Assembly (NCBI GenBank): GCA_002049455.2
Contig: KV918763.1
Coordinates: 620,001-684,000, forward strand
Direction: 5' to 3'
Origin: Porphyra umbilicalis
Lineage: Eukaryota; Rhodophyta; Bangiophyceae; Bangiales; Bangiaceae
DNA length: 64,000 nucleotides
Below are positions 1 through 64,000 of the stretch, in pieces. Within the stretch, counting starts at the first letter, position 1. Every line of letters begins with the position of its first letter. Below the pieces are notes generated by a model. That model was not told the DNA's origin. It searched no databases and was given only the letters and a program-made list of their open reading frames with translations. Made by a program: the position numbers and the translations under genes.

Positions 1-898
1 GAGAGAGAGGGAGCCACTGGAGGCCGGCCTCTCCTGAGGACTGGCAGGGGGGGGGAAGCAGGGGCGGCCACTGCACGCGGACCTCGGCGTTGTGGGTGCG
101 TCCGTGAGCCAAGCGCGGCCGCGGCGGCCGTGGGACCCCGCGGTCGGTTTGGAGCGGCGAGGTGGCGTCCCGCGCCGAGAGTGTGCCCCTGCCTGCCCGC
201 CACGCCGCCTGCCGGTGAGAGGGCCAGCGCGGCAGCTGCCGCCGCAGCGGGGGGGGAGTTGGGGGGGCGGGAGTGCAGCCGAGGGGGGGCCAAGGGAGGG
301 GGGCTGGCGGCCGGGGTGTACACCGATTCGCGCACCCCCTGCCTGACGCACCGGTGCGCTCCCGGAAGAGGTCCCTCGCCGACGCGTGTCGCGGCCCGCT
401 GGGACCACCTGCGGGCGACGGCGGGGATCGCGGGGGTGCAGGCTGCGGTCACCAGCCGAGCGCCGGCGAGACGTGCGGCGAGACGTGGCCCTGTTGTCTG
501 CCTCGGTTGTTGTCGGAGCGCCGTCGACGACGCCGCCCCGTCCGCGAGAGCCTGTGTCCGCCCGTCCGCTGTACATTTTCGTGGCACGCGCATCCGCTGG
601 ACCTTGTCCACGCCTGTCCGACTTGAGTGTGTGCCCGTCGCGGCTTCCCCCGGTGCTGCCTGTGGGCGCTTGGGTGCACGACGGCGTGGTGTGGTGTTCG
701 TCGGGCGTCGTGCACGTACGGACCGCGTCGGTGCGCGGGGTGTGTGGCGGTCTCTTTGACGACTGGGACGCGGTTTGGGTGTGACGTTGCGTTGACCTTT
801 TCGGCGAGACGGCTTTCCTTCCTTCATCCCGCCATCTGTTACCGTCCACACCTGTGTGTGGTGGCAGCCTAGTCACAGCGTGACGCGGCATCGACGCC
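1..898. other. GC-rich 5' flank of the GATA gene, no gene seen
   Basis: Very G/C-rich stretch starting with a short GA repeat. Several overlapping reading frames are open on both strands, but all are Arg/Ala/Pro-rich and none has a recognisable domain, so I read them as by-products of base composition. The last 100 bases or so probably include the promoter or 5' leader of the GATA gene. I see no clear TATA box. Confidence 0.5.
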
Positions 899-2808
899 AT
901 GACAACGTCCGCGCCGCCCCCGGCGGCACTACCGCACGTCGCCGCGCCGGCGGCAACGCCGCGGCAGCCGGTACGCGTATGCGTGCAGTGCCAGACTACG
1001 GAGACGCCGCTGTGGCGGGTTGGGCCGGCTGGCCCCAAGACGCTGTGCAACGCGTGTGGTGTGCGCCGCAGCAAGGCGTTGAGGAAAAAGCAGCAGGCGG
1101 CCGCCGCTGCGGCGGCGGCTGCCGCCGGCGAGCCGCCCCCGCCGACGGGGTCGGTCAAGAAAAAGGCTGCCAGCGGCAGCGGCGGCTCGGGCGAGGGTAT
1201 CAAGACGGCGGCGGCCGTCGCTGGTGCGGGCTTTACAAGACCCAAGGCCGGCGCCAGTGACGTTTCAGCAGCGGGCAGACTGCCGCCGGCGTCGTCGCTG
1301 CCGCGCGGCCCCGGCGGGGTAGTCAAGAAGCGGCGGCCCCGCGCGACACCCGACGGCGCGCGGGCGGGGGTGGGTGCGTTGGATAAGACGCGGGACGGTC
1401 ACCCCGTTGCGCTGGGCGGCCATGGCTTGTTGCGGCGGCCCAGTGGCACCTTGGCCGCGGGCGCCGGTAGCGGTTTGGGCGTCAGTGGTGGTGGGGCAGT
1501 GGGCAGCAGCGGTGGTAGCGAGCCGTGTGGCTTCACCGGCGGGTGGCAGTCGCGGTCAAAGGGCGCCCCGCACGGGTGGCTGTCGCAGGGTGAGGCCCGC
1601 GGCGGTGGCGGCAGCCGTCTGTACGCCGACGACCGCTACGCCGGGGGGACCGTCTACGAGGACCCGCTATCTGCCTATGTGCCGCCGTATGCAGATTTGC
1701 GCGCGGAGCCTCGCTACCAGCCGCGGCCCGGCGCAGAGGAGCCCTACCCGCCACTTCCGGTGACATCCTACGCCACGCACGGCGGCCGCCCGTTTTATCA
1801 GCCCCCACCTGGGCCGTTGGGGACGGCTGCGTCTCCTTCTTCGCCGGCCGTCGCCCTCTCGTCAGCCGCTGCTCGCTCTTACACGCACGTTTTTGGGGGG
1901 CGGTTGCCGCCCCCAAGTGCTTACGCGGCAGCCTACCCGCCCCGACCCCGGTCAGGTCGGCGGGTAGAAGCGGAGGGAGATGTGGACTCTGGCGTGACGG
2001 CCGACGACGGGGCTGAGGAGGAGGGCGCCCGCTTTCGCCGCGGCAGTGGCGGAGGCAGTGGCGGCTGTGCGGACGGCGTTGTTGGGCGCAGGGAGGCTGG
2101 CCACGGCCCCCCCCCACCACCTCCGCCGTGGTCTTACTGGCCAGGACGGGGTGGGCCTAGCGGCAGCAGTGTCATGGACAACAAGGACGACCGTGGTCGT
2201 GTCCGCGAGCCCGTTTACTGGCCGCGCCCTTCGTTTGCCTACCAGCTGCGGATGCCGCTGGAGGGAGAGCGAGAGAATGCTGGCTACGCCGAGACGGAGC
2301 GTTTACCGGAGCGGTCACCGCCGGGCAAGTCGTGGCCACGCAGCGCAGCCAAGGTACGTTGTTTGGTAGGCGCCCTCGGACGAGCAGCTGGTTTGAGCAA
2401 CAATACGGCGGCTAGGCTGATGGAGAGCAGTTGCTGAGCATCGTATCTGACTCGCTCCTGTGTTGCGTTTTTCTCCTCGTGTTCCTTGTCTTCATGCTGC
2501 GCTGCTCCCTGTTTGCCGTTTCCTGTGGTTTGTTCTGCACCCGGTCTTCGCCACTGCCGCTGTTGCTTCGTGTTTGGTTTGTCACTTGTTGCTGCTCTGT
2601 TGCGTCGGTACGGTTCCTTCCTCTCCTTTCTCACATGCGGTCCTACCACTGTCGCACTGCGCAGACGACCCATCTTGCAAACTTCGACGTCCTGGTCGCC
2701 GCCGCTTCGGCAGCTGCGGACCGGGACTTCGCGACGACGCGCTCGGTGTCGCCGCCAACAGGCCGGATGGACGTCCGTGCCCACCAGCCGCGGGTGCCCC
2801 GTACATAG
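899..2808 (+). CDS. GATA-type zinc-finger transcription factor, two exons
   Basis: Probable nuclear DNA-binding transcription factor. Near the N-terminus (about residues 24-55) is a complete GATA finger: a CVQC knuckle, the TPLWR loop, [12 protein letters not shown] and GVR, i.e. C-x2-C-x17-C-x2-C as in plant and fungal single-finger GATA factors, followed by a basic [11 protein letters not shown] stretch and poly-Ala. The remaining roughly 450 residues are low complexity (Gly, Pro, Ser, Tyr-rich) with no second finger. The ATG at 899 is about 25 codons before the finger. The first exon can be read on to a stop at 2437, but a consensus donor (AAG|GTACGT) at 2353/2354 and a pyrimidine-rich acceptor at 2664 join the frame in phase 0 to a 47-codon last exon ending at TAG 2806-2808. 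The finger is certain; the spliced end is a prediction, and the unspliced end at 2437 is the alternative. Confidence 0.85.
2354..2664 (+). other. predicted phase-0 intron of the GATA gene
   Basis: 311 bases, donor GTACGT after an AAG codon, acceptor GCGCAG preceded by a strongly pyrimidine-rich 40 bases. Splicing keeps the frame. Size and signals closely match the intron in the Dispatched-like gene (322 bases, also GTACGT, also phase 0). Confidence 0.65.
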
Positions 2809-4808
2809 CTGCTGCCCACGCGCAGCCAGCGGGATTGTTGCGCAGCCGGTTTTGCTCAAGCACTGGACTTGTCGTGCAGTCGATAGCTCCATAAGGGCAT
2901 TGCGGCGTGGCGGTGGCGGAAGCAGTCACCACCGTTTTTGTTCTTTTTGCGCGGCCGGCTCATCCTCCCCGGCATCGAGCGCATTCTGGGGGCCCTATCG
3001 GTCGACTCGGGTGCCCGTTGGGTTGGGTTCTTTTTTGGTTGTTGCTTGGTGCATGTGTACAGAGGGTGCAATAGATAGCTGTCTAGTATGTTGCATTGCG
3101 AGTGGCCACCCTGCGCCTATCAGGCTGTGTAGCGTGTTCGGTGCCCAGTCGTCAGGTCACACCATGGCAAAACCATGGCCTCGTTGGCGACTGCCCCCCG
3201 GCGGACAGTGACTGCGCCAGGGTTCGACAGCCAGCCAGGTGGGCACCCCCTGCCGGTGCCGACACTGAACCATACAGCCTGACCCCATGGCCGCCACGAC
3301 CATGAGCCTCGCTGCTGCCATCTTGCATATCCGCCAGCGGGCGTGGCGGGGGTCGCGACCTCGCCACAGCGACAGCGATGCAGTCGCACACACGCCCACA
3401 CGCAAAACCAACGACGCCGGTTGGGCGCGAGGTTAGACGGCCGCGCACCTGTGTCCGATCCCAACCCATGGAAACCCCCTCTCAACGGCCGTGCCAGGGC
3501 GAGCGTGCTCTGGGCGGGGCGGGATTGAATGCTGACGCTCGCGGCCCGACTGTGTCGCGGGCGTGCCGACACTGAAAAAAGAAAAGAACCACAGGTTCCA
3601 ACGACAGCTGTCGTGGATCTTGCAACGTCGGACGCTCGCAGCCACACACTGGCAGACTACAGGCAATTCACAACTGGTGCGTCCAATCAAACATCAGGCA
3701 GAGGGACATGGCTCGGTCGCGCATGGAACCGAGTCGAGTGGAATGTACTGAAACTGCGGGACCTCGGCAGGCTCTTGAGAGGCCCACTCGTGCACAGCGC
3801 AAATCGAGCTGACCACACTCTGGTTTCCTCCAGGCGGAATCGATGGGGCCAGCACAGCGAGATACACTGGCTCGGTGGCAGCCGGGGCCGGGGGCAGCCA
3901 CCGGCGGGATCCAGGTCGTCAGGGTCTCCAGTTTGAGCTGCCACATCTACGATTCGTTTCAACCACAGCGGCCGCGGTCGTGGGCGGTCGCCAAGCTGCC
4001 ACGCGAAACGCAGTCATCCCGTGCGCGCTGTGACCAGAGACGAGGCGCGGCAGAATCTGAAGCGCTGAGTCTGACGGTTGTCGAGATCCACCGAGATCCG
4101 CCCTCGTCCGCGAGGGCTGCCACACTCGTGAAGCCGCGAAGTGTTGCCAATCGGGCGGGCCCCAGTGGCGATGACAGGCGCTACGCGCCAAGGTGGGTGA
4201 CCCCACCGTTTGAATTTGAGCGTCTGGCGCAAGGTCAACGCAGGGGGTCCCCTCGTCGGCAGACGAAAGCAAGTGGAGAATGTTGCCGTGCTCTCGCCAT
4301 CGACCACCCATGCCACACTCTTGATGGACTAGCGATAGGACAGCTCTGACTTTTGGTTTTTGTGAGAAATCTCCGTCGAGACCTCTCCCTTCCGCTATCT
4401 CGCTTCCTTGTGGCAGGCACGTGCGGTGTGTACCTCCTGTTGTCGGGCACGTGCGACGACGCCCGTGCGCTCTATATATTTGCACGCACTTGCAATCCCT
4501 CGCGCGGCCCGGCTTCTGCTTGCTGGTGAGACCACTTGCTCAGGTGCCGTGGCTTGTCCACCACAGGAATGTACTGCTTCACGATGAAGTTGCATGCATG
4601 TCAGTCCACCAGCCGCTCTATAGTCTTTGTGACCCAGGAAGGTCGTTGTCGAAGACCGAGGCGAACCTGGGATGCAACTTTCTTGCGAACATGCGTGCGA
4701 ACGCACTGTCATGCGTGTGACAGAGTTTACTTGCACGTGCCGTGCAGACTCTGAGCGACCATACCGTTTGGTGTACCATGTGCAGCAAACACTGGAAAAT
4801 TAACTGTC
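2809..4808. other. intergenic, no supported gene
   Basis: Moderate-GC sequence with many short overlapping frames on both strands. None has a domain, biased composition or splice structure that I recognise. It may contain decayed repeats, but I cannot define one. Confidence 0.4.
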
Positions 4809-4810
4809 TA

Positions 4811-5031
4811 TTGCTGTCTTCTCAATTTTGGCCGATGTGGTCGAAGTCAAGATAGGGTCTCGGTCAAGTGCCCATCGGTTGAACGACTTCATCCGGCTGA
4901 GTGGATGGCTGTTACAGGGTGCTACAGGGTGCTACACGCTGTTACTGTTACAGGGTCTACAGGGTGTTACTGTTACAGTTGATCACCCCTCTTGACATCG
5001 ACGGTATCGGCCAAAATTGGGATGACAGCAA
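4811..5031. mobile_element. MITE-like element with ~46-bp imperfect terminal inverted repeats
   Basis: Left arm 4811-4857 and right arm 4985-5031 are inverted copies (about 40 of 46 positions match). Both begin TTGCTGTC and contain CAATTTTGGCCGAT followed by GTCGA and GTCAAGA. TA dinucleotides flank both ends (4809-4810, 5032-5033), the target duplication expected for Tc1/mariner-like elements. The ~125-bp centre has no ORF and carries a small GTTACAGGGTG-type tandem repeat. A solo related arm is at 10852. Confidence 0.6.
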
Positions 5032-5033
5032 TA

Positions 5034-5800
5034 CATTGCAGCATTGGCTGCAAGCATGGGAAATAGTCCAGAAAAGGCTCCCCTCAAGCGGGCCGCATTG
5101 GATCTCTCCTCTCTTACTCAAAACCAGCCGTCGGGTTCTCTTTCTGCTGAAAAACCGGCTACCGACTGCGAGCGACACTTGCAGAGAGAGTGAGCTTTCT
5201 GCTCATTCGGAAACAGTAAGAAGCGGTCAAACGGACAAGGAGTAAGGCAAGAGAGCAAACTGACGAGGCTTCTGTATAGGTCGCAGCAGCGTCGATGAGG
5301 CATCCCTGATCAGTATTGTGTCAGAAGGCGAAAGAGAACGCTTCATCGGCAGCATCCAGGTACGACACGAGCAGATCAAATGGCCTCCCTTGCGGCATGC
5401 AGTGCAGCATGCCATGCGCGGGTGCCACCCCGGTGCGGCGGTCGGGCGGAGCGCTGACGGGGGGGGCAACCGTCCCGATCTTCGAGCCCGGCGCGCGCAG
5501 ACTCTCCTGTTGAGAGAAACCTACTGCGCTGGCGCCATGTCAATACTGAATAGGGTTCAGAGTCAGTGCTCTGGTCTGCTTCTGACAGTAGTTGCCTGTC
5601 CAACTTGTGGAACAACGGCACCGCAAGTGATACACGCATGACCGGGCGTGCTACAATAAGACGCGCATGCAAAGAAATGCCGGGCAGCCCGCTCGTCAGC
5701 GTGCGTGTGCACAGACAGCACCCACCTCACCGTCGGCACACCGACCATGGCGACGTGGCGTCTGAGTACTCGCAAGCAGCTCTCACAGGCCCAGTGGCAA
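5034..5800. other. intergenic, no supported gene
   Basis: No frame with recognisable coding content. Only short overlapping ORFs are present on both strands. Confidence 0.4.
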
Positions 5801-5804
5801 GGTA

Positions 5805-7009
5805 CTGTCCCTGACGCAATTCTGGATCAAGAATACTGCTCTGGAGGATAGCGTTGTTGGATCTCATCGGAGGAAACATCTGAAGACAGATCTGAGAAGG
5901 CGCTGAGGAGAGCTTTCTTTCGTCTACGGCATGTGCTGCCTTTTGTCTCGTTCTTCTTGTCCTTTTGGTAGCTTGAAGTTGTGTTTCATTGATGACCTTC
6001 CGTGACACGGGCGACGCAACTGTGGATCACGGCGAATCGGATTGATTTCGTAGGCTACTTGGCAACTGTGGACGATCGTCAATTGGAGCAGGCGATCGTG
6101 TTCGATGCGTTGGTCGGTCGTGCTCGCCTCCCCATGCCTGTGCACACAGGACGCGTTGCCCCCGCGTCAGGACTACGCCATCACCCGAGCCGCCCCACCC
6201 CTCCCTGCGGCCAGGTTGGCGCGCCTCGGTGGCTCCTTCGCGGCGTCCGCGCCGCCCCAGCCTGCCACCACGCCGGCGCTCCTCGTCGTCGCCGTCGCGG
6301 CGGCCGCGCCACCCCACACTGCTACCACGCTGGCACGCCTCGTCGGTGCCGTGGGGGCGGACGCGCCGCACTACCATACCACAGCACGGCGCTCGGTATT
6401 GTCGTGGCGGTCGCCCCGCCCCACCGTGCGACAACACCTGCGCGCGTCGTCGGTGCCGTCGCGGTAGCCGCGCCGCCCCACCCTGCCACCACGCCGGCGC
6501 GCGCCGTCGCGGCGGCCGCACCACCGCACCTCACCACCTCGCAGGCCGCTGTCCCGGGCACAGACAGGGGGTGTTGACGGAAAGGGCGCGCGGGCTGGCA
6601 CTTGGCAGCAACGAGTGCACGCGTCGGCGAGAAAGTGCGCGCTCGCGGATGAGTGCCATCCGTGCGGAGGGCCCCCGATCACTGCTCCGGATCACCGGTT
6701 TGTGATCCCGACCGCGATCGATCGGCCGGATCTGCAATGTTACGAGCACTTAGCGCCGAAAGGACGGCCTCCTTCCGCGCCACCCCGACCGTCTCCGTTT
6801 TTTTTCGAGCATACGAGCACCCTTGACAGCAAAAGATGTGCCTTCCTCTGGGCTTTCTGTTGGTATGTTTTCTCCCCCACCGCTGTTTTATTTTTGTAGC
6901 AGCGCCGAAGAAGAGAGAAAAAGCAGTAAAAAGACGGGCAAATGAGCTGGAATCGACGATTCCGGTGATCCAGCTTTGCGTCGCTGATCCAGAATTGCGT
7001 CAGGGACAG
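5805..7009. mobile_element. TIR element (~1.2 kb), non-autonomous, TA-flanked
   Basis: Bases 5801-5829 are a perfect 29-base reverse complement of 6985-7013. Inside a flanking TA on each side, the element ends are CTGTCCCTGACGC and GCGTCAGGGACAG. Next to the right end there is a second, imperfect copy of the internal GATCCAG...TTGCGTC motif (6967-6984). No transposase frame lies between the arms; the interior is mainly the 57-bp minisatellite at 6213-6535. Best read as a deletion derivative or MITE of a TA-targeting DNA transposon. Two independent repeats cannot be excluded. Confidence 0.55.
6213..6535. repeat. degenerate ~57-bp minisatellite, 5-6 copies
   Basis: GC-rich units of about 57 bases centred on GCCACCACGCC...CGTCGTCGG...GCGGCCGCGCCGCCC. 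Translated in the plus frames they give a 19-residue period with APPHxATTPARxVGAV cores, split between two frames. The periodicity is clear. Whether it is ever translated is unknown, because the frame is lost midway. Confidence 0.55.
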
Positions 7010-7309
7010 TACCGCGTGGTCGGAGCGGTGCACCGGCTGCAACCCCGTCTGGTTCCCACTTTGGCCCTTATGATTCTGACTTTGGTGCCCATTTTGATCC
7101 CCAATTCGGTCCTGCCGTGGGTCGTACGCCGCCAAATGGCCCCCCCCGCCCCAACAGTGTGTCTGGCGCCTAGTCAGCCGTGCACGCGTCTCAGTTGGAG
7201 CGGCTGACCTCGTTTGCTCGCCTCCCCACCCGGAACACCGCGCGCGGCCCGTCGACGCCCCCTGTTGCACGCGCAGCGCGCGCCAGCGGATCGTCAGAAA
7301 AGTGGACAC

Positions 7310-7415
7310 TTGAACGGGAGCCTGAACGGGAGTCCCGTTCAAGAAGCTCTTGAAAGGGAGGTTTCCCGTCCAGGCGTCTGTGCTGCAACTGAGGGGGAGG
7401 AGTTCCCGTTCAGGG
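7310..7415. repeat. cluster of inverted TTGAACGGGA / CCTGAACGGGA motifs
   Basis: TTGAACGGGA, CCTGAACGGGAG, TCCCGTTCAAG, a TCCCGTCCAGG variant and TTCCCGTTCAGGG occur within about 100 bases in both orientations. The same motif forms a clean hairpin at 8768-8794, so 7310 and 8794 could be the ends of a ~1.5-kb element. Confidence 0.5.
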
Positions 7416-7443
7416 CATCTGTGTCAGGCCCTGAACCGTCTCG

Positions 7444-8767
7444 TGGCTGATCGCGAGGCCATGCAAAACTGTCGCACTAATCCAAGCCAATGATATCCCT
7501 GCAGTGGATTGCGAAGACGTAAACTGTCCAGGTCGGATTCCTGCACGGGCCTGGATGCCTCTTGCCCACGACGATGCGCTGCACAAAAAGTCGACGCCAA
7601 GGCGCATTCTCGGACCTGAGGTGCACGCGCGAGACCGCGGCCGCCGCTCCAGAACTTACCCCGAGTTGATCTGTCAAGTCGATCGATGACCGACGATTTG
7701 TGTACTTGGTGAGATGACGAATAACGTCAATCATGAATGAGCATGGCCGGCCAATCAAAGTGAGCTATGCCACACTTAGCCCTCGTGGTAGACCGGACGT
7801 CTCCATGGAAACAACGAACTTATCTGGTCGATTGGAGACAACACAGAGTGACAGGCAAAGCCTCTGATGACCTGACCCTCCACCACCGCTGTGGTCGTTG
7901 CGCCATAAGCTGGAGAGGCCCCAGTCAAGCCGATCGATGTCTGGGCCAATCAAACGCAGAAAAGCGCCTCTTCGTTAGGCCTGGACTCTCCACTTTTTGG
8001 CGCAACGACAATATATAGGAAGACCACTGCAGTCGTCATCCAAGATCGGGGCGCCCATGTCGATCTCTCCCGGCTCTTGCTGTCGTGCACCAACGTCCCC
8101 CTCCCCAGCTGGGTGCCCCCCGACCATGCTGGGTCTTTGAGCCAGTCTTCCAACAAGTATGTTGTGCGCTGTTTGTGGTTGGATCCTCTCCTGTCTATCG
8201 TTCCTTTGTCTGTCATTGCGTGTCTTCCATCCAGGTCATTGCACCGAACGTTGCACTACCGCACAGGGAGCCCTCGACCAATGCCAACTATTGTAGCTGG
8301 TATCTGACCCGTGACTACATGTACTACCCTCCATGCATGATTTTTCTTGAGCATCGTGTATGTCTTTCTCCCACTTCCTGATTAGAAGTCTCTCTCCCCC
8401 CTCCTCCCTACGTCCGTCCCCCGCTCCCTGCCTCCTATCTCTTACATCCCCTGTTTTGTCCCGTGGTATCGTTGCTCTTGCTTCTTAGTCTTCTTCCCTC
8501 TCTGTATTTCGAGCTCTCGCTTGATGTGGGTTGTGGATGGTACGGCATCTGTTGCGGTGTTTGTGCCTTGCTCTCGGTACTACCTGCCCACTGGTTCCCC
8601 CACCTGTGATGCTGCCGCCGTTGGTACATGGTCAGCTATGATGGGTGGACTAAGTTTAAGTGTGTGTCTCGCGATCTCCTACCATCTGACCTCGAGATCA
8701 GGTCTGTGCACCTGAGCAACGTTTGTACCTGGAGTTCCCTTGTTCAGGCTCCGTGCCGTAACAGGGG
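7444..8767. other. intergenic, no supported gene
   Basis: Lower-GC sequence between the two CCTGAACGGGA clusters. There is no coding frame that I can defend. The span around 8380-8520 is C/T-rich. Confidence 0.4.
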
Positions 8768-8794
8768 CCTGAACGGGATTTCCTCCCGTTCAGG
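8768..8794. repeat. hairpin, perfect 11-bp arms
   Basis: CCTGAACGGGA (8768-8778) and its exact reverse complement TCCCGTTCAGG (8784-8794) are separated by 5 bases. This is the same motif as the cluster near 7310-7415. Confidence 0.6.
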
Positions 8795-9419
8795 ACCATA
8801 GTTGTGACGATTGCTGCCGCCGCCACCGGCGGGGGTGGCGACGCCCCCCTGGGAGAGACACCCCGCCGCCAACGTGGCTGGTGGCGTGGGAAGAGGGGGG
8901 GGGGAGTCACGTGAGCGGGAAGGGAGTGGGCCGCAGGATGTCCTGGCAGCAGGGCGGAAACCAAGGGGCGGTGCTGCCGGGAGTAGACGCGAGCGACGTG
9001 CCCGGCGCCGCACCGCGCCAACGCGCAAGCTGAGTGCGACCGGCGGGTGCGGCGGCCGCGCCCCCGTTACTGTCAACAGGCGGCGGTCTAGCGCGGCCTC
9101 GGCTGTCGGTGGCGGGTGCGTGGGACGGCGCCGCGAGTCACACCGAATCAGGGCGCCCGCCCCACGCGGGCGCTTGCTTGATACGCTCCCGCGGTCTGGA
9201 TGCACCGCCGCCGCCACCCCGACCACTGGTCATTGCCGCGCCGGCCGTCCGGCGGCGCCGCTGCTCGTACCGGTGACTCTCCGCTGACCTCTTGACGGTG
9301 CCGCAGCCCGCCGCCTCCCCCTCGCCCGCCCCCGCCCGTCCATCTGCCCCCGCGTCTCTGCCTCTGGCTCCCACCGACCCGCTCTCACCCCCCCCCCCCC
9401 CCCACCCTGCCCGTTCACC
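8795..9419. other. GC-rich upstream region of the Cys-rich membrane protein
   Basis: No convincing gene. The last 130 bases are C/T-rich with a long C run (9390-9403) just before the start codon, a likely 5' leader. Long frames on both strands here are Arg/Ala/Pro composition artefacts. Confidence 0.4.
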
Positions 9420-10138
9420 ATGGGGCCCCGCACAACCGCCTCCCTCTGGCGGTGGCAGATGCGCCGCCCCCTCCTCGCCGTCGCGCTCCTCGCCGCCGCC
9501 GCGGCCGCCGCGGCATTGTGCGCCACACCCGCCACCGCCGCTCGCGGCCGGTGCAACCTCGGCGACACGGCGCTGACCCACGTTGGGTGCCGCACCACGT
9601 GCGCCACGTCCTTTCAGTCGTGCAGCCGCTTTGCGCGCGAGCGGTCGTGCCGCTCGTGGTTTTTCAAACGCACCTGCTGCCGCTTTGAGGCGGGGCCCGT
9701 CCAGTTGTGCCCCAACGTGGGGGTGCCCCTCCACCGGTGCTACTGCGCGCGCGGCGGCCTCCGTATTGCGGGGATTGTGCTGTTGGTGCTTACGGCCGCG
9801 ACGCTGGTGGCGGCCGCCGCCGCGGCGTGGTCGCTCTTCCGCCGCCGCGCGACGGCCGCCAAGGCGCGGTCGACCGCGGGGGCGGCCGACGGCACCGCGC
9901 CAGACGCGTACGCGGGGACGCAACCCAAGGCCGACGGGAGGGGGGGGACCCAACCACCGTCTACCCGCCGGCGGACAATGGGGTGGCCTACCCAGCGGGC
10001 GGCGACGTCTACCCGGCGGCTCCAGAGCCGGCCTACGAGACGGCGGCGACGGGGAGGGAGTCGGGGGGGTACCCACCGGTGGGTGGGTATGGGGTGGCGA
10101 GGGGGGGGGCAATGTACAACACGAGGCCGGTGCGGTAG
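9420..10138 (+). CDS. small secreted-pathway, Cys-rich single-pass membrane protein (unrecognised)
   Basis: I do not recognise the family. Visible order: an N-terminal signal peptide ([19 protein letters not shown], about residues 15-33); an ectodomain of about 70 residues with ten cysteines including one CC and one CYC, suggesting five disulfides; a transmembrane segment IAGIVLLVLTAATLV; a short Arg-rich stop-transfer (FRRR); then a Pro/Tyr-rich cytosolic tail. The ATG at 9420 sits in an excellent context (TTCACCATGG). The tail changes frame at a run of eight G (9940-9947). In the new frame it reads YPPADN, YPAGG, YPAAP, GYPPVGGYG and ends NTRPVR at 10138, which is much more protein-like than the other frame. 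I infer a homopolymer length error or real indel. Type I surface protein or receptor-like is inference. Confidence 0.65.
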
Positions 10139-10734
10139 GGTGGCGCGAAAACTGCGCGCAGAGGGGGTTGGTTGGGAGTCCAATGCGACGACGCGCCACC
10201 GCTGGGGTCGTGGGGCGCCGCGCCATCCTCTCGTGTCATGTGTCCCGGGTGTGGGGCATGGGCACTTGTCGTGTTGTTGTGTGGTATTGGCGTCGCAGAC
10301 GCCCTGCCATAGGTGCGGCTAGTCACGACAACCTGTGTGCCGCTGCCCTTTGGTTGCGCCTCGTGTCACGGAGCCGATCCATCCGGGTGCGCTGCGTGTG
10401 GAGCCACCACGAGGAGTTCGGCGGCGGCAACGCCGCCGCCAAACCCACCGCATGGCGCCGTGACGGTGTCAGCGACAGGGGGCGCCCACAGCACGGCGGC
10501 GCGCGCCGACCACGGGCGCGGCGCCCGCCGTCCGCAGCCGCCCCACGGCTGGGGCTGCCGCCACCACGGACCGGTCCAGGGGGACGAGGACTCTGCACAG
10601 GCCACGCGCGGCAATGACGCCGCCCGCCCGCCAGATAGGACTGCCGGCAACAGCCCGAGCCGCGGTCAAAGCAGCAGTCGCTCTCGGCGCCATCGCCTCG
10701 TGCTGCCGCTGTGAGAGTGGGTACTGCCATGGTT
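10139..10734. other. GC-rich 3' region, no supported gene
   Basis: Long frames exist on both strands but have only composition-driven content (Arg, Ala, Pro, Gly). Part is probably the 3' UTR of the preceding gene. Confidence 0.35.
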
Positions 10735-10792
10735 GGATCCACATTAGTAAGGGTAGGATCCATTAGTGAGGGTAGGATCAGCATTAACTAAG
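10735..10792. repeat. short tandem repeat, ~20-bp unit, 3 copies
   Basis: Three successive units start GGATC and contain CATTA, the first two also AGGGTA: GGATCCACATTAGTAAGGGTA-like, then shortened and diverged copies. It marks the boundary between GC-rich gene sequence and lower-GC repeat-rich DNA. Confidence 0.5.
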
Positions 10793-10851
10793 CTATACAG
10801 GAAATGCAACGCAGGTGTCAGAAGTGCGTCTGCGCACGCTGTGGGGGGGGA

Positions 10852-10909
10852 TATTGCCGTGTTCCCAATTTTGGCCGATCTGGTCGAAGTCAAGAGAGGC
10901 TGGATCAAC
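10852..10909 (+). repeat. solo arm of the 4.8-5.0 kb MITE family
   Basis: Starts TATTGCCGTGTTCCCAATTT, continues TGGCCGAT, GGTCGAAGTCAAGA and ends near GGATCAAC, matching both arms of the element at 4811-5031. A partner arm is not clear; a weak inverted match (CCAAGTTGGGAACACTG) lies near 11290-11308. Confidence 0.5.
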
Positions 10910-11537
10910 TGTCCCTCTTGAAAGTTAGAAATTGACCGTAAAAAACGTGCCAATCTTACCCAATTGGCGGGTGTTCGGCTTATCATTTCCTTCATGTTTT
11001 CTTCCATCCTGCTCTCTTTGAACACAATCTGGGAGTGAACCTGTACACGTGTCCTTCGAGGCCACCACTTCATGGCATCAGACAACGCCACGAGGTGACC
11101 ACCACTCACGTGTCGGTTTTGCTCGCCGCCCTGCAATCGCGAGGGGCCTTTGCTCAGGAATGCACCACTACTATTTGAGCTTTGCTCGTTGGCAGCCAAC
11201 CAGAGCTTGGCAGAGAGATTCCTGCCAGTGAGTGTATTTTCGGATGGAAATGGCTTTGACTAATCACACTCTGAGGCACATAATAATTACGCCAGCCAAG
11301 TTGGGAACACTGTCGCACTGAAGGGACGACGACAAGACGGCCGCCGACCCTGGCCCGCGCCTCCTCGATGCCGTCGACGGCGCGGACGGAGTTGACTGGT
11401 GCATCCCCGCACAGCACCGCAAAGTTTTGTCTTCACGACCGCGAGATATATATTTGGGCAGAAGATATCGTCGACGACCAATCATCGGTCCCAACAAGTT
11501 GTTCTAAACACTGTCGCCGCGTCCCACGCCTAAAGGC
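10910..11537. other. intergenic, no supported gene
   Basis: Low-GC sequence with short overlapping frames on both strands. I see no domain, repeat unit or splice-linked frame that I can support. Confidence 0.35.
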
Positions 11538-12198
11538 CGATTCCACGCATTAAGGCGCATGAGCGCGACTCATATTGGCGCGCACAGAACTCGGCAATGG
11601 AAGGAGCGTGTGTGCTCCGCATGGACGCATCGAGGAGCCTACCTCATGAGCGTTTTTATGACATATTTTCAGGCGGCTACGACGATAGGCTTGAGAGATA
11701 GACGATTTTCCTTGCATCTCACCGTTGTCTTGAACGCCTTTTTGTGGAATAAATGGCCCGCTGATGACGCTGCAGGCGGTAACTCGACGTGGCTAGGCAA
11801 CAAAATGCGTGTCATCGGTGCTGTGGGGAAGTCTAGACGACATATGTGGCCGTTGGTCACATGGGCGGTGGTGGTGGGGGGCAGGTGATGCTCGTAGCCG
11901 GCCGAGAGAAAGTGCATTTCCACGGGATGCCAGATCGGATCAATACGTGTCTTGCATCAGAAATTGGTCAGAGACAGTTCCGGATCTGCAGAGACGAAGA
12001 AAACGGCGCAATTCTGGAGGGACAGAGAACACCGAGGTGTATCTCAGCGCTACAAGATCCTTTGAGCGCCTAGTTCTTTTTCCTTGAGTACCCATGCCAC
12101 GGAGGCCAGTTTTGTTTACTCCTCATGGTTAAAAACACTCTAGAACAGCAGGGAAAACCCTGTCCTGATGCGCCTAATTGCATGGAAAAGACCTTTAG
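11538..12198 (+). repeat. dispersed direct repeat, copy 1 (internally deleted)
   Basis: Aligns from CGATTCCACGCATTAAGG to the CCTTTAG at 12192-12198 with 18794-19590, the same way round and about 90% alike by eye. Copy 1 lacks about 136 bases present in copy 2 (after the CTAC near 11642), so the reading frame that is open in copy 2 is broken here. The two copies lie on either side of both transposase regions. Confidence 0.7.
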
Positions 12199-12538
12199 TC
12201 AAGCCTGCCTCAAGCGGCTCTTTTGGATTTCTGGCCACCTCATTGGGTGGACAGACAGTTTAAAGCTTTCTATTGGCTGCAACCGATTCTGTCGGCTGAT
12301 TTCCAATGCTCGCTGCTTCCGACATGACAAGGCCTCTTTTATGGGCTTGAAAGAGCTCAGGGCCAATGGGCGTGCCACACACGCCTGCCTCCTTTTCACG
12401 ATGTGAAACCCGTTTCTGATTTGCCTTCGCGTTTTCGAGGAGCGCACATCCATCCAACGATGTGCGTGGAGGTCGCTGTTGCTTCTTCTTAATACCCCGC
12501 AAACGCCCACTCGTGCACAGAACGCCAGTGGCGAAAAA
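12199..12538. other. short gap between repeat copy 1 and the transposase ORF
   Basis: Lower-GC sequence, probably the 3' flank of the transposase gene on the minus strand. I see no gene. Confidence 0.35.
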
Positions 12539-14884
12539 CTACTTCTTGGAGAATGCCACAATCACTCCACTGGCCTCCTCAAACTGGCCGTTTGCCCACT
12601 TAGCCCGGTCCTTCGCCCTCTTCTCGAGAGTTGCCAAACTTTCCCGCCTCCAGGCCTTGTTGACACGCAGGCGGCGGTCCCCGGGATGGAGCGCACTACG
12701 AGGCCCCACCTTCCGCTTACGGATTGGCGCCTTGGACCGCCGAAGAGCGTCCGAAGCCACGCCGCTCAACGCCATCGTCTGCACCAGCTTACGACAGGAA
12801 AGCAGAGGCGTCTCAGCCGTAAAGCGAGCCGCATTCTGGTTATAATACCCGTGCCACGACTCAATCGCCTGCTCGCCGTAGAGCCCGGTGCTCCCCCAAC
12901 GCCCCATGAACTCCCACGAATGGAAGAAGAGCACGTGTAGCTTGGGCGAAATGCTCACCCATGGGAAAGATTCCTGGATGAGACTGACGAATGCCCGCGC
13001 GTCGGCCTTAAACCGGTGCTGCTCGGCAGCAGGAATAACAGCTGCACGGTTAAGGGTTGCCATAACGCCGCGCAGCAGCGCCCACCCGCGCTCGTAGGCG
13101 GTCGCCCAATGGGCCGGCACGAGGGGCTGCAGGATTCGCATGATGGCGTGGCTTCTCGCGCCAATTGTGTGGCAGTGCCGACCAATGAAGTTGCCTCCAT
13201 GGTATGGTACAGGCTCCACGCCAATCTCCACGCTCAACGTAGCCGCAAGCGAGTGCGCAAACTGCCGTCCCGTAGATGGCCCGCGCCCTCGCGTTACAGC
13301 CTCAATAGCAATCTGCAGCATCCGCAGCGTAAGCCCAATCAGCAAATGAAGAGGAAGGGGCACGATTTGGGTGGGGGGCACGATGATGACCGGCGGTCGC
13401 TCGATAGACAAATGGGTTGCAAGCCCAAGTCCATCTGGCGTCTCTCCCGACTCGTAGGCGGCCCGCATTTCCCTTAGGTGGGACACGGTTCTCGGAGGGT
13501 GAGTACGACTCAAGTCCTGCACAGTCCCAAACAGCGCGTCCAACAACCACTGCACGTCGCTCGGGCTCTTGGTGCCCAAACACATAGGGCATGGCAGGGA
13601 CGCGCTGTGCCCCTTATGGCCTGCGGTGTTGCATACAGATGGGTAGTCGCTGTTAACGAAGGCACGCACTGCCCGCCGCTGAGGCCCCACAACAACGCCA
13701 GTGAGGGCAAGTTGATGTAACTGTGCCACATGAGGAGCCAGTATGGCTGCTACCTCAGGGTACTTGTCCTTGGACTCAGGGCACACTCCCATCAGGAGGG
13801 TATTTCCGAGTCTGTTCGGGTGTTCTTGGTTCATAAAACCCATCACAACCTTCACATATGACGGGTCACCTCCCCTATCCAAACCAACAGAGATATGGAT
13901 ATTTCTCATGTCAGCCAGAGGGCAGAAATCGCTATACTGAGGTCTCCCAGTGCTGGGGACCTCGTAATCGCGAGTCTGTGGGATAGCCACGCCCTCTGGG
14001 TCAAACGACGGGCGCTCAACGAACAGCCCGCCGGACCACAGATCAGACAGCCGCCCTTCCACCGCGCGACAGAGGTGGCTCAGGTGCGCCCCAGTGTCCA
14101 ATAAGGAAACGTCATTGGCCGGAACCTTCAGAAGGGCAGATCGAGCCTGCCGTAGTGCTTGCGGGCTGGCCATCGGGCTCAAAGCCCCCCCAAAGTACAC
14201 CCGAATCCGGTTGAACTTCGCGTAGCTGATTCCAACGGATGCCAAGAGCCCGACCTGCTCTGTGGCGGTCGGGCGTGGCGGGAGTCTGGGGCCGCGGCTC
14301 CCAGCGGCACTTGGAATGGCACGACCAGCCACGGCCAAGCGCTTGTTGCGCTGGCTCTTACCCACATCAGGTATTAACACGGACGGTTTCCGAGTGTAAA
14401 CACTGACGCGCCCGTTCGCGTGCGACACAGATAAAGCAGTTGGATCCATCCGCGCCAAGATGGCTGCGGCTACACGGTTTAGGTCCAAAGCTGCAGTGTC
14501 TTCGGGCGTCCGAGCCGCGCCTACAAACTCCAAAAACTGGTTGACAGTCTCTTGAGGAGTGAGGCGCGGCGCGCTGGGCGCGCCCGCAGCCGCTGAACCC
14601 TCCAACGTGTGTGGTATGGAGGGCTGCGGCACAGCCGTGCCGCTCACTCCGACGGAGTCACACGTCAAGGCGGGCGCGGGAGTGGTGCGGTGAGGCACAA
14701 AAGGGGAGAAGACGGCCACAGCGGTGCCTGTGCGCGCACCCGGCGAGGGCGCGCCACAGCACGGACCGCTGGCGTGCTCGGAGTCTAGGGTAGAATCTCC
14801 TCCCATCGCTGCGACACCCGATTTGCGCGTCTTGAGCCCCCGTGACTGCACGACCGAGCCGCCCAACTTCGCTGCGTCGCCTGT
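12539..14884 (-). CDS. transposase-like protein of a DNA transposon, last exon
   Basis: About 780 codons open to TAA at 12539. Mid-protein blocks resemble a group of large, poorly classified DDE-type transposases: an acidic DRGGD block, NSDYPSVCN followed by a CPMC knuckle, a PLHLLIGL helix, YHGGNFIGRHCH, SPKLHVLFFHSWEF and a terminal GLYGEQAIESWHGYYNQNA block in which the Glu may be catalytic. The C-terminus is very basic. No ATG starts the frame. A pyrimidine tract of C/T plus CCGCCCAG just before 14884 looks like a splice acceptor (phase 0), so upstream coding sequence, perhaps the Cys/His region at 15.2-15.5 kb, may join here. The first in-frame ATG is at 14806. I cannot name the superfamily. 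The frame is intact, so the copy may be young. Confidence 0.6.
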   Translation of the reverse strand, partial: TGDAAKLGGSVVQSRGLKTRKSGVAAMGGDSTLDSEHASGPCCGAPSPGARTGTAVAVFSPFVPHRTTPAPALTCDSVGVSGTAVPQPSIPHTLEGSAAAGAPSAPRLTPQETVNQFLEFVGAARTPEDTAALDLNRVAAAILARMDPTALSVSHANGRVSVYTRKPSVLIPDVGKSQRNKRLAVAGRAIPSAAGSRGPRLPPRPTATEQVGLLASVGISYAKFNRIRVYFGGALSPMASPQALRQARSALLKVPANDVSLLDTGAHLSHLCRAVEGRLSDLWSGGLFVERPSFDPEGVAIPQTRDYEVPSTGRPQYSDFCPLADMRNIHISVGLDRGGDPSYVKVVMGFMNQEHPNRLGNTLLMGVCPESKDKYPEVAAILAPHVAQLHQLALTGVVVGPQRRAVRAFVNSDYPSVCNTAGHKGHSASLPCPMCLGTKSPSDVQWLLDALFGTVQDLSRTHPPRTVSHLREMRAAYESGETPDGLGLATHLSIERPPVIIVPPTQIVPLPLHLLIGLTLRMLQIAIEAVTRGRGPSTGRQFAHSLAATLSVEIGVEPVPYHGGNFIGRHCHTIGARSHAIMRILQPLVPAHWATAYERGWALLRGVMATLNRAAVIPAAEQHRFKADARAFVSLIQESFPWVSISPKLHVLFFHSWEFMGRWGSTGLYGEQAIESWHGYYNQNAARFTAETPLLSCRKLVQTMALSGVASDALRRSKAPIRKRKVGPRSALHPGDRRLRVNKAWRRESLATLEKRAKDRAKWANGQFEEASGVIVAFSKK

Positions 14885-15567
14885 CTGGGCGGCCGGAAGT
14901 GAGTCACGGAGGGGGGGGGGGGAAGGGCCGCGTTGGCACAAAGCCCGCCTGCCGCCGCGACCAATCGGATGTCAGCCGTCGCCCCCACGGCCACGACAGC
15001 CCCGACTGCCGGTGCCCCGGCAACAGCTGCACCGACCGAACCGGAGCGGTCAGCTGTCGGGACAGTGGGCGGCGAGAGGCACGGATAAGGGGGGGGGGCG
15101 AAATCGTCACCCAACCTGCCCGCCGGTGTCGAGGGCCATGTCGGCGCCACAGCCCGCTGACGACGGACTGCAGCAGCGTAGCACGGGGCGCAATCTCGGT
15201 GCGGAATACCGTCAGCATCTATGTGCGAGCCGCCCTTTCTCCGTCGAAACGGCAGGGCTGCCGCCGCCCCAACGGCCGTTGCCGAATTCTTGCCGTCTAC
15301 GGTTTTTCTTGCCACTGCTTGCCACGCGAGCGCCTCAACTGTATGGGTGAGGAAATGTCGGTGACACAGGGGGCAAAAAAAGGTAAACACTTTACCAGAA
15401 AAAGCTGCTCGGAGCTGGGCAGACGTGGGCACACTGTAAGATTGGAGAAGCAAAGTCGATGGTAAGGTTTGATGCCTTCTAGTGACGAAACCAATAGCGG
15501 TCGGATGGGTACTCTTGGCACAGCCCGAGGCAGCTTCGAGCGGGGAACACGATGACACTGCAACCAC
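14885..15567 (-). other. upstream coding-like region of the transposon with a Cys/His knuckle
   Basis: An open minus-strand frame contains FTFFCPLCHRHFLTHT, like half of a zinc finger, then a CAPCYAA motif. Such N-terminal Cys/His motifs are common in transposases. The frame overlaps the acceptor at 14885 but differs in phase, so it would need splicing or a frameshift to join the main ORF. I could not choose a convincing donor. Confidence 0.35.
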
Positions 15568-16439
15568 AACGGTGACAAACGACCATCCACAAAAGTACCC
15601 ACAGAAATTGATATACGTACCTCAACGGTCGCGGAGGGACGGTGCCGTCCCTGCCACCGCGGAGCATCATTGCGCGGCCGCCGTGCCGTGCCAGATGACT
15701 GTTCGGGGGCGAGGGTGTCCTTCTGGCACCCTGAAGCGGGTGGGGGGGGGGGTAGACAGCACGGTGGCGGCACGATGATGATGAGCCCCGAGGTAGGCGA
15801 TCTTGCAACCGACGGACCTGCTGTCGATGAAGACGGGCCTGCCAATTGCTGTTTCCACCGCCAGCGGCCGCCACAGCCACTGAGATTACTGCAGGAATCG
15901 GGACGCTTTCATCCAATTCGTGTAATGCAACCGGAACTTTCATATCCAAAAGAGCCACCTTGAATAGGCGTGGTCCACAGGGATGAGACATGGCCGACTT
16001 TGTCAATGGGAGTGTTTCAGTGTGATCTGCTGCTCCATTCCAGGCATACCTCTCCAGCGCCGACGGACTGATTTATGATCCCCCGTCCGTTGCTGACAAA
16101 GCGTTTCCCTGCGATCTGTGCAGGTCTCTCATGCGGTGTTCTCTTTCGCTAGGCACTCAGATGCGCGCCGTGCGTGCCATCCAACCGGCCGCTGACCGTG
16201 GTGTTCTTCTTCCATGATCTGCCCCCCGCCCCCCCCCCCGTTCCCCGTTCTTATCCCTAGCTCGTGTGGTTGCGTCTACTACTTCTTGACCGCGGCGTAC
16301 CGCAGTCGCTCCGCGGTGCCAGCGTGCCGCGCTGTCCCCGCACGCTGCCAATGCGGCTTGCCGCGTCTGCCGCGCCTGGCGACGGGTGGTGCGGATGCCT
16401 TCGCCGCCGCCCTCGCCACTGACGGCACCTGCGCGGGCT
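15568..16439. other. intergenic between two transposon remnants, no supported gene
   Basis: Open frames on both strands have no domain and conflict with each other. Probably the 5' flank or terminal region of the 12.5-15.5 kb transposon. Confidence 0.3.
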
Positions 16440-17849
16440 CCACGTGTTGAATGTAGCAGCTGTGTAGCGCTTTTGAGGAGTACGCTGGTGGAACACAACG
16501 GATTTCAAAGGCTTTCCATTTTGTCCCAGCAGCCATGAAGGAGGAATGCTGAGATCCGCAAGCATGGAAAGCGCCCGTGACAAGGTCTCTATTTCACGCC
16601 GTCGCTGCACGGCGTACTCAGCAAGGTTTCTGTTGCTGCTCTGTTCCACTTCGCGCTTGGCTTGGTGGTGGAACTTCTCAAATATGACCTCGCATATTGC
16701 AGACCCAAGCTGCACTAAAGGAACAGTACGATAGAGCAGCTCCAACACGCGATGAACAGATGGTCGCTCCCACTTGCCGTCAAAAAGGTAGCAGTCGATG
16801 CAGCTGAATGATGAGAGGCTCACTCAGCCGCTGTAGGTCAACAATGGTTGGCCTCTCCCTCATGGCCGCCTTTCCGTATAACGAAATCATTGGACGATAA
16901 AACAGGACAGCAGCGAACTGTCGCAGGGCTTGCAGGGCACCGAGGGCAGCAACTACATGCGGAGACGTCGTGTTCGTATGTACGAGATACTGTAGAACTG
17001 TGGGACTCACCGTGATGAGCACCGCGTAGTCCGACATTGGCAACGTTTTTCCATCCATCTTTCCGGGCTCGAACGAAGAAAGGATAGTATGCGTCGGTAC
17101 ATGCTTTGCACTGCGACGCACTTCCTTCGTATATTTGTCACGCTGCTGCACAGAGAGTGCATCGTACGCTTCCATTAAGAGATGAATACCAAGGTTGTAG
17201 TAGAGAAGGTGCGAGGGAGCAACGATGATGCGTTCGTGTATATCAAAGCTTCCGGGACCCCGAACTTCATGTAACCGCATCAACTGGCTTTCGACTCTGT
17301 CTGTCACGCCATTCAGCAGGAGGGCTTCCCTCAAGGTGTCTGCTGACTGACCCACTGATCCTTTAACGGCTACATGAGTCTTTCTCGCGCCCGGGCGCGC
17401 TCCAGGCGTTGACGACAAACACTTCACCGGCTCTACTCATCCTAAGCGTGACTATGCGCTGGCTTGACACGCATGAATTCCAGGGCTCCGGAGGAAGGAG
17501 GCCTGGAAGGACCTCAAGGCACGTGAGCAAGTCATCAACTCGAAGTGCGTGGGATTGGGCATACGTTGCCGGTGAGATCGTGACTTCTTCATCCGTAGCT
17601 ATTGCGAAGCTCTTCAACTTGGCCTTCAACAAGGCCGTACCGGTATCGGCTAAATACTAATGCCTTCTTGAAGTTGTAGCGAGCGGGGTCCCTGGTAGCT
17701 ACTGTTTGGAAGAACTCTGCGGGACGCTCAACTGTTCCAATGCGCGCGTCACCTTGGCTGTGAAGCAGATATGTCGTCACAGGATCCCCAAAGTCCCTGT
17801 TGATGTGTTCAAAGAACGTAATGTATGACACAGTTACATCAGGTAACAA
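16440..17849 (-). pseudogene. decayed second transposase, broken into four frames
   Basis: Four overlapping minus-strand frames run head to tail. 17849-17589 contains FKKALVFSRYRYGLVEGQ. 17632-17363 contains LLTCLEVLPGLLPPEPWNS. 17427-16780 contains SHLLYYNLGIHLLMEAYDAL and a ITVSPTVLQYL block. 16823-16440 contains LELLYRTVPLVQLGSAICEV and FHHQAKREVEQSSNRN. They read as consecutive parts of one transposase-like protein with frame changes between them and no good splice sites at each join. It does not look like the same family as the 12.5-14.9 kb ORF. A spliced gene is a less likely alternative. Confidence 0.5.
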
Positions 17850-18793
17850 CCGGTGGAGATGAGACGGCGCACACAGCAGAGCTCAAGGCAAACGGCGTGC
17901 CCGGGACGCGGGCTCCTGGCACCGCAAACCACAACTGGACGATACCGACGGAGCAGATCAGGCGCAGGGTGGATGCAGTCACCTGCAGGCGCACGGAGTA
18001 CTACGGCACAGGACAGTGGGGGGCGTCTGGGACTGGAGCGGTGCATCAAGAAGAGTGCTGCCACGAGCCCGAGCTCGTGAGTTACATTCACGGGTGGAGC
18101 GACTCCATGTGGGCGCAAGCCCGAGCCGTATACTCTGGTGACATCCAGATGACCCCCACGCTGGTAATGACAGTGCCCAGGATTTTCATTCCGACAGTCT
18201 CAGGGAGTGGACTTGCAGACTATCTCGGTGCAAAGACCTGATATCGTTGTGAGGTGAAGCGCAGGCCCTTCTGCCAGTTGATCCAGGCGACAGTATTTCA
18301 CCCTTTCCTCCGATTGATCTCGCGGACTATCCGACATCCAGTCTCCGTCCGATTCACAGCTCGATCCTCTCTACCATCCTCAGTAAAAAGGACTGGCGGT
18401 CGTCGGGATCAGTTTGCAGGATGTCCTGGAGACAAAGTCCGGGTCGGTTCCTCTGTCGGTTATGGGATGACCCAGGATCAACGGTGGGGGATGTTGACGT
18501 CCTCTCCTCCACTGATCCTGGGATCGTCACATGCTTTTCTCAAAAACGCGTATAACCAACCCTCAGAATCGATCTCGCTGAGTGAGAAAAACTATTCTCA
18601 ATCATATCCCTTGACAATTCCTAATCCGTGGCGGGGATTAAGTAAGGACGAGCACACAACACGCTGTGTACCCGTCGGACCGTTCAAGGGCACCTGATGG
18701 CACCAAATCGTGCACGGCAAGAAAGAAAGGTTCATTTTTTCGAGTAAGTAGGTTCAATAAATCCTCAAGACCAGGAGACTACACACTTAAGCT
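17850..18793. other. intergenic, no supported gene
   Basis: Mixed-composition sequence with short, mutually overlapping frames. No motif recognised. Confidence 0.35.
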
Positions 18794-19590
18794 CGATTCC
18801 ACGCATTAAGGCGCATGAGCGCGACTCATATTGGCACGCACAGAACTCGGCAATGGAACGAGCGTTGGCGCTCCGCATGGACGCATCCTGGAGCCTACAG
18901 CCGTTCTCCCAAGAATCCCGCACTCCAACTGCTGCCAAAGAGTTCCAAATCGGCCTCTACGACCCCGCAGAGGCCGGTTTGGATCACTTTTGGGACAGTT
19001 GCAGTGTGGGATTTTTCGGAGAGCGGCCGTACCTCATCAAATATTTTATGACACACTTTCAGGCGGCTACGATTTTAGGCTTGAGAAATAGACGTTTTTC
19101 CTTGCAACCAACCGCTGTCTTGAACGCCGTTTTGTGGAATAAATGGCCCGCTGATGACGCTGCAGGCGGTAACTCGACGTGGCGAGGCAACAAAATGCGC
19201 GTCATCGGTGCTGCGGGGAGGTCTGGACGACATTTGTCGCCGTTGGTCAACATTGGCGGTGGTTGTGGGGGGCAGGCGATGCTCGTAGCCGACCGAGAGA
19301 CAGTGCATTTCCATGGGATGCCAGATCGAATCAATACGTGTCTTGCATCAGAAACTGTTCAGAGCCAGTTCCGGATCGGCAGAGACGAAGAAAACGGCGC
19401 GATTCTGGAGGGACAGAGAAGCACCGATGTGTATCTCAGCGCTTCAAGATTCTGTGAGCGCCTAGTTCTTTTTCCTTGAGTACCCATACCACGGAGACCA
19501 GTTCTGTTTACTCCTCATGGTTAAAAAAAGTCTAGAACAGCCGGGAAACCCCTTTCCTCATGCACCTAAATGCAAGGAATATACCTTTAG
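18794..19590 (+). repeat. dispersed direct repeat, copy 2 (full length)
   Basis: The longer partner of 11538-12198 (797 versus 661 bases). It keeps an internal block (about 18902-19040) missing from copy 1. It lies 7.26 kb downstream of copy 1 in the same orientation. Confidence 0.7.
18853..19479 (+). CDS. open frame inside repeat copy 2 (unrecognised, ~208 aa)
   Basis: The frame opens at ATG 18853 and ends at TGA 19479. It has balanced amino-acid composition unlike the Arg/Ala-rich shadow frames of this window, with phrases such as FQIGLYDPAEAGLDHFWDSC, YLIKYFMTHFQAATILGLR and VHFHGMPDRINTCLASE. The homologous frame in copy 1 is disrupted by the ~136-base loss. I recognise no domain. It could be part of a transposon protein or a fragment of a captured gene. 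Confidence 0.35.
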   Translation: MERALALRMDASWSLQPFSQESRTPTAAKEFQIGLYDPAEAGLDHFWDSCSVGFFGERPYLIKYFMTHFQAATILGLRNRRFSLQPTAVLNAVLWNKWPADDAAGGNSTWRGNKMRVIGAAGRSGRHLSPLVNIGGGCGGQAMLVADRETVHFHGMPDRINTCLASETVQSQFRIGRDEENGAILEGQRSTDVYLSASRFCERLVLFP

Positions 19591-21282
19591 GAATGAAGGA
19601 TGCGGCAGATCTCGCAACCCGCAATGCACCATCTCTTTCAGGCGCGGGAGTGGGCTCCCGCCGCGGAGGCGGCGGCCGCGGGGTGGGGGCCTTGGCGGCG
19701 GTCGTGGTCGGCTGGGAAGATAAGCAAGCCAGCGAATGGCGATCAGGAGGGTGCCGGCCGGCACCACAAAGGTGGGGAGGTGGGCATGAGCGGGCGTCTA
19801 TCGCCAAGGTACGTGATTGTGTTGGCAGTGTCAGGCAAGCTGCACGGGAAAGCCTCTACCAAAGCGCAGAGATAAAACCGCTTTTTTTCTTTTTTTTGTA
19901 CCTACAGACGCACACACAGAGTTCCTGACGCCCTCGCACCACTGGCGACTTAGGGCGCCATCCGAGCACACGCATGCCTATCAAAGCGCACACAAGACAC
20001 ACGCACAAACGTTGAAGGTGTGTCTCTCCATTGCCAACAGCCACTCAGAGCGCACACGAGACACACAACAAGAAAGGATACACACAAAGCGCCAAAGCGC
20101 CGGCCCGTACAAGGGCGCCATTCCACAAAGTCACAACTCCGTCAAGCCTGCGTCATCGTTCTCCCGCCTCGTGTCAGCGAACGCGAAGTCCATCGACTCC
20201 TCATCCACGTCGGGTGCCGCTACCTCATGGGCGAACTCCTCGCGACCCCCGCGGCGCCGTACCGTCTGGCTGCACTGGCTTTCGCCGCCGGCCGGCCCAC
20301 TTTTCGTCGTGCCCGCCGCCGCCAAGTTGCGGGCCCTTGTGGCTTGCGCTCCGGCGCCATGCTTGGCGTCTGCCACTCTCTTGGCGGCCATGGGGGTTCG
20401 GATGCGCGCCTCGGTAAAATCGCGGCCGCCGTTCGCTGCCATCGTCACCTTAGACTGACGGCTGCCCATTTCCGTCCAGCGGTCACTGCTAATGGGCACA
20501 ACCGCCAACATACCGGGGAGCGGCATCACGGGCGACGAGTCGCCACTGATGCCGATCGTGATGACCGGGGCTGCCGTCCGTGACAACATCGGCGGCAAAA
20601 CGACGCGCTACAGCGGCAGCAGCGGCTGCTGAACCGTCGCCGTGCGTGTCGGCGCCGGCAGCAAGTGGTCAATTGGCACCACCCCGCAGATGGGCGATGA
20701 CAGGCGGAGTCGCAAGACCTGTGGCAGAGACGTGGGCGCCGGCGGCGCGGCCGTTGGGAGCATTGTTGGAGGAGGGTTCGGAAGCGGAGGCAGTGGCGGT
20801 AGAGGCCGAGGTGGCGGTGGTGGAAGCGGCGAGAACAGCGAGAGCGGGGGCACCGGAAATTTTGGGGGCGGAGGTCATTCGGTTCGCCGACGAGCAGCAC
20901 TTGAAGGCGGCGGCGACAGAGGACGTGACGGCTACTGCGTCCCGGACCCTACCATCGCAGCCGTGGACGGCACGCCATATGTGGCCGCCGCTGCACCAAG
21001 GGAACCCGCACGCATGGGCCCCCGCGACGACGCATGCCGCTTGAAAACCTGCCTTACCAATGCAGCAGCTGCCTGTGAGAAGGTCGCAGGTTTGGCTGAT
21101 CGCGAGCCTCAACTCGCGTAGCCGGCCTCAGCCGACTGAAGGCGTCGGCGGCGGCGCAGCATCCGCCGCCGCGTCTCGGCGGCCACCCACTGCCGAGCCT
21201 CCTTCGAACCCCGCATACTGCTAGAAAAGAAGAACGACTGGTCCATTTGGTCTATGGCTGTCTCTGGCACAGGGCTCAGGCT
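19591..21282. other. no confidently supported gene
   Basis: Long frames exist on both strands (for example minus 20598-20131, ending MDFAFADTRRENDDAGLTEL, and plus 20580-21044), but they overlap each other and show no domain. The minus frame could be a C-terminal remnant belonging to the SANT-like pseudogene unit downstream. The region around 19880-20100 is AC-rich. Confidence 0.3.
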
Positions 21283-23670
21283 TCAAGACATTGAGGCACA
21301 GCCCCGCTGCACCCATATCTTGACCGAGCGGATCGCCGTGGCCCGCTTGGTGCCAGCCGGAATTGGTTTCCTCTCGGGCGCGCGCCATGGCCGCGGCTGG
21401 TGGTTTCCGTCGTCGCCATCGTCCTCCTCGTCGCTCTCTTCCGCCGCGGCCGCCGAGGCACCTGCGTCGCTCCGCTCGCGCCTGCGCGCCTGTGTCGACG
21501 ATGGTCCGCAACCACGGGGCGGCGGCGCCGAGGCGGCCGCTGCTGCGGAGCCACTGAACTTGTCCGACATCCGGAGGAGGCGCCAGCTTGGAATCCAATC
21601 GGAGGCACAAGCCTCCGGCACCCTCGCCTACGTCCGGGGTTCCGGCTTGTTGGGATCATGGTCGGGATCCACCTGCAGCGCCCCGTATGCGTCGCCGGCG
21701 TCCAGCTGCGCAGTGGTGGCGCGAATCAGGTCCTCCTCCTTCATGTTGCTGGTCAGGTTCCGAACGCATACCCGCACGTATACGGACGCAATCAGCTGCG
21801 CGTTCTTGAAGAGGGTGTAGCGTAAAAAGCACCCGACAGCGGCGCCCGACCGCGGCCGCCAGCCGGTTGGCGGGCAAAAGAGGCGTCGGTACGCCTTGAT
21901 AACCGCGTTGTAGAAGGTTGAGATTTTACGGTCCGTCGCAACAATAGGATCACGCGTGACCGCCATCCAGCCCTTGCACACCGCAATCTTCTCATCATGG
22001 GACCAGGACCGCCCACGCCCCTGAACAGCGGCACCGTCCGCCTCCGCGACAACGCCATCGCGCGCAGGCAGGCGTGTGGCGGCCCCCCTGCCACCGCGCC
22101 CGCGCGAGCGACCACGGCCGGCCCGCGTGGCAGCTATGCTAACATGCAGTGCCGCCTCCCGACGAGTGAGCTCGTTATCGACCTCCATTGCGTTGCCCCG
22201 GTCGTGATGCGCACGGTCCGCACGGGAGGGGTCGGCGCGCCTACACACCAGCCGCATCTGGTGGGCCGCCGACGCGGTGCCGCTATCGACAGGCAGCGGC
22301 TCGCTCTCACTGTCCTCCAAAACGCCGTCGTCGCGCGCCGGAACGTTCCGCGGCGACTGGCTGCGCGCCACGGCGTTGCCACCAGAGTCGCGCCGGCGCG
22401 CTTAGTCACGAATCGGGGCGAAGTCACCATCCTGCTGTACCCGTGGCGAAGCCAACACCGCCTCCACGTCCATCGGGTTGACAGTAAGTGGCTGAACCGG
22501 AACTGCAGCAGCCGACGTGTCCTCCACCATCTCCTCATTCTCTTCCGACAACTCCGGCTCCGGCCTGTACAGCTCCTACACAATGTGCTCGGCCGCAGTC
22601 GATGCGCCCGCCGCACTCGACGCGGGCAGCGCGGCGTCGAGCTCCATGCGCTCCGCACGATCGATGCGCGCCAGGCGCGCCCTTCGATGCTGCTCCTGCT
22701 CGTCAGCCACTCGCTCGACGCCAGCGATGCGGGCGGCCGCGGCTGGGCGTAGAGGAAGAGTGTCGTGGTCAGACGGCAGGGTCTCTTCCGCGCAGGATGC
22801 TGACAGCGTGGCGCTCACCGACACCGCTAACACGCCGCTCCCGGTAGACGCGTACTCGGCGCTCAAGTCTGCCTCGTTGGAATGGGAGGAGATGAGCGAA
22901 GGGGGCGGAGGGGAACGGGAGCCAATGGTACCAAGTGACGCACGCGTGCCGAGAGTGCGGCCGCTGCCAAGATGGCGGCGATGGCCACGGCGCGCTACGG
23001 CCCCGGCGCCTGGCGTGCGAGCCGCGGGCGCAGCACGAACAACTCTGCGCCGCCCTGCCTCACAGCTTCCGCCAGGGTTGCGGCCTCGTTGGCGGCGGGT
23101 GTTCGCCCCGTCAGAGGCACCAGCGTTTTTCCCCACTCCACGTACACCGCTCGAAGACACGCGCCGCCCCGAGCGAGCGACGCTGTCGTCGGCGCCTTTC
23201 TAGGCGCGGCCGACGTGGCTGCCTTCAACGTCCCTTCCACCGTCACCTTCGCCCCCCTCTTCGCCGCCACCACCGCCACCGATGCCGCCGTCACTGACGG
23301 AGTCACAACCAGCGTTGTCTTGGGCGGTTGCGCCGCGAAGCGCTGCGCGGAGGCGTGCAGAGCGGCGCCCGCGGGCGGAAACGTATCGCCCGTGGTCACC
23401 GTCGCGGCCGCCGCGCCCGCCAAAGACGTCGGGGCCGGCAGCGGCACCAATGGCGTCCGCAGAACCCAGGGCAACGACGCCCCCGGCGTCGACAGGCACG
23501 GCGCCGACAGCGGCACGAGGTGCCACGACAGGAGCAGCGAGTTCTTGGCGCTACGACCGCCGCGGGCGTGACTGCCAGCCGGCGGCGTCTGCATCATTGT
23601 CGACGTGGGCGATGGCGTTGCACGCGGCGGAGAGCATTACTTCCGTGTAGCTACGCTTCTGCCCCGCCAT
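21283..23670 (-). pseudogene. SANT/Myb-like (NAM-associated type) protein, decayed, transposon-linked
   Basis: A minus-strand coding trail starts at ATG 23670 (MAGQKRSYTEVMLSAACN), changes frame twice, then runs in one frame from 23160 to 21628, interrupted only by TAG (22576-22578) and TAA (22402-22404). Sequence on both sides of each stop is acidic and protein-like. The domain lies near 22000-21690: WSHDEKIAVCKGWMAV, DRKISTFYNAVIKAYR, GCFLRYTLFKNAQL, as in plant-type Myb/SANT proteins related to PIF/Harbinger accessory proteins. A further frame change near 21620 leads to WIPSWRLLRMSDKF and ERKPIPAGTKRA, matching the expected end of that domain type. Two stops and three frame changes argue for a pseudogene. 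Stop readthrough is possible but unsupported. Confidence 0.5.
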
Positions 23671-24799
23671 TGGTCTGTCGTCGGGCTGCCCCGGCCTTGG
23701 TGACCAAGACGGAGACGGGGACAGTGGCAGCGCGTGCAACTGCAGGTAGGGCCGCCCGCAGCGTCGATAGGAAGGCGGGGGGGACTGAGCAGGGGAATGT
23801 GTTGTCGAAAAAATCGGGATAAGGCAGCGAAGGGAGGTGCCGAGGGCGCTCGCTGGGACCAGCGCCCCCTTCGAGCGGCAGTGGTGTACGCGAACGCCGC
23901 CGCGCGGAAGAAAGCGGCGTCCGAGGGCAGGGGCACGTCCAGTGACAGAGCGAGTGTCGAGGCAGTGCCAAAGCCTGTCGACATACTGAAATAAGCCGGC
24001 GCTGGCCTTGGCGTCTCTGCGCCTGGTTTACAAATCCGTTCGATGGCGGCAGCCAGACAACGGCAACAGCCGGGTAGCGGCCGGGAAGAAGTCCGTGGCG
24101 GAGGGGTGGAAACCAAGCGGCGGCACTCGGCCGGAGGGAGGGGCAGCTGAAGTCGTCGGCAGCGTGTCAGAGGGGGGGTGGGGGCGCTGTCGACGTCGCC
24201 AGACAGCCGGCGCAGGCAGAGGCCTGGAGGTAGTGCCTGCGCCGGCGGGGGCCGGAGATGGAGACGAGCGGCGGCAGCAAGGGATGGCTGCGATGAGGGT
24301 GGCTGGGTGCGGCGCGGCGACATGCGGGGGGGCTGGGGCGGGCGGCAGCGCGGTGGCGGCCGTGGCGGCCGGGCTGCGGCTGCAGCGCGGCGCTGAAGCC
24401 GCTGTTGCCTATCTTCAAAAGTACGGGCCTATCCTCGGCGTTGACCCACCTTGCAGCTGCCAGGCTCCCAGACGCTTTCCCCAGCCCCCCCGCTCCCCCC
24501 CCAGACGATGCCAGAACCGTCATCACGCCGCAGCATCCAGATCGCCGCTCGGCCGTTAAAGCCCATGCGCTGCCATAAATCTGTACGTAGCACTTACGCC
24601 CCTTTGTTCTATAGCTGTTGTTGTGACACGCTCATGACAGTGTCTACGGGGGGCACACGGGACCAGCCAACGGCCGTACGGGAAGCGGTCTCGGATCAGC
24701 TCTCTGGGCAGCGGAACCATGAGGTTTCCACGTGGCAGCCATGACATACCATGACGTGTACATCTTGCTTTCTGCAATGACTTCTTGGATGCACTAGCA
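23671..24799. other. no supported gene
   Basis: Overlapping frames on both strands. The minus-strand ones may be the 5' part of the decayed SANT-like unit. I see no domain. Confidence 0.3.
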
Positions 24800-25000
24800 G
24801 CCTCTTTGAGAGCGTCTCCTATGGTCGTGAGCGACATGGTCAAAATGCAGTCATGCAAACGTATGCATGTTCCAACATGTTTTTGCAAAAAAACGCCTCT
24901 TACAGGCGTTTACGAGGGGTCGTGCGAGTTTTTGTACGACCGATTTGGGGGAAAAATGGGATCGTGGTGGATCCAGCAACGAGGTGCACTGCGCTGGGCC
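24800..25000 (+). repeat. dispersed repeat, copy A
   Basis: Contains TCTCCTATGGT, GCAAACGTATGCA, GCGTTTACGAGGGGTCGTGC and ATCCAGCAACGAGGTGCACT. The same blocks recur inverted at 41170-41440 and partly at 42400-42490. Confidence 0.6.
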
Positions 25001-26425
25001 GCACGGGTGGCGCTTGGCAAACACGCAAGACTTCAACTGGCTAAGACGTGATAGCCAGTGGAGGCCCCCGGATCTGCCGAGCCTAGCGCCATCACTGCCA
25101 TCAACTCAGACCAGCTGGACTTGAGTCTGGTCAGCCTCGCGGGGACGTGTATTGGCCCCTCCTGCCCAAACAACGAGCCGCCGACCACGCCGCTCGTACG
25201 GCTGCGACTCGCGTCCAACGGCAACGGTAGACCTGGACAATGATAGCATCAATAGACATACAGTACCCGGCTGGTGGTTTTCCTGTGCAGATGCCGGACG
25301 GAGCTCATGTCAAGCAACTCCCGTCGCCGGTATTGTTCGGAATGGTCTCGAGGCTTTCACTGGTGGACATCTACAGTGATTCGTGTCCAGTGCAGTGGAA
25401 AATGCCCAACAAGGTCAGGGATCTAAGGCCAGTCATTGGTCGAGGATGAACAGATCCAGGTGCCAAAATTATTGGGGAGTGCAGATCCACGCGATTGGCC
25501 AAGGAGAACAGCCAGTGCCTTACATGTTGAAGCCCAACACGAGCTTTCCTGTCTGGGCGTTTGTCCACAAACGACCTCCTCGACGGGATTCCTCCCGCAA
25601 AGGCGGCCCCCGTGCTGGTTTCCAGTCGTCTCTCCATGCTCGACGATCCGCTCGGGCCCGCTCGAGCTGCGGCACACACGCCCTCGCCCAGAGTGTGCGC
25701 CGAGTGTGCGGGCGCGCGCGTGCCGCCATCCGCCGCGTCGATCCGCGCGGATCCGCTCCGCCCGCGCCCCGACGCGCGCCCGCCGCCCCCTCCACGCCGC
25801 GGCCGCCGCGCCCGTGGCCCGCACGGCGGCAGTGGCGCGCGGGCGCGCGCCGCCGCGCGGCGGTCGCGACCCGACGGCCCGTTGTGGCCGCCGCGCGTCG
25901 ACGGCCATGGGGATGGCCCGCGCGCGCCACCACGGGCGCCTGGCGTGGGCCGGGGGGGGGGGGCGACTGTCCTGCGTGAAGCCGCGCCGCCGCGGCCGCG
26001 CGGCGCGCCGCCGACCCGCGCCCGGCCGGCGCGCCCGCCCCGCCCCCGCGGCGCCGCTCGCCCGCCCCCGCCGCGCCGCCGCGCCGTCTTTGACGTGCCG
26101 CGCGACGCCGGCGGCGCAGGGCGCGGCGGGATCCCCCCCCCCGTGCCCCCCGTCACCGCCGCCACCGCCTTTTGCCGCAGCCGCCGCCGCCGCTGCCCGC
26201 CGCTGCGCTGCTGCCGCAGCCGGGCCGACCCCCCCTCGCGGCGTGCCGACCGCCGCGTCGCCGGCCGCCGCGGCGGCGCCCGCCGGCCGCCGCCACCGCG
26301 TGGCGCTGGGCGCTTGGCCGGTCGGGGGGGCGCGTGGCGCGCCCCGTCCCGCCGCCGCCAGCCAGGCCCATTGACCGGGGGGTGGACGGTCCGCCATCAC
26401 ACACCCCCCGCGGGGCGGCCACGTG
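25001..26425. other. GC-rich upstream region of the Dispatched-like gene
   Basis: From about 25640 the sequence is extremely GC-rich and open in several frames on both strands (products mostly Ala, Arg, Pro, Gly). No domain is seen. Likely promoter or 5' leader plus unassigned sequence. Confidence 0.35.
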
Positions 26426-29400
26426 ATGGTCGGGGGGGGGGGGGGGCGGACGCTGCGGCGGCCGCCGCGACGGGCGCCGCCGCGCCGCCGTCACCCGCGC
26501 GCGACGGCGCTACGGACGGTGGTGCCTCGCTGACGACCGCCGCCGCTGTCGACGCGGCCGCCCCCCCCCCCACCCCCACCAACGTCTGTCGGCCGCCTCG
26601 TCTGCCGCGGCGCCCCCGCTGGGAGACGGTGCTGTCCCCCCCGGCACCGCCGCCCCCGTGGACGCCTACTCGTCGGGGGGGCGTCAGCCCCCCACCCGCG
26701 GCCCCCTCCGCGCCTATGCCCGCCTCGTCGTGCGGCGCCCGTGGTGGGTGCTCCTCGGCACCGTTGCCGCGTCGGTCGCCGCCGGCGCCACCGTCTACTT
26801 TTTGCGGGCGGTCACCCTCACGGACCCATCCGACAATGCGTTTCTCATCCGCGGCGACGTCCTCACGCGCCGCGGTCACGCGCTCACCGCCGCGCGCGCC
26901 GGCGTCGGCACGGCGGCGCCGGCGGACGGCGGCGCGTCGGCCAACACGACCCTCCGCATCCCGTCAGAGGACCGCACCATGTGGCTCCTCGTGCGGGACA
27001 ATAGCGACGCGGCCGACGCGCTGACGCCGACCGCGCTGCGGCGGCACAAGCAGCTGCTCGACGGGTGGCTGACCGACGCCCGACTGCCCGACTTTTGTTG
27101 GCGCCACGCGGGCGCGCCCGTCGACTGTGACGGTGTCGTGCCGCCGTGCGCGCCGCCGACGACGGTGCTCGCACACCCGGCGGCGTATGGGCGCGTCGAC
27201 GACGCGACGGGGCGGGTGTGCGGCCTCGAGGCGGGCGACCGCCTCTTGTCTGACGCCGAGGCGGCGGCACTGCGGGCGGCGCTCATCACCGAGGGGGGGG
27301 GGTGGATCCACAGTGGGCGGGCTCCCTCGACGCTGACTTTTCGGCGTCGTCACCCACGTCCCGCTACCTCCGCTCCCGCGTGCCGATGGGCGCGCCGCTA
27401 CCCGGCTTTGCGTCGGTCACCGAGGGCGGGGCGGCGCAGGATGAGCGGTTTGTCGAGTGGATCACCCCCCTCGCCGACGCGGTGTTGGCCGTCGACGAGG
27501 CGCGCGGGGTGACGGCCAAGGCCGTCGGCGCCGTCTTTAACAACAGCGTCTTTGGGGAGGTGGCACAGGCGGACTTGACGTGGTCCCTCGCCGCGATTGC
27601 CTTTGTGTTTGTGTTCATGGCCGTGCACCTGCGCTCCCTCTTCCTCGCGTCGGCGGCCATGGCGCAAATCCTCCTCGCCTTTCCCGTCACCTTTTTCCTC
27701 TACGCGGTCGTCTTTCGCGTCGCCTTTTTTTCCACCCTCCAAGTGCTGTCCGTGTTTCTCATCCTCGGCATTGGCGCCGACGATGTGTTTATCCTTGCCG
27801 ACTCGTGGCACCAAGCGGGGGTGGCGCTCGGCGCGGGCGTCGGCCTCGAAGACCGCCTCGCGTGGACGCTCGGCCGGGCGGTCAAGGCCATGGCCGTCAC
27901 GTCGGCCACGACCGCCGCCGCGTTTTTCATCACGGGCGCGTCGCCCGTCATGCCGATTAGCACCCTCGGCGTGTGGGCGGGGCTCCTCATCCTCACCCAG
28001 TACGGGTTGTGTGTGTGCATTTCGCCGCCGGCGCTGGTGCTTTGGCAGCGCTCCCTGCGGTCGCGCCGCTGGCGGCGGTGCCTGCGTCGCCCCCCGCCGG
28101 CCGAGGCGGACGCGGACGGGCGTGTCGTTGCGTCCATGGTCGCCGCCGCCGAGGCGGTGGGCGCCCCTGGGGGGGGGGGGGGGTTCGCATCGACAATGAC
28201 GGCGGCGGCGACACCACGGCCGCCGACGCGACGGCGGCGGCCGCGCCCGTGACGGCCGACGTGCCACCCCCCGACGCGTCGTCGGTCGTGGACGGCGACG
28301 CGCTCGACGGTGCAGCGGTGGCGGCGACGGCGACCGCCGCCGCCGCCGCCGTCGCCGCCGGTGCGCCGGTCAAGGCGGCGCCCGCGGAGCGCCTGCGCCC
28401 CATCGAGCGCTTCTTCCGGGGCCCCTGGTTCCGCCTCGTGTACCGCGCGCGCTTTGTGTCGGTCGCCGCCGGCGTCGCGCTCTTTGCCATTGGCGCGTGG
28501 CAGACGGTGCAGCTCGAGCCGCTCGCAGAGCCCGAGTCCTTCCTCCCCCCCGGCCACGTGCTCGGGGCCGGCTTTGAGTGGCTCAATAGCCGCTTCACGG
28601 CGTCGGCCGACGCGCGCACCCAGTCCCTCGTGTCGGTCGTGTATGGCATCACGGATGTGGACCGGGACGGCACGTCGCGCTACGCGCCGGCAGACGTTGG
28701 GCGGCCAGAGTTTGACGCCGCCTTTGACATGACGTCGGCCGCGGCGCAGGCGTCGGTCTTGTCCATGTGCGACACGCTTGCAGACGACGCGGCGCTCGTC
28801 CTCCCGGGCGGCGCCGGCGAGGCGTCGTGTTGGGTGCGGGAGTTCCGGGCGTTTGGGGGGGGCACCTTTGTCGACTATGCGTCGGCGGCGGCGCTCGGCG
28901 ACGCCGTCAGCGCCTTCCTGGCCGCCAACCCCGCGGTCGCAGACGCGCGGGTGGTGGGCGTCGACGGGGCGTCGGGGGAGCTCCGCTGGTTCACCCTCCA
29001 ATTCTATTCCGTCACCAAACCGTTTGACCCGCCGGCGGTGCAGGCGTCGTCGCGCGCCGCCTGGACCGCCGCCGTGTCGCGGGTGGCGGCGGCCGCCCCC
29101 GCGGGCGTCGATCGCCCCTACGCCGTCAATGGCGCGTGGGCGTTTGCGGTCGCCCAAGACGCCCTCGTCGTCGGCGCGGTGCGCGGGGCGGGCGCCTCCC
29201 TCGCCGTCGGCTTGCTCGTCCTCGTTGCGTCGACGCGCCACCTGTACGTGTCGCTGTTGGCCATCCTCTGCGTCGGCGGCGTGGTGCTCGACGTGCTCGG
29301 CTTGGCGCACGCGCTCGGGTGGCGCCTCGGCGTCTCCGAGTCGGTCGCCGCCACGATTGTTGTGGGGTTTAGTCTCGACTACACGATCCACCTCGGCAAC

Positions 29401-30274
29401 GCGTTTGTCGAGTCGGCGGGGGGGGGGGGGGCGGCGGCGGGCGGCGGGCGGCGGGGGCGGCCCGAGCGCCTGCGCGACGCGTTGACCGAGTATGGGGTGT
29501 CGATTCTCGCGGGGGCGGCGACGAGCTTTGGCGCGTCCACGTTTCTTTGGGCGGCCACGATTGTGTTTTTTGTACGTTGCTGCGCTGCGGCGGTGGCGGC
29601 GGCGGGGGTGCGGCGGGGGGGTGGCGTCTGTGCACAGGCCGTTGAGGTGTCGGGGGAGCTCGCGGGGAGGAGCCTCGCAACGGCTTTGGGCGGGGGGTCG
29701 GGGCGCCGCTCGGGGAGAGCCGATGCGTCTGGCTCTGGGGGTGGGTGCCCCCCACGGCTCGCTGCTGACACAGACCGCTCGTGTGCCTCTCTCCCTAGTT
29801 TTTTTCTTCTTTCTTTGCTCTCCTTTTGTGCTTGCGTGTCTTGCTCTTCCCCGCCGCCCACTCGGCGGTTACCCGCCCTTCCCCCCCCCACAGGACAAGT
29901 TTGCCCTCTTTGTCCAAGCCACGGTCGTGGCCAGCCTCGTGTGGTCGCTCCTCATTTTTTCGGGCGCCCTCCTCGTCCTTGTGCCCGAAGAGGGCGGCCG
30001 CTGGTGGGCGGGGGACCTCCGCGCCATTGGCCGATGGTGGCGGCGGCGGCGGACAGACGCCAAGGCCGGTGGCGGTGGGGCGGGCGACGAGCACGTTGCC
30101 GCCGGGGAGGCGGAGCCCGGCGCCCGTGCTCTGGCCGACGTGGAGGCGGGGTGCGCCGCGCCGGGCGGTGGCGCCGGCGGCAGCGGCGCCGTCGGGTGGG
30201 CGGGCGGGCCATCGGGCGGGGACGGCAAGGCCGGCCGCCGCGCCAGTGACTATACGGTGCCCGAGGAGGCTTGA
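26426..30274 (+). CDS. Dispatched/Patched-like RND-superfamily membrane protein with sterol-sensing-type domains
   Basis: Probable polytopic export or lipid-handling protein of about 1,175 residues in the two-lobed RND layout: first membrane helix PWWVLLGTVAASVAAGA, a large luminal domain with Cys residues, a first bundle with GIGADDVFILADSW (the GADD motif of Patched/Dispatched), a basic linker, second lobe start FVSVAAGVALFAIGAW, a second luminal domain, then a second bundle with VGFSLDYTIHLGNAF (the conserved Asp motif of Dispatched/RND). ATG 26426 is the likely start. The N-terminal frame changes at G15 26432-26446 and C11 26561-26571, and the body changes frame at G10 27293-27302 and G15 28169-28183, each exactly at a homopolymer. 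One phase-0 intron (29572-29893) joins the last exon (DKFALFVQATVVASLV). The substrate in an alga is unknown; pseudogene status is possible but less likely given motif conservation. Confidence 0.8.
29572..29893 (+). other. intron of the Dispatched-like gene
   Basis: 322 bases, donor TTT|GTACGT, acceptor CCCCCACAG|GAC preceded by a strong C/T tract. Phase 0. Splicing restores the last transmembrane helices in frame, which the unspliced frame does not. Confidence 0.8.
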
Positions 30275-31569
30275 GTGCCTCCCTGGCCAGAGGGCGCTTG
30301 CGTGCGGCCAGGCGGTGGGCATGCCGCGACGGGCAAAGAAGCTTGTGAAGGGGAGGGGATTAACAGGGACGCGACTGTCATGGTTAGAGCAGCCGTCGGT
30401 GTACATCTTTTATGACGGAACGCTCTCTCTCAGGGGCCCACGTTGTCCCTGGTGCCCACTGCTTGACGTTCAAGTGAAAAGGGTGGTTGAGACTTCCGCC
30501 GTTGCAAGCCCCTGCCACCGCCTCAAAGCCTTCTCCAATGCCAATCAGTCGGTGACGCCAGTACCTGCACCGCAGCTTGGAGGGGCTCGGATGCCTGCAG
30601 AGCTTTCCAACCGCGGCGTCGCGGTTGCCCTTACTTGTTCGTACTCTGCATGGGCGATGTGCTGGTCTGCAGTTGTTCACGCTAGTCGAGCGCCGCATGG
30701 GTGCGGGACCATTGCAAGGCGCTCACGCCGCAGTCTATCGTCCCAGCGCATGGAGCTGGGAGGAGCGTGTATGTGGGCCTCAGTCCAGCGGCAGCAGCTG
30801 CATGCCTTCCCATAATTGGGACGATATCGCTCTCCACACGTGACAAGTGCCGGGCACATGCGAACCGCCGGCAACGGGTACCAGCTGGATACCGCTCCTG
30901 CGCTGCAGCGTTGCACCAGGAACTGGGTGGCGGGTGGGGCGTATCCAGAGGGGATGTAGCCATCGCTAGGGTCACGAAGACCAGCTCATCATCAGCAACA
31001 CGACTGGCTTTGCTCTGTTACCAAACAGGCACGCGGGTTCCGCCGGCACCTTGCCCCTGGGCATGCCGGGAAGCTGCTCGGCCAGTGCCCGCCCCTCCTC
31101 TCCTCCGCCACACCGCGCTGTCGCGCGCAGCAGCCCCCCCCCCTCCCCCCCCTTCCGCTGTCGCTGCAGCTCTGCCATCCGGTGCACGCGACGCCCCCTG
31201 CACACGTTTGCCGGCTCTCCCTCCACCCCCCACATGCCGACCTCCCGCCCCTACCGTGCGTCTAGCCGCCGTCTTTGAGGCGGCCGTCTCGGCACGCTGC
31301 CGTCCACTGGCGCGGCCGCCCGCGCGGCGGCCGCACCATCTCACCCCACCCTCAGTGACACGGCCATGGCGCACGGCGCCGCCGTCGACGGGCTGCTCGC
31401 GTTGGATGGCGGGCAGACGCACGACGCTGCCGACGCGGGGTGCGTTGACGACCACCCACGCCGAGGCACGCGCCACGTTGGCCCTGTGGCCGCGCGCGTC
31501 CGCGTTCTATCCGCTGCGGGGCTTGTACGGGCGGCCGCGCGCCACGGTGCGGGGTACCGCTGTGGACGT
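30275..31569. other. intergenic, no supported gene
   Basis: Probable 3' UTR of the Dispatched-like gene, then mixed sequence. A plus frame through 30701-31573 runs into the minisatellite but has no domain and no good start. I do not call it. Confidence 0.35.
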
Positions 31570-31884
31570 GTGAGACGGAAATGCGCCCGCGTGAGACGGA
31601 AATGCGCCCGTGTGAGACGGAAATGCGCCCGCATGAGACGGAAATGCGCCCGTGTGAGACGGAAATGCGCCCGTGTGAGACGGAAATGCGCCCGCGTGAG
31701 ACGGAAATGCGCCCGTGTGAGACGGAAATGCGCCCGCGTGAGACGGAAATGCGCCCGTGTGAGACGGAAATGCGCCCGTGTGAGACGGAAATGCGCCCGC
31801 GTGAGACGGAAATGCGCCCGTGTGAGACGGAAATGCGCCCGCGTGAGACGGAAATGCGCCCGCGTGAGACGGAAATGCGCCCGT
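31570..31884. repeat. 21-bp minisatellite, 15 copies, with 105-bp higher-order period
   Basis: Fifteen head-to-tail 21-base units (start GTGAGACGG, end GCGCCCGC or GCGCCCGT), nearly identical. All six frames are open: plus frames give a RVRRKCA or ETEMRP(R/C) heptad. The C/T variant reads, as Arg/Cys, R C H C C, R C R C C, R C R R C: three five-unit blocks each one change or less from RCRCC. A partial sixteenth unit follows (31885-31889). Confidence 0.95.
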
Positions 31885-33834
31885 GTGAGGCACTCATACG
31901 AGCTTTGGTTCAAAAAAAAAAACACTGCGAGCCTGCAGGAGATCCATAGCCCTCCTGCAGCTCCCTGCGTGCGACTAAAATTGATCCAGAACTCGTCGTA
32001 TTTGATCGTAGCGGCAATGATGTAATTGTATTGCGACCACCTTGCGAGGTGACCCACTCCTTGTTCGATGCTGACGCGTCAGTGGCATTCTGAGTCAGAG
32101 GCGGCACGAGCTTCATCTGCTCCCGGCCCGATGGAACATTTTGAACCAGCCGAGCCCGACGCGTGACCGCCCCGTGGTTGCCCATCCGCTTTCCGAACAC
32201 GTGGGACCTCTGCAGGCGACAGCGCCCCCAAATTGAGCCGAGTCTCGGGACACAGCACAACGACGCAGGCGAACGAGGCCGTCCCTCGGTGGGGGGGGGG
32301 GCTTGCCATCCCTCTCTGTGCCCCCGCCCGGCACCCACACCCAGCCCGCCACGCTACGGCGCCGGCCACGCAACTTGACAGCCGCGTGTGCTGTGCCCGC
32401 CGGCAATCGCACCCCCCCCCTTCTCCAGCCCCCTTCCGCCCCACCCCCCTCCCCACCCGGTCCAACGTACAAAGCTGAGAGTCAGCGCACTGACCCGCCG
32501 CGGCCAGCATCGACCACCCGTGCCGCGCGCACCAGCACGGACCAAAGGGCGCCGCGCCGTTGCCAAAAGAGCGCCGGTGTCGCTTTGGGCACCCCTCCCC
32601 CCCCCCCCCCACTCGGCACCGCCAATACGCTCCGCGGCTTTTGGCCGGATCACCCTTGCACTGGGTGCCGTCGCGGGGTTTGACCTCGCTCCCGCGCTGG
32701 CAGTCGCCGCGCCATTGGGTGGCGTCGCGGTGCGTGGGTGCGGGTCCGCGCCACCCGCACCCGCCGCCCCCCCGCCGCCGGTTGCGCGGCTCGCGGCTGC
32801 AGCCGCTTGCACGGGCGGGGGCGGAGCATGGGCGCCCCCCCCCTCCCGCGTTGCGCGGTCGACGCTCGTGGCAGGTGGGGGAGGGGTGGCTATGGCAGTC
32901 GGTGGGGGTGCCGGCTCCGTGGCGCCGCCTCTGATCGTCGACGGCCGTTGGCGGGCGTGCTTGGCAGGTGGGCGGGCCAATGGGGTGCGTGCCAATCTGG
33001 TCGCAAGCATGGCGGAGAGGCAAAGGCCGGCGGCCCGTGAGGGGCGTGACTTGCGACCTCCTCGGTGGGGGAGTCGGTTGGATGTCTCGTCGCCATCCTT
33101 TGCATGAGCGCACGTCAGCGACGTGCACGGAGCGGTGGCGGCTGCAGCGTCGCTTCGGGGCGGCAGCGCCTTGGTAAGCGGCGTCGTGCAGGCTGCCACC
33201 GCGTGGCGGTTTGTTGTCAGGCTGCCACGGCCGTGGGTGTATGCCTTGGACTACTACTAGTCGGTGGGCTCACGCTGTTCAGCATGCAAGTGGCGCACAC
33301 AACAGAGCTCGGAAACAGAAGAGGACGGGAGAAAAAGCAGCTTGAGGGGACCACAGTCCACCACAGAGCAGCGGCGTGTCAAGAAAAGAACAGTCCAGTT
33401 GGGTTGCAAGCCAGGCCAAGGCAAGGACTTGCAATCCTTGCACGATGCCATCAAGGAACGTCGGTGGAGCGACCGCAACAGTGCCAACGTCTGCCTGCAG
33501 ACGGCCACAGCCTCCTCGGTGGTCTGAGCAAGTGCGCGTCGGCCCAGTCCACCATCACACGAACTGTATGCAGCTCCTTGTCCTCTGTCACAACAACTGT
33601 TTGCGGCCTCGGTAGGATATAGTGTCATGGGCAATGCCGTTCTGGATGGCTACGTAGCAAACACAGGCACGCACAAATAGAAAAACCATAGCAACGACTT
33701 TGTTGGTGGAAACTATACACCCGTCGAGCCGATGCGCTACAGGTTGCGCATGGTATACTCTGGGAGAGCAGACATAAAAAAAAAAGGAGTACAAAGCATG
33801 GCCCCACAGCTGGTGCCCGCAGGTGGCAACCAGC
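31885..33834. other. no confidently supported gene
   Basis: 31.9-32.3 kb is ordinary non-coding-looking sequence with an A run (31912-31922). 32.3-33.2 kb is GC-rich and open on both strands. One plus frame (32388-33107) has a fairly hydrophobic central part but also conflicts with two minus frames, so I leave it uncalled. 33.2-33.8 kb is lower in GC and is probably the 3' side of the cyclin gene. Confidence 0.3.
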
Positions 33835-34602
33835 TCAAAGGCGCCTCCGCTTGCGGTCCGACGACGCTGCCGGCCGGTCGAGGCAGGCGGCCATCCGCAC
33901 CACCTCCCGCTCCCACTGCTCGAACTCCTCCACGCCCACCGCCACGTTCCAGCGGATGCCCGACAGCATGACCACCTCCAGGGCATTCATTTCACCCTGC
34001 GACGGCACACCGCCGACGCTTGCGTAGTGGCCGTTGGAGTAGACAACGTCGTCGAGCCACTTGGCCGCCAGCATAACCGCCGTCGTCACCGCGCGGTGGA
34101 TGTTCAGCTCACACAGCGACAGACCGCCCCACCGCTCCAGGAGCGCAAGCGCGACAACCAGCGCCGACGGGGAGGCGCCCGAGTGTTTCGCCACCCGCTT
34201 GATGTAAAACTCCAAGGAGAAGGGCTGCGTGTGCGTGCCGTAAAAGAGGGAGAGCGGGTCGGACGAGTCGGGCAGCGCCCGCGGAGCCGTGTCGCCCATG
34301 ATGTCGCGGAGCAGCGCCGCCACCGAGTCAGTCAGCTGGTCCTCAGACAGCGACGATAGCCGCTGCTGCAACACCGCCGGAAGCAGCGGCGACACGCAAG
34401 CCGCGGCGGTGGCGGGCGCGGCGGGCGTGACGGGTGAGATGGACGCGCCGACCAGACCAGGCAGAGTGGTTGCCGTCGCAGCAGCGGGGGCCACCACGTC
34501 GTGGCTGACCCCACTCCGCTGTCGCTTGGCCGCCCGGTATGACCGGTGGGCAGTCGACTGGCGCCGCTCCATCCGGTCAGACGACCGCAGCGCGAGGGCC
34601 AT
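33835..34602 (-). CDS. PHO80-like / U-type cyclin
   Basis: Regulatory subunit predicted to bind a cyclin-dependent kinase, as PHO80 binds PHO85 or U/P-type cyclins bind CDKA in plants and protists. The cyclin box covers about residues 115-228. Recognisable blocks are FYGTHTQPFSLEFYIKRVAK, a VVALALLERW helix, NIHRAVTTAVMLAAKWLDD, the YSNGHYASVGGV segment with two aromatic residues before GG, and EMNALEVVMLSGIRWNV. The order and spacing match PHO80-family boxes. The length (255 residues) is usual. The Ala/Thr-rich N-terminus carries a basic RRQSTAHRSYRAAKRQR stretch (possible nuclear signal) and the C-terminus ends in basic RKRRRL. The ATG at 34602 has G at +4 and follows a C/T-rich leader. Upstream in-frame codons lack an ATG. 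No intron is needed. Confidence 0.88.
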   Translation of the reverse strand: MALALRSSDRMERRQSTAHRSYRAAKRQRSGVSHDVVAPAAATATTLPGLVGASISPVTPAAPATAAACVSPLLPAVLQQRLSSLSEDQLTDSVAALLRDIMGDTAPRALPDSSDPLSLFYGTHTQPFSLEFYIKRVAKHSGASPSALVVALALLERWGGLSLCELNIHRAVTTAVMLAAKWLDDVVYSNGHYASVGGVPSQGEMNALEVVMLSGIRWNVAVGVEEFEQWEREVVRMAACLDRPAASSDRKRRRL

Positions 34603-37600
34603 GATAGGCGTGGGAGAGGGCGAGGAAAGATGCAAGGAGGAAGGCGAGGATGGGAGAGGGGGAGACGTGGCCGTCGACAGGACAGGTGTTGGTGGGCGAG
34701 GGGGAGGAAGTGGGGCGGGCGGACGACGTTGGTGGTGCTCGCGGGAGTCAGTGGTACAGACCGAAGGCGTGCGTGTGTGAGGAGCGCGGGTAGTCGGCGG
34801 GGCGGGTGGTAGTCGGATGTGGCGGGTCGGGCTTTAGTAAGCCGGCGGTGACAAGGTGCTCCTGGGATGTCCAACAGGGAACACAACGTGATCCACGTGC
34901 AGGTGGCGGGCGTTGATGAGGCCCTCGCGCTGATGTGCAAGTCGCCACGTTCACCACACGCCAGTCGTGTTGCACCTGTGAGAATGCGGACATTGAGAGT
35001 GTTAGCAGTGCATTGAGTCCGCCGCGTGGGGCCGTCTGTGTGTCGGCGAGGACGAATCCTTGGCGGCCTCCACTCACTGGCCTGCTGCCAGCTCCGCAGC
35101 CCATTCGAACGAGTGTGGCACGGGCCATAAGGCCATGCAGGCCATCCAAGCGGGTGTGCAATAGTCCACGCGCGCCTAACTGCAGCGGGGAAAAGTAGGG
35201 CGCTGGTTGGCTGCGGACCGGCGCCCGCCCGTGTGGCGCGCGTGGCGCGGCGTGGCGCAATCCATGAGACCTGCTCTCAACGCTCATCCCAATTGCACAC
35301 ACCCCCCCCCTGGAGCACCCTGCACGCCGTGACCGCAGAGGAAGGCGCACGCTCCGCCGCCCCCCCACGCGCGCGCGCACGCAGCTCCCGACTGGAGGCT
35401 CCATCACACACGCGGCTGCTGCTCGGCCTGGCTGGGAGCTCGCGCTGGGGGGTCGCGCCGGCCCTCTCCCCAACAAGGAAACAGCGGGGCGCCAGCAGCG
35501 AAGAAAGTGGGGTGAGATTTGGATTTCCGCTGCAGCAAATCAGCACACGGGGGCACTATGGCCCGTGACAGCAGCGCCAGCCAGCGCCAGCTCAGCTTTG
35601 GGTTGGCTGGACCCAGCCGTCAGCCCACTGTCACTTGCGCTCGGCCCGGATTGGGTGACCCAAGAGCTGGAGAAATCGAGGTCACCGTGCGCCAGCTCAC
35701 CAAGCCAGCGCGACCAGCAGGGCCCCCCCCCCAGTCGATCGATGCAAAATGCATCCTCGACTGGGGTTTTGAGTGATGTAGGGCCAAAGTCGGGCCGAAA
35801 CCAGAGGCCATCTACGCGACGCCTATGGTGCCAGACGGGGGAGCGCTGTGAGAGGTTGCCGGCTCCGTTGGCGGGCAGAATTGAGCCCGCTGGCCCCCTG
35901 CAGGTGCCAACACCTCCCCGCCCGGCACGCCAGGACGGAATCGAAAGCGGGGGCCCGTGTCGCCAGGTCGCTGGGCCCTCTGGCTGCACAACACCCGTCT
36001 GTGGCGGTCGCAACCGGCCGAAAACCGCCCACCCGGCGACCTGTTGAAGATCCAGCGCCAGCCGATTCACGCACGCGGGAGTTGGCGGGAGCTGCATCGC
36101 GTCTTCCGTGCTGGACTGCCGCACCGCTGTCGAACCGTCAGCAAATTCCACAGCTGGCCTCGTGGGACACAAAGCGTCGGATCCCACACCGAGATCCGGT
36201 GTCAGGTGGCGGGATCACGGGCACGGGTCGGCCGAGACCCGCCCCGCCATAATTGGACGGCGCTGACCCAGCCGACCCGTCCACCCAAAACCGACCCGTC
36301 CAACGCCCGCCGGTCACAGTAAAATGTAGGCCGCTCTGGTCCGAAGCGTGTTGGCGGTGTCATGGCCCGGCGGCAACGGGGAAGCCTCTGCACGAGGCTT
36401 GCGTGCCGCACTGGAGCGCACGACAACGCCCGTGCGGAACCAGCCTGTGAGCTCAGGGCAGCTCATGATTGGGGTGGCCCGTGAGCGCACCCGCTGCCAC
36501 TTTCTCAAAGCGGGCCAGCACGACACGGGTGTCGAATGGGGTGACCCAGTGCCAGCCAGCTGCTTGCGGCTCCGCCCAAAGGCTCATGCGCGTGTCGAGC
36601 TGGCCCGGCCCGCCCGACAAGGTCGACCGGGCGCACACGCCGACCGACACGCGGTGCAGCACGCGCCGAAGGTCGGGTTGGCCTCTGCCGCCAGGTCAGC
36701 CACGGGTGACAGGGCGCAGACGTCAAATCTCCCACGCCACCAACAACCCCAATTGGCCCACCACATCCATGAGCGACCACGGCGAGGCCAACGTTGTCGA
36801 CCGCAGAGGGGTGCGTGCGTAGGGCGGCATCAGAGGGCAGATTTGGTGACGCCACCCGTGCTGCAACAAGGCCCCCGTGGCTTGCACCCCCCCCAGTCAG
36901 CTGCAGGACGTGGTGGCCCATAGGATTTTTTAGCTCTGCAACGAGGTCGTGCGGGCCCGCCGCCTCCCAACTTCGGTCTCCGCCTCGGAGAGACATTTTT
37001 TTCGTCTGGCTGGCGTATAGTACCCAGCGCACGGCAAGGAAGGGGCCCCTATTGTGCTGGCAATCTGCGACGGTCGGCTCGACAGCTGACGGTTGAGCGC
37101 ACCCGACGTGCATTTCATGGTGGCGCATTGATCGCCCGACGAGCGGCCACCAATCACCCAAGTGACGGCTCAAAATACGATTCAAAGAAGAGAGAGACGA
37201 GCTCTGACCAAGACCCCACGCTGTCCCAGGTGGTGTTGCGTGGGTGAATGGAGGCTCGCTGACAGGCACGAGGCCGGCCCAGCTCTCGGTGGTCCGTCAG
37301 ATCTCCGCCAGCAGTATCCTTTAGTGCAGCAGTGCCTGTGTAGGCTGTGTTGCAGGAGGCGGCCGTGGGCAACCCGGCAGACAACTGATTGCAGGCTGAC
37401 GCCGCCCGATGCGAACCGCCTCCACAGCTGTCAACGCACAGTACCTACGTATGTGAGTTGTTGTCGACCCATGCTACAGTACTTGCAGCGGCTCTCGGGC
37501 TACGGAAACTACTTTGCGACCGTTGATCCCCCAATCCAACGTTTTTCGGACAAGTTTGATAGAAATGCGCCCTGACAACCAAGCCGATCGTGGTGCCAAC

Positions 37601-37931
37601 GCTTCCCTGCGGACGCCAACGAGCCCCCACCGACCTGCAACTAGCGGTATGCAGTCATTCGCAGAGAAATTTTAGCTCTTTCCTTTCTCTTCGGCTGGTC
37701 GTCAAGCCGTCAGAAGGGCGCTTCCCCGTGCCCAGCAACCAATTACACATGACAGTAGCTTGACAGAAGGACATTCGACCAATCACAGCCGTGAATTTCT
37801 CGCCAGTCCCGATTACTCGTTGCATCGACCCGTGCGATCGCCTGTCGATGTCACCACGACGGACAGATGACGGTCTACGACGATGACGTGCGCCACTCAG
37901 AGCGAGCCACGTTGGTAATACGGCGTAAGAA
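34603..37931. other. intergenic, no supported gene
   Basis: The first 200 bases are C/T-rich on the minus strand and probably form the cyclin leader and promoter. From 35.5 to 37.3 kb overlapping frames on both strands have unremarkable composition and no domain. A minus frame 37269-36505 is fairly protein-like in composition (possible old transposon coding sequence), but I cannot assign it. 37.6-37.9 kb is lower in GC. Confidence 0.3.
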
Positions 37932-37996
37932 TTTCACGTTACGTGAAAGACGCGCAGGAAAGCGTCAGTGAGAGGGTCTTGAATTTTCACGTGAAA
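37932..37996. promoter_or_regulatory. two palindromic CACGT-core sites
   Basis: TTTCACGT-T-ACGTGAAA (37932-37948) is a 17-base palindrome. TTTCACGTGAAA (37985-37996) is a 12-base palindrome with a G-box/E-box CACGTG core. They lie 48 bases apart (centre to centre about 50). In plants and fungi such cores bind bZIP or bHLH factors. No gene start nearby is certain, so the role is inferred. Confidence 0.35.
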
Positions 37997-38787
37997 TTAC
38001 ACAACGTGGCGTCAGAATGTACATCTCTACCTGCAACCCGGCCCGGCCGTGGCGCAACGTGTGGCAGACCCGAACGGTGGTCCTCGTTGACACGCGCGCA
38101 CGGCAGGCGCGAGCCTCTGCTGCCGGGGCATGCCCCTTCGCCCGGCCGCCCGTGCGCGCCAGTCGTTGCACGCCCCACTCCCCGCCGTCGACTTGCCCCA
38201 ACCTTTTGGGCGTCTGCCACCGCCCCCACCCGGACCAGTGACGCGCGCCGACGGGCACGCCGCCATGGCCGTGTGACGCGCAGTAAGCCGGTTTTTCGCC
38301 GCGCGGCCGTCGCCCAGACGCCCGCAAGCGCCGACGCTGTGGCCGCTGCCGTGTCGACCCGCGCGCCGCGCATCGCCCCCGTCGCTGCCGCCGCCGGGGC
38401 TGCCCGCCGTCACGCAGGCCCCTTGCCCTGGATGCGCTGCAGCAGCCGACGGGTGCGGCCGAGCGGGGTTTGCGCCGCGCCCGCCCCCCCCCGCCGCCGG
38501 CCGCGTCCTCATCCGACCAGTCGTCAAAGGCGCTCGCGCCCCCCCCCCCACACTGCCGCCACCGCCACCGCCACCGCCGCCGCCGCCGCCGCCCCTAAAC
38601 GCCGGCCGGTCCGACTGCATCACGGAGCGGCCGCCGCGGGCGACGGCGCGGCCCGACGAGCGGCGGACCGGGCGGCGGGGGCACGCCGCCGCCGCCGCCG
38701 CCGCGGCGGCTGCCGGCGAAGCACCCCCCGTGACGCCGCCGCCGCCGCCGCCGACCCGGTCGGAGACGCTGCCGGCCCAGCGGCCGC

Positions 38788-38829
<42 letters not shown>

Positions 38830-39922
38830 TGCCGTTGCTGCAGACGCGTGCGCCGCCCTTGCCGCCGCCCCCAGCGCCATTGCCGTCGCTGCTGCTGCTG
38901 ATGCTGATGCTGCCGCTGCTGACCTTGCCGCGCGTCGCGGCCAGCGGTGGCGGCGCGCCATAGCCACCGCCGTCGAGCTCATCGGCGCCGCCGTGGAGGA
39001 GGGGGCTCACCCGCCCGGGGGGTGCCGGCGACAGGGCCGCCGCCACTGGCGACGGCGGGGGCAAGTCCATCGGGTTGGCCGCCGACGCCCCACAGCGGCG
39101 GAGGGGTGGGGAAGGCGCGCGGACGCGGCGGGGGGGCGGGGGGGACCCGGGGAAGACGGGGGTTTACGGCACGACGGCGCGGCAACGCGCACGACGCTGT
39201 GTGGGCGCGGCGACGGCGGGGGGCGCGTCGCGCACGCCGCCGGCCACACGTTTGGTGGCGGGGCCGGCCGGGGACCGCCCACCCGATGGTAATGCGGTGG
39301 AGCCATTCGGAACCTCCCCCCTCCATCGCGACAGCAGACGCGGGCTACCAGGGGCGGCGTCGGCACGGGTGCGGGTCACCCGTACCGCGGCCGGGCACCC
39401 GTAACGGGTGCCCGACCGCGTGACCGCAGCTCATGTACGCCACCAAATGGCCACAGGGCGGCGGCGGCGACGCATCGGGCACGGCGCCGCCGCATTGGGC
39501 ACGGCGGCTCGTCCCGGTCAGACGCGCCGCGCGCGCGGGGGTCCGACGGTGCGGGCGCCCCCGTTGCGCGTCGCCCGCCCCTCCCCCCGCGCCGCCCGCT
39601 CGATCCGAGTTGCCCCCGCCGCCGCCCGCCCCCAACGGCAGGCGGGGGGGAGGCCGTCCCGCGGCCGCGTCGCCAAAGCGGCGCCGCCGCGCCACGCAAG
39701 CGCCGGCCGTGGCGGCGGCGACGCGCAGGCGACGCGCGCCGCAGGCGGGGCAGACGCGTCCCGGCGGGGCGCGCGCGCCGCGCACCGGCGGGCCACCAGG
39801 GCACGCGAAAGAAGCGTAGCCCCCCGCATGGCCGGGGCGGAAGCAAAGATTTAGACCAGACCGGTGGAGCTCACCACAGAGTGGGGAGTAGGGTTGCATA
39901 CAGTCATTATTCGAATATGTCT
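37997..39922. other. GC-rich low-complexity region, no confident gene
   Basis: CCG/CGG-type trinucleotide-rich DNA keeps several frames open on both strands. The most protein-like pieces are the minus frame opening at 39070 (MDLPPPSPVAAALSPAPPG, then Ser/Gly-rich) and a plus frame 39433-39819 ending in an Arg/Pro-rich, AT-hook-reminiscent tail. Neither has a clear domain and they conflict with neighbours, so both stay candidates only. Confidence 0.3.
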
Positions 39923-39957
39923 GGCTTGGTTATATCCACAGTGGATATAACCAAGCC
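39923..39957. repeat. perfect 35-bp palindrome (17-bp arms, 1-bp centre)
   Basis: Left arm GGCTTGGTTATATCCAC and its exact reverse complement are separated by a single A. This AT-containing palindrome stands out in GC-rich surroundings. It could form a cruciform, be a dimeric protein site, or be a tiny inverted-repeat insertion. Confidence 0.85.
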
Positions 39958-40145
39958 GAACAAATCGTGGAAATTTGCATTGCTGGAGGACTGGATGCGA
40001 TGGATTCGATGCCGTCAGCCGATGCACCCCCTTCACCAGCGCGCCTCGGTCCTGGTGTCGCCCTCATCATCGCACGCAACGCTTCTCGCATGCAACCATC
40101 GCCCGCAGCCACCGCATCCAACCATCGTCATCCACACTGAGCCAT

Positions 40146-40475
40146 TTATTGGTCCCCGTCCTCCCCCGCCAAAACCAAGTCCACCGTTTCATCAACAGCC
40201 CCACAGCCGTCCTCGGCCGCCAACCACCGTCGCACAGCGTCCTCGCGGTCCGCCGTGCTCATACCTCCAATTTCCTCCGACAACGTGGTGTTGGCCATCA
40301 GGGCCACGAGGTCGGACACGTCGGTGTGTGCGTTATCGGTCACGGGCTGCACCCCATGCACCTGCCGCCACACCTCCGCCACCGCCTCTCTCGGTAGGAC
40401 GTCAGCTTGTAGCCAGCAATTGTCCTTCAACAGCGGACAAATATGCAGTAAACTCTTGGTGGTGAGGTCTCGCAC
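40146..40475 (-). CDS. candidate terminal exon, acidic ~110-aa protein (unrecognised)
   Basis: Open minus-strand frame with balanced, protein-like composition: SLLHICPLLKDNCWLQADVL, EAVAEVWRQVHGVQPV, then an acidic amphipathic end SDLVALMANTTLSEEIGG ... EDAVRRWLAAEDG. There is no ATG at the beginning of the frame, and an in-frame stop lies about ten codons upstream of the first GTG, so it would need to be a spliced last exon or start at an internal ATG. I recognise no domain. Confidence 0.3.
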   Translation of the reverse strand: MRDLTTKSLLHICPLLKDNCWLQADVLPREAVAEVWRQVHGVQPVTDNAHTDVSDLVALMANTTLSEEIGGMSTADREDAVRRWLAAEDGCGAVDETVDLVLAGEDGDQ

Positions 40476-40568
40476 ACCAACCGAATACTTCTCGGTTTGT
40501 TAAATACACCGGTGAAACGCAGGCTACTTCTGCAACGACCCCCTGACATAATCGGATAATGACTGTAC

Positions 40569-40915
40569 GACGCCCCTATTTTGGGGGCGTCAGGGGCGCG
40601 CGACGGATAAGACGCCTTACTAACGCCCCATTAGGCAGCCAAAATGCCCTCACGACGCCCCAAGTAGCACCCTCAGTATTAGCGATATCAGTCAAGTGGC
40701 ACCCATAATTTCTTTCTTATGTCATTTTTGTGTCAAGACCAGGTGCATGTCATCAACCAAGGTGCACAGCCGCCACATGCTGAATCATGTAGACGCCCCT
40801 GAAATCTATCTCTTCGCGACGCCTTGCTGACGCCCTTCAGAGTTAGGGCGTTCGGGGCGCACGACGCCCAAATGACGCCCTGGTGACGCCCTTAACGACG
40901 CCCTTAACGACGCCC
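40569..40915. repeat. cluster of GACGCCC motifs, partly phased at ~11 bp
   Basis: Starts with a hairpin GACGCCCC (40569-40576) and GGGGCGTC (40584-40591). Further copies follow at 40654, 40793 and 40829. Five copies then lie at 40863, 40874, 40885, 40898 and 40909, spaced 11, 11, 13 and 11 bases. The array sits in lower-GC sequence with no gene, so it may be a protein-binding array or a decayed satellite. Confidence 0.6.
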
Positions 40916-41169
40916 CTGGCGTTCTAAGCAACCCTAGTGGGGAGCTCACAGCGTGTTGACGGCGACAGTCCACCATGGACTTGCCAACAGCCAATACTGT
41001 CTTGATAGCACACAAGCGGTGTAGTAAACTCCCACCACTTGACATCACAGGGGCACCCCGCTCGCATTCCCCTTCCCCTCTATTACCTCGTAAACCATGC
41101 ACCTGCTCGTACGGACCCTTTCTTACGTTTTTATATGTTTCGCCCAAGAAAACACAGATGGGGCACGAA

Positions 41170-41440
41170 AGCGTCGTCCAGCGCAGTGCACCTCGTTGCT
41201 GGATGCACCACGAGCCCGGTTCTGGCCCGAATTGCTCGTTCAGAACTTGCACGACCCCTCGTAAACGCCTCTGTGGAGCGTTTTTCTCGTGCAAACCATG
41301 TTTTCACTTGCATACTTTTGCAGTCGAGCATTCTACACCGACTTTTTGGATGTATCAGAAGCGTCTCTGGAAGCGCCTCCTATGGTGTACAGGGCCATAG
41401 CGGGAATGCCCGAATGCAAACGTATGCAGATGCTCAACAA
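41170..41440 (-). repeat. dispersed repeat, copy B (inverted)
   Basis: Carries AGTGCACCTCGTTGCTGGAT, GCACGACCCCTCGTAAACGC, GCAAACCATGTTTT, CTCCTATGGTGTAC and GCAAACGTATGCAGATG. The first blocks are the reverse complement of copy A at 24800-25000, while the last two are in the same orientation as copy A, so the element has probably been rearranged or has partly inverted ends. Confidence 0.55.
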
Positions 41441-41941
41441 GCGCGTGCGAGCTCTCCCGTTCTCTCAACGAGGTGTTTCTGCGATTTCTGCACGCTGCAT
41501 TAGGACACCCTTGTCGAGGCGCGTGTATTAAGTCGAGCACGGGTGTCGAGGTGCTGCACGAGTACCGGGTTTTCACACTTAGCTCCCCCTTCTCTGCGAC
41601 TTGACGGTATTTTATACCAGCCACCGGAGCGGCAACTGTCCCTCCGTGAACGCCGAAAGGGAATGGTCTCGGTATTGTGAACTCACTTGCCACCAAGCTC
41701 TGTGACAATTGCCAAAGAACTGTGCATCCCGTGCGGAGAAAGCGGGTTCCGACGCCCCCCACCCCGGGGGTTGCGGGGCTTGTGGCACGATGTCCGCGTC
41801 GCTCTGCCGACTCCGTTGCCGGTTGCCCACTGCTGTTGCCATGCTCCACCTTTGTTACCGTGCTTCCCCGCCGCCGGCCTGTGCTTGCGCCAGTGGCGGC
41901 TACGGAAGCGGCGGCTACCTCCCGCTGCGGCAGCCACCACC
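41441..41941. other. intergenic, no supported gene
   Basis: Mixed sequence between repeats. No gene recognised. Confidence 0.3.
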
Positions 41942-42157
41942 GCTGCGGCGACCGAGCCGCCCGCGTGGTGGCCGCACCCCCGCCACCTTCACCATGGCCC
42001 CGCCCCGCGTGGCGGCCGTGCCCCCGCCACCTCCGCCATGCCCGCCCCCCCCCCCCCCCCCTCGCTTGCCCCACCGCCCATCCCGCTGCGATGACCAGGG
42101 CCGCTGCGGCGACCGAGCCGCCCGCGTGGCGGCCGCGCCCCCGCCACCTCCGCCATG
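41942..42157. repeat. ~54-bp GC-rich repeat, two full copies and one partial
   Basis: Units at 41942-41995 and 42103-42157 share GCTGCGGCGACCGAGCCGCC, CGCGTGG, GGCCGC and CCCCCGCCACCT...CCATG with few differences. A partial third copy is at 42001-42045. The composition resembles the 6.2-6.5 kb minisatellite, but the unit is different. Confidence 0.6.
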
Positions 42158-42399
42158 CCCCCCCCCCCCCCGCTGGCTCTGCCCCGCCTGCTCGTGGGCT
42201 GCACGATGGTGTCCTTCTACGTATTTCTTGCTATACTCGGCACACATCCGGTACTGAGCACCGCACCCGTTTAATGTATCAAGTCGCACTTGTAAGAACT
42301 TGAGCGGACTCCATAGAGCTCTTAATCACGCCCTAATCTCGTCGCCAGCACGCCACAACGAGTTTTTTGGACGGGATAAATACGAGCAAACACTCCCAG

Positions 42400-42490
42400 C
42401 GTGCGAGCAGGAGCCCGTTTTCAACGAGCATTTACGAGCAATGTGAGCCAGAACCGGGCTCGTGGTGCATCCAGCAACGAGGTGCACTGC
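42400..42490 (+). repeat. dispersed repeat, copy C (partial)
   Basis: GTGGTGCATCCAGCAACGAG followed by GTGCACTGCGC matches copies A (24.97 kb) and B (41.2 kb, inverted). Upstream GAGCCAGAACCGGGCTCG also matches copy B inverted. Confidence 0.55.
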
Positions 42491-42499
42491 GCAGCGGCT

Positions 42500-43154
42500 C
42501 GAGGCTACCAGCGCTGCAAACGTGCGCGCATCGCGCGTCCCCGACCCCGTGATCCGCCCCGGCCGCCGCCACGCTGGCAGAGTGTGTGTCGATGGCCGGC
42601 CGCCGCCGCGCGGCGCCGCCGCCGCCGCCGCGGCCGGCCGCCGCGCCTCTCGCCCCCCCCGGCGGCGGCCGTGGCCCCCCCCCCCCCCTCCCGCCCCCGC
42701 CGGCACCGCCGTCACCCCCGCCCCCCCGCTACGCCCGCCCTCTGCAACGCGCCCGCGCGGGGGACCCCCACCCCCCCGCCGCCGCCGCCGCCCGCCGCCG
42801 CCGCCGCCACCGCGCCCGCCGCACTGCACCGCACCGGCGGGCGGGGTCGCCCACGGGCCCTCTGCCGCACCGGGTTCCCCCCCCCCCCCCCCCGCCTCTC
42901 TTTGGGATTTTTTTCCGGCCGTTGCGCCCGGCTTGCCTCACCCCCACCCCCCACCCCCCCCCCCGCCGCCGCGCCCCTGCGCGTCGGCGGGCGCCACGGG
43001 CGGTCCGCCCGCCCGCCCGCCCGCCGCGCGACCGGTGGGCGCCACCCCCGCCGCCGCGTCGGCCGCGGGCGCCGCCTCTGCCGCCGCCGCAGGGGGGGGG
43101 GGGCGGGGTGCGCGCCCCCCCGCCCGACGTCGGCAGACGCCGCGTCGGTGCGGC

Positions 43155-43195
<41 letters not shown>

Positions 43196-44451
43196 CCCGG
43201 CCGTGGGGCGGGGTCGGCGCGCCGCCGCCCCGCGCGCGCCGCACCCCCCGCGCGCCGCGCATGACGCACGGGCGCGGGTCGTTTGGTCTGCGGCGGCCCG
43301 TGGCGGCCGTTGCGCGCGGCGGTGGGGGTGTGTGTGTGTGTGTGTGCACGGGCGGGGGGGGGGCGGGGGGGCGGGGTGACCGCCGCCCTCTGCCCGCGCG
43401 TGTCGCGCGGATGGGCGGCGGGGGGGGGGGGGGGGGGGGGGGGAGAGTGGAAGCCCCCGCGCGGCGTGGGCGCGGTGCCCCCTCCCCCGTCGTGGGCGCC
43501 CTCCTTGGATTCCTCCCCCCCGCCCCACTCCCCCCCCCCCCCGCCGTGGGGTCATGGCACCCCCGCGGTGGCGCCGTCGGGTGGAGCCGCCTGCGCCGGC
43601 GCGCGGCGGCGCCGGCGGGGACGTGTCAGCGGGTCGGCCCCCGCGGGCGGCGCACCCGCCGCGCGCGTGCCGCGCGCGGCGCCGCGCGGCGGCGAGAGGG
43701 CGCGCCGACGGCGGGGGGGGGGGCGCACGCTGACACGGCACGGCCATGGGGGCGGGGGCGGGGGGGGGGGGGGGGGGGGGTGGTGCTGGGGACGCCCCGC
43801 CCTTTGACCCACCCCCGCCCGCCGGCAGCCGCCGCCGGCCGGAAACCCGTGGCGCGCCGCCCGTCTGCCTCGCGCCGGGGGGGGGGGTGCGCACCACCGC
43901 GCGCGCGCGCACGCGCGCGCGCGCGCGGCCGCCGGGGGGCGGGGGCGCCCATGGCGCGGCCGCCACCTGCTGCTGCCGGCCGTGCCGCGGCGCGCGGCGG
44001 GGGAGGCGCGGCGGCCCATCGTTTTTCTCGGGGACGGCGGTGGGGCGGCCGACGGGGGGGGGGGGGGGGGGGGGGCGAAGGAGGGGACGACGCCCCGCCG
44101 CGGCCGCGGGGCGTGGTGCCGCCAGACACGCCGGCGTGGCCGGCGGGGGGGGGGCCCCGCGTCGCCGCGTCGCGGCGCCCGCGCGTCGCCGACGCGGGCG
44201 GCCCACAGCAGGCGTGGAGCGGGCGCGGCGCGTGGCGGGCCGCGGCGCGCCGGCGGGGGCGCCGCCCCTCCCCCTCTGCCCGTCGGCCACGGACGGCGCC
44301 CCGCGTCGGGGGCGGGGGGGCGGGAAAGGCGTCAAAAGCGGCGGCGGCGGGCGCCGTCTACCACCCACCACCCCCGCCACGCCGCGCACCCACACCCGCG
44401 CCGCGTCGGCCCGTGGTGCACGGCGTGTGCCGCCTTGCCCTCTGCCCGCCT

Positions 44452-44514
<63 letters not shown>

Positions 44515-44646
44515 CGACGGGCCTCCGTGGGCGTGGGCGGTGGCACCCACCCGCCGCTGACGGACTGGCGGCGGCGGCGGTGCTCGCCGGGAGGTGCCAA
44601 CCCGTGCGTTCCCCCCCCCCCCCCCCCCCCCGCTCTCCCCCTCGCC
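42500..44646. other. GC desert: long G and C runs, no supported gene
   Basis: Almost only G and C, with more than ten homopolymer runs of 10-20 bases on alternating strands, a (GT)n stretch near 43330 and (GCC)n/(CGG)n tracts. All six frames stay open for hundreds of codons, so ORF length means nothing here. The last part is likely the promoter of the matrix-protein gene. Many G runs could form G-quadruplexes. Confidence 0.5.
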
Positions 44647-46587
44647 ATGGCCGTGACGGCGGTGCTGGTGGCCGCCGTGGCGGTGGCCACCACCGCCGCC
44701 TCGGCAGCGTCGGCCACGCCGACGGGGCCCGGCGCCGCGGCGGCAACCGCCGCCGTGTCTGCCTCTGCCGACGGCGCGGCGGCGCCGTCGGCCAAGCAGT
44801 ATGGCGGCTACGCGTCGCCGTATGGGCGCTACTACAACCCGACGGCGTATGGCGGCGACGGGCGGTCGCCCGCGTCGCTGTACGACCGGTTTGGGCGGCC
44901 GCCGGCGTATGGGCCGCCGGCCACGAGCAGCAACGGCAATGGCAATGGCAATGGCAATGGCGACGGCGGCGGGGGTGTTGCGGGCGCGGCGACGGGGCGG
45001 GGCGGCGGCGCGTATGCGCCACCCGCGCCGTACAACCCGTACGGCGCGTATGGGGGCTATGGCCACGACGGGCGTGGCGGGTATGGCGGGTATGGTGGGT
45101 ATGGCTCGCCGCCGCGGGCGTATGCGCCGCCGCCGCCGCAGCCGCGGGCGTATGCGCCGCCGCCGCCGCAGCCGCGGGCGTATGCGCCGCCGCCGCCACC
45201 GTCTGAGGGGTCACCCTACTACACGCCGCCGGGGCCGTACGCGGCGCCCGCGCCGGCCGCCGAGGCGCCCGCCCCCGCGCCTGCCGACGCGCCCGCGCCG
45301 GCGCCGGCCGACGGGGCGGCGGCCGGCCCCGGGCCCTACTCTGCCCCTGCGCCGGCGGAAGAGGCGCCCGCGCCGGGCCCTTACGACGCGCCCGCGCCTG
45401 CGCCGGCAGAGGAGGGGCCGGGTCCGTATGCGCCGCCCGTCCCTGCGCCGGCAGAGGAGGGGCCGGGTCCGTATGCGCCGCCCGCCCCCCCGCCGGCAGA
45501 GGAGGCGCCCGCGCCGGGTCCGTACGATGCGCCCGCCCCTGCGCCGGCAGAGGAAGGCGCACCGCCCGCGCCCGTCGCCCCCCCCCCCCCACCTACTACG
45601 CGCCGCCGCCGCCGCCAAAGGACAACCCCTACTACTATGGCCCGCCGGCGCCGCCGCCGCAGGACAACCCCTACTATGCGCCGCCCGCGCCGGCCCCCCC
45701 CCCGTCTACGGGCCAATTGACCCGTCGTTTGGCGACGGCGACGGCTACTATGGGCACGTCGTCAAGGACCCCCACGTGCGCGCCTTTGACGGCTCCCCCG
45801 AGTATGATTTCCAAGGCAAACCGTCGCGCACGTACGCGCTGCTCGCCGACGCGTCGCTGCACGTCAATGCCAAGTTCAAGGCCGGCCCCCGCTGGGGCAG
45901 CTCCTTCCTCGGCACCGTCGGTGTGACGGGCGCCGCCGGGGACCGGGTGGCCATTGCCGAGTGTGGCTACTCGTGCATGGACGTGACGGTCAATGGGGAG
46001 CCCCTCGACGCGGACAATGCCGACGGCGTGACGCTCGCCGCGTCGGGGCTCCACGTGGCGCTGACCGACGATGGCTTTTCGCCGACGGCGACGGTGCGGC
46101 ACGGCACCTACACGCTGTCGGTCGTGTCCCCCCCGCAAGACTTGTTGTGGAAGGCGGGCGCGGAGGACGCACCGCACGTCGACTTGGCGGTACGCCTGCG
46201 GTCGCCGCCCGTGTCGCCGCACGGGGTGCTCGGCCGCTCTGCCGCGCACCTGGTGTCCGCCGTCGCAGCGGCGGCCGACGGGGACGACCTCAAGGCTACC
46301 GCGTCGCGGGTGGCGGCGCAAGGCACCAAGCGCGACTTTCAAACAAAGGGGCTGTGGGACCCCGCGTTTCGCTTCCAACGCTTCTTCCCGGGCGACGCGG
46401 CCGCCGCGGCGGGCGCCGCCGTTGCCGCCGCCTCGCGCGCGGCGGTGGCGGCGGCGGGGACGGGGGGGCGGGCGCGCCACCCGCCGCCGCCGCTGCCAGT
46501 GGCGGGCGGCGCGCCCTGCTGGTGGTGGCCGAGGGGGAGGCGCCGCCGCTGGCGGTCGCCTCCCTCCGCTCGTCCCGCCGCGTGTAG
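44647..46587 (+). CDS. secreted Tyr/Pro-rich extracellular-matrix-type protein with a VWD/root-cap-like C-terminal domain
   Basis: Signal peptide MAVTAVLVAAVAVATTAASA, then a Gly/Tyr-rich region (YGGYASPYGRYY, GYGGYGGYG), three PRAYAPPPPQ repeats, several APAEEGPGPYAPP-type repeats, and KDNPYYYGPP/QDNPYYAPP repeats. This is an extensin-like architecture suggesting a cell-wall or matrix component that could be cross-linked through Tyr. The C-terminal ~230 residues are globular: DPHVRAFDGSPEYDFQGKP, YALLADASLHVNAKF and a Cys pair around AECGYSC, resembling the DPHF...D...F.G opening of von Willebrand D-type and plant root-cap/LEA-related domains. Frame changes at C13 (45578-45590), C10 (45694-45703) and a G run near 46462 are needed. 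The last gives the more protein-like end ALLVVAEGEAPPLAVASL at TAG 46587; without it the frame runs to 46681. Confidence 0.7.
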
Positions 46588-46972
46588 AGGGCGTGGCGGA
46601 GGGTGTGGGGGGTGGGGGGGGGACTGTGGAGGGAAGCAATCTGCGGCGCCCCGTCGCGTCGACGCGTGCCTTGTACATTGAGCGTGGGGGGTGGGGGGGG
46701 GGAGGTGGGGCTGGTGGGGTAGGGGCGGGCGGGCACGCGCGTCAGAGAGGACGGTGCCGGCACCCGCGGCCGCCGGAGGGGGGAGGGAGGCAACCGCGAG
46801 GGAGCGCATGAACATTTAAACGTGTGTTGTTAGCTACCGCCGCACGGTCACGGCGGGCGCCGCCGCGTCGGGCGCCACCCCGCCACGCACTGTCACCACA
46901 AACGCAGGGGCGGTTTGCGCGTCAAACAAAAAAATAAAAAAGCGGACGGACCGTGCCCCTTACCCTAAAACT
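46588..46972. other. short region between converging genes
   Basis: 3' ends of the matrix-protein gene (plus) and the NAPE-PLD-like gene (minus) face each other here. An A-rich stretch (about 46925-46940) may hold polyadenylation signals. No other gene is seen. Confidence 0.4.
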
Positions 46973-47597
46973 TTAGACGGTCATCCCGCGGCCGAGGACC
47001 CCCCTCCCCCCGTCGCGGTCGTCGTCGCGGTCGTCGTCGCTCCCACCGCCGCCGTCACCGTCACCAACCACCTCGACGGGCATCCCGACCGGCACGGCGC
47101 GGAGGACCCCCCCCCCCGGCACCCGCGCGTTGGCCCGCGCGAGCGCCGCCACCGGCTCGAGCACCCCCTCCGTCGTGAGTACAAACGTCCCCCAGTGCAC
47201 CGCCACCGCCACGTCGGCGCCGACAGCGGCCACGGCGGCGACCGCCTCGGCCGCGTCCATGTGCTGCGCCCGCATCAGCGCCCGCGGGTGCGTCGCGCCA
47301 ATCGGCACGGCGGCGCCGTGGACGCGGCCGCCGCCGGCGGGCGCCGCCGCGGCGGCGGCAGCGACTTCGGGAAACACGGGGCAGTCGCCCGAATCGCCGA
47401 CGGCGTAGAGGGTGATGCCGGGGGCGGCGAGGAGGTATCCCCCCCACAGCGACCGACACACGTCGGAGAGGGTGCGGCGGGACCAGTGCTGCGCGGGCGT
47501 CAGCGTGAGGTTGGTGGCCGCGGCGGGGGGGGGGGGGGGGGGCGCCCCCGCCGCCGCCGCCGCCGCCGCCCCCGCCGCTACGATCACCCCAGCCGGC

Positions 47598-47630
<33 letters not shown>

Positions 47631-48419
47631 ACCCGCCGGGCCACCCGCCGCCGGCAGGGTGACCGACCCCCACCACGCGAGTTCCGTGACGCGGGCGGGC
47701 GGCACGCCGACCTCGGGCCCCGTCACCCACGCGCCGAGGCCGAGGGGCACCACCACGGCCGCTGCCGGAAAGGCGGCGGCGAGCGCCGCCACCGCCGCCG
47801 CCTCGGCGTGGTCGTAATGCGCGTGCGTGATGGCCACGGCCGACAGGTCCGCCCCCGCCTCGGCGAGCAGCGCCCGCAGGTGGGGCACGCCGTCAAACGG
47901 GGGCGGCTGGAGGCGCACGGGCGCCGGCGCCCGTCGCGGCCCCGCCACCCGCCCAAACACCGGGTCGACGAGCACCGCCGCCCCCGGCCCCGCTTGCAGC
48001 AGCACCGACCCGTGGCCGAGCCACGTCATCCGCCCCGCCCCCAGACGCGGCGGCGCCAAGGCGCCCGCCGTCAGGCGCACGGGGGGAAAGGCGGCCGTGA
48101 CCGCCGCCGACGCGGCGCCATACCAGCGCCCGACGCCGAGGGAGGTGGCGGCGGCGCCGTACCACGACCGGGTGGTGAGGAGGGTGAGGAATCGCCGCGG
48201 GCGGGGGAGGCCGGGGAAGGTGGGGAAGGGGTTGGTGAAGGCCCGCCCGTCGGCGGTGAGGGTGGTGACCGTCGCCGCGCCGGGGGGGGGGGGGGGAACA
48301 ACCCCGCTGCGTAGGGGAGGGGGGGGGGGGGTGCCGCAGCTGCCAGTCGACGGCGGCGGCGGCGGCGAGGGCGGCGACAGAGAGGGTGGAGAGGAGGATG
48401 GCCCGGGGGGGGGGGCCAT
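46973..48419 (-). CDS. NAPE-PLD-like metallo-beta-lactamase-fold phospholipase
   Basis: Predicted zinc hydrolase like N-acyl-phosphatidylethanolamine phospholipase D, which releases N-acylethanolamines from membrane lipids. Motifs in order: RMTWLGHGSVLLQ, ITHAHYDHAE (the H-x-H-x-D-H metal site), LTPAQHWSRRTL, YAVGDSGDCPVFPEV (bridging Asp region), AAVPIGATHPRALMRAQHMD and AVHWGTFVLTTEG (final His). PAQHW, PIGA...PR, QH(V/M)D and HWGTF are hallmarks of the NAPE-PLD branch. ATG 48419 is followed, after a one-base adjustment in G11 (48405-48415), by AILLSTLSVAALAAAAAVDW, a likely membrane anchor or signal. Two more frame changes fall in G15 (48282-48296) and G18 (47525-47542). Every metal ligand region is intact, so I read the shifts as homopolymer errors. 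Confidence 0.85.
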
Positions 48420-49176
48420 GGTGGGGGGGGGGGGGGGGTTGTGGCGGAATGGAGAGGGTGGGCGAGCGGCCCCTGGGGGGGGGGGGAGGTGCACAGGCGG
48501 TTGGGGAAGCGAAGCGGGTGAGCCAAAGGAGAGAGACAGGGGGGGGGGAGGGGGGCGCGTGCGACCACACGGCCTTGGGCGGGGGCGGGTGCCGCTGAGG
48601 AAGCTGCGGGCGGGCCGGGCGGGGCCGCAGGGGACAATGGGCGGCGCGCCCGCCGGGAACGAGGCGGGCGCGGGGGGGGGGGGCGCGGGTGCCACCGCCG
48701 CAATCGGGCGCTGGCCGGCGGGGCGACGGGGCGCGGGGACCGACGCGCGGCGTCGCGGCGCGGGCGCCAAGCGTGCGAGGGGGGATCAATCCGCGGAGCG
48801 TGACCGCCCCCGCCGTGATCGCGCTCGCGGTGTGGCGCGCGGGCGGCCGCCGAGCCCAGCGGCGGCCGAGGCACCGTCGGGGACACCCGACCGATGCACG
48901 CCGATTGACATGCGGGTCCTACCGCGCCGTCGAGTTCATTTTGCGTCTGGGGAGGGGGGGGCACGGCCGCGGCGCAGCAGCCGTGAGAGGCCGGCCACGT
49001 CGACTCGCGGGGGCCCGCGCGTGGACAAAAAAGGCTCGAGACGCGGCCGAGCATGGATGAGACACAGCGAGCTCCCTATGGACACAAAAGAGACTGGAGT
49101 GCAGGCAAACGAGGCCCACGTGTCGCAACGATGGCGTGTGGCAACTGGAGCCCCCTCGCCGCCCCCCTCCCCCACC
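48420..49176. other. spacer between NAPE-PLD-like and Pescadillo genes
   Basis: Upstream region of the NAPE-PLD-like gene and 3' region of Pescadillo (both minus strand). Extremely G-rich up to 48680. Frames opening further upstream lack an ATG with a supported leader. No gene recognised. Confidence 0.4.
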
Positions 49177-51258
49177 TCAAGCCTTGGCCGACCGCGTGCT
49201 CCGCTTGCTCCGCTTGGTCGTCGGCGCCGGCGCGGCGGCCGCCGCCTCGGCCGCCTCGATGCGCGCGCGCTTGGCGGTGAGGCGGTTGCCCACGGCGGCG
49301 CCCTTGCGGTCGGCGGCGGTCGCCGCCGCGTACGCCTTGCGCTTCTTCTTGGACATCATGGTCATGGCGAGGCGCTTGGCGTCAGCCTCCTCGGCGGCGG
49401 CGCGGGCGGCAATGACCTCCTCGTCCTCCTCCACGTCTTCCTCCTCCTCCTCCTCCTCCTCCTCGTCCTCGTCCTCCTTGCCTTCCTCCGCGCCATCAAC
49501 GTCGCCTGCATCGTTGCCGCCGCCGGCGTCGGCACCGGCAGCGTCGCCTGGCAGCGTAACGACGGCCTCCCCCCCCCTGCCGACGGGTCCGGGCAGGCGC
49601 TCGCCCTCCCCATCGTCGGCGCCAACGCCAAACGCGGCCGCCGCTTCGGCCACGACGCTCTCGTCACCCGCCCGGATGCGGTCGATCATGGCTTGGAAGC
49701 GGGGCACGTAGCCGCCCTCGGACGACGGGTCGACAAACGGGCTCAGGTGCGGGGGGAGCTTCCCGCCGACCGCGTACATGGCCGGCGGCAGCGGCAGGCC
49801 GGCATTGATCGAATCAAACACCCACTGCGGCTGCACGTACTCGGCGCGGAGGAGGCGGCCGCGGATCGACGGGCGGTCCGCCACCCAGTGAGTGACCGTG
49901 GCGAGGAAGGCGTCGCGGGCGGATGTGCCCACGGGCGCCGCCGCCGCCGCCGCCGCCTCGCCACCGCCCTTCTTTTGCATTTTCTTTTGTTTTGGCAGCA
50001 CCACGCCCGGCGCAGAGGCGGCGGCGGCGGCGGTGCCATCACCGTCGCCGTCACCGCCGGGGATGTCGCCTTCGGCAACGACACGCGCCGCGCCGCAGGA
50101 GAGGAGCGCAAACTCGAGTTCGGGCACGGGCGTTTCGCGGCCGAGCACAATGACCGCGCCGGCAAAGATGGTTTCCGACGCTGCCGACCGCTCCCCGGGG
50201 GGAGCCCCGTCGCCAGCCTCGACGGCCATGCCCGTCGGCTCGTCACCGCCGCCGTCCGCGACGGGCGCGCCGGCGCCGGTCGCGGGGGTGGGAGGCGTGG
50301 CGCCGGCGGTGCCGTCCATGGCGTCGCCGTCGCCCGTGTCGCCATTGTTGCCACCTTCCTCCTCCTCGTCATCCTCCTCGGTCGCGGCGGTCGCGGCAAC
50401 AACGTCCGCCATCCGCGTCTGCGCCGCGGCAATGGCGTCTTTGGAGATGGCTGGCGCCGCCGCCGCCGCCGCTGGCGGCCCCGTGACAAACGATGTGACC
50501 AGCCGCCCCGACGCGGTCGCCGACCGGTCGGCGACGGGCGGGTAGGCCCACCCCGTCGATGCGTACAACTTGTAGTTGACCACGTGCAGGACGGCCGTGT
50601 ACAGCTCCATGAATGTGAGCATGACGCGGTAGTCAACGTCTGCCGGCAGCTGCTGGGAGAAGCGGTGCGGCACGCACCAGGTGATGAGCTCCCCGCCAAC
50701 GAGCGCTTGGAAGTAGTAGCCCTTGACGCTCGCAAAGGCCTTGCGGAGCCCCCCCGTGCGGGCGACGTAGTGGGTAAACTCGGCGAGCAGCCGCGACGCG
50801 GTCACCACGACCGTCGGTTGGATGGGCTTGGCCGCCGGCAGGGAGGCAAAGAGGGCCACCAAAGACAGGGCGTCGTCCAAGTCCCGCAGCGCCGCCTCAA
50901 ACGTCGGGTAACGCTCCCGAATAATGTGCTCAAGGGTGTAGCGGGGACGGGAAGCTTTGAGTGCGGCGACCACGTCGTGCTGCTTCTTGGCCGCCGCACG
51001 CCGAATTTTCTTGGCGTGCGCCGACGACGCGCGGAAGGTGGCGAGGAGGGGCTCGTGGGCTAGGAAAGCCACGTCCTTGCGCAGGTAGTAGGTCTTGTTG
51101 GGGCCCTCCACCTTCTTCTTGGGCTCTCGCGGGAAGATGCCCTTGAGGATGCACAGCCGCCGAAAGTCTTTGAGGGACACTTGGAGCTTGCGCAACGCCT
51201 TGGTACGCGTAATGTAGAGGACCGCATTGCCGCGGGTGCCCTTCTTGAGCGGCCTCAT
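49177..51258 (-). CDS. PES1: Pescadillo homologue, ribosome biogenesis factor
   Basis: Nucleolar protein of the PeBoW/Nop7 complex needed for pre-60S rRNA processing. The 693-residue frame is intact. The N-terminal Pescadillo domain (about residues 1-270) shows LKKGTRGNAVLYITRTKALR, LQVSLKDFRRLCILKGIFPR, KTYYLRKDVAFLAHEP, YPTFEAALRDLDDALSLVAL and DVDYRVMLTFMELYTAVLH, all close to the family. A BRCT domain covers about 360-500 (ETIFAGAVIVLG ... VTHWVADRP ... YVQPQWVFDSINAG), with a lineage-specific Gly/Ala/Lys insertion at about 399-446. The C-terminus has an acidic Glu/Asp tract (about 585-612) and basic KKKRKAY and KRSKRSTRS stretches, as in other Pescadillos. ATG 51258 starts directly with the conserved RPLKKG. 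No intron, although the family often has many. Confidence 0.95.
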   Translation of the reverse strand: MRPLKKGTRGNAVLYITRTKALRKLQVSLKDFRRLCILKGIFPREPKKKVEGPNKTYYLRKDVAFLAHEPLLATFRASSAHAKKIRRAAAKKQHDVVAALKASRPRYTLEHIIRERYPTFEAALRDLDDALSLVALFASLPAAKPIQPTVVVTASRLLAEFTHYVARTGGLRKAFASVKGYYFQALVGGELITWCVPHRFSQQLPADVDYRVMLTFMELYTAVLHVVNYKLYASTGWAYPPVADRSATASGRLVTSFVTGPPAAAAAAPAISKDAIAAAQTRMADVVAATAATEEDDEEEEGGNNGDTGDGDAMDGTAGATPPTPATGAGAPVADGGGDEPTGMAVEAGDGAPPGERSAASETIFAGAVIVLGRETPVPELEFALLSCGAARVVAEGDIPGGDGDGDGTAAAAASAPGVVLPKQKKMQKKGGGEAAAAAAAPVGTSARDAFLATVTHWVADRPSIRGRLLRAEYVQPQWVFDSINAGLPLPPAMYAVGGKLPPHLSPFVDPSSEGGYVPRFQAMIDRIRAGDESVVAEAAAAFGVGADDGEGERLPGPVGRGGEAVVTLPGDAAGADAGGGNDAGDVDGAEEGKEDEDEEEEEEEEEDVEEDEEVIAARAAAEEADAKRLAMTMMSKKKRKAYAAATAADRKGAAVGNRLTAKRARIEAAEAAAAAPAPTTKRSKRSTRSAKA

Positions 51259-52651
51259 GTCGGCGGCGGTGGGGGGGGGAGCGCGCACGCCGTGGCCGCG
51301 AGACCAGCGGGACGGGACCAGAGTCAGAAGTCGACGACGCGGTCGTCGGGTTGGGAGAGCAGAGAGCACTCCCTAGACCAGGAGCGGGGCTAGGACGACT
51401 GCCAATTCTGGAGAAGCGCCCAGACGCCGACGTACAGTGGGGCACCCGGTGGGTCGGGTCGACGACGCGGCACCGATGGCTTTAGCACAGACGGCTCTCC
51501 GGCGGTGAAACGGGCTGTTGCCGTCGTCGACTCATTGCGTTGGTTTTTGTGCCACAAATACACTTGGGCAAGGGACATTACTTCGATAGTATTTGTATTG
51601 CACATAGCGGTCGAAGCGATCGTCACATAACGTCGGAGTTTAAATATGTTTAGGTATGCTATATATCAAGATGGTTCATAAACGACATTCCGTGTCAATA
51701 TGATTCGACCAACTCGACTTGACTTTTTAGGATTGGAGAGTCCGGAGACACAGCATGATTCTTGACGTGACCCATCAGGATTTCTATCGAGTGATCTACT
51801 GCTCCGAGCGGGTTCGGTGTTTCTCGAAGCTGCGCGGATGGCCGGGCCACACGGCTGGCGACGCGTGGTGGCGAGTGTGGGGCCAGGACCGACCGGCTGG
51901 CGAGCAGGCCCCGCTTCTTCTCAAGACGCCTGATTGTGACCGTGTGCTCAAAGCGCAACGGCTGTGCCAGCGGGGACAGAGTGCACACTAGCCTCCGAGA
52001 GTGGGGGCTGCGGTGGCTGACTCTGTCTGTGCGTTTGCCTCGTCCGGGTGGGCGGCTCCCGTCGCTCGTCACCCGTCGCATCGCCGGGGCCTGGCCTCAA
52101 GAGGGCGGGCCGCAACCCACGGTGACCGGTCGAGCATTTCCGCGTCGGCGGGTGAGGCCCGCCCGAAGAAGCGTGGGGCTGAAGAGAGGCTGGACTTTCG
52201 GCTGCCCAGGAGATCTTTCAGGCGGCGGTGCTTGTGGCCCCGACTCGATGCTCTGGTGTTCTGGACCAATAGGAAGCTGCAGGTCAGTGTTTGTGGCTAT
52301 TGCGGGCTGGAAAGCACCACTCGTCGACCCAATCAAAACAGTTGCCCATCGTCCTTTTCTTCGCGCTGTCCTTTTCTCCAACCCACCGCAGCAGCATCGG
52401 GAACACCATTGCCGTAGGATGTCTGCCCTTAGAGGGCTCTCCGGCCAGAAAACGATACGGGGCGAATCGTCGCCGCAAACTGTCTGTCAACACATGCTTT
52501 GACTATGCTGCGCGTTCAACCTGCACCGACACAAGGGCATGATCCCTCAGGAAGATCCCGATGCCGTGGGGTGGGTCACACCTGCAACCAGTGGGCGGGA
52601 AGAGCCCGTGGCAGGGCCAGGCCACCCGGGCCAACCCACCCTACTGTTATT
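51259..52651. other. intergenic, no supported gene
   Basis: The first 100 bases are the Pescadillo leader and promoter. The rest is lower-GC sequence with short overlapping frames and no recognised domain. Confidence 0.35.
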
Positions 52652-52675
52652 CCATCATGGCATATGCCATGATGG
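52652..52675. repeat. perfect 24-bp palindrome
   Basis: CCATCATGGCAT followed immediately by its exact reverse complement, with a CATATG centre. It is isolated in non-coding sequence. Confidence 0.8.
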
Positions 52676-52787
52676 CGGTGCCGTATCCATCTCACGAGCC
52701 TGTCGGCTAGACCCAGAGGGCTTCGCCGGGTACCCAACCAAGGCTCACGTGCTGGAAGGGAGGATATTCTGTCAGAGGGTGCTGAGG

Positions 52788-54040
52788 CCCAATTAGGGAT
52801 GACCAATCGGTTAATCGCAATTGGTTGAAATTGATTAAATCGGGCCAAAACATAAAATCGATCTCGAACCGGTTCGGAGACAGATAAATCGGGCCATTCG
52901 ATTTGAACTAACTCCCGGAAATGTCCAAGCTCATACGCGTCTTGAATCGGTTAGAATAGAGTATTTACAAATTGATAAGCTTTTTCATCCAAGGATCCAA
53001 TGAGAATGGTCGCTGGGTCCGCAGTGCAGCGGACGATGGTATGTGAAGGGCCCTGCTCCCCATGCAGCAACAACCACGCTCGAGCCGAAGCACTGTCTGT
53101 TACTCTCATGTCCTCCATCTACCTCCACGGGTCGCGTCAGAGCAACCAGATACGGAGAACTTCAGAGAAGGACTTCGGGTGTGGGGAAAACGGTCGCTTC
53201 ATGTGGCAGATGCCGAAGTAGAATGTGGCTGATGCGTCGGCTTTGCGATGGCCCTTACGAGGTTAGTGCTCTCTTAGGAAGGCACCGAGCAGTAAGCAGT
53301 TCTCCACCATTCAAGGCCCGCATAGGTTAGGTGGACACTGTACCGAGGAGTACCTAAACTTGTTCTACATCTACGAGCAGTCACTTCATTGACGACTGCT
53401 TGCCTCCAGGGCATGAACAATATCTGCTGGAAAGGTCTCGATGGCTCATGAGACTCTGTGGCACTGGGGTCCGCCCTCTTCTTCTGCTGCACAAGCTCGG
53501 CCGATCTGAGGGGTAGTCAGCGAAGTGTTATCGCAACAGCCTTTGGTGTCTATTCTACTGGCCGCCTCATTTGAGCCGATTCCCCTCATTTGAGGCTGTT
53601 TTTAATGCCTCTTTGTGACCATGTTCCCGGCCTCAGCTGCTCTTTCTGAGAATAGATCTGGACTCGGCGCAGTTCAGTCACCTATGGGCCAACTCGGCGG
53701 CTGTGTACGATGAAATCTCGGAGGGGGTGCCCCAGACACCCCAAAAAGGCCGCGTTTCCAGGCCATATGAGAGGGAGCCTCATTTGAGCTTCACCTGAGC
53801 CTCATTTGAGCATCGGGAGCAGTAGAATGGACACTAGTACTTTACCAAAAGCGCGTGTGAGATGCGTTGCCTACGGAATGATGTATAAGTTCCTCATTTT
53901 ACCTTATAACTCTGCAGTTTCGGAGGACTTAAATGGCTAGTTGTACAACTGACTACAAATCGGTCTCGAATCGATAATGGGCTGTAACGAAAACCGGTTT
54001 AATCGGCCTGGCTTCACCATCCGATTGAACTTCCCTAGGC
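52788..54040. mobile_element. possible element with degenerate inverted ends
   Basis: The left edge (GGCCCAATTAGGGATGACCA, then ATCGG, followed by repeated AAATCGGGCC and CGAACCGGTTCG motifs) resembles the reverse complement of the right edge (GGGCCTAGGGAAGTTCAATC, then GG, followed by GACCGATT-type motifs). Between them lie four CCTCATTTGAG copies and no transposase. The arms match only in part, so this is a tentative call. Confidence 0.25.
53565..53810. repeat. four copies of CCTCATTTGAG
   Basis: Exact 11-base copies at 53565, 53584, 53778 and 53800, in two close pairs (19 and 22 bases apart). Each contains the inverted CTCA...TGAG core. They lie in non-coding sequence and may be a binding-site pair or decayed repeat. 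Confidence 0.5.
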
Positions 54041-54081
54041 CCAATGCAACTCGCGCGGGCGCGCGAGAGATGCATTGGGCC
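54038..54081. repeat. GC-rich hairpin with long arms
   Basis: GGCCCAATGCA (54038-54048) and TGCATTGGGCC (54071-54081) are exact inverted repeats, and the inner CTCGCGCG/CGCGCGAG also pair, giving a near-perfect stem of about 20 pairs. It sits at the right edge of the tentative 52.8-54.0 kb element. Confidence 0.6.
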
Positions 54082-54723
54082 CCAGCATCTCGACGCGCGC
54101 GTCGCTTCTCTTCGATGCGACACCCCCTTCAGGCGAGGTCTTCGGTGCTGGAGGGCATCTCCTACGATAGGTGCCAGTTGTTGATGGAAGCCGTCTCCGC
54201 TAGCCGCGCGAAGGCAGTCTGAGAGCGAATATTGCGCCGTCACAGGTCAGGGACGAGCCTCTCACCGTGGAGGCCGGTGGTTGGGCAAGGGAGATCAGCT
54301 CTCGACGATGGGTGGCCGCGGGAACACGGGAGGGTATCAAGGCCTACTGCACCTGTCAGTGACAGGGCACTCTCAGAGGTCTTGTCCACCGTCCGTTGAC
54401 TGGCCGGCAGCCCAGCACGCACAGGCATGTGTCCGGCAACGTAGGGCCGTGATGGCTGGCTCTTTTTGTTTTCCTCAAACCCAGCGTTTGGGCTGCATCT
54501 TGGGCACTGTCGCACCGCTGCGGTCTGTGACCTAAGCCGCCGCACGTCACACCAACCACAAAGCACTTTGTCCTGCATTTGTACACCACGCCGCTCTCCT
54601 CACTCCCGGTGCACAGAGCTCCACGACCTCCCTCCCACCACTCTCAACGGAGCATCTCGGCACTCTACCGTTCACCCCCCTCCTTCCCTTCCTGCGTGGC
54701 TGACGACAACGTACCAAGCCGCC
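54082..54723. other. upstream region of the six-cysteine gene
   Basis: No other gene seen. The frame of the six-Cys protein is open upstream to about 54466, but the added residues are not conserved-looking. The last 100 bases are C/T-rich, as expected of a leader. Confidence 0.4.
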
Positions 54724-54951
54724 ATGTGCTTCCGCATTCAGGAAACCTACGCTTGCGGCTGTGTGATGCTGAGCGAAGTCATCTGGTGCGACTACGCGCG
54801 GTCCATCGGCCGGCAGTGCGCGAATGTGGCGATTCAGGGAGGCCCAGGCTCCGTCCACACCTATAAATGCCCCGCGTGCGGGGGGAAACGGCAAGCTGAC
54901 AATGATGAGAGCGGCGCGGAGGAGTCCGATGACGACGACGAAGAAGAATAA
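54724..54951 (+). CDS. small six-cysteine, acidic-tail protein, member 1
   Basis: 75-residue protein starting MCFRIQETYACGC in an excellent context (GCCGCCATGT). Cys pattern C-x-C-x8-C-x9-C-x16-C-x2-C with a WCDYAR block around the third Cys and a CPACGGK end, followed by an acidic tail (ESDDDDEEE) to the stop. The CxC and CxxC pairs suggest one or two structural zinc ions. The spacing recurs in the window-edge gene at 63646-63999, which makes both very likely real. Small fungal proteins that begin MCR and carry a YxCGH and C...C layout look loosely similar from memory, but I cannot confirm homology. Function unknown. It is in the same strand as the isomerase gene 0.8 kb downstream. Confidence 0.75.
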   Translation: MCFRIQETYACGCVMLSEVIWCDYARSIGRQCANVAIQGGPGSVHTYKCPACGGKRQADNDESGAEESDDDDEEE

Positions 54952-55645
54952 GGGATCGGTGCTTGCCAGACTGGGCCGCGGCGGCTGCCGGGCGCGTCGT
55001 CGGCAGACGCTTCCCCCGCCAAACCGGTGGGCTGCTCTCCGTCGCTGGGCACCGCACCGCGAAGCTCTCTTTTGCGCGCATCGGTCGCGCTTGCTTGTGG
55101 CGACGGCGTTGGTGAATCCACGCTGTCGATAAGGCGTCGGCAACTGGAAGTGGACCACCAAGACGAGACCGACGTGGCTGAGCCGTGGACTGCACCCGAA
55201 AGGGGCGGCGTGGTGCGTCGCCTTCTTGGTGATGTCGATACAGGTGTGCAAGTGACGGCGGCTACCGCGAGGGGGTGCTCGTGGACATCTTTTTGTTTCC
55301 TACTTTACTTTGTTCTTTTGCCTTCCATTCGAGTAGGGAACGTCGGGGATAGTTTTTTTTTATGTACAGTGGGCAGCCCGGGGAGGGCGGGGGCGCGGAT
55401 GGCGGCGGTGGCTGTGGCTGCCACCGCAGGTCCGCTGCAGCTGGTGGGGATGTTCTGATAAATTGTCGCCGATAGCAAATCGGTCCCCTTCGAGCCTCGG
55501 ACGGTGGCGGATCACCATGTGACTGGCGTCGCCGCTGTGCTCACGCCGCCATCAGCTTCACCGTCTCTGTCCCATGATGTACCGGCGGGTGGGCCTCTGC
55601 TTCCTTCCCCCATTCTCCTTGACGCCACCTCGTCCGGTTCAGGCC
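54952..55645. other. 3' region of the six-Cys gene and promoter of isomerase copy A
   Basis: No gene recognised. 55284-55365 is T-rich and could hold 3'-end signals. Confidence 0.4.
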
Positions 55646-56481
55646 GCCCTCGTCCGACACAGGGGAAGCCCCCTCACCGCCCCCCCCCCCCCCGCCGCTC
55701 ACTCCCGCTGCCGACGCCATTGTTCCCCATGTGCGTTGGCGGTCTCCCCCCCCCCGCCAGGCGCTCCCCCCCCCCCCCCCTGCACGCCGTCAAAATCTGC
55801 GGCGTCACCTCCCCCGCCGACGCGTCTGCCGCCGTCGCCGCTGCGACGGCCGCCCTCCCCCCCGGCGTGGAGCTCCTCATCGGCATGATTGCCCACCCGC
55901 CGTCGCCGCGGCACGTCGAGGCGGCGGCCGCGGCGGCGATTGCCGGCGTGGCGCGGGCGGGCGGCGCCACGCCCGTGGTCGTGTTTGTGCGGCAAACGGC
56001 GGCCGAGATGGGCGCCTACCTCCACGCTGCGGGCGTGGACGTGGCGCAACTGCACGGGCCGGCGGCAGCGGCGGCGCGGGGGGGGCTCCCACCCGCCGTG
56101 CGCGTCATGCGCGTCGTGCACGTGGCGGCGGATGGGAGCTACTCGGCGCCGCCGCCGGCGCCAGCCGAGGGTGGTGGGGCCGACGGCGACTGGTGGACGG
56201 TGTACGACGCGGGGTCGGGTGGGGGGGGGTGGCGTTTGACTGGTCGGCGTTTGTGCCGCCGCCGGCGGGGAGGCGGTGGTTGCTGGCGGGGGGACTCCAT
56301 GCGGGCAACGTGGGTGGGGCGCTGGACGTTGTTTCGCCGGGGGGGTGGACGTGAGCTCGGGCGTGTGTGGGGCGGACGGGGTGGCCAAGGACGCGGGGCG
56401 AGTGGCGGCGTTTTTGGAGGCGGTGGCCGCCGCGCGTGCCAAGCGGGTGGGGAGGCGTGGCGACACGGCGCCTGTGTGAGC
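55646..56481 (+). repeat. arm A of a ~0.84-kb inverted duplication
   Basis: Near-identical, in reverse orientation, to 62077-62913. The shared segment begins about 80 bases before the isomerase ATG and stops within 2-5 bases after the stop codon, so the copy unit is almost exactly the gene. Confidence 0.9.
55729..56479 (+). CDS. phosphoribosylanthranilate isomerase, copy A
   Basis: Third step of tryptophan synthesis from anthranilate: converts phosphoribosylanthranilate to the carboxyphenylamino-deoxyribulose phosphate (TrpF/TRP1), a TIM-barrel enzyme, plastidial in algae and plants. Motifs: VKICGVTSPADA with the catalytic Cys, AELLIG-like strand ELLIGMIA, VVVFVRQTAAE, DVAQLHG, AFDWSAF with the catalytic Asp, WLLAGGLHAGNVGGAL, GVDVSSGVCGADGVAKDAGR (phosphate loop). 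A frame change at G9 (56221-56229) is shared with copy B. Near 56336-56342 this copy alone lacks one C, so it reads VSPGGWT then stop, where copy B continues correctly. Copy A may therefore be inactive. ATG 55729 gives a short leader. An Arg/Ser/Pro-rich frame from ATG 55574, joined by a C-run shift, could encode a transit peptide. Confidence 0.85.
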
Positions 56482-56708
56482 GGCATGCAATTGGATGGGG
56501 AGCGTCTGTGGGCGGGACGTTTGGTCGGCGCCGCCTCTTTTTTGCCCTCCGTTGTTTTTCGTAGACCGCGTAGGCCGCAGCGGCAAGCGCGGTGTACAGC
56601 GGGGTTGCCACCGTCCCCCTCTGAACGAACAGAAAATAGGACGCCGCCCACCTCGTGCCGTCCAAGCCCCCTCTGGCGGGCGACACGCCGCCACCCCCAC
56701 CTGCACCC
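56482..56708. other. gap between converging isomerase copy A and SR-like genes
   Basis: Short shared 3' region. No gene seen. Confidence 0.4.
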
Positions 56709-59479
56709 TCAGGCAGTCCCTCCCCCCACGCCGCTGCCCCGCTCCGCGGGCAGACGCAAGACGCCCTTGCGTCGCGCCCGCAGCGGAAACGACGGCGACG
56801 GCGTTGCGGCGGCAGCGGCGGGTGCCGTTGCCGCCGCGGATGCCCCATCGGCGGCAACGACCGCCGCCGCGGCGTGGACGGCGACGGCGGCGGCGGCGGC
56901 AGCGGCCGCCACGGCCGCCGCCACCGACGCTGCGTCGGACGCGGTCGTGAGCGCCGCCGCGTCGGCCGTCGCAGCGGCGGCGAGCGGCGGCGGTGGCGGC
57001 GGAGCCACGACGGCGGCAACAGACGGCGCGGCGACCGCGGCGGCGGGCGGCAGCAGGGGGAGGAGGGCCACGCCAGCGTCCGGCGAGGGAGCCGCGCCGC
57101 CGACAGCGTCGGCGAGCGGCCGCTTGCGGCGGGCGGGTGGGGGGGAGGCGCCGCCCGGTGAGGACGATGGCGGGCGCTTGCGCCGCGCAAATGTGGGCGG
57201 CGGGGGGGGGGGGCGGCCGCGCCGGGGAAAGCGGCGGGGGGGGGGAGGGGCGCCGGAGTGGGTGACCTTTGCGGGCCCGGGTGCGGCGCAGATAGGGGGA
57301 GGGGGAGGGAGGGGGATGGCGCTGCCACAGGTGGCGGGGGGGGGGGGGGGGCATCGCCGGCGGCGGGAGGGGAGGCGGCGCCATCGCCGGTGGCGGGAGG
57401 GGGGGGGCGCCACCGCCGGTGGCGGGAGGGGTGGGGGCGCCACCGCCGGTGGCGGGAGGGGTGGGGTCGCCACCGCCGCTGCCGGCCGTGGCGGCGGTGG
57501 CGACACCGCTGCCGCCGGCCGCGCGGGGTCTGCCGGCTGCGATGACGCTTCCGACGATTCGGTCGTCCACGACCCGTCGGATGAGCCGTCGGCCACTGCC
57601 AGCGGCAACGGCGCAGGCGCCGGTGCTGCCAGTGCCGCCGCCGGCGCCGGCTCGGGCGGACCGACGGCGGGAGCCACGGCGGGGGCAGCCGACCGCGGCG
57701 GCCACTCGTCACGGGTGGCGGAGCCGCCGCCGCTCCGCACGCCGGCGGCGGTCACGGTCTCGACAATGACCACCGAGGCGGAGGACGAGGAGGGCGACGG
57801 CGGCGGCGCCGCCGCCGCCGACGCCGCTCGCAACGGTGACAGGGGCGGCGGCGACCGCGGGCGCTTGGGAGTAGGCTGACCGCTGGCGGGGGCGCCCGCG
57901 GGGCCCGCCGCGGCGGGTGTCGGGAGCGCCTTGACGCCCGGGGCGGCAGCGGGTGCGCTCGTGGCGGCCACCGCGCCGCCGCTGCTCGACGACGCGGACG
58001 CAGACGCCAACCCAAACCCCCGCAAGTCGGCCGACGGCCCAGACGAGCTGCTGCTGCTGCCACTGCTGTCGCTACTGCTGTCGCTGCCGCTGCCATTGGC
58101 GCTGCCGCTGTCGCTCCTGCTGCCGCCGTCGCTGCCACTGTGGCTGCTGCAACGACCGCCGCTCCTGCTGCCGTTGCCGCAGCGGATGCCGCCCCCACAA
58201 CCACTGCCACCGCCACTGCCGCTGTCGCTCCGACTGCTGGCGTCCCCACGCGACGACGTGGCAGAGGAGGACGACGCAGCAGGCGGTAGCGAGCGTTTGC
58301 GCCGCGAAGGGCCGCGGCTGGAAAGGAGGCGCCGCGCCGGCCTGAGCGGCGGCAACGTCTTGCCGGCAAAGGACCCGGGCGACGGCAACGTTTTGCCGGT
58401 AAACGCACTGGCGAGAGTAGTCGCGGCGGCGGCGGCGGTGGCGGTGGCGGGGGCAGTGGTAGACGGCGTCGAACGGTGGGGCGATGGCGACGGCCGGCGG
58501 CGGGGCGACCGTGATGGCCGGCGGCGGGGCGACCGCGACGGCCGGCGGCGGGGCGACTGCGACTGTGACGGCCGGCGGCGGTGTGATCGCGTTCGCCGCC
58601 GGCGGGGTGACCGCGTTCGCTGCCGGCGGGGAGACCGCAACCGTCGGCGGCCGGGCGGCCGTGACACCGTCGGGGACCGCGACCGGGTCGCCCGCCGCCG
58701 GATGCGGCGCGGCGGCGCCCTCGAGCGCGACGACGGCGAGCGGGAGGACGCCAACGCCGACGACGAGGAGCGGGAGCGGGAGGTTGTCGACCCGCGGCGG
58801 GTGCCCCAGGAGCGGGAGGACGACGACCGCGTCGACGGCGACGACGACCGCCGCCGCCCGCGCCGCCACCGCCGCGCCCGCGACCGCCCCCGCGACGACC
58901 GGGACGAGCGTGACACGGGCGACCGCGAAGACGGCGACGCAGACGAGCGGGAGCGCGACGAGCGCGACGCGCGCAACGGGCGGCTCCGCGACAGCGACTG
59001 CAACAGGGCGGCGGGCGGCGGTGGGACAGACGCAGACGGGGAGGCGGGCGGCGACGGCGCCGTGCGCGGGCGCTTGCGACGCACACCGCCGCCATCCGGT
59101 CGTGGCGCCGGCCGCGGCGACGACGCTGCTGCGGGTGGGGGGGCGGCGGGCGGCGCCGCTGTGGGCGCCGCCGCCGTCGCACCGCCCGGCGCCGGGCCCT
59201 CTTCGTCAGACGAGGAGAGGATTTGAATCACCTCGGCGGCCGCAGCGGCGGCGGGACGGGCGGACTGGGCGGCGCCGACGGGTGGAGCGGGCGGCAGCCG
59301 CGCCGCAATGGCGGCGGCGGCCTCAACGGTGGCGGTGACGGGTACCCCCCCCCGCCCCCCCCTCCCGCCGTCACTGCCAACACCGGCCGTCGGGGCGGGT
59401 CGCCCCAACACCCCCCCCCCTCCCCCCAACAGCGTCTGCGGCGGTGCCACCCCCAGCCGCCCCTCCCCCGCGGCAACAT

Positions 59480-59524
<45 letters not shown>

Positions 59525-60941
59525 CCGTCGCGGCCGCCGCAGCGGCCGCCCCGCGTCGGCCGCGGCGCGGCGGAGCTCGGCTACGGTGCGGCCGGCGAGC
59601 GCCGCCTCGCCGGCGGCCGCCGTCGCCCAGGCGGCGACGGGCGCTGCGGCGCCGCCGGCAACGGCGGTGGCGCGCCGCAACGCCGCCGCCTCGTCGGCGG
59701 TAAAGGCGTAGCCGCCCGCCGCGGGCGCGTCGCCGTCGAGGGGGTGCGGCCGTGCCGCGGCAGCAGCAGCAGCGGCGGCCGCCGCCGCCGCCGCTGCCGC
59801 TGCCGCCGCGCTGTCGGCCGCCGGGGGGGCCACGGGGGGGAGGCCGCCTGATGCCTCGTCGCCGCCCTGCCCGCCGCCGCCACCGCCGCCGCCGCTGCAG
59901 CCGCAGCCGCCGCCGCCGCCGCGGCCGGCCTTGCGCCCCCGCCCCCGCCCGCGGGCGCGGCGCCCCCGCTCGGCGGCGGCGGCAGCCGCCGCCGCCGCCC
60001 GCTCCGCCGCCGCCCCCCCGTCGTGGGTGACGCGCGGGACGACAAACTTGCCCCCCGCGCCGAGGCAGTACCACAACGCGGGGCCGCGGGCGGCGGGGTT
60101 CCACGGCTTGCGCAGGGGTGGGGGGGCGGGCGCGCGGGGGGGGGGGGGAGCGCCATCGGCCGCCGCCGCCGCCGAGTCACGGGGGGGGGGGGGGGGGAGG
60201 CGGGGGGCGGGGGCGCCGCCGCCCCCGCCGCCTGGGCAGCCGCCGACGGGGCGGAGGCGGGCGCCGCGTCGGCAACGGGCGGGGGGTACCCGCCGTGCCG
60301 GCGGGCGGTGCCGCCACCGCCGCCGCCGCCGCGCAGATGGCAACGGCTGGGAGGGGGGGTGGCGACCGCGGCGCGCCAACAAACGCCTTGCCCTTGGCCG
60401 ACGCCGTCGCGGGTTTGGCTTGGATGGTGAGGAGCTCCCAGCCGGCGGCGGCGGCTGCTGCCGCCAACGCGGGGAAGAGGTCGACCAGGCTGGGGGGGGG
60501 CGGGGACAGCCGCACCCCGGCCAGAGCCGGCACGGGAGCAACCACCGGCGGGGAAGCAGCCGCCGGCGGGGACGCAGCAACCGTAGCGGCGCCCGGAGGC
60601 GGCAGGCCAAAGATAGAGGTGGCAGCGGTGGCGGAATGCCCGCCGGCGGCGCCGGCCGCGGCGGCGGGCGACGGCCCACCATTGACGAGCGGCGTGGTTG
60701 CGCCGCCGGGTGCGGCGACACAGAGCAACGCCGTCGGTGCCGCCACCAGCGACTGCGCCCCTGACGCCGCCGCCGCTCCCGCCGCCACCGCCCCCGCTGC
60801 TGCACCCGCTGCGCCGGCTGGCGTGCCCGTTGCCGCCGCCGCCGCCGCCGCCGCCACGGGCGTCCCCCGACGGGTCGGCGGAACGCCTATCGCCGCAGGG
60901 GCTCGGCCAGGCAACCCTGCCCCGGCCACTGCGTCCAGCAT
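56709..60941 (-). CDS. large SR-like nuclear protein with a SUMO-interaction motif
   Basis: Gene read from ATG 60941 (MLDAVAGAGLPG) to TGA 56709, about 1,400 residues, with frame changes near 60190 and 59480-59540, both in G/C runs. Order: Ala-rich N-terminus; a conserved-looking [20 protein letters not shown] and a GPALWYCLGAGGKFVVPRV segment with a KPWNPAARG lead (unrecognised domain, split by a shift); a YAFTADEAAALRRA helix; AEVIQILSSSDEE (59196-59236), a textbook SUMO-interaction motif with adjacent acidic/phospho-Ser residues; then RS/SR/SPRRRPS repeats across about 58270-59060, as in splicing-related SR proteins; a Ser/Gly-rich and Pro/Ala-rich tail. A role in RNA processing or nuclear speckles is inference. 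It is flanked by the two inverted isomerase copies. Confidence 0.6.
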
Positions 60942-62076
60942 CACCGTCGTGGGGGGGTCATACCGCGCCGCGGGGCGGCGGGCACGCGCCGGCGGACACC
61001 TGCAAGACCCGGGGGCGGGGGCGCGCGCCGGGGCGACGGCGCGCGGTGGGAGCGCTGGGGCTCAATAGGGGATGGCGAGGGGAAAAAGCGAGTGGGGGAA
61101 GGACGGTTTGGGCAGAGATGGGCGATGGGACAGTAGGGGCAAGGGGGAGGGGGGGGGGGCAAAACGGGCCACGCGGCCGCGTCGCGCCAGCCGACGCAAC
61201 GGGCGCCGGCGAGGACGGCAAGACGCGTCGGCGCGAAGCCGCCGCGAACGAGGGGGACAAAAACGGCCGTGGCGGGGCGGTCGGCCCGCACGAGCCCGTA
61301 AGTTCAACCCCTTGGCTCATCGCGGGAGCAAAGTCGGCCACCTCGTGCGAATGCGGCGGAAATTCCTCTTGGACCTTGGAATGAAGTCCGCCAGCATGGC
61401 ACCTCCGGACCTCCTTCCGAAGCACGCCTCCTCTCGGCTGTATCGATTCCCCGCGTCTCTCTTTCCCAAGAGAGCAGACCGTGGGCCGACCAGGCTCACC
61501 GTCTTACCCGCAGAGGCCCGCGCCTACGGCCTCGGCTGCGACGCCAATGGGCCAAGTCTATCAAACCAAACAGCACCAGGTGCCGGCATGTAACTAGGAG
61601 GCAGCACAGCAGCCGAGCTGATGCTGATAGCAATGTGACGAGCTCCCTTGGACCGTGCCGTCCGACATTCAGTTTCCGTCGCAGCGGTGGTCCCCAGCAT
61701 GACGGTGGAGGAGAGGGTGAAAGCGTGGGTGGTCGAAATGGCATTGTACTTTCCGCTCCCGGTCCCGCTCCTCATCCACCTCTCCCGACTGCTCCCATCC
61801 CACTTGCTCCAGCTCGCGTTCGTCGCCGCCTCGCCGCCAGTGGTGGGCCATCGAGGCCGTGGTCCTCCGCCAACTGGCCATACAGCTGCAAACGGCAATC
61901 ACCATTGCACTGTCAATGGACGTCTGGCGTAACACACACTGGCACAGCACAGCTACGCCATCCCTACAGACGCAAACAACCATCAAGAACAAGCGGCAGG
62001 GAAACATAAACACAGCGCCGACGCCGACGCCGACACAGACGCTGGCCCGACCACACACGTCCCCACCACAGTGACA
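60942..62076. other. promoter region of the SR-like gene and downstream flank of isomerase copy B
   Basis: Mixed composition. Frames on both strands (for example plus 61072-61593) show no domain. No gene supported. Confidence 0.35.
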
Positions 62077-62913
62077 GCTCATACGGGCGCCGTGTCGCCA
62101 CGCCTCCCCACCCGCTTGGCACGCGCGGCGGCCACCGCCTCCAAAAACGCCGCCACTCGCCCCGCGTCCTTGGCCACCCCGTCCGCCCCACACACGCCCG
62201 AGCTCACGTCCACCCCCCCGGGCGAAACAACGTCCAGCGCCCCACCCACGTTGCCCGCATGGAGTCCCCCCGCCAGCAACCACCGCCTCCCCGCCGGCGG
62301 CGGCACAAACGCCGACCAGTCAAACGCCACCCCCCCCCACCCGACCCCGCGTCGTACACCGTCCACCAGTCGCCGTCGGCCCCACCACCCTCGGCTGGCG
62401 CCGGCGGCGGCGCCGAGTAGCTCCCATCCGCCGCCACGTGCACGACGCGCATGACGCGCACGGCGGGTGGGAGCCCCCCCCGCGCCGCCGCTGCCGCCGG
62501 CCCGTGCAGTTGCGCCACGTCCACGCCCGCAGCGTGGAGGTAGGCGCCCATCTCGGCCGCCGTTTGCCGCACAAACACGACCACGGGCGTGGCGCCGCCC
62601 GCCCGCGCCACGCCGGCAATCGCCGCCGCGGCCGCCGCCTCGACGTGCCGCGGCGACGGCGGGTGGGCAATCATGCCGATGAGGAGCTCCACGCCGGGGG
62701 GGAGGGCGGCCGTCGCAGCGGCGACGGCGGCAGACGCGTCGGCGGGGGAGGTGACGCCGCAGATTTTGACGGCGTGCAGGGGGGGGGGGGGGGAGCGCCT
62801 GGCGGGGGGGGGGAGACCGCCAACGCACATGGGGAACAATGGCGTCGGCAGCGGGAGTGGGCGGTGCGGGGGAGAGGAGCGGTGAGGGGGCTTGCCCGGT
62901 GTCGGACAAGGGC
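62077..62913 (-). repeat. arm B of the ~0.84-kb inverted duplication
   Basis: Reverse-complement partner of 55646-56481. The lengths differ by one base. Arms A and B are separated by 5.6 kb containing the SR-like gene. Confidence 0.9.
62079..62830 (-). CDS. phosphoribosylanthranilate isomerase, copy B
   Basis: Second copy of the TrpF/TRP1-type enzyme, virtually identical to copy A. Here the C-terminal half (AFDWSAFVPPPAG through GVDVSSGVCGADGVAKDAGR to DTAPV) is one uninterrupted frame, because three C precede the G7 run near 62213-62222. The frame change at the nine-C run 62330-62338 (same place as in copy A) remains; one extra base there would make the gene continuous. ATG 62830 matches the copy A start. 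An alternative longer leader from ATG 62991 is Arg/Ala/Pro-rich like a transit peptide but needs a C-run shift. Of the two, this is the better candidate for the working enzyme. Confidence 0.85.
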
Positions 62914-63645
62914 AGTCCGGGCGCGAACAGCCGCGGGCAAGGGGGGTGGGGCGCGGAAGCCGAGGCACTCAGCGTCCGGCCGGCCGACCATGGCAGGCAG
63001 CTCCGGTTATTTGGTGGCGTGAGGCACAAGGTTTGGTGCAGGCGCAGGCGTTGCCGGTCCCGCTCTGCAGACGGTGGACGGTGCGCGGAGTGTTCGCTCG
63101 CGGGGTCGAGGGAGGCTGTCATCATAGCAAGCCGCGTACGGGTATCAAGTGGATCGGACGCATCCAATTTGGGCGCGCCGCGTTTCGCTGTTTCAAAAAA
63201 AACAATGCCCATTGAAATTTGCTACCGCGCACCGTCGCTAGAGAGAAGGACGAGCCCCTGTCACAGACGCCGTCATCCGCGCTCCCACCCTCCACTGCCG
63301 CCATGCTATCGCTACCGTCTCGCAAAGCACACACGAGCAACACAAACAGGATATCGTGGAAGCAGATAGAAAAGAAAACAATACGACAAGGGGAACCCGC
63401 AGGACAAGACCACCGCCCGCGCTGTTGTAGATGCTCACGGATACTCTTGCTGGCCGTCCACGTCGCGACGGACATCGGTCAGCGGCGGCGGCGGGAGCCA
63501 CCGCCGGCGCCACCGACGAGCTCCACCACTACATGCGGCGGCATCACACGCCTTATGCCAAGCGACTAGAAGCAGGTAGTCCGGGTGGCAAAGGTGGCGC
63601 CGACGCGCCAGACGCGACGGCCGCCGCAACTAGCGCGTGCCTCCC
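62914..63645. other. upstream flank of isomerase copy B, no gene
   Basis: No supported gene. Includes the likely leader and promoter of copy B and the 3' side of the six-Cys gene at the window end. Confidence 0.35.
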
Positions 63646-63717
63646 TTAATTGTCGTCGTCGTCCTTGTTCTCGTCGTCTTCGTCGTCCTGGTTGTCGTCG
63701 TCATCGTCCTCCTGGTT

Positions 63718-63780
<63 letters not shown>

Positions 63781-63999
63781 CTGGTTCTCGTTCTGGTCGT
63801 CGTTCTGGACTTCTTCCTCGCCGTCGATCTTGTCCTTGTCCACATTCGCGGCTTCTGCTGCTTGTTTTCTGAGGCAATGGTTGCACGTTCGGCTCAACAC
63901 ATCTCCTTGGACCGTCTCAATATCCTTGCAGGGTCTGAGAGTCGCCCGTGCGTTGTCACACCAGAAGGGGGAAGGGATCAACTCGCAGCCGCAGCACGC
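63646..63999 (-). CDS. small six-cysteine, acidic-tail protein, member 2 (5' end outside window)
   Basis: The frame is open to the window edge, so the N-terminus is missing. It reads ACCGCELIPSPFWCDNAR, then RPCKDIE and TCNHCLRK, giving C-x-C-x8-C-x9-C-x14-C-x2-C. This is the same spacing as the protein at 54724-54951, with the same W-C-D-x-A-R block around the third Cys. A long acidic tail follows, including 21 consecutive Asp encoded by a GAC repeat (63718-63780), and ends DDDDN at TAA 63646. The two proteins share only the Cys framework and a few residues, so they are diverged paralogues rather than a recent copy. Probably zinc-binding; function unknown. Confidence 0.7.
63718..63780. repeat. 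(GTC)21 trinucleotide repeat, coding for poly-Asp on the minus strand
   Basis: Uninterrupted 63-base run within the acidic tail of the six-Cys protein. Likely length-polymorphic. Confidence 0.95.
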
Positions 64000-64000
64000 G

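Follow-up and report, generated by a model that had tools for sequence, protein, structure and literature searches.

A possible small family of cysteine-framework proteins with acidic tails beside an inverted TrpF duplication in Porphyra umbilicalis

Two short open reading frames (ORFs) in a 64,000-nucleotide stretch of Porphyra umbilicalis DNA (here called the window, C3:620001-684000) share a framework of seven cysteines that is followed by an acidic tail, and a probable third relative lies on another contig of the same genome. We tentatively read them as real ORF genes of a small paralogous family that arose by duplication, whose products would join an intracellular zinc module to an acidic tail holding basic partners; as a whole this reading is plausible, if somewhat short of probable. 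The features in the window that bear on it are as follows.

54724..54951, plus strand: member 1, a complete ORF of 75 amino acids (from translation; similarity to member 2 is confined to this frame)
54724..54879, plus strand: cysteine module of member 1, C2-x8-C11-x-C13-x8-C22-x9-C32-x16-C49-x2-C52 (computed spacing)
54898..54948, plus strand: acidic tail of member 1, residues 59-75, DNDESGAEESDDDDEEE (from translation)
55593..56533, plus strand: TrpF/PRAI-like copy 1, lying downstream of member 1 (Pfam match to PRAI, E 2e-6)
62025..62966, minus strand: TrpF/PRAI-like copy 2, lying downstream of member 2 (Pfam match to PRAI, E 2.7e-7)
63646..64000, minus strand: the part of member 2 that lies inside the window (from the ORF and homology to member 1)

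Cysteine framework of members 1 and 2

Member 1 (C3:674724-674951 in contig numbering) is open from ATG to TAA and, just as the original prediction had described it, contains the pattern C-x-C-x8-C-x9-C-x16-C-x2-C, a WCDYAR block and an acidic end. Its cysteines stand at positions 2, 11, 13, 22, 32, 49 and 52 (n = 7), a CPACGG stretch is present, and the 17 C-terminal residues that form the tail are mainly acidic. G+C at codon positions 1, 2 and 3 was 0.61, 0.47 and 0.72 respectively, which agrees with a coding frame and proves nothing. As for its surroundings, the upstream neighbour of member 1 (49177-51369, minus strand) encodes a protein with a Pescadillo N-terminal domain (E 4e-99), a protein of ribosome maturation; elsewhere in the window, 11640-12198 and 19030-19590 form a direct repeat of ~560 bases at 90% identity.

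Member 2 has its start codon beyond the window: when complete it spans 63646-64026 in window numbering (C3:683646-684026, minus strand) and encodes 126 amino acids, with an MC start and a long Asp-rich tail. Eight cysteines (positions 2, 11, 12, 14, 23, 33, 48 and 51) are present, i.e., one more than in member 1, the additional one being at position 11 ahead of CGC. As both proteins open with M-C, the framework comprises seven cysteines, the seventh of which had been overlooked when the pair was first described. The spacing in the two proteins had then been called identical: four of the five gaps are indeed equal, but the last one, ahead of the CxxC pair, is 14 residues in member 2 (C-x-C-x8-C-x9-C-x14-C-x2-C) and 16 in member 1.

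The following comparisons indicate that the second ORF is truly related to member 1: i) When the two loci were compared in every pair of frames, the predicted frames scored 83, while the 35 other frame pairs scored at most 43; ii) A search of the genome (an 83.8 Mb assembly of 665 contigs) with residues 1-66 of member 2 recovered member 1 at E 7.3e-4, and the reverse search with member 1 recovered member 2 at E 0.022; iii) None of 2000 shuffles of the member 2 core matched the score of the pair, whether the cysteines were left free or fixed; iv) In simulated sequence of similar composition (4.2 Mb), a loosened pattern that included the MC start had no match. When the MC start is dropped, the six-cysteine core is no longer unique: it has two additional matches near 58.06 kb; these fall in a Cys/Arg-rich low-complexity frame with no MC start and were rejected.

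All seven cysteines of member 1 are retained in member 2, as compared with 11 of the 43 remaining positions in the alignment (p 3e-4 by Fisher test, an optimistic value as alignment scoring itself favours cysteines). Over 50 codons, identity between the two members at codon positions 1, 2 and 3 was 0.48, 0.52 and 0.54, so that silent changes are not in excess; this suggests either that selection outside the cysteines is weak or that the pair is saturated. The view that the framework is real, has been kept and falls in no named family was supported by the 7 of 7 cysteines retained and by profile searches of Pfam, NCBIfam and PHROGs, none of which gave an assignment (the sole PHROGs match, at E 0.08, was to a family of unknown nature).

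A probable third member and searches beyond the genome

The candidate member 3 is encoded on the minus strand of contig C8 (C8:227204-227647) and has 147 residues. It shows an MC start, then CSC, YCD and C placed as in its relatives, followed by CFVH and an extended acidic tail rich in Glu and Lys, and its six cysteines are separated by gaps of 8, 1, 8, 9 and 15 residues. The element C-D-x-A plus one Arg is common to all three members. With natural queries member 3 was found at E 0.52 (member 1 as query) and 0.27, and the E values of 0.003 and 6e-4 obtained with queries built from the three members are partly circular; a genome search with member 2 did not recover member 3, nor did one with member 3 recover member 2. 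Among shuffles that kept the cysteines, the score of member 3 was matched by 1 of 2000 against member 1 and by 32 of 2000 against member 2. Given that it shares the start, the four leading gaps and an acidic tail, member 3 probably belongs to the family, with marginal E values, and we count two sure members and one probable member in the family. Three other genome matches, C441, C455 and C96, carry one stop each; translated around the stops they showed no framework by eye and were rejected.

In our reading, which goes by spacing alone, the CFVH of member 3 stands in for CxxC; the local alignment with member 1 ends before CFVH, and MAFFT positions CFVH elsewhere. In the acidic tail of member 3 (L003:1264-1707, minus strand, contig C8), a 12-residue unit, DEEEEKKEETE plus Ser/Gly, is repeated four times in tandem. 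Asp and Glu together account for 15 of 75 residues in member 1, 52 of 126 in member 2 and 64 of 147 in member 3, counted over the whole proteins. The tails of the members are encoded by differing codon runs; thus acidity rather than sequence seems to be conserved in them.

Outside this genome, tblastn with the member 1 core returned 11 plasmid records (best E 4) and six phage records (best E 0.7), all at chance level. Pattern scans of IMG/VR gave 15 and 17 stretches, and one pattern run on the GTDB species genomes gave 16, with no stretch confirmed in either collection; these scans demand exact matches to short degenerate peptides, so that distant relatives can escape them, and in the alignment behind the patterns the third row is wrongly placed at its end. 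Absence from prokaryotic and viral collections is expected for a eukaryotic gene.

The TrpF inverted duplication and the origin of the pair

Members 1 and 2 had been put forward as two independent genes. This part of the prediction is probably wrong: each sits upstream of one arm of a single inverted duplication of TrpF (PRAI, an enzyme of tryptophan synthesis). The duplication joins both TrpF arms at 94.5% over 946 columns, and the distance from small gene to downstream arm is ~640 bases for member 1 and ~680 bases for member 2, both small genes being oriented alike with respect to TrpF. By eye, ~770 bases of the arm alignment are identical save one single-base gap, and this core is flanked on either side by short edges that are clearly diverged yet alignable. 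DNA similarity was weak both between the TrpF arms and the small genes (a 26-base match, reached by 0 of 300 crude shuffles) and upstream of the small genes (a 57-base match, reached by 1 of 300 crude shuffles). A 147-residue TrpF piece compared with the genome had two other matches, both at E 0.008.

In both arms the Pfam PRAI match is limited to profile positions 1-104 of 193. The frames of the two TrpF copies seem to be broken at the same G run (about 56220 and 62340), as judged by eye from the ORFs and the arm alignment against known TrpF motifs; a sequencing error in the G run would account for the break, as would an intron or a defect common to both copies.

Most likely, inverted duplication of a unit made of the small gene and TrpF gave rise to members 1 and 2, which are probably old paralogs. 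After the duplication the small proteins would have diverged to ~35% identity while TrpF stayed alike, either via gene conversion or through an effect of assembly: diverged edges around an identical core are the expected outcome of gene conversion between old duplicates, and a misassembled copy could produce them as well. That two related genes landed beside two TrpF copies by chance is less likely.

Proposed function, rival explanations and known families

In the reading that we favour, the short ORF genes are genuine and apparently single-exon. Each protein would consist of a cysteine module of ~50 residues that starts at the N-terminus (MC, CxC, CD, C, CxxC) and of an acidic tail of variable length. 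We infer that the module binds zinc, folding around one or two ions with ligands from the CxC and the C-terminal CxxC. The protein would remain inside the cell, where the tail, most likely disordered, may bind basic partners (e.g., histones, ribosomal or RNA-binding proteins), and the whole may serve as a small acidic adaptor or chaperone. Four observations suggest that the protein binds metal within the cell: i) the ordered cysteines begin at residue 2; ii) no clear leader peptide was seen by eye in the three N-termini (member 2 opens with a mildly hydrophobic stretch); iii) CPACGG is present; iv) member 3 may have exchanged a Cys for His, a change easier to reconcile with a metal ligand than with a disulfide. 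An AlphaFold2 model, based on an alignment of two rows with the second missing its start, had a mean pLDDT of 46.9 and a pTM of 0.24 and was unusable for a metal site.

Other natures of the pair were weighed against the same evidence. We consider it very unlikely that the pair consists of decaying duplicates, or of spurious ORFs, with leftover cysteines: the codon-position identities of the pair appear neutral, a trinucleotide repeat encodes the Asp run of member 2, and open frames of 76 codons are not rare in G+C-rich DNA, many being found in the window, but both frames are open, their similarity is in-frame only, every framework cysteine of member 1 is kept, and the probable third relative shares the layout. 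An intracellular metal buffer or redox protein, with loose metal binding or thiol/disulfide cycling and weak additional metal sites in the tail, would suit proteins that each have six to eight cysteines, confined to the first ~52 residues, and an Asp/Glu tail. Against it, the cysteine spacing is almost fixed and spread, whereas metallothioneins carry dense CxC runs, and C-D-x-A with one Arg is also kept in all three members; we regard it as quite improbable.

Small size, a high cysteine content and the even cysteine counts of member 2 (eight) and member 3 (six) would fit a secreted, disulfide-rich EGF-type or defence peptide, and excerpts of the literature use the string CXCX8C for EGF-type proteins. 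A secreted peptide is nevertheless given a very slim probability: a clear leader is absent by eye, the first Cys is residue 2, the count in member 1 is odd (seven), and no such family was matched in Pfam at E up to 10. Short hypothetical proteins of fungi have an MC start, CGC or CGH, single cysteines at intervals and a CxxC at the end, and the members might belong to a broad unnamed group with these fungal MC...CGC/CGH...CxxC proteins, through common descent or transfer. Acidic tails are not known to be typical of the fungal proteins; membership in such a group is unlikely. A wider claim, namely an undescribed zinc module of seven ordered Cys (MC, CxC, CD, C and CxxC, the last perhaps also as CxxH) with acidic tails of variable length that evolves fast except at its ligands and is perhaps shared by red algae and fungi through a common ancestor or transfer, is decidedly unlikely.

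Currently this is a small unnamed family known from one genome, which is a modest result, as unnamed short cysteine proteins are frequent among eukaryotes, and nothing in it shows a new mechanism. Should it prove real in further red algae or fungi, one more named family would emerge from the many short, fast-evolving cysteine proteins annotated as hypothetical, and it would offer a simple test case of proteins that conserve little besides their presumed metal ligands.

Among solved structures (PDB) no convincing relative was found. The lectin CEL-III matched at E 0.045 and 0.004 and was rejected, no single stretch passing and the score being a sum of weak repeats; all other PDB matches had E of at least 0.7. 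A literature search, which was not exhaustive, found no named family of this kind. In NCBIfam, residues 46-69 of member 1, which cover the CxxC and the first part of the tail, gave a weak alignment to the start of the profile NF047912 (ECs_2282 family putative zinc-binding protein), and this candidate was rejected at 13.4 bits against a cut-off of 37.

NOA36/ZNF330 is described, in excerpts of the literature, as a cysteine-rich nucleolar zinc-finger protein. The acidic stretch of its Pfam profile (PF06524) matches the tail of member 2: the complete member 2 scored 21.9 bits against a cut-off of 32.6, residues 1-66 alone gave no match, and the Pfam search of member 1 gave none either. Identity with NOA36 was rejected because the match of member 2 depends on the acidic tail.

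The C-terminal metal-binding domain of SecA has the form CXCX8C(H/C) and binds a metal thought to be zinc, according to excerpts of one report (PMC6620043). Its gaps of 1 and 8 (CXCX8C) are found in all three members of the family, but the residue that immediately follows the third Cys is His or Cys in SecA and Asp in all three members. The SecA profile was absent among the Pfam matches at E up to 10. Thus, with the fourth ligand missing and no Pfam match, the family is not a member of the SecA metal-binding domain and stands outside it as partly similar.
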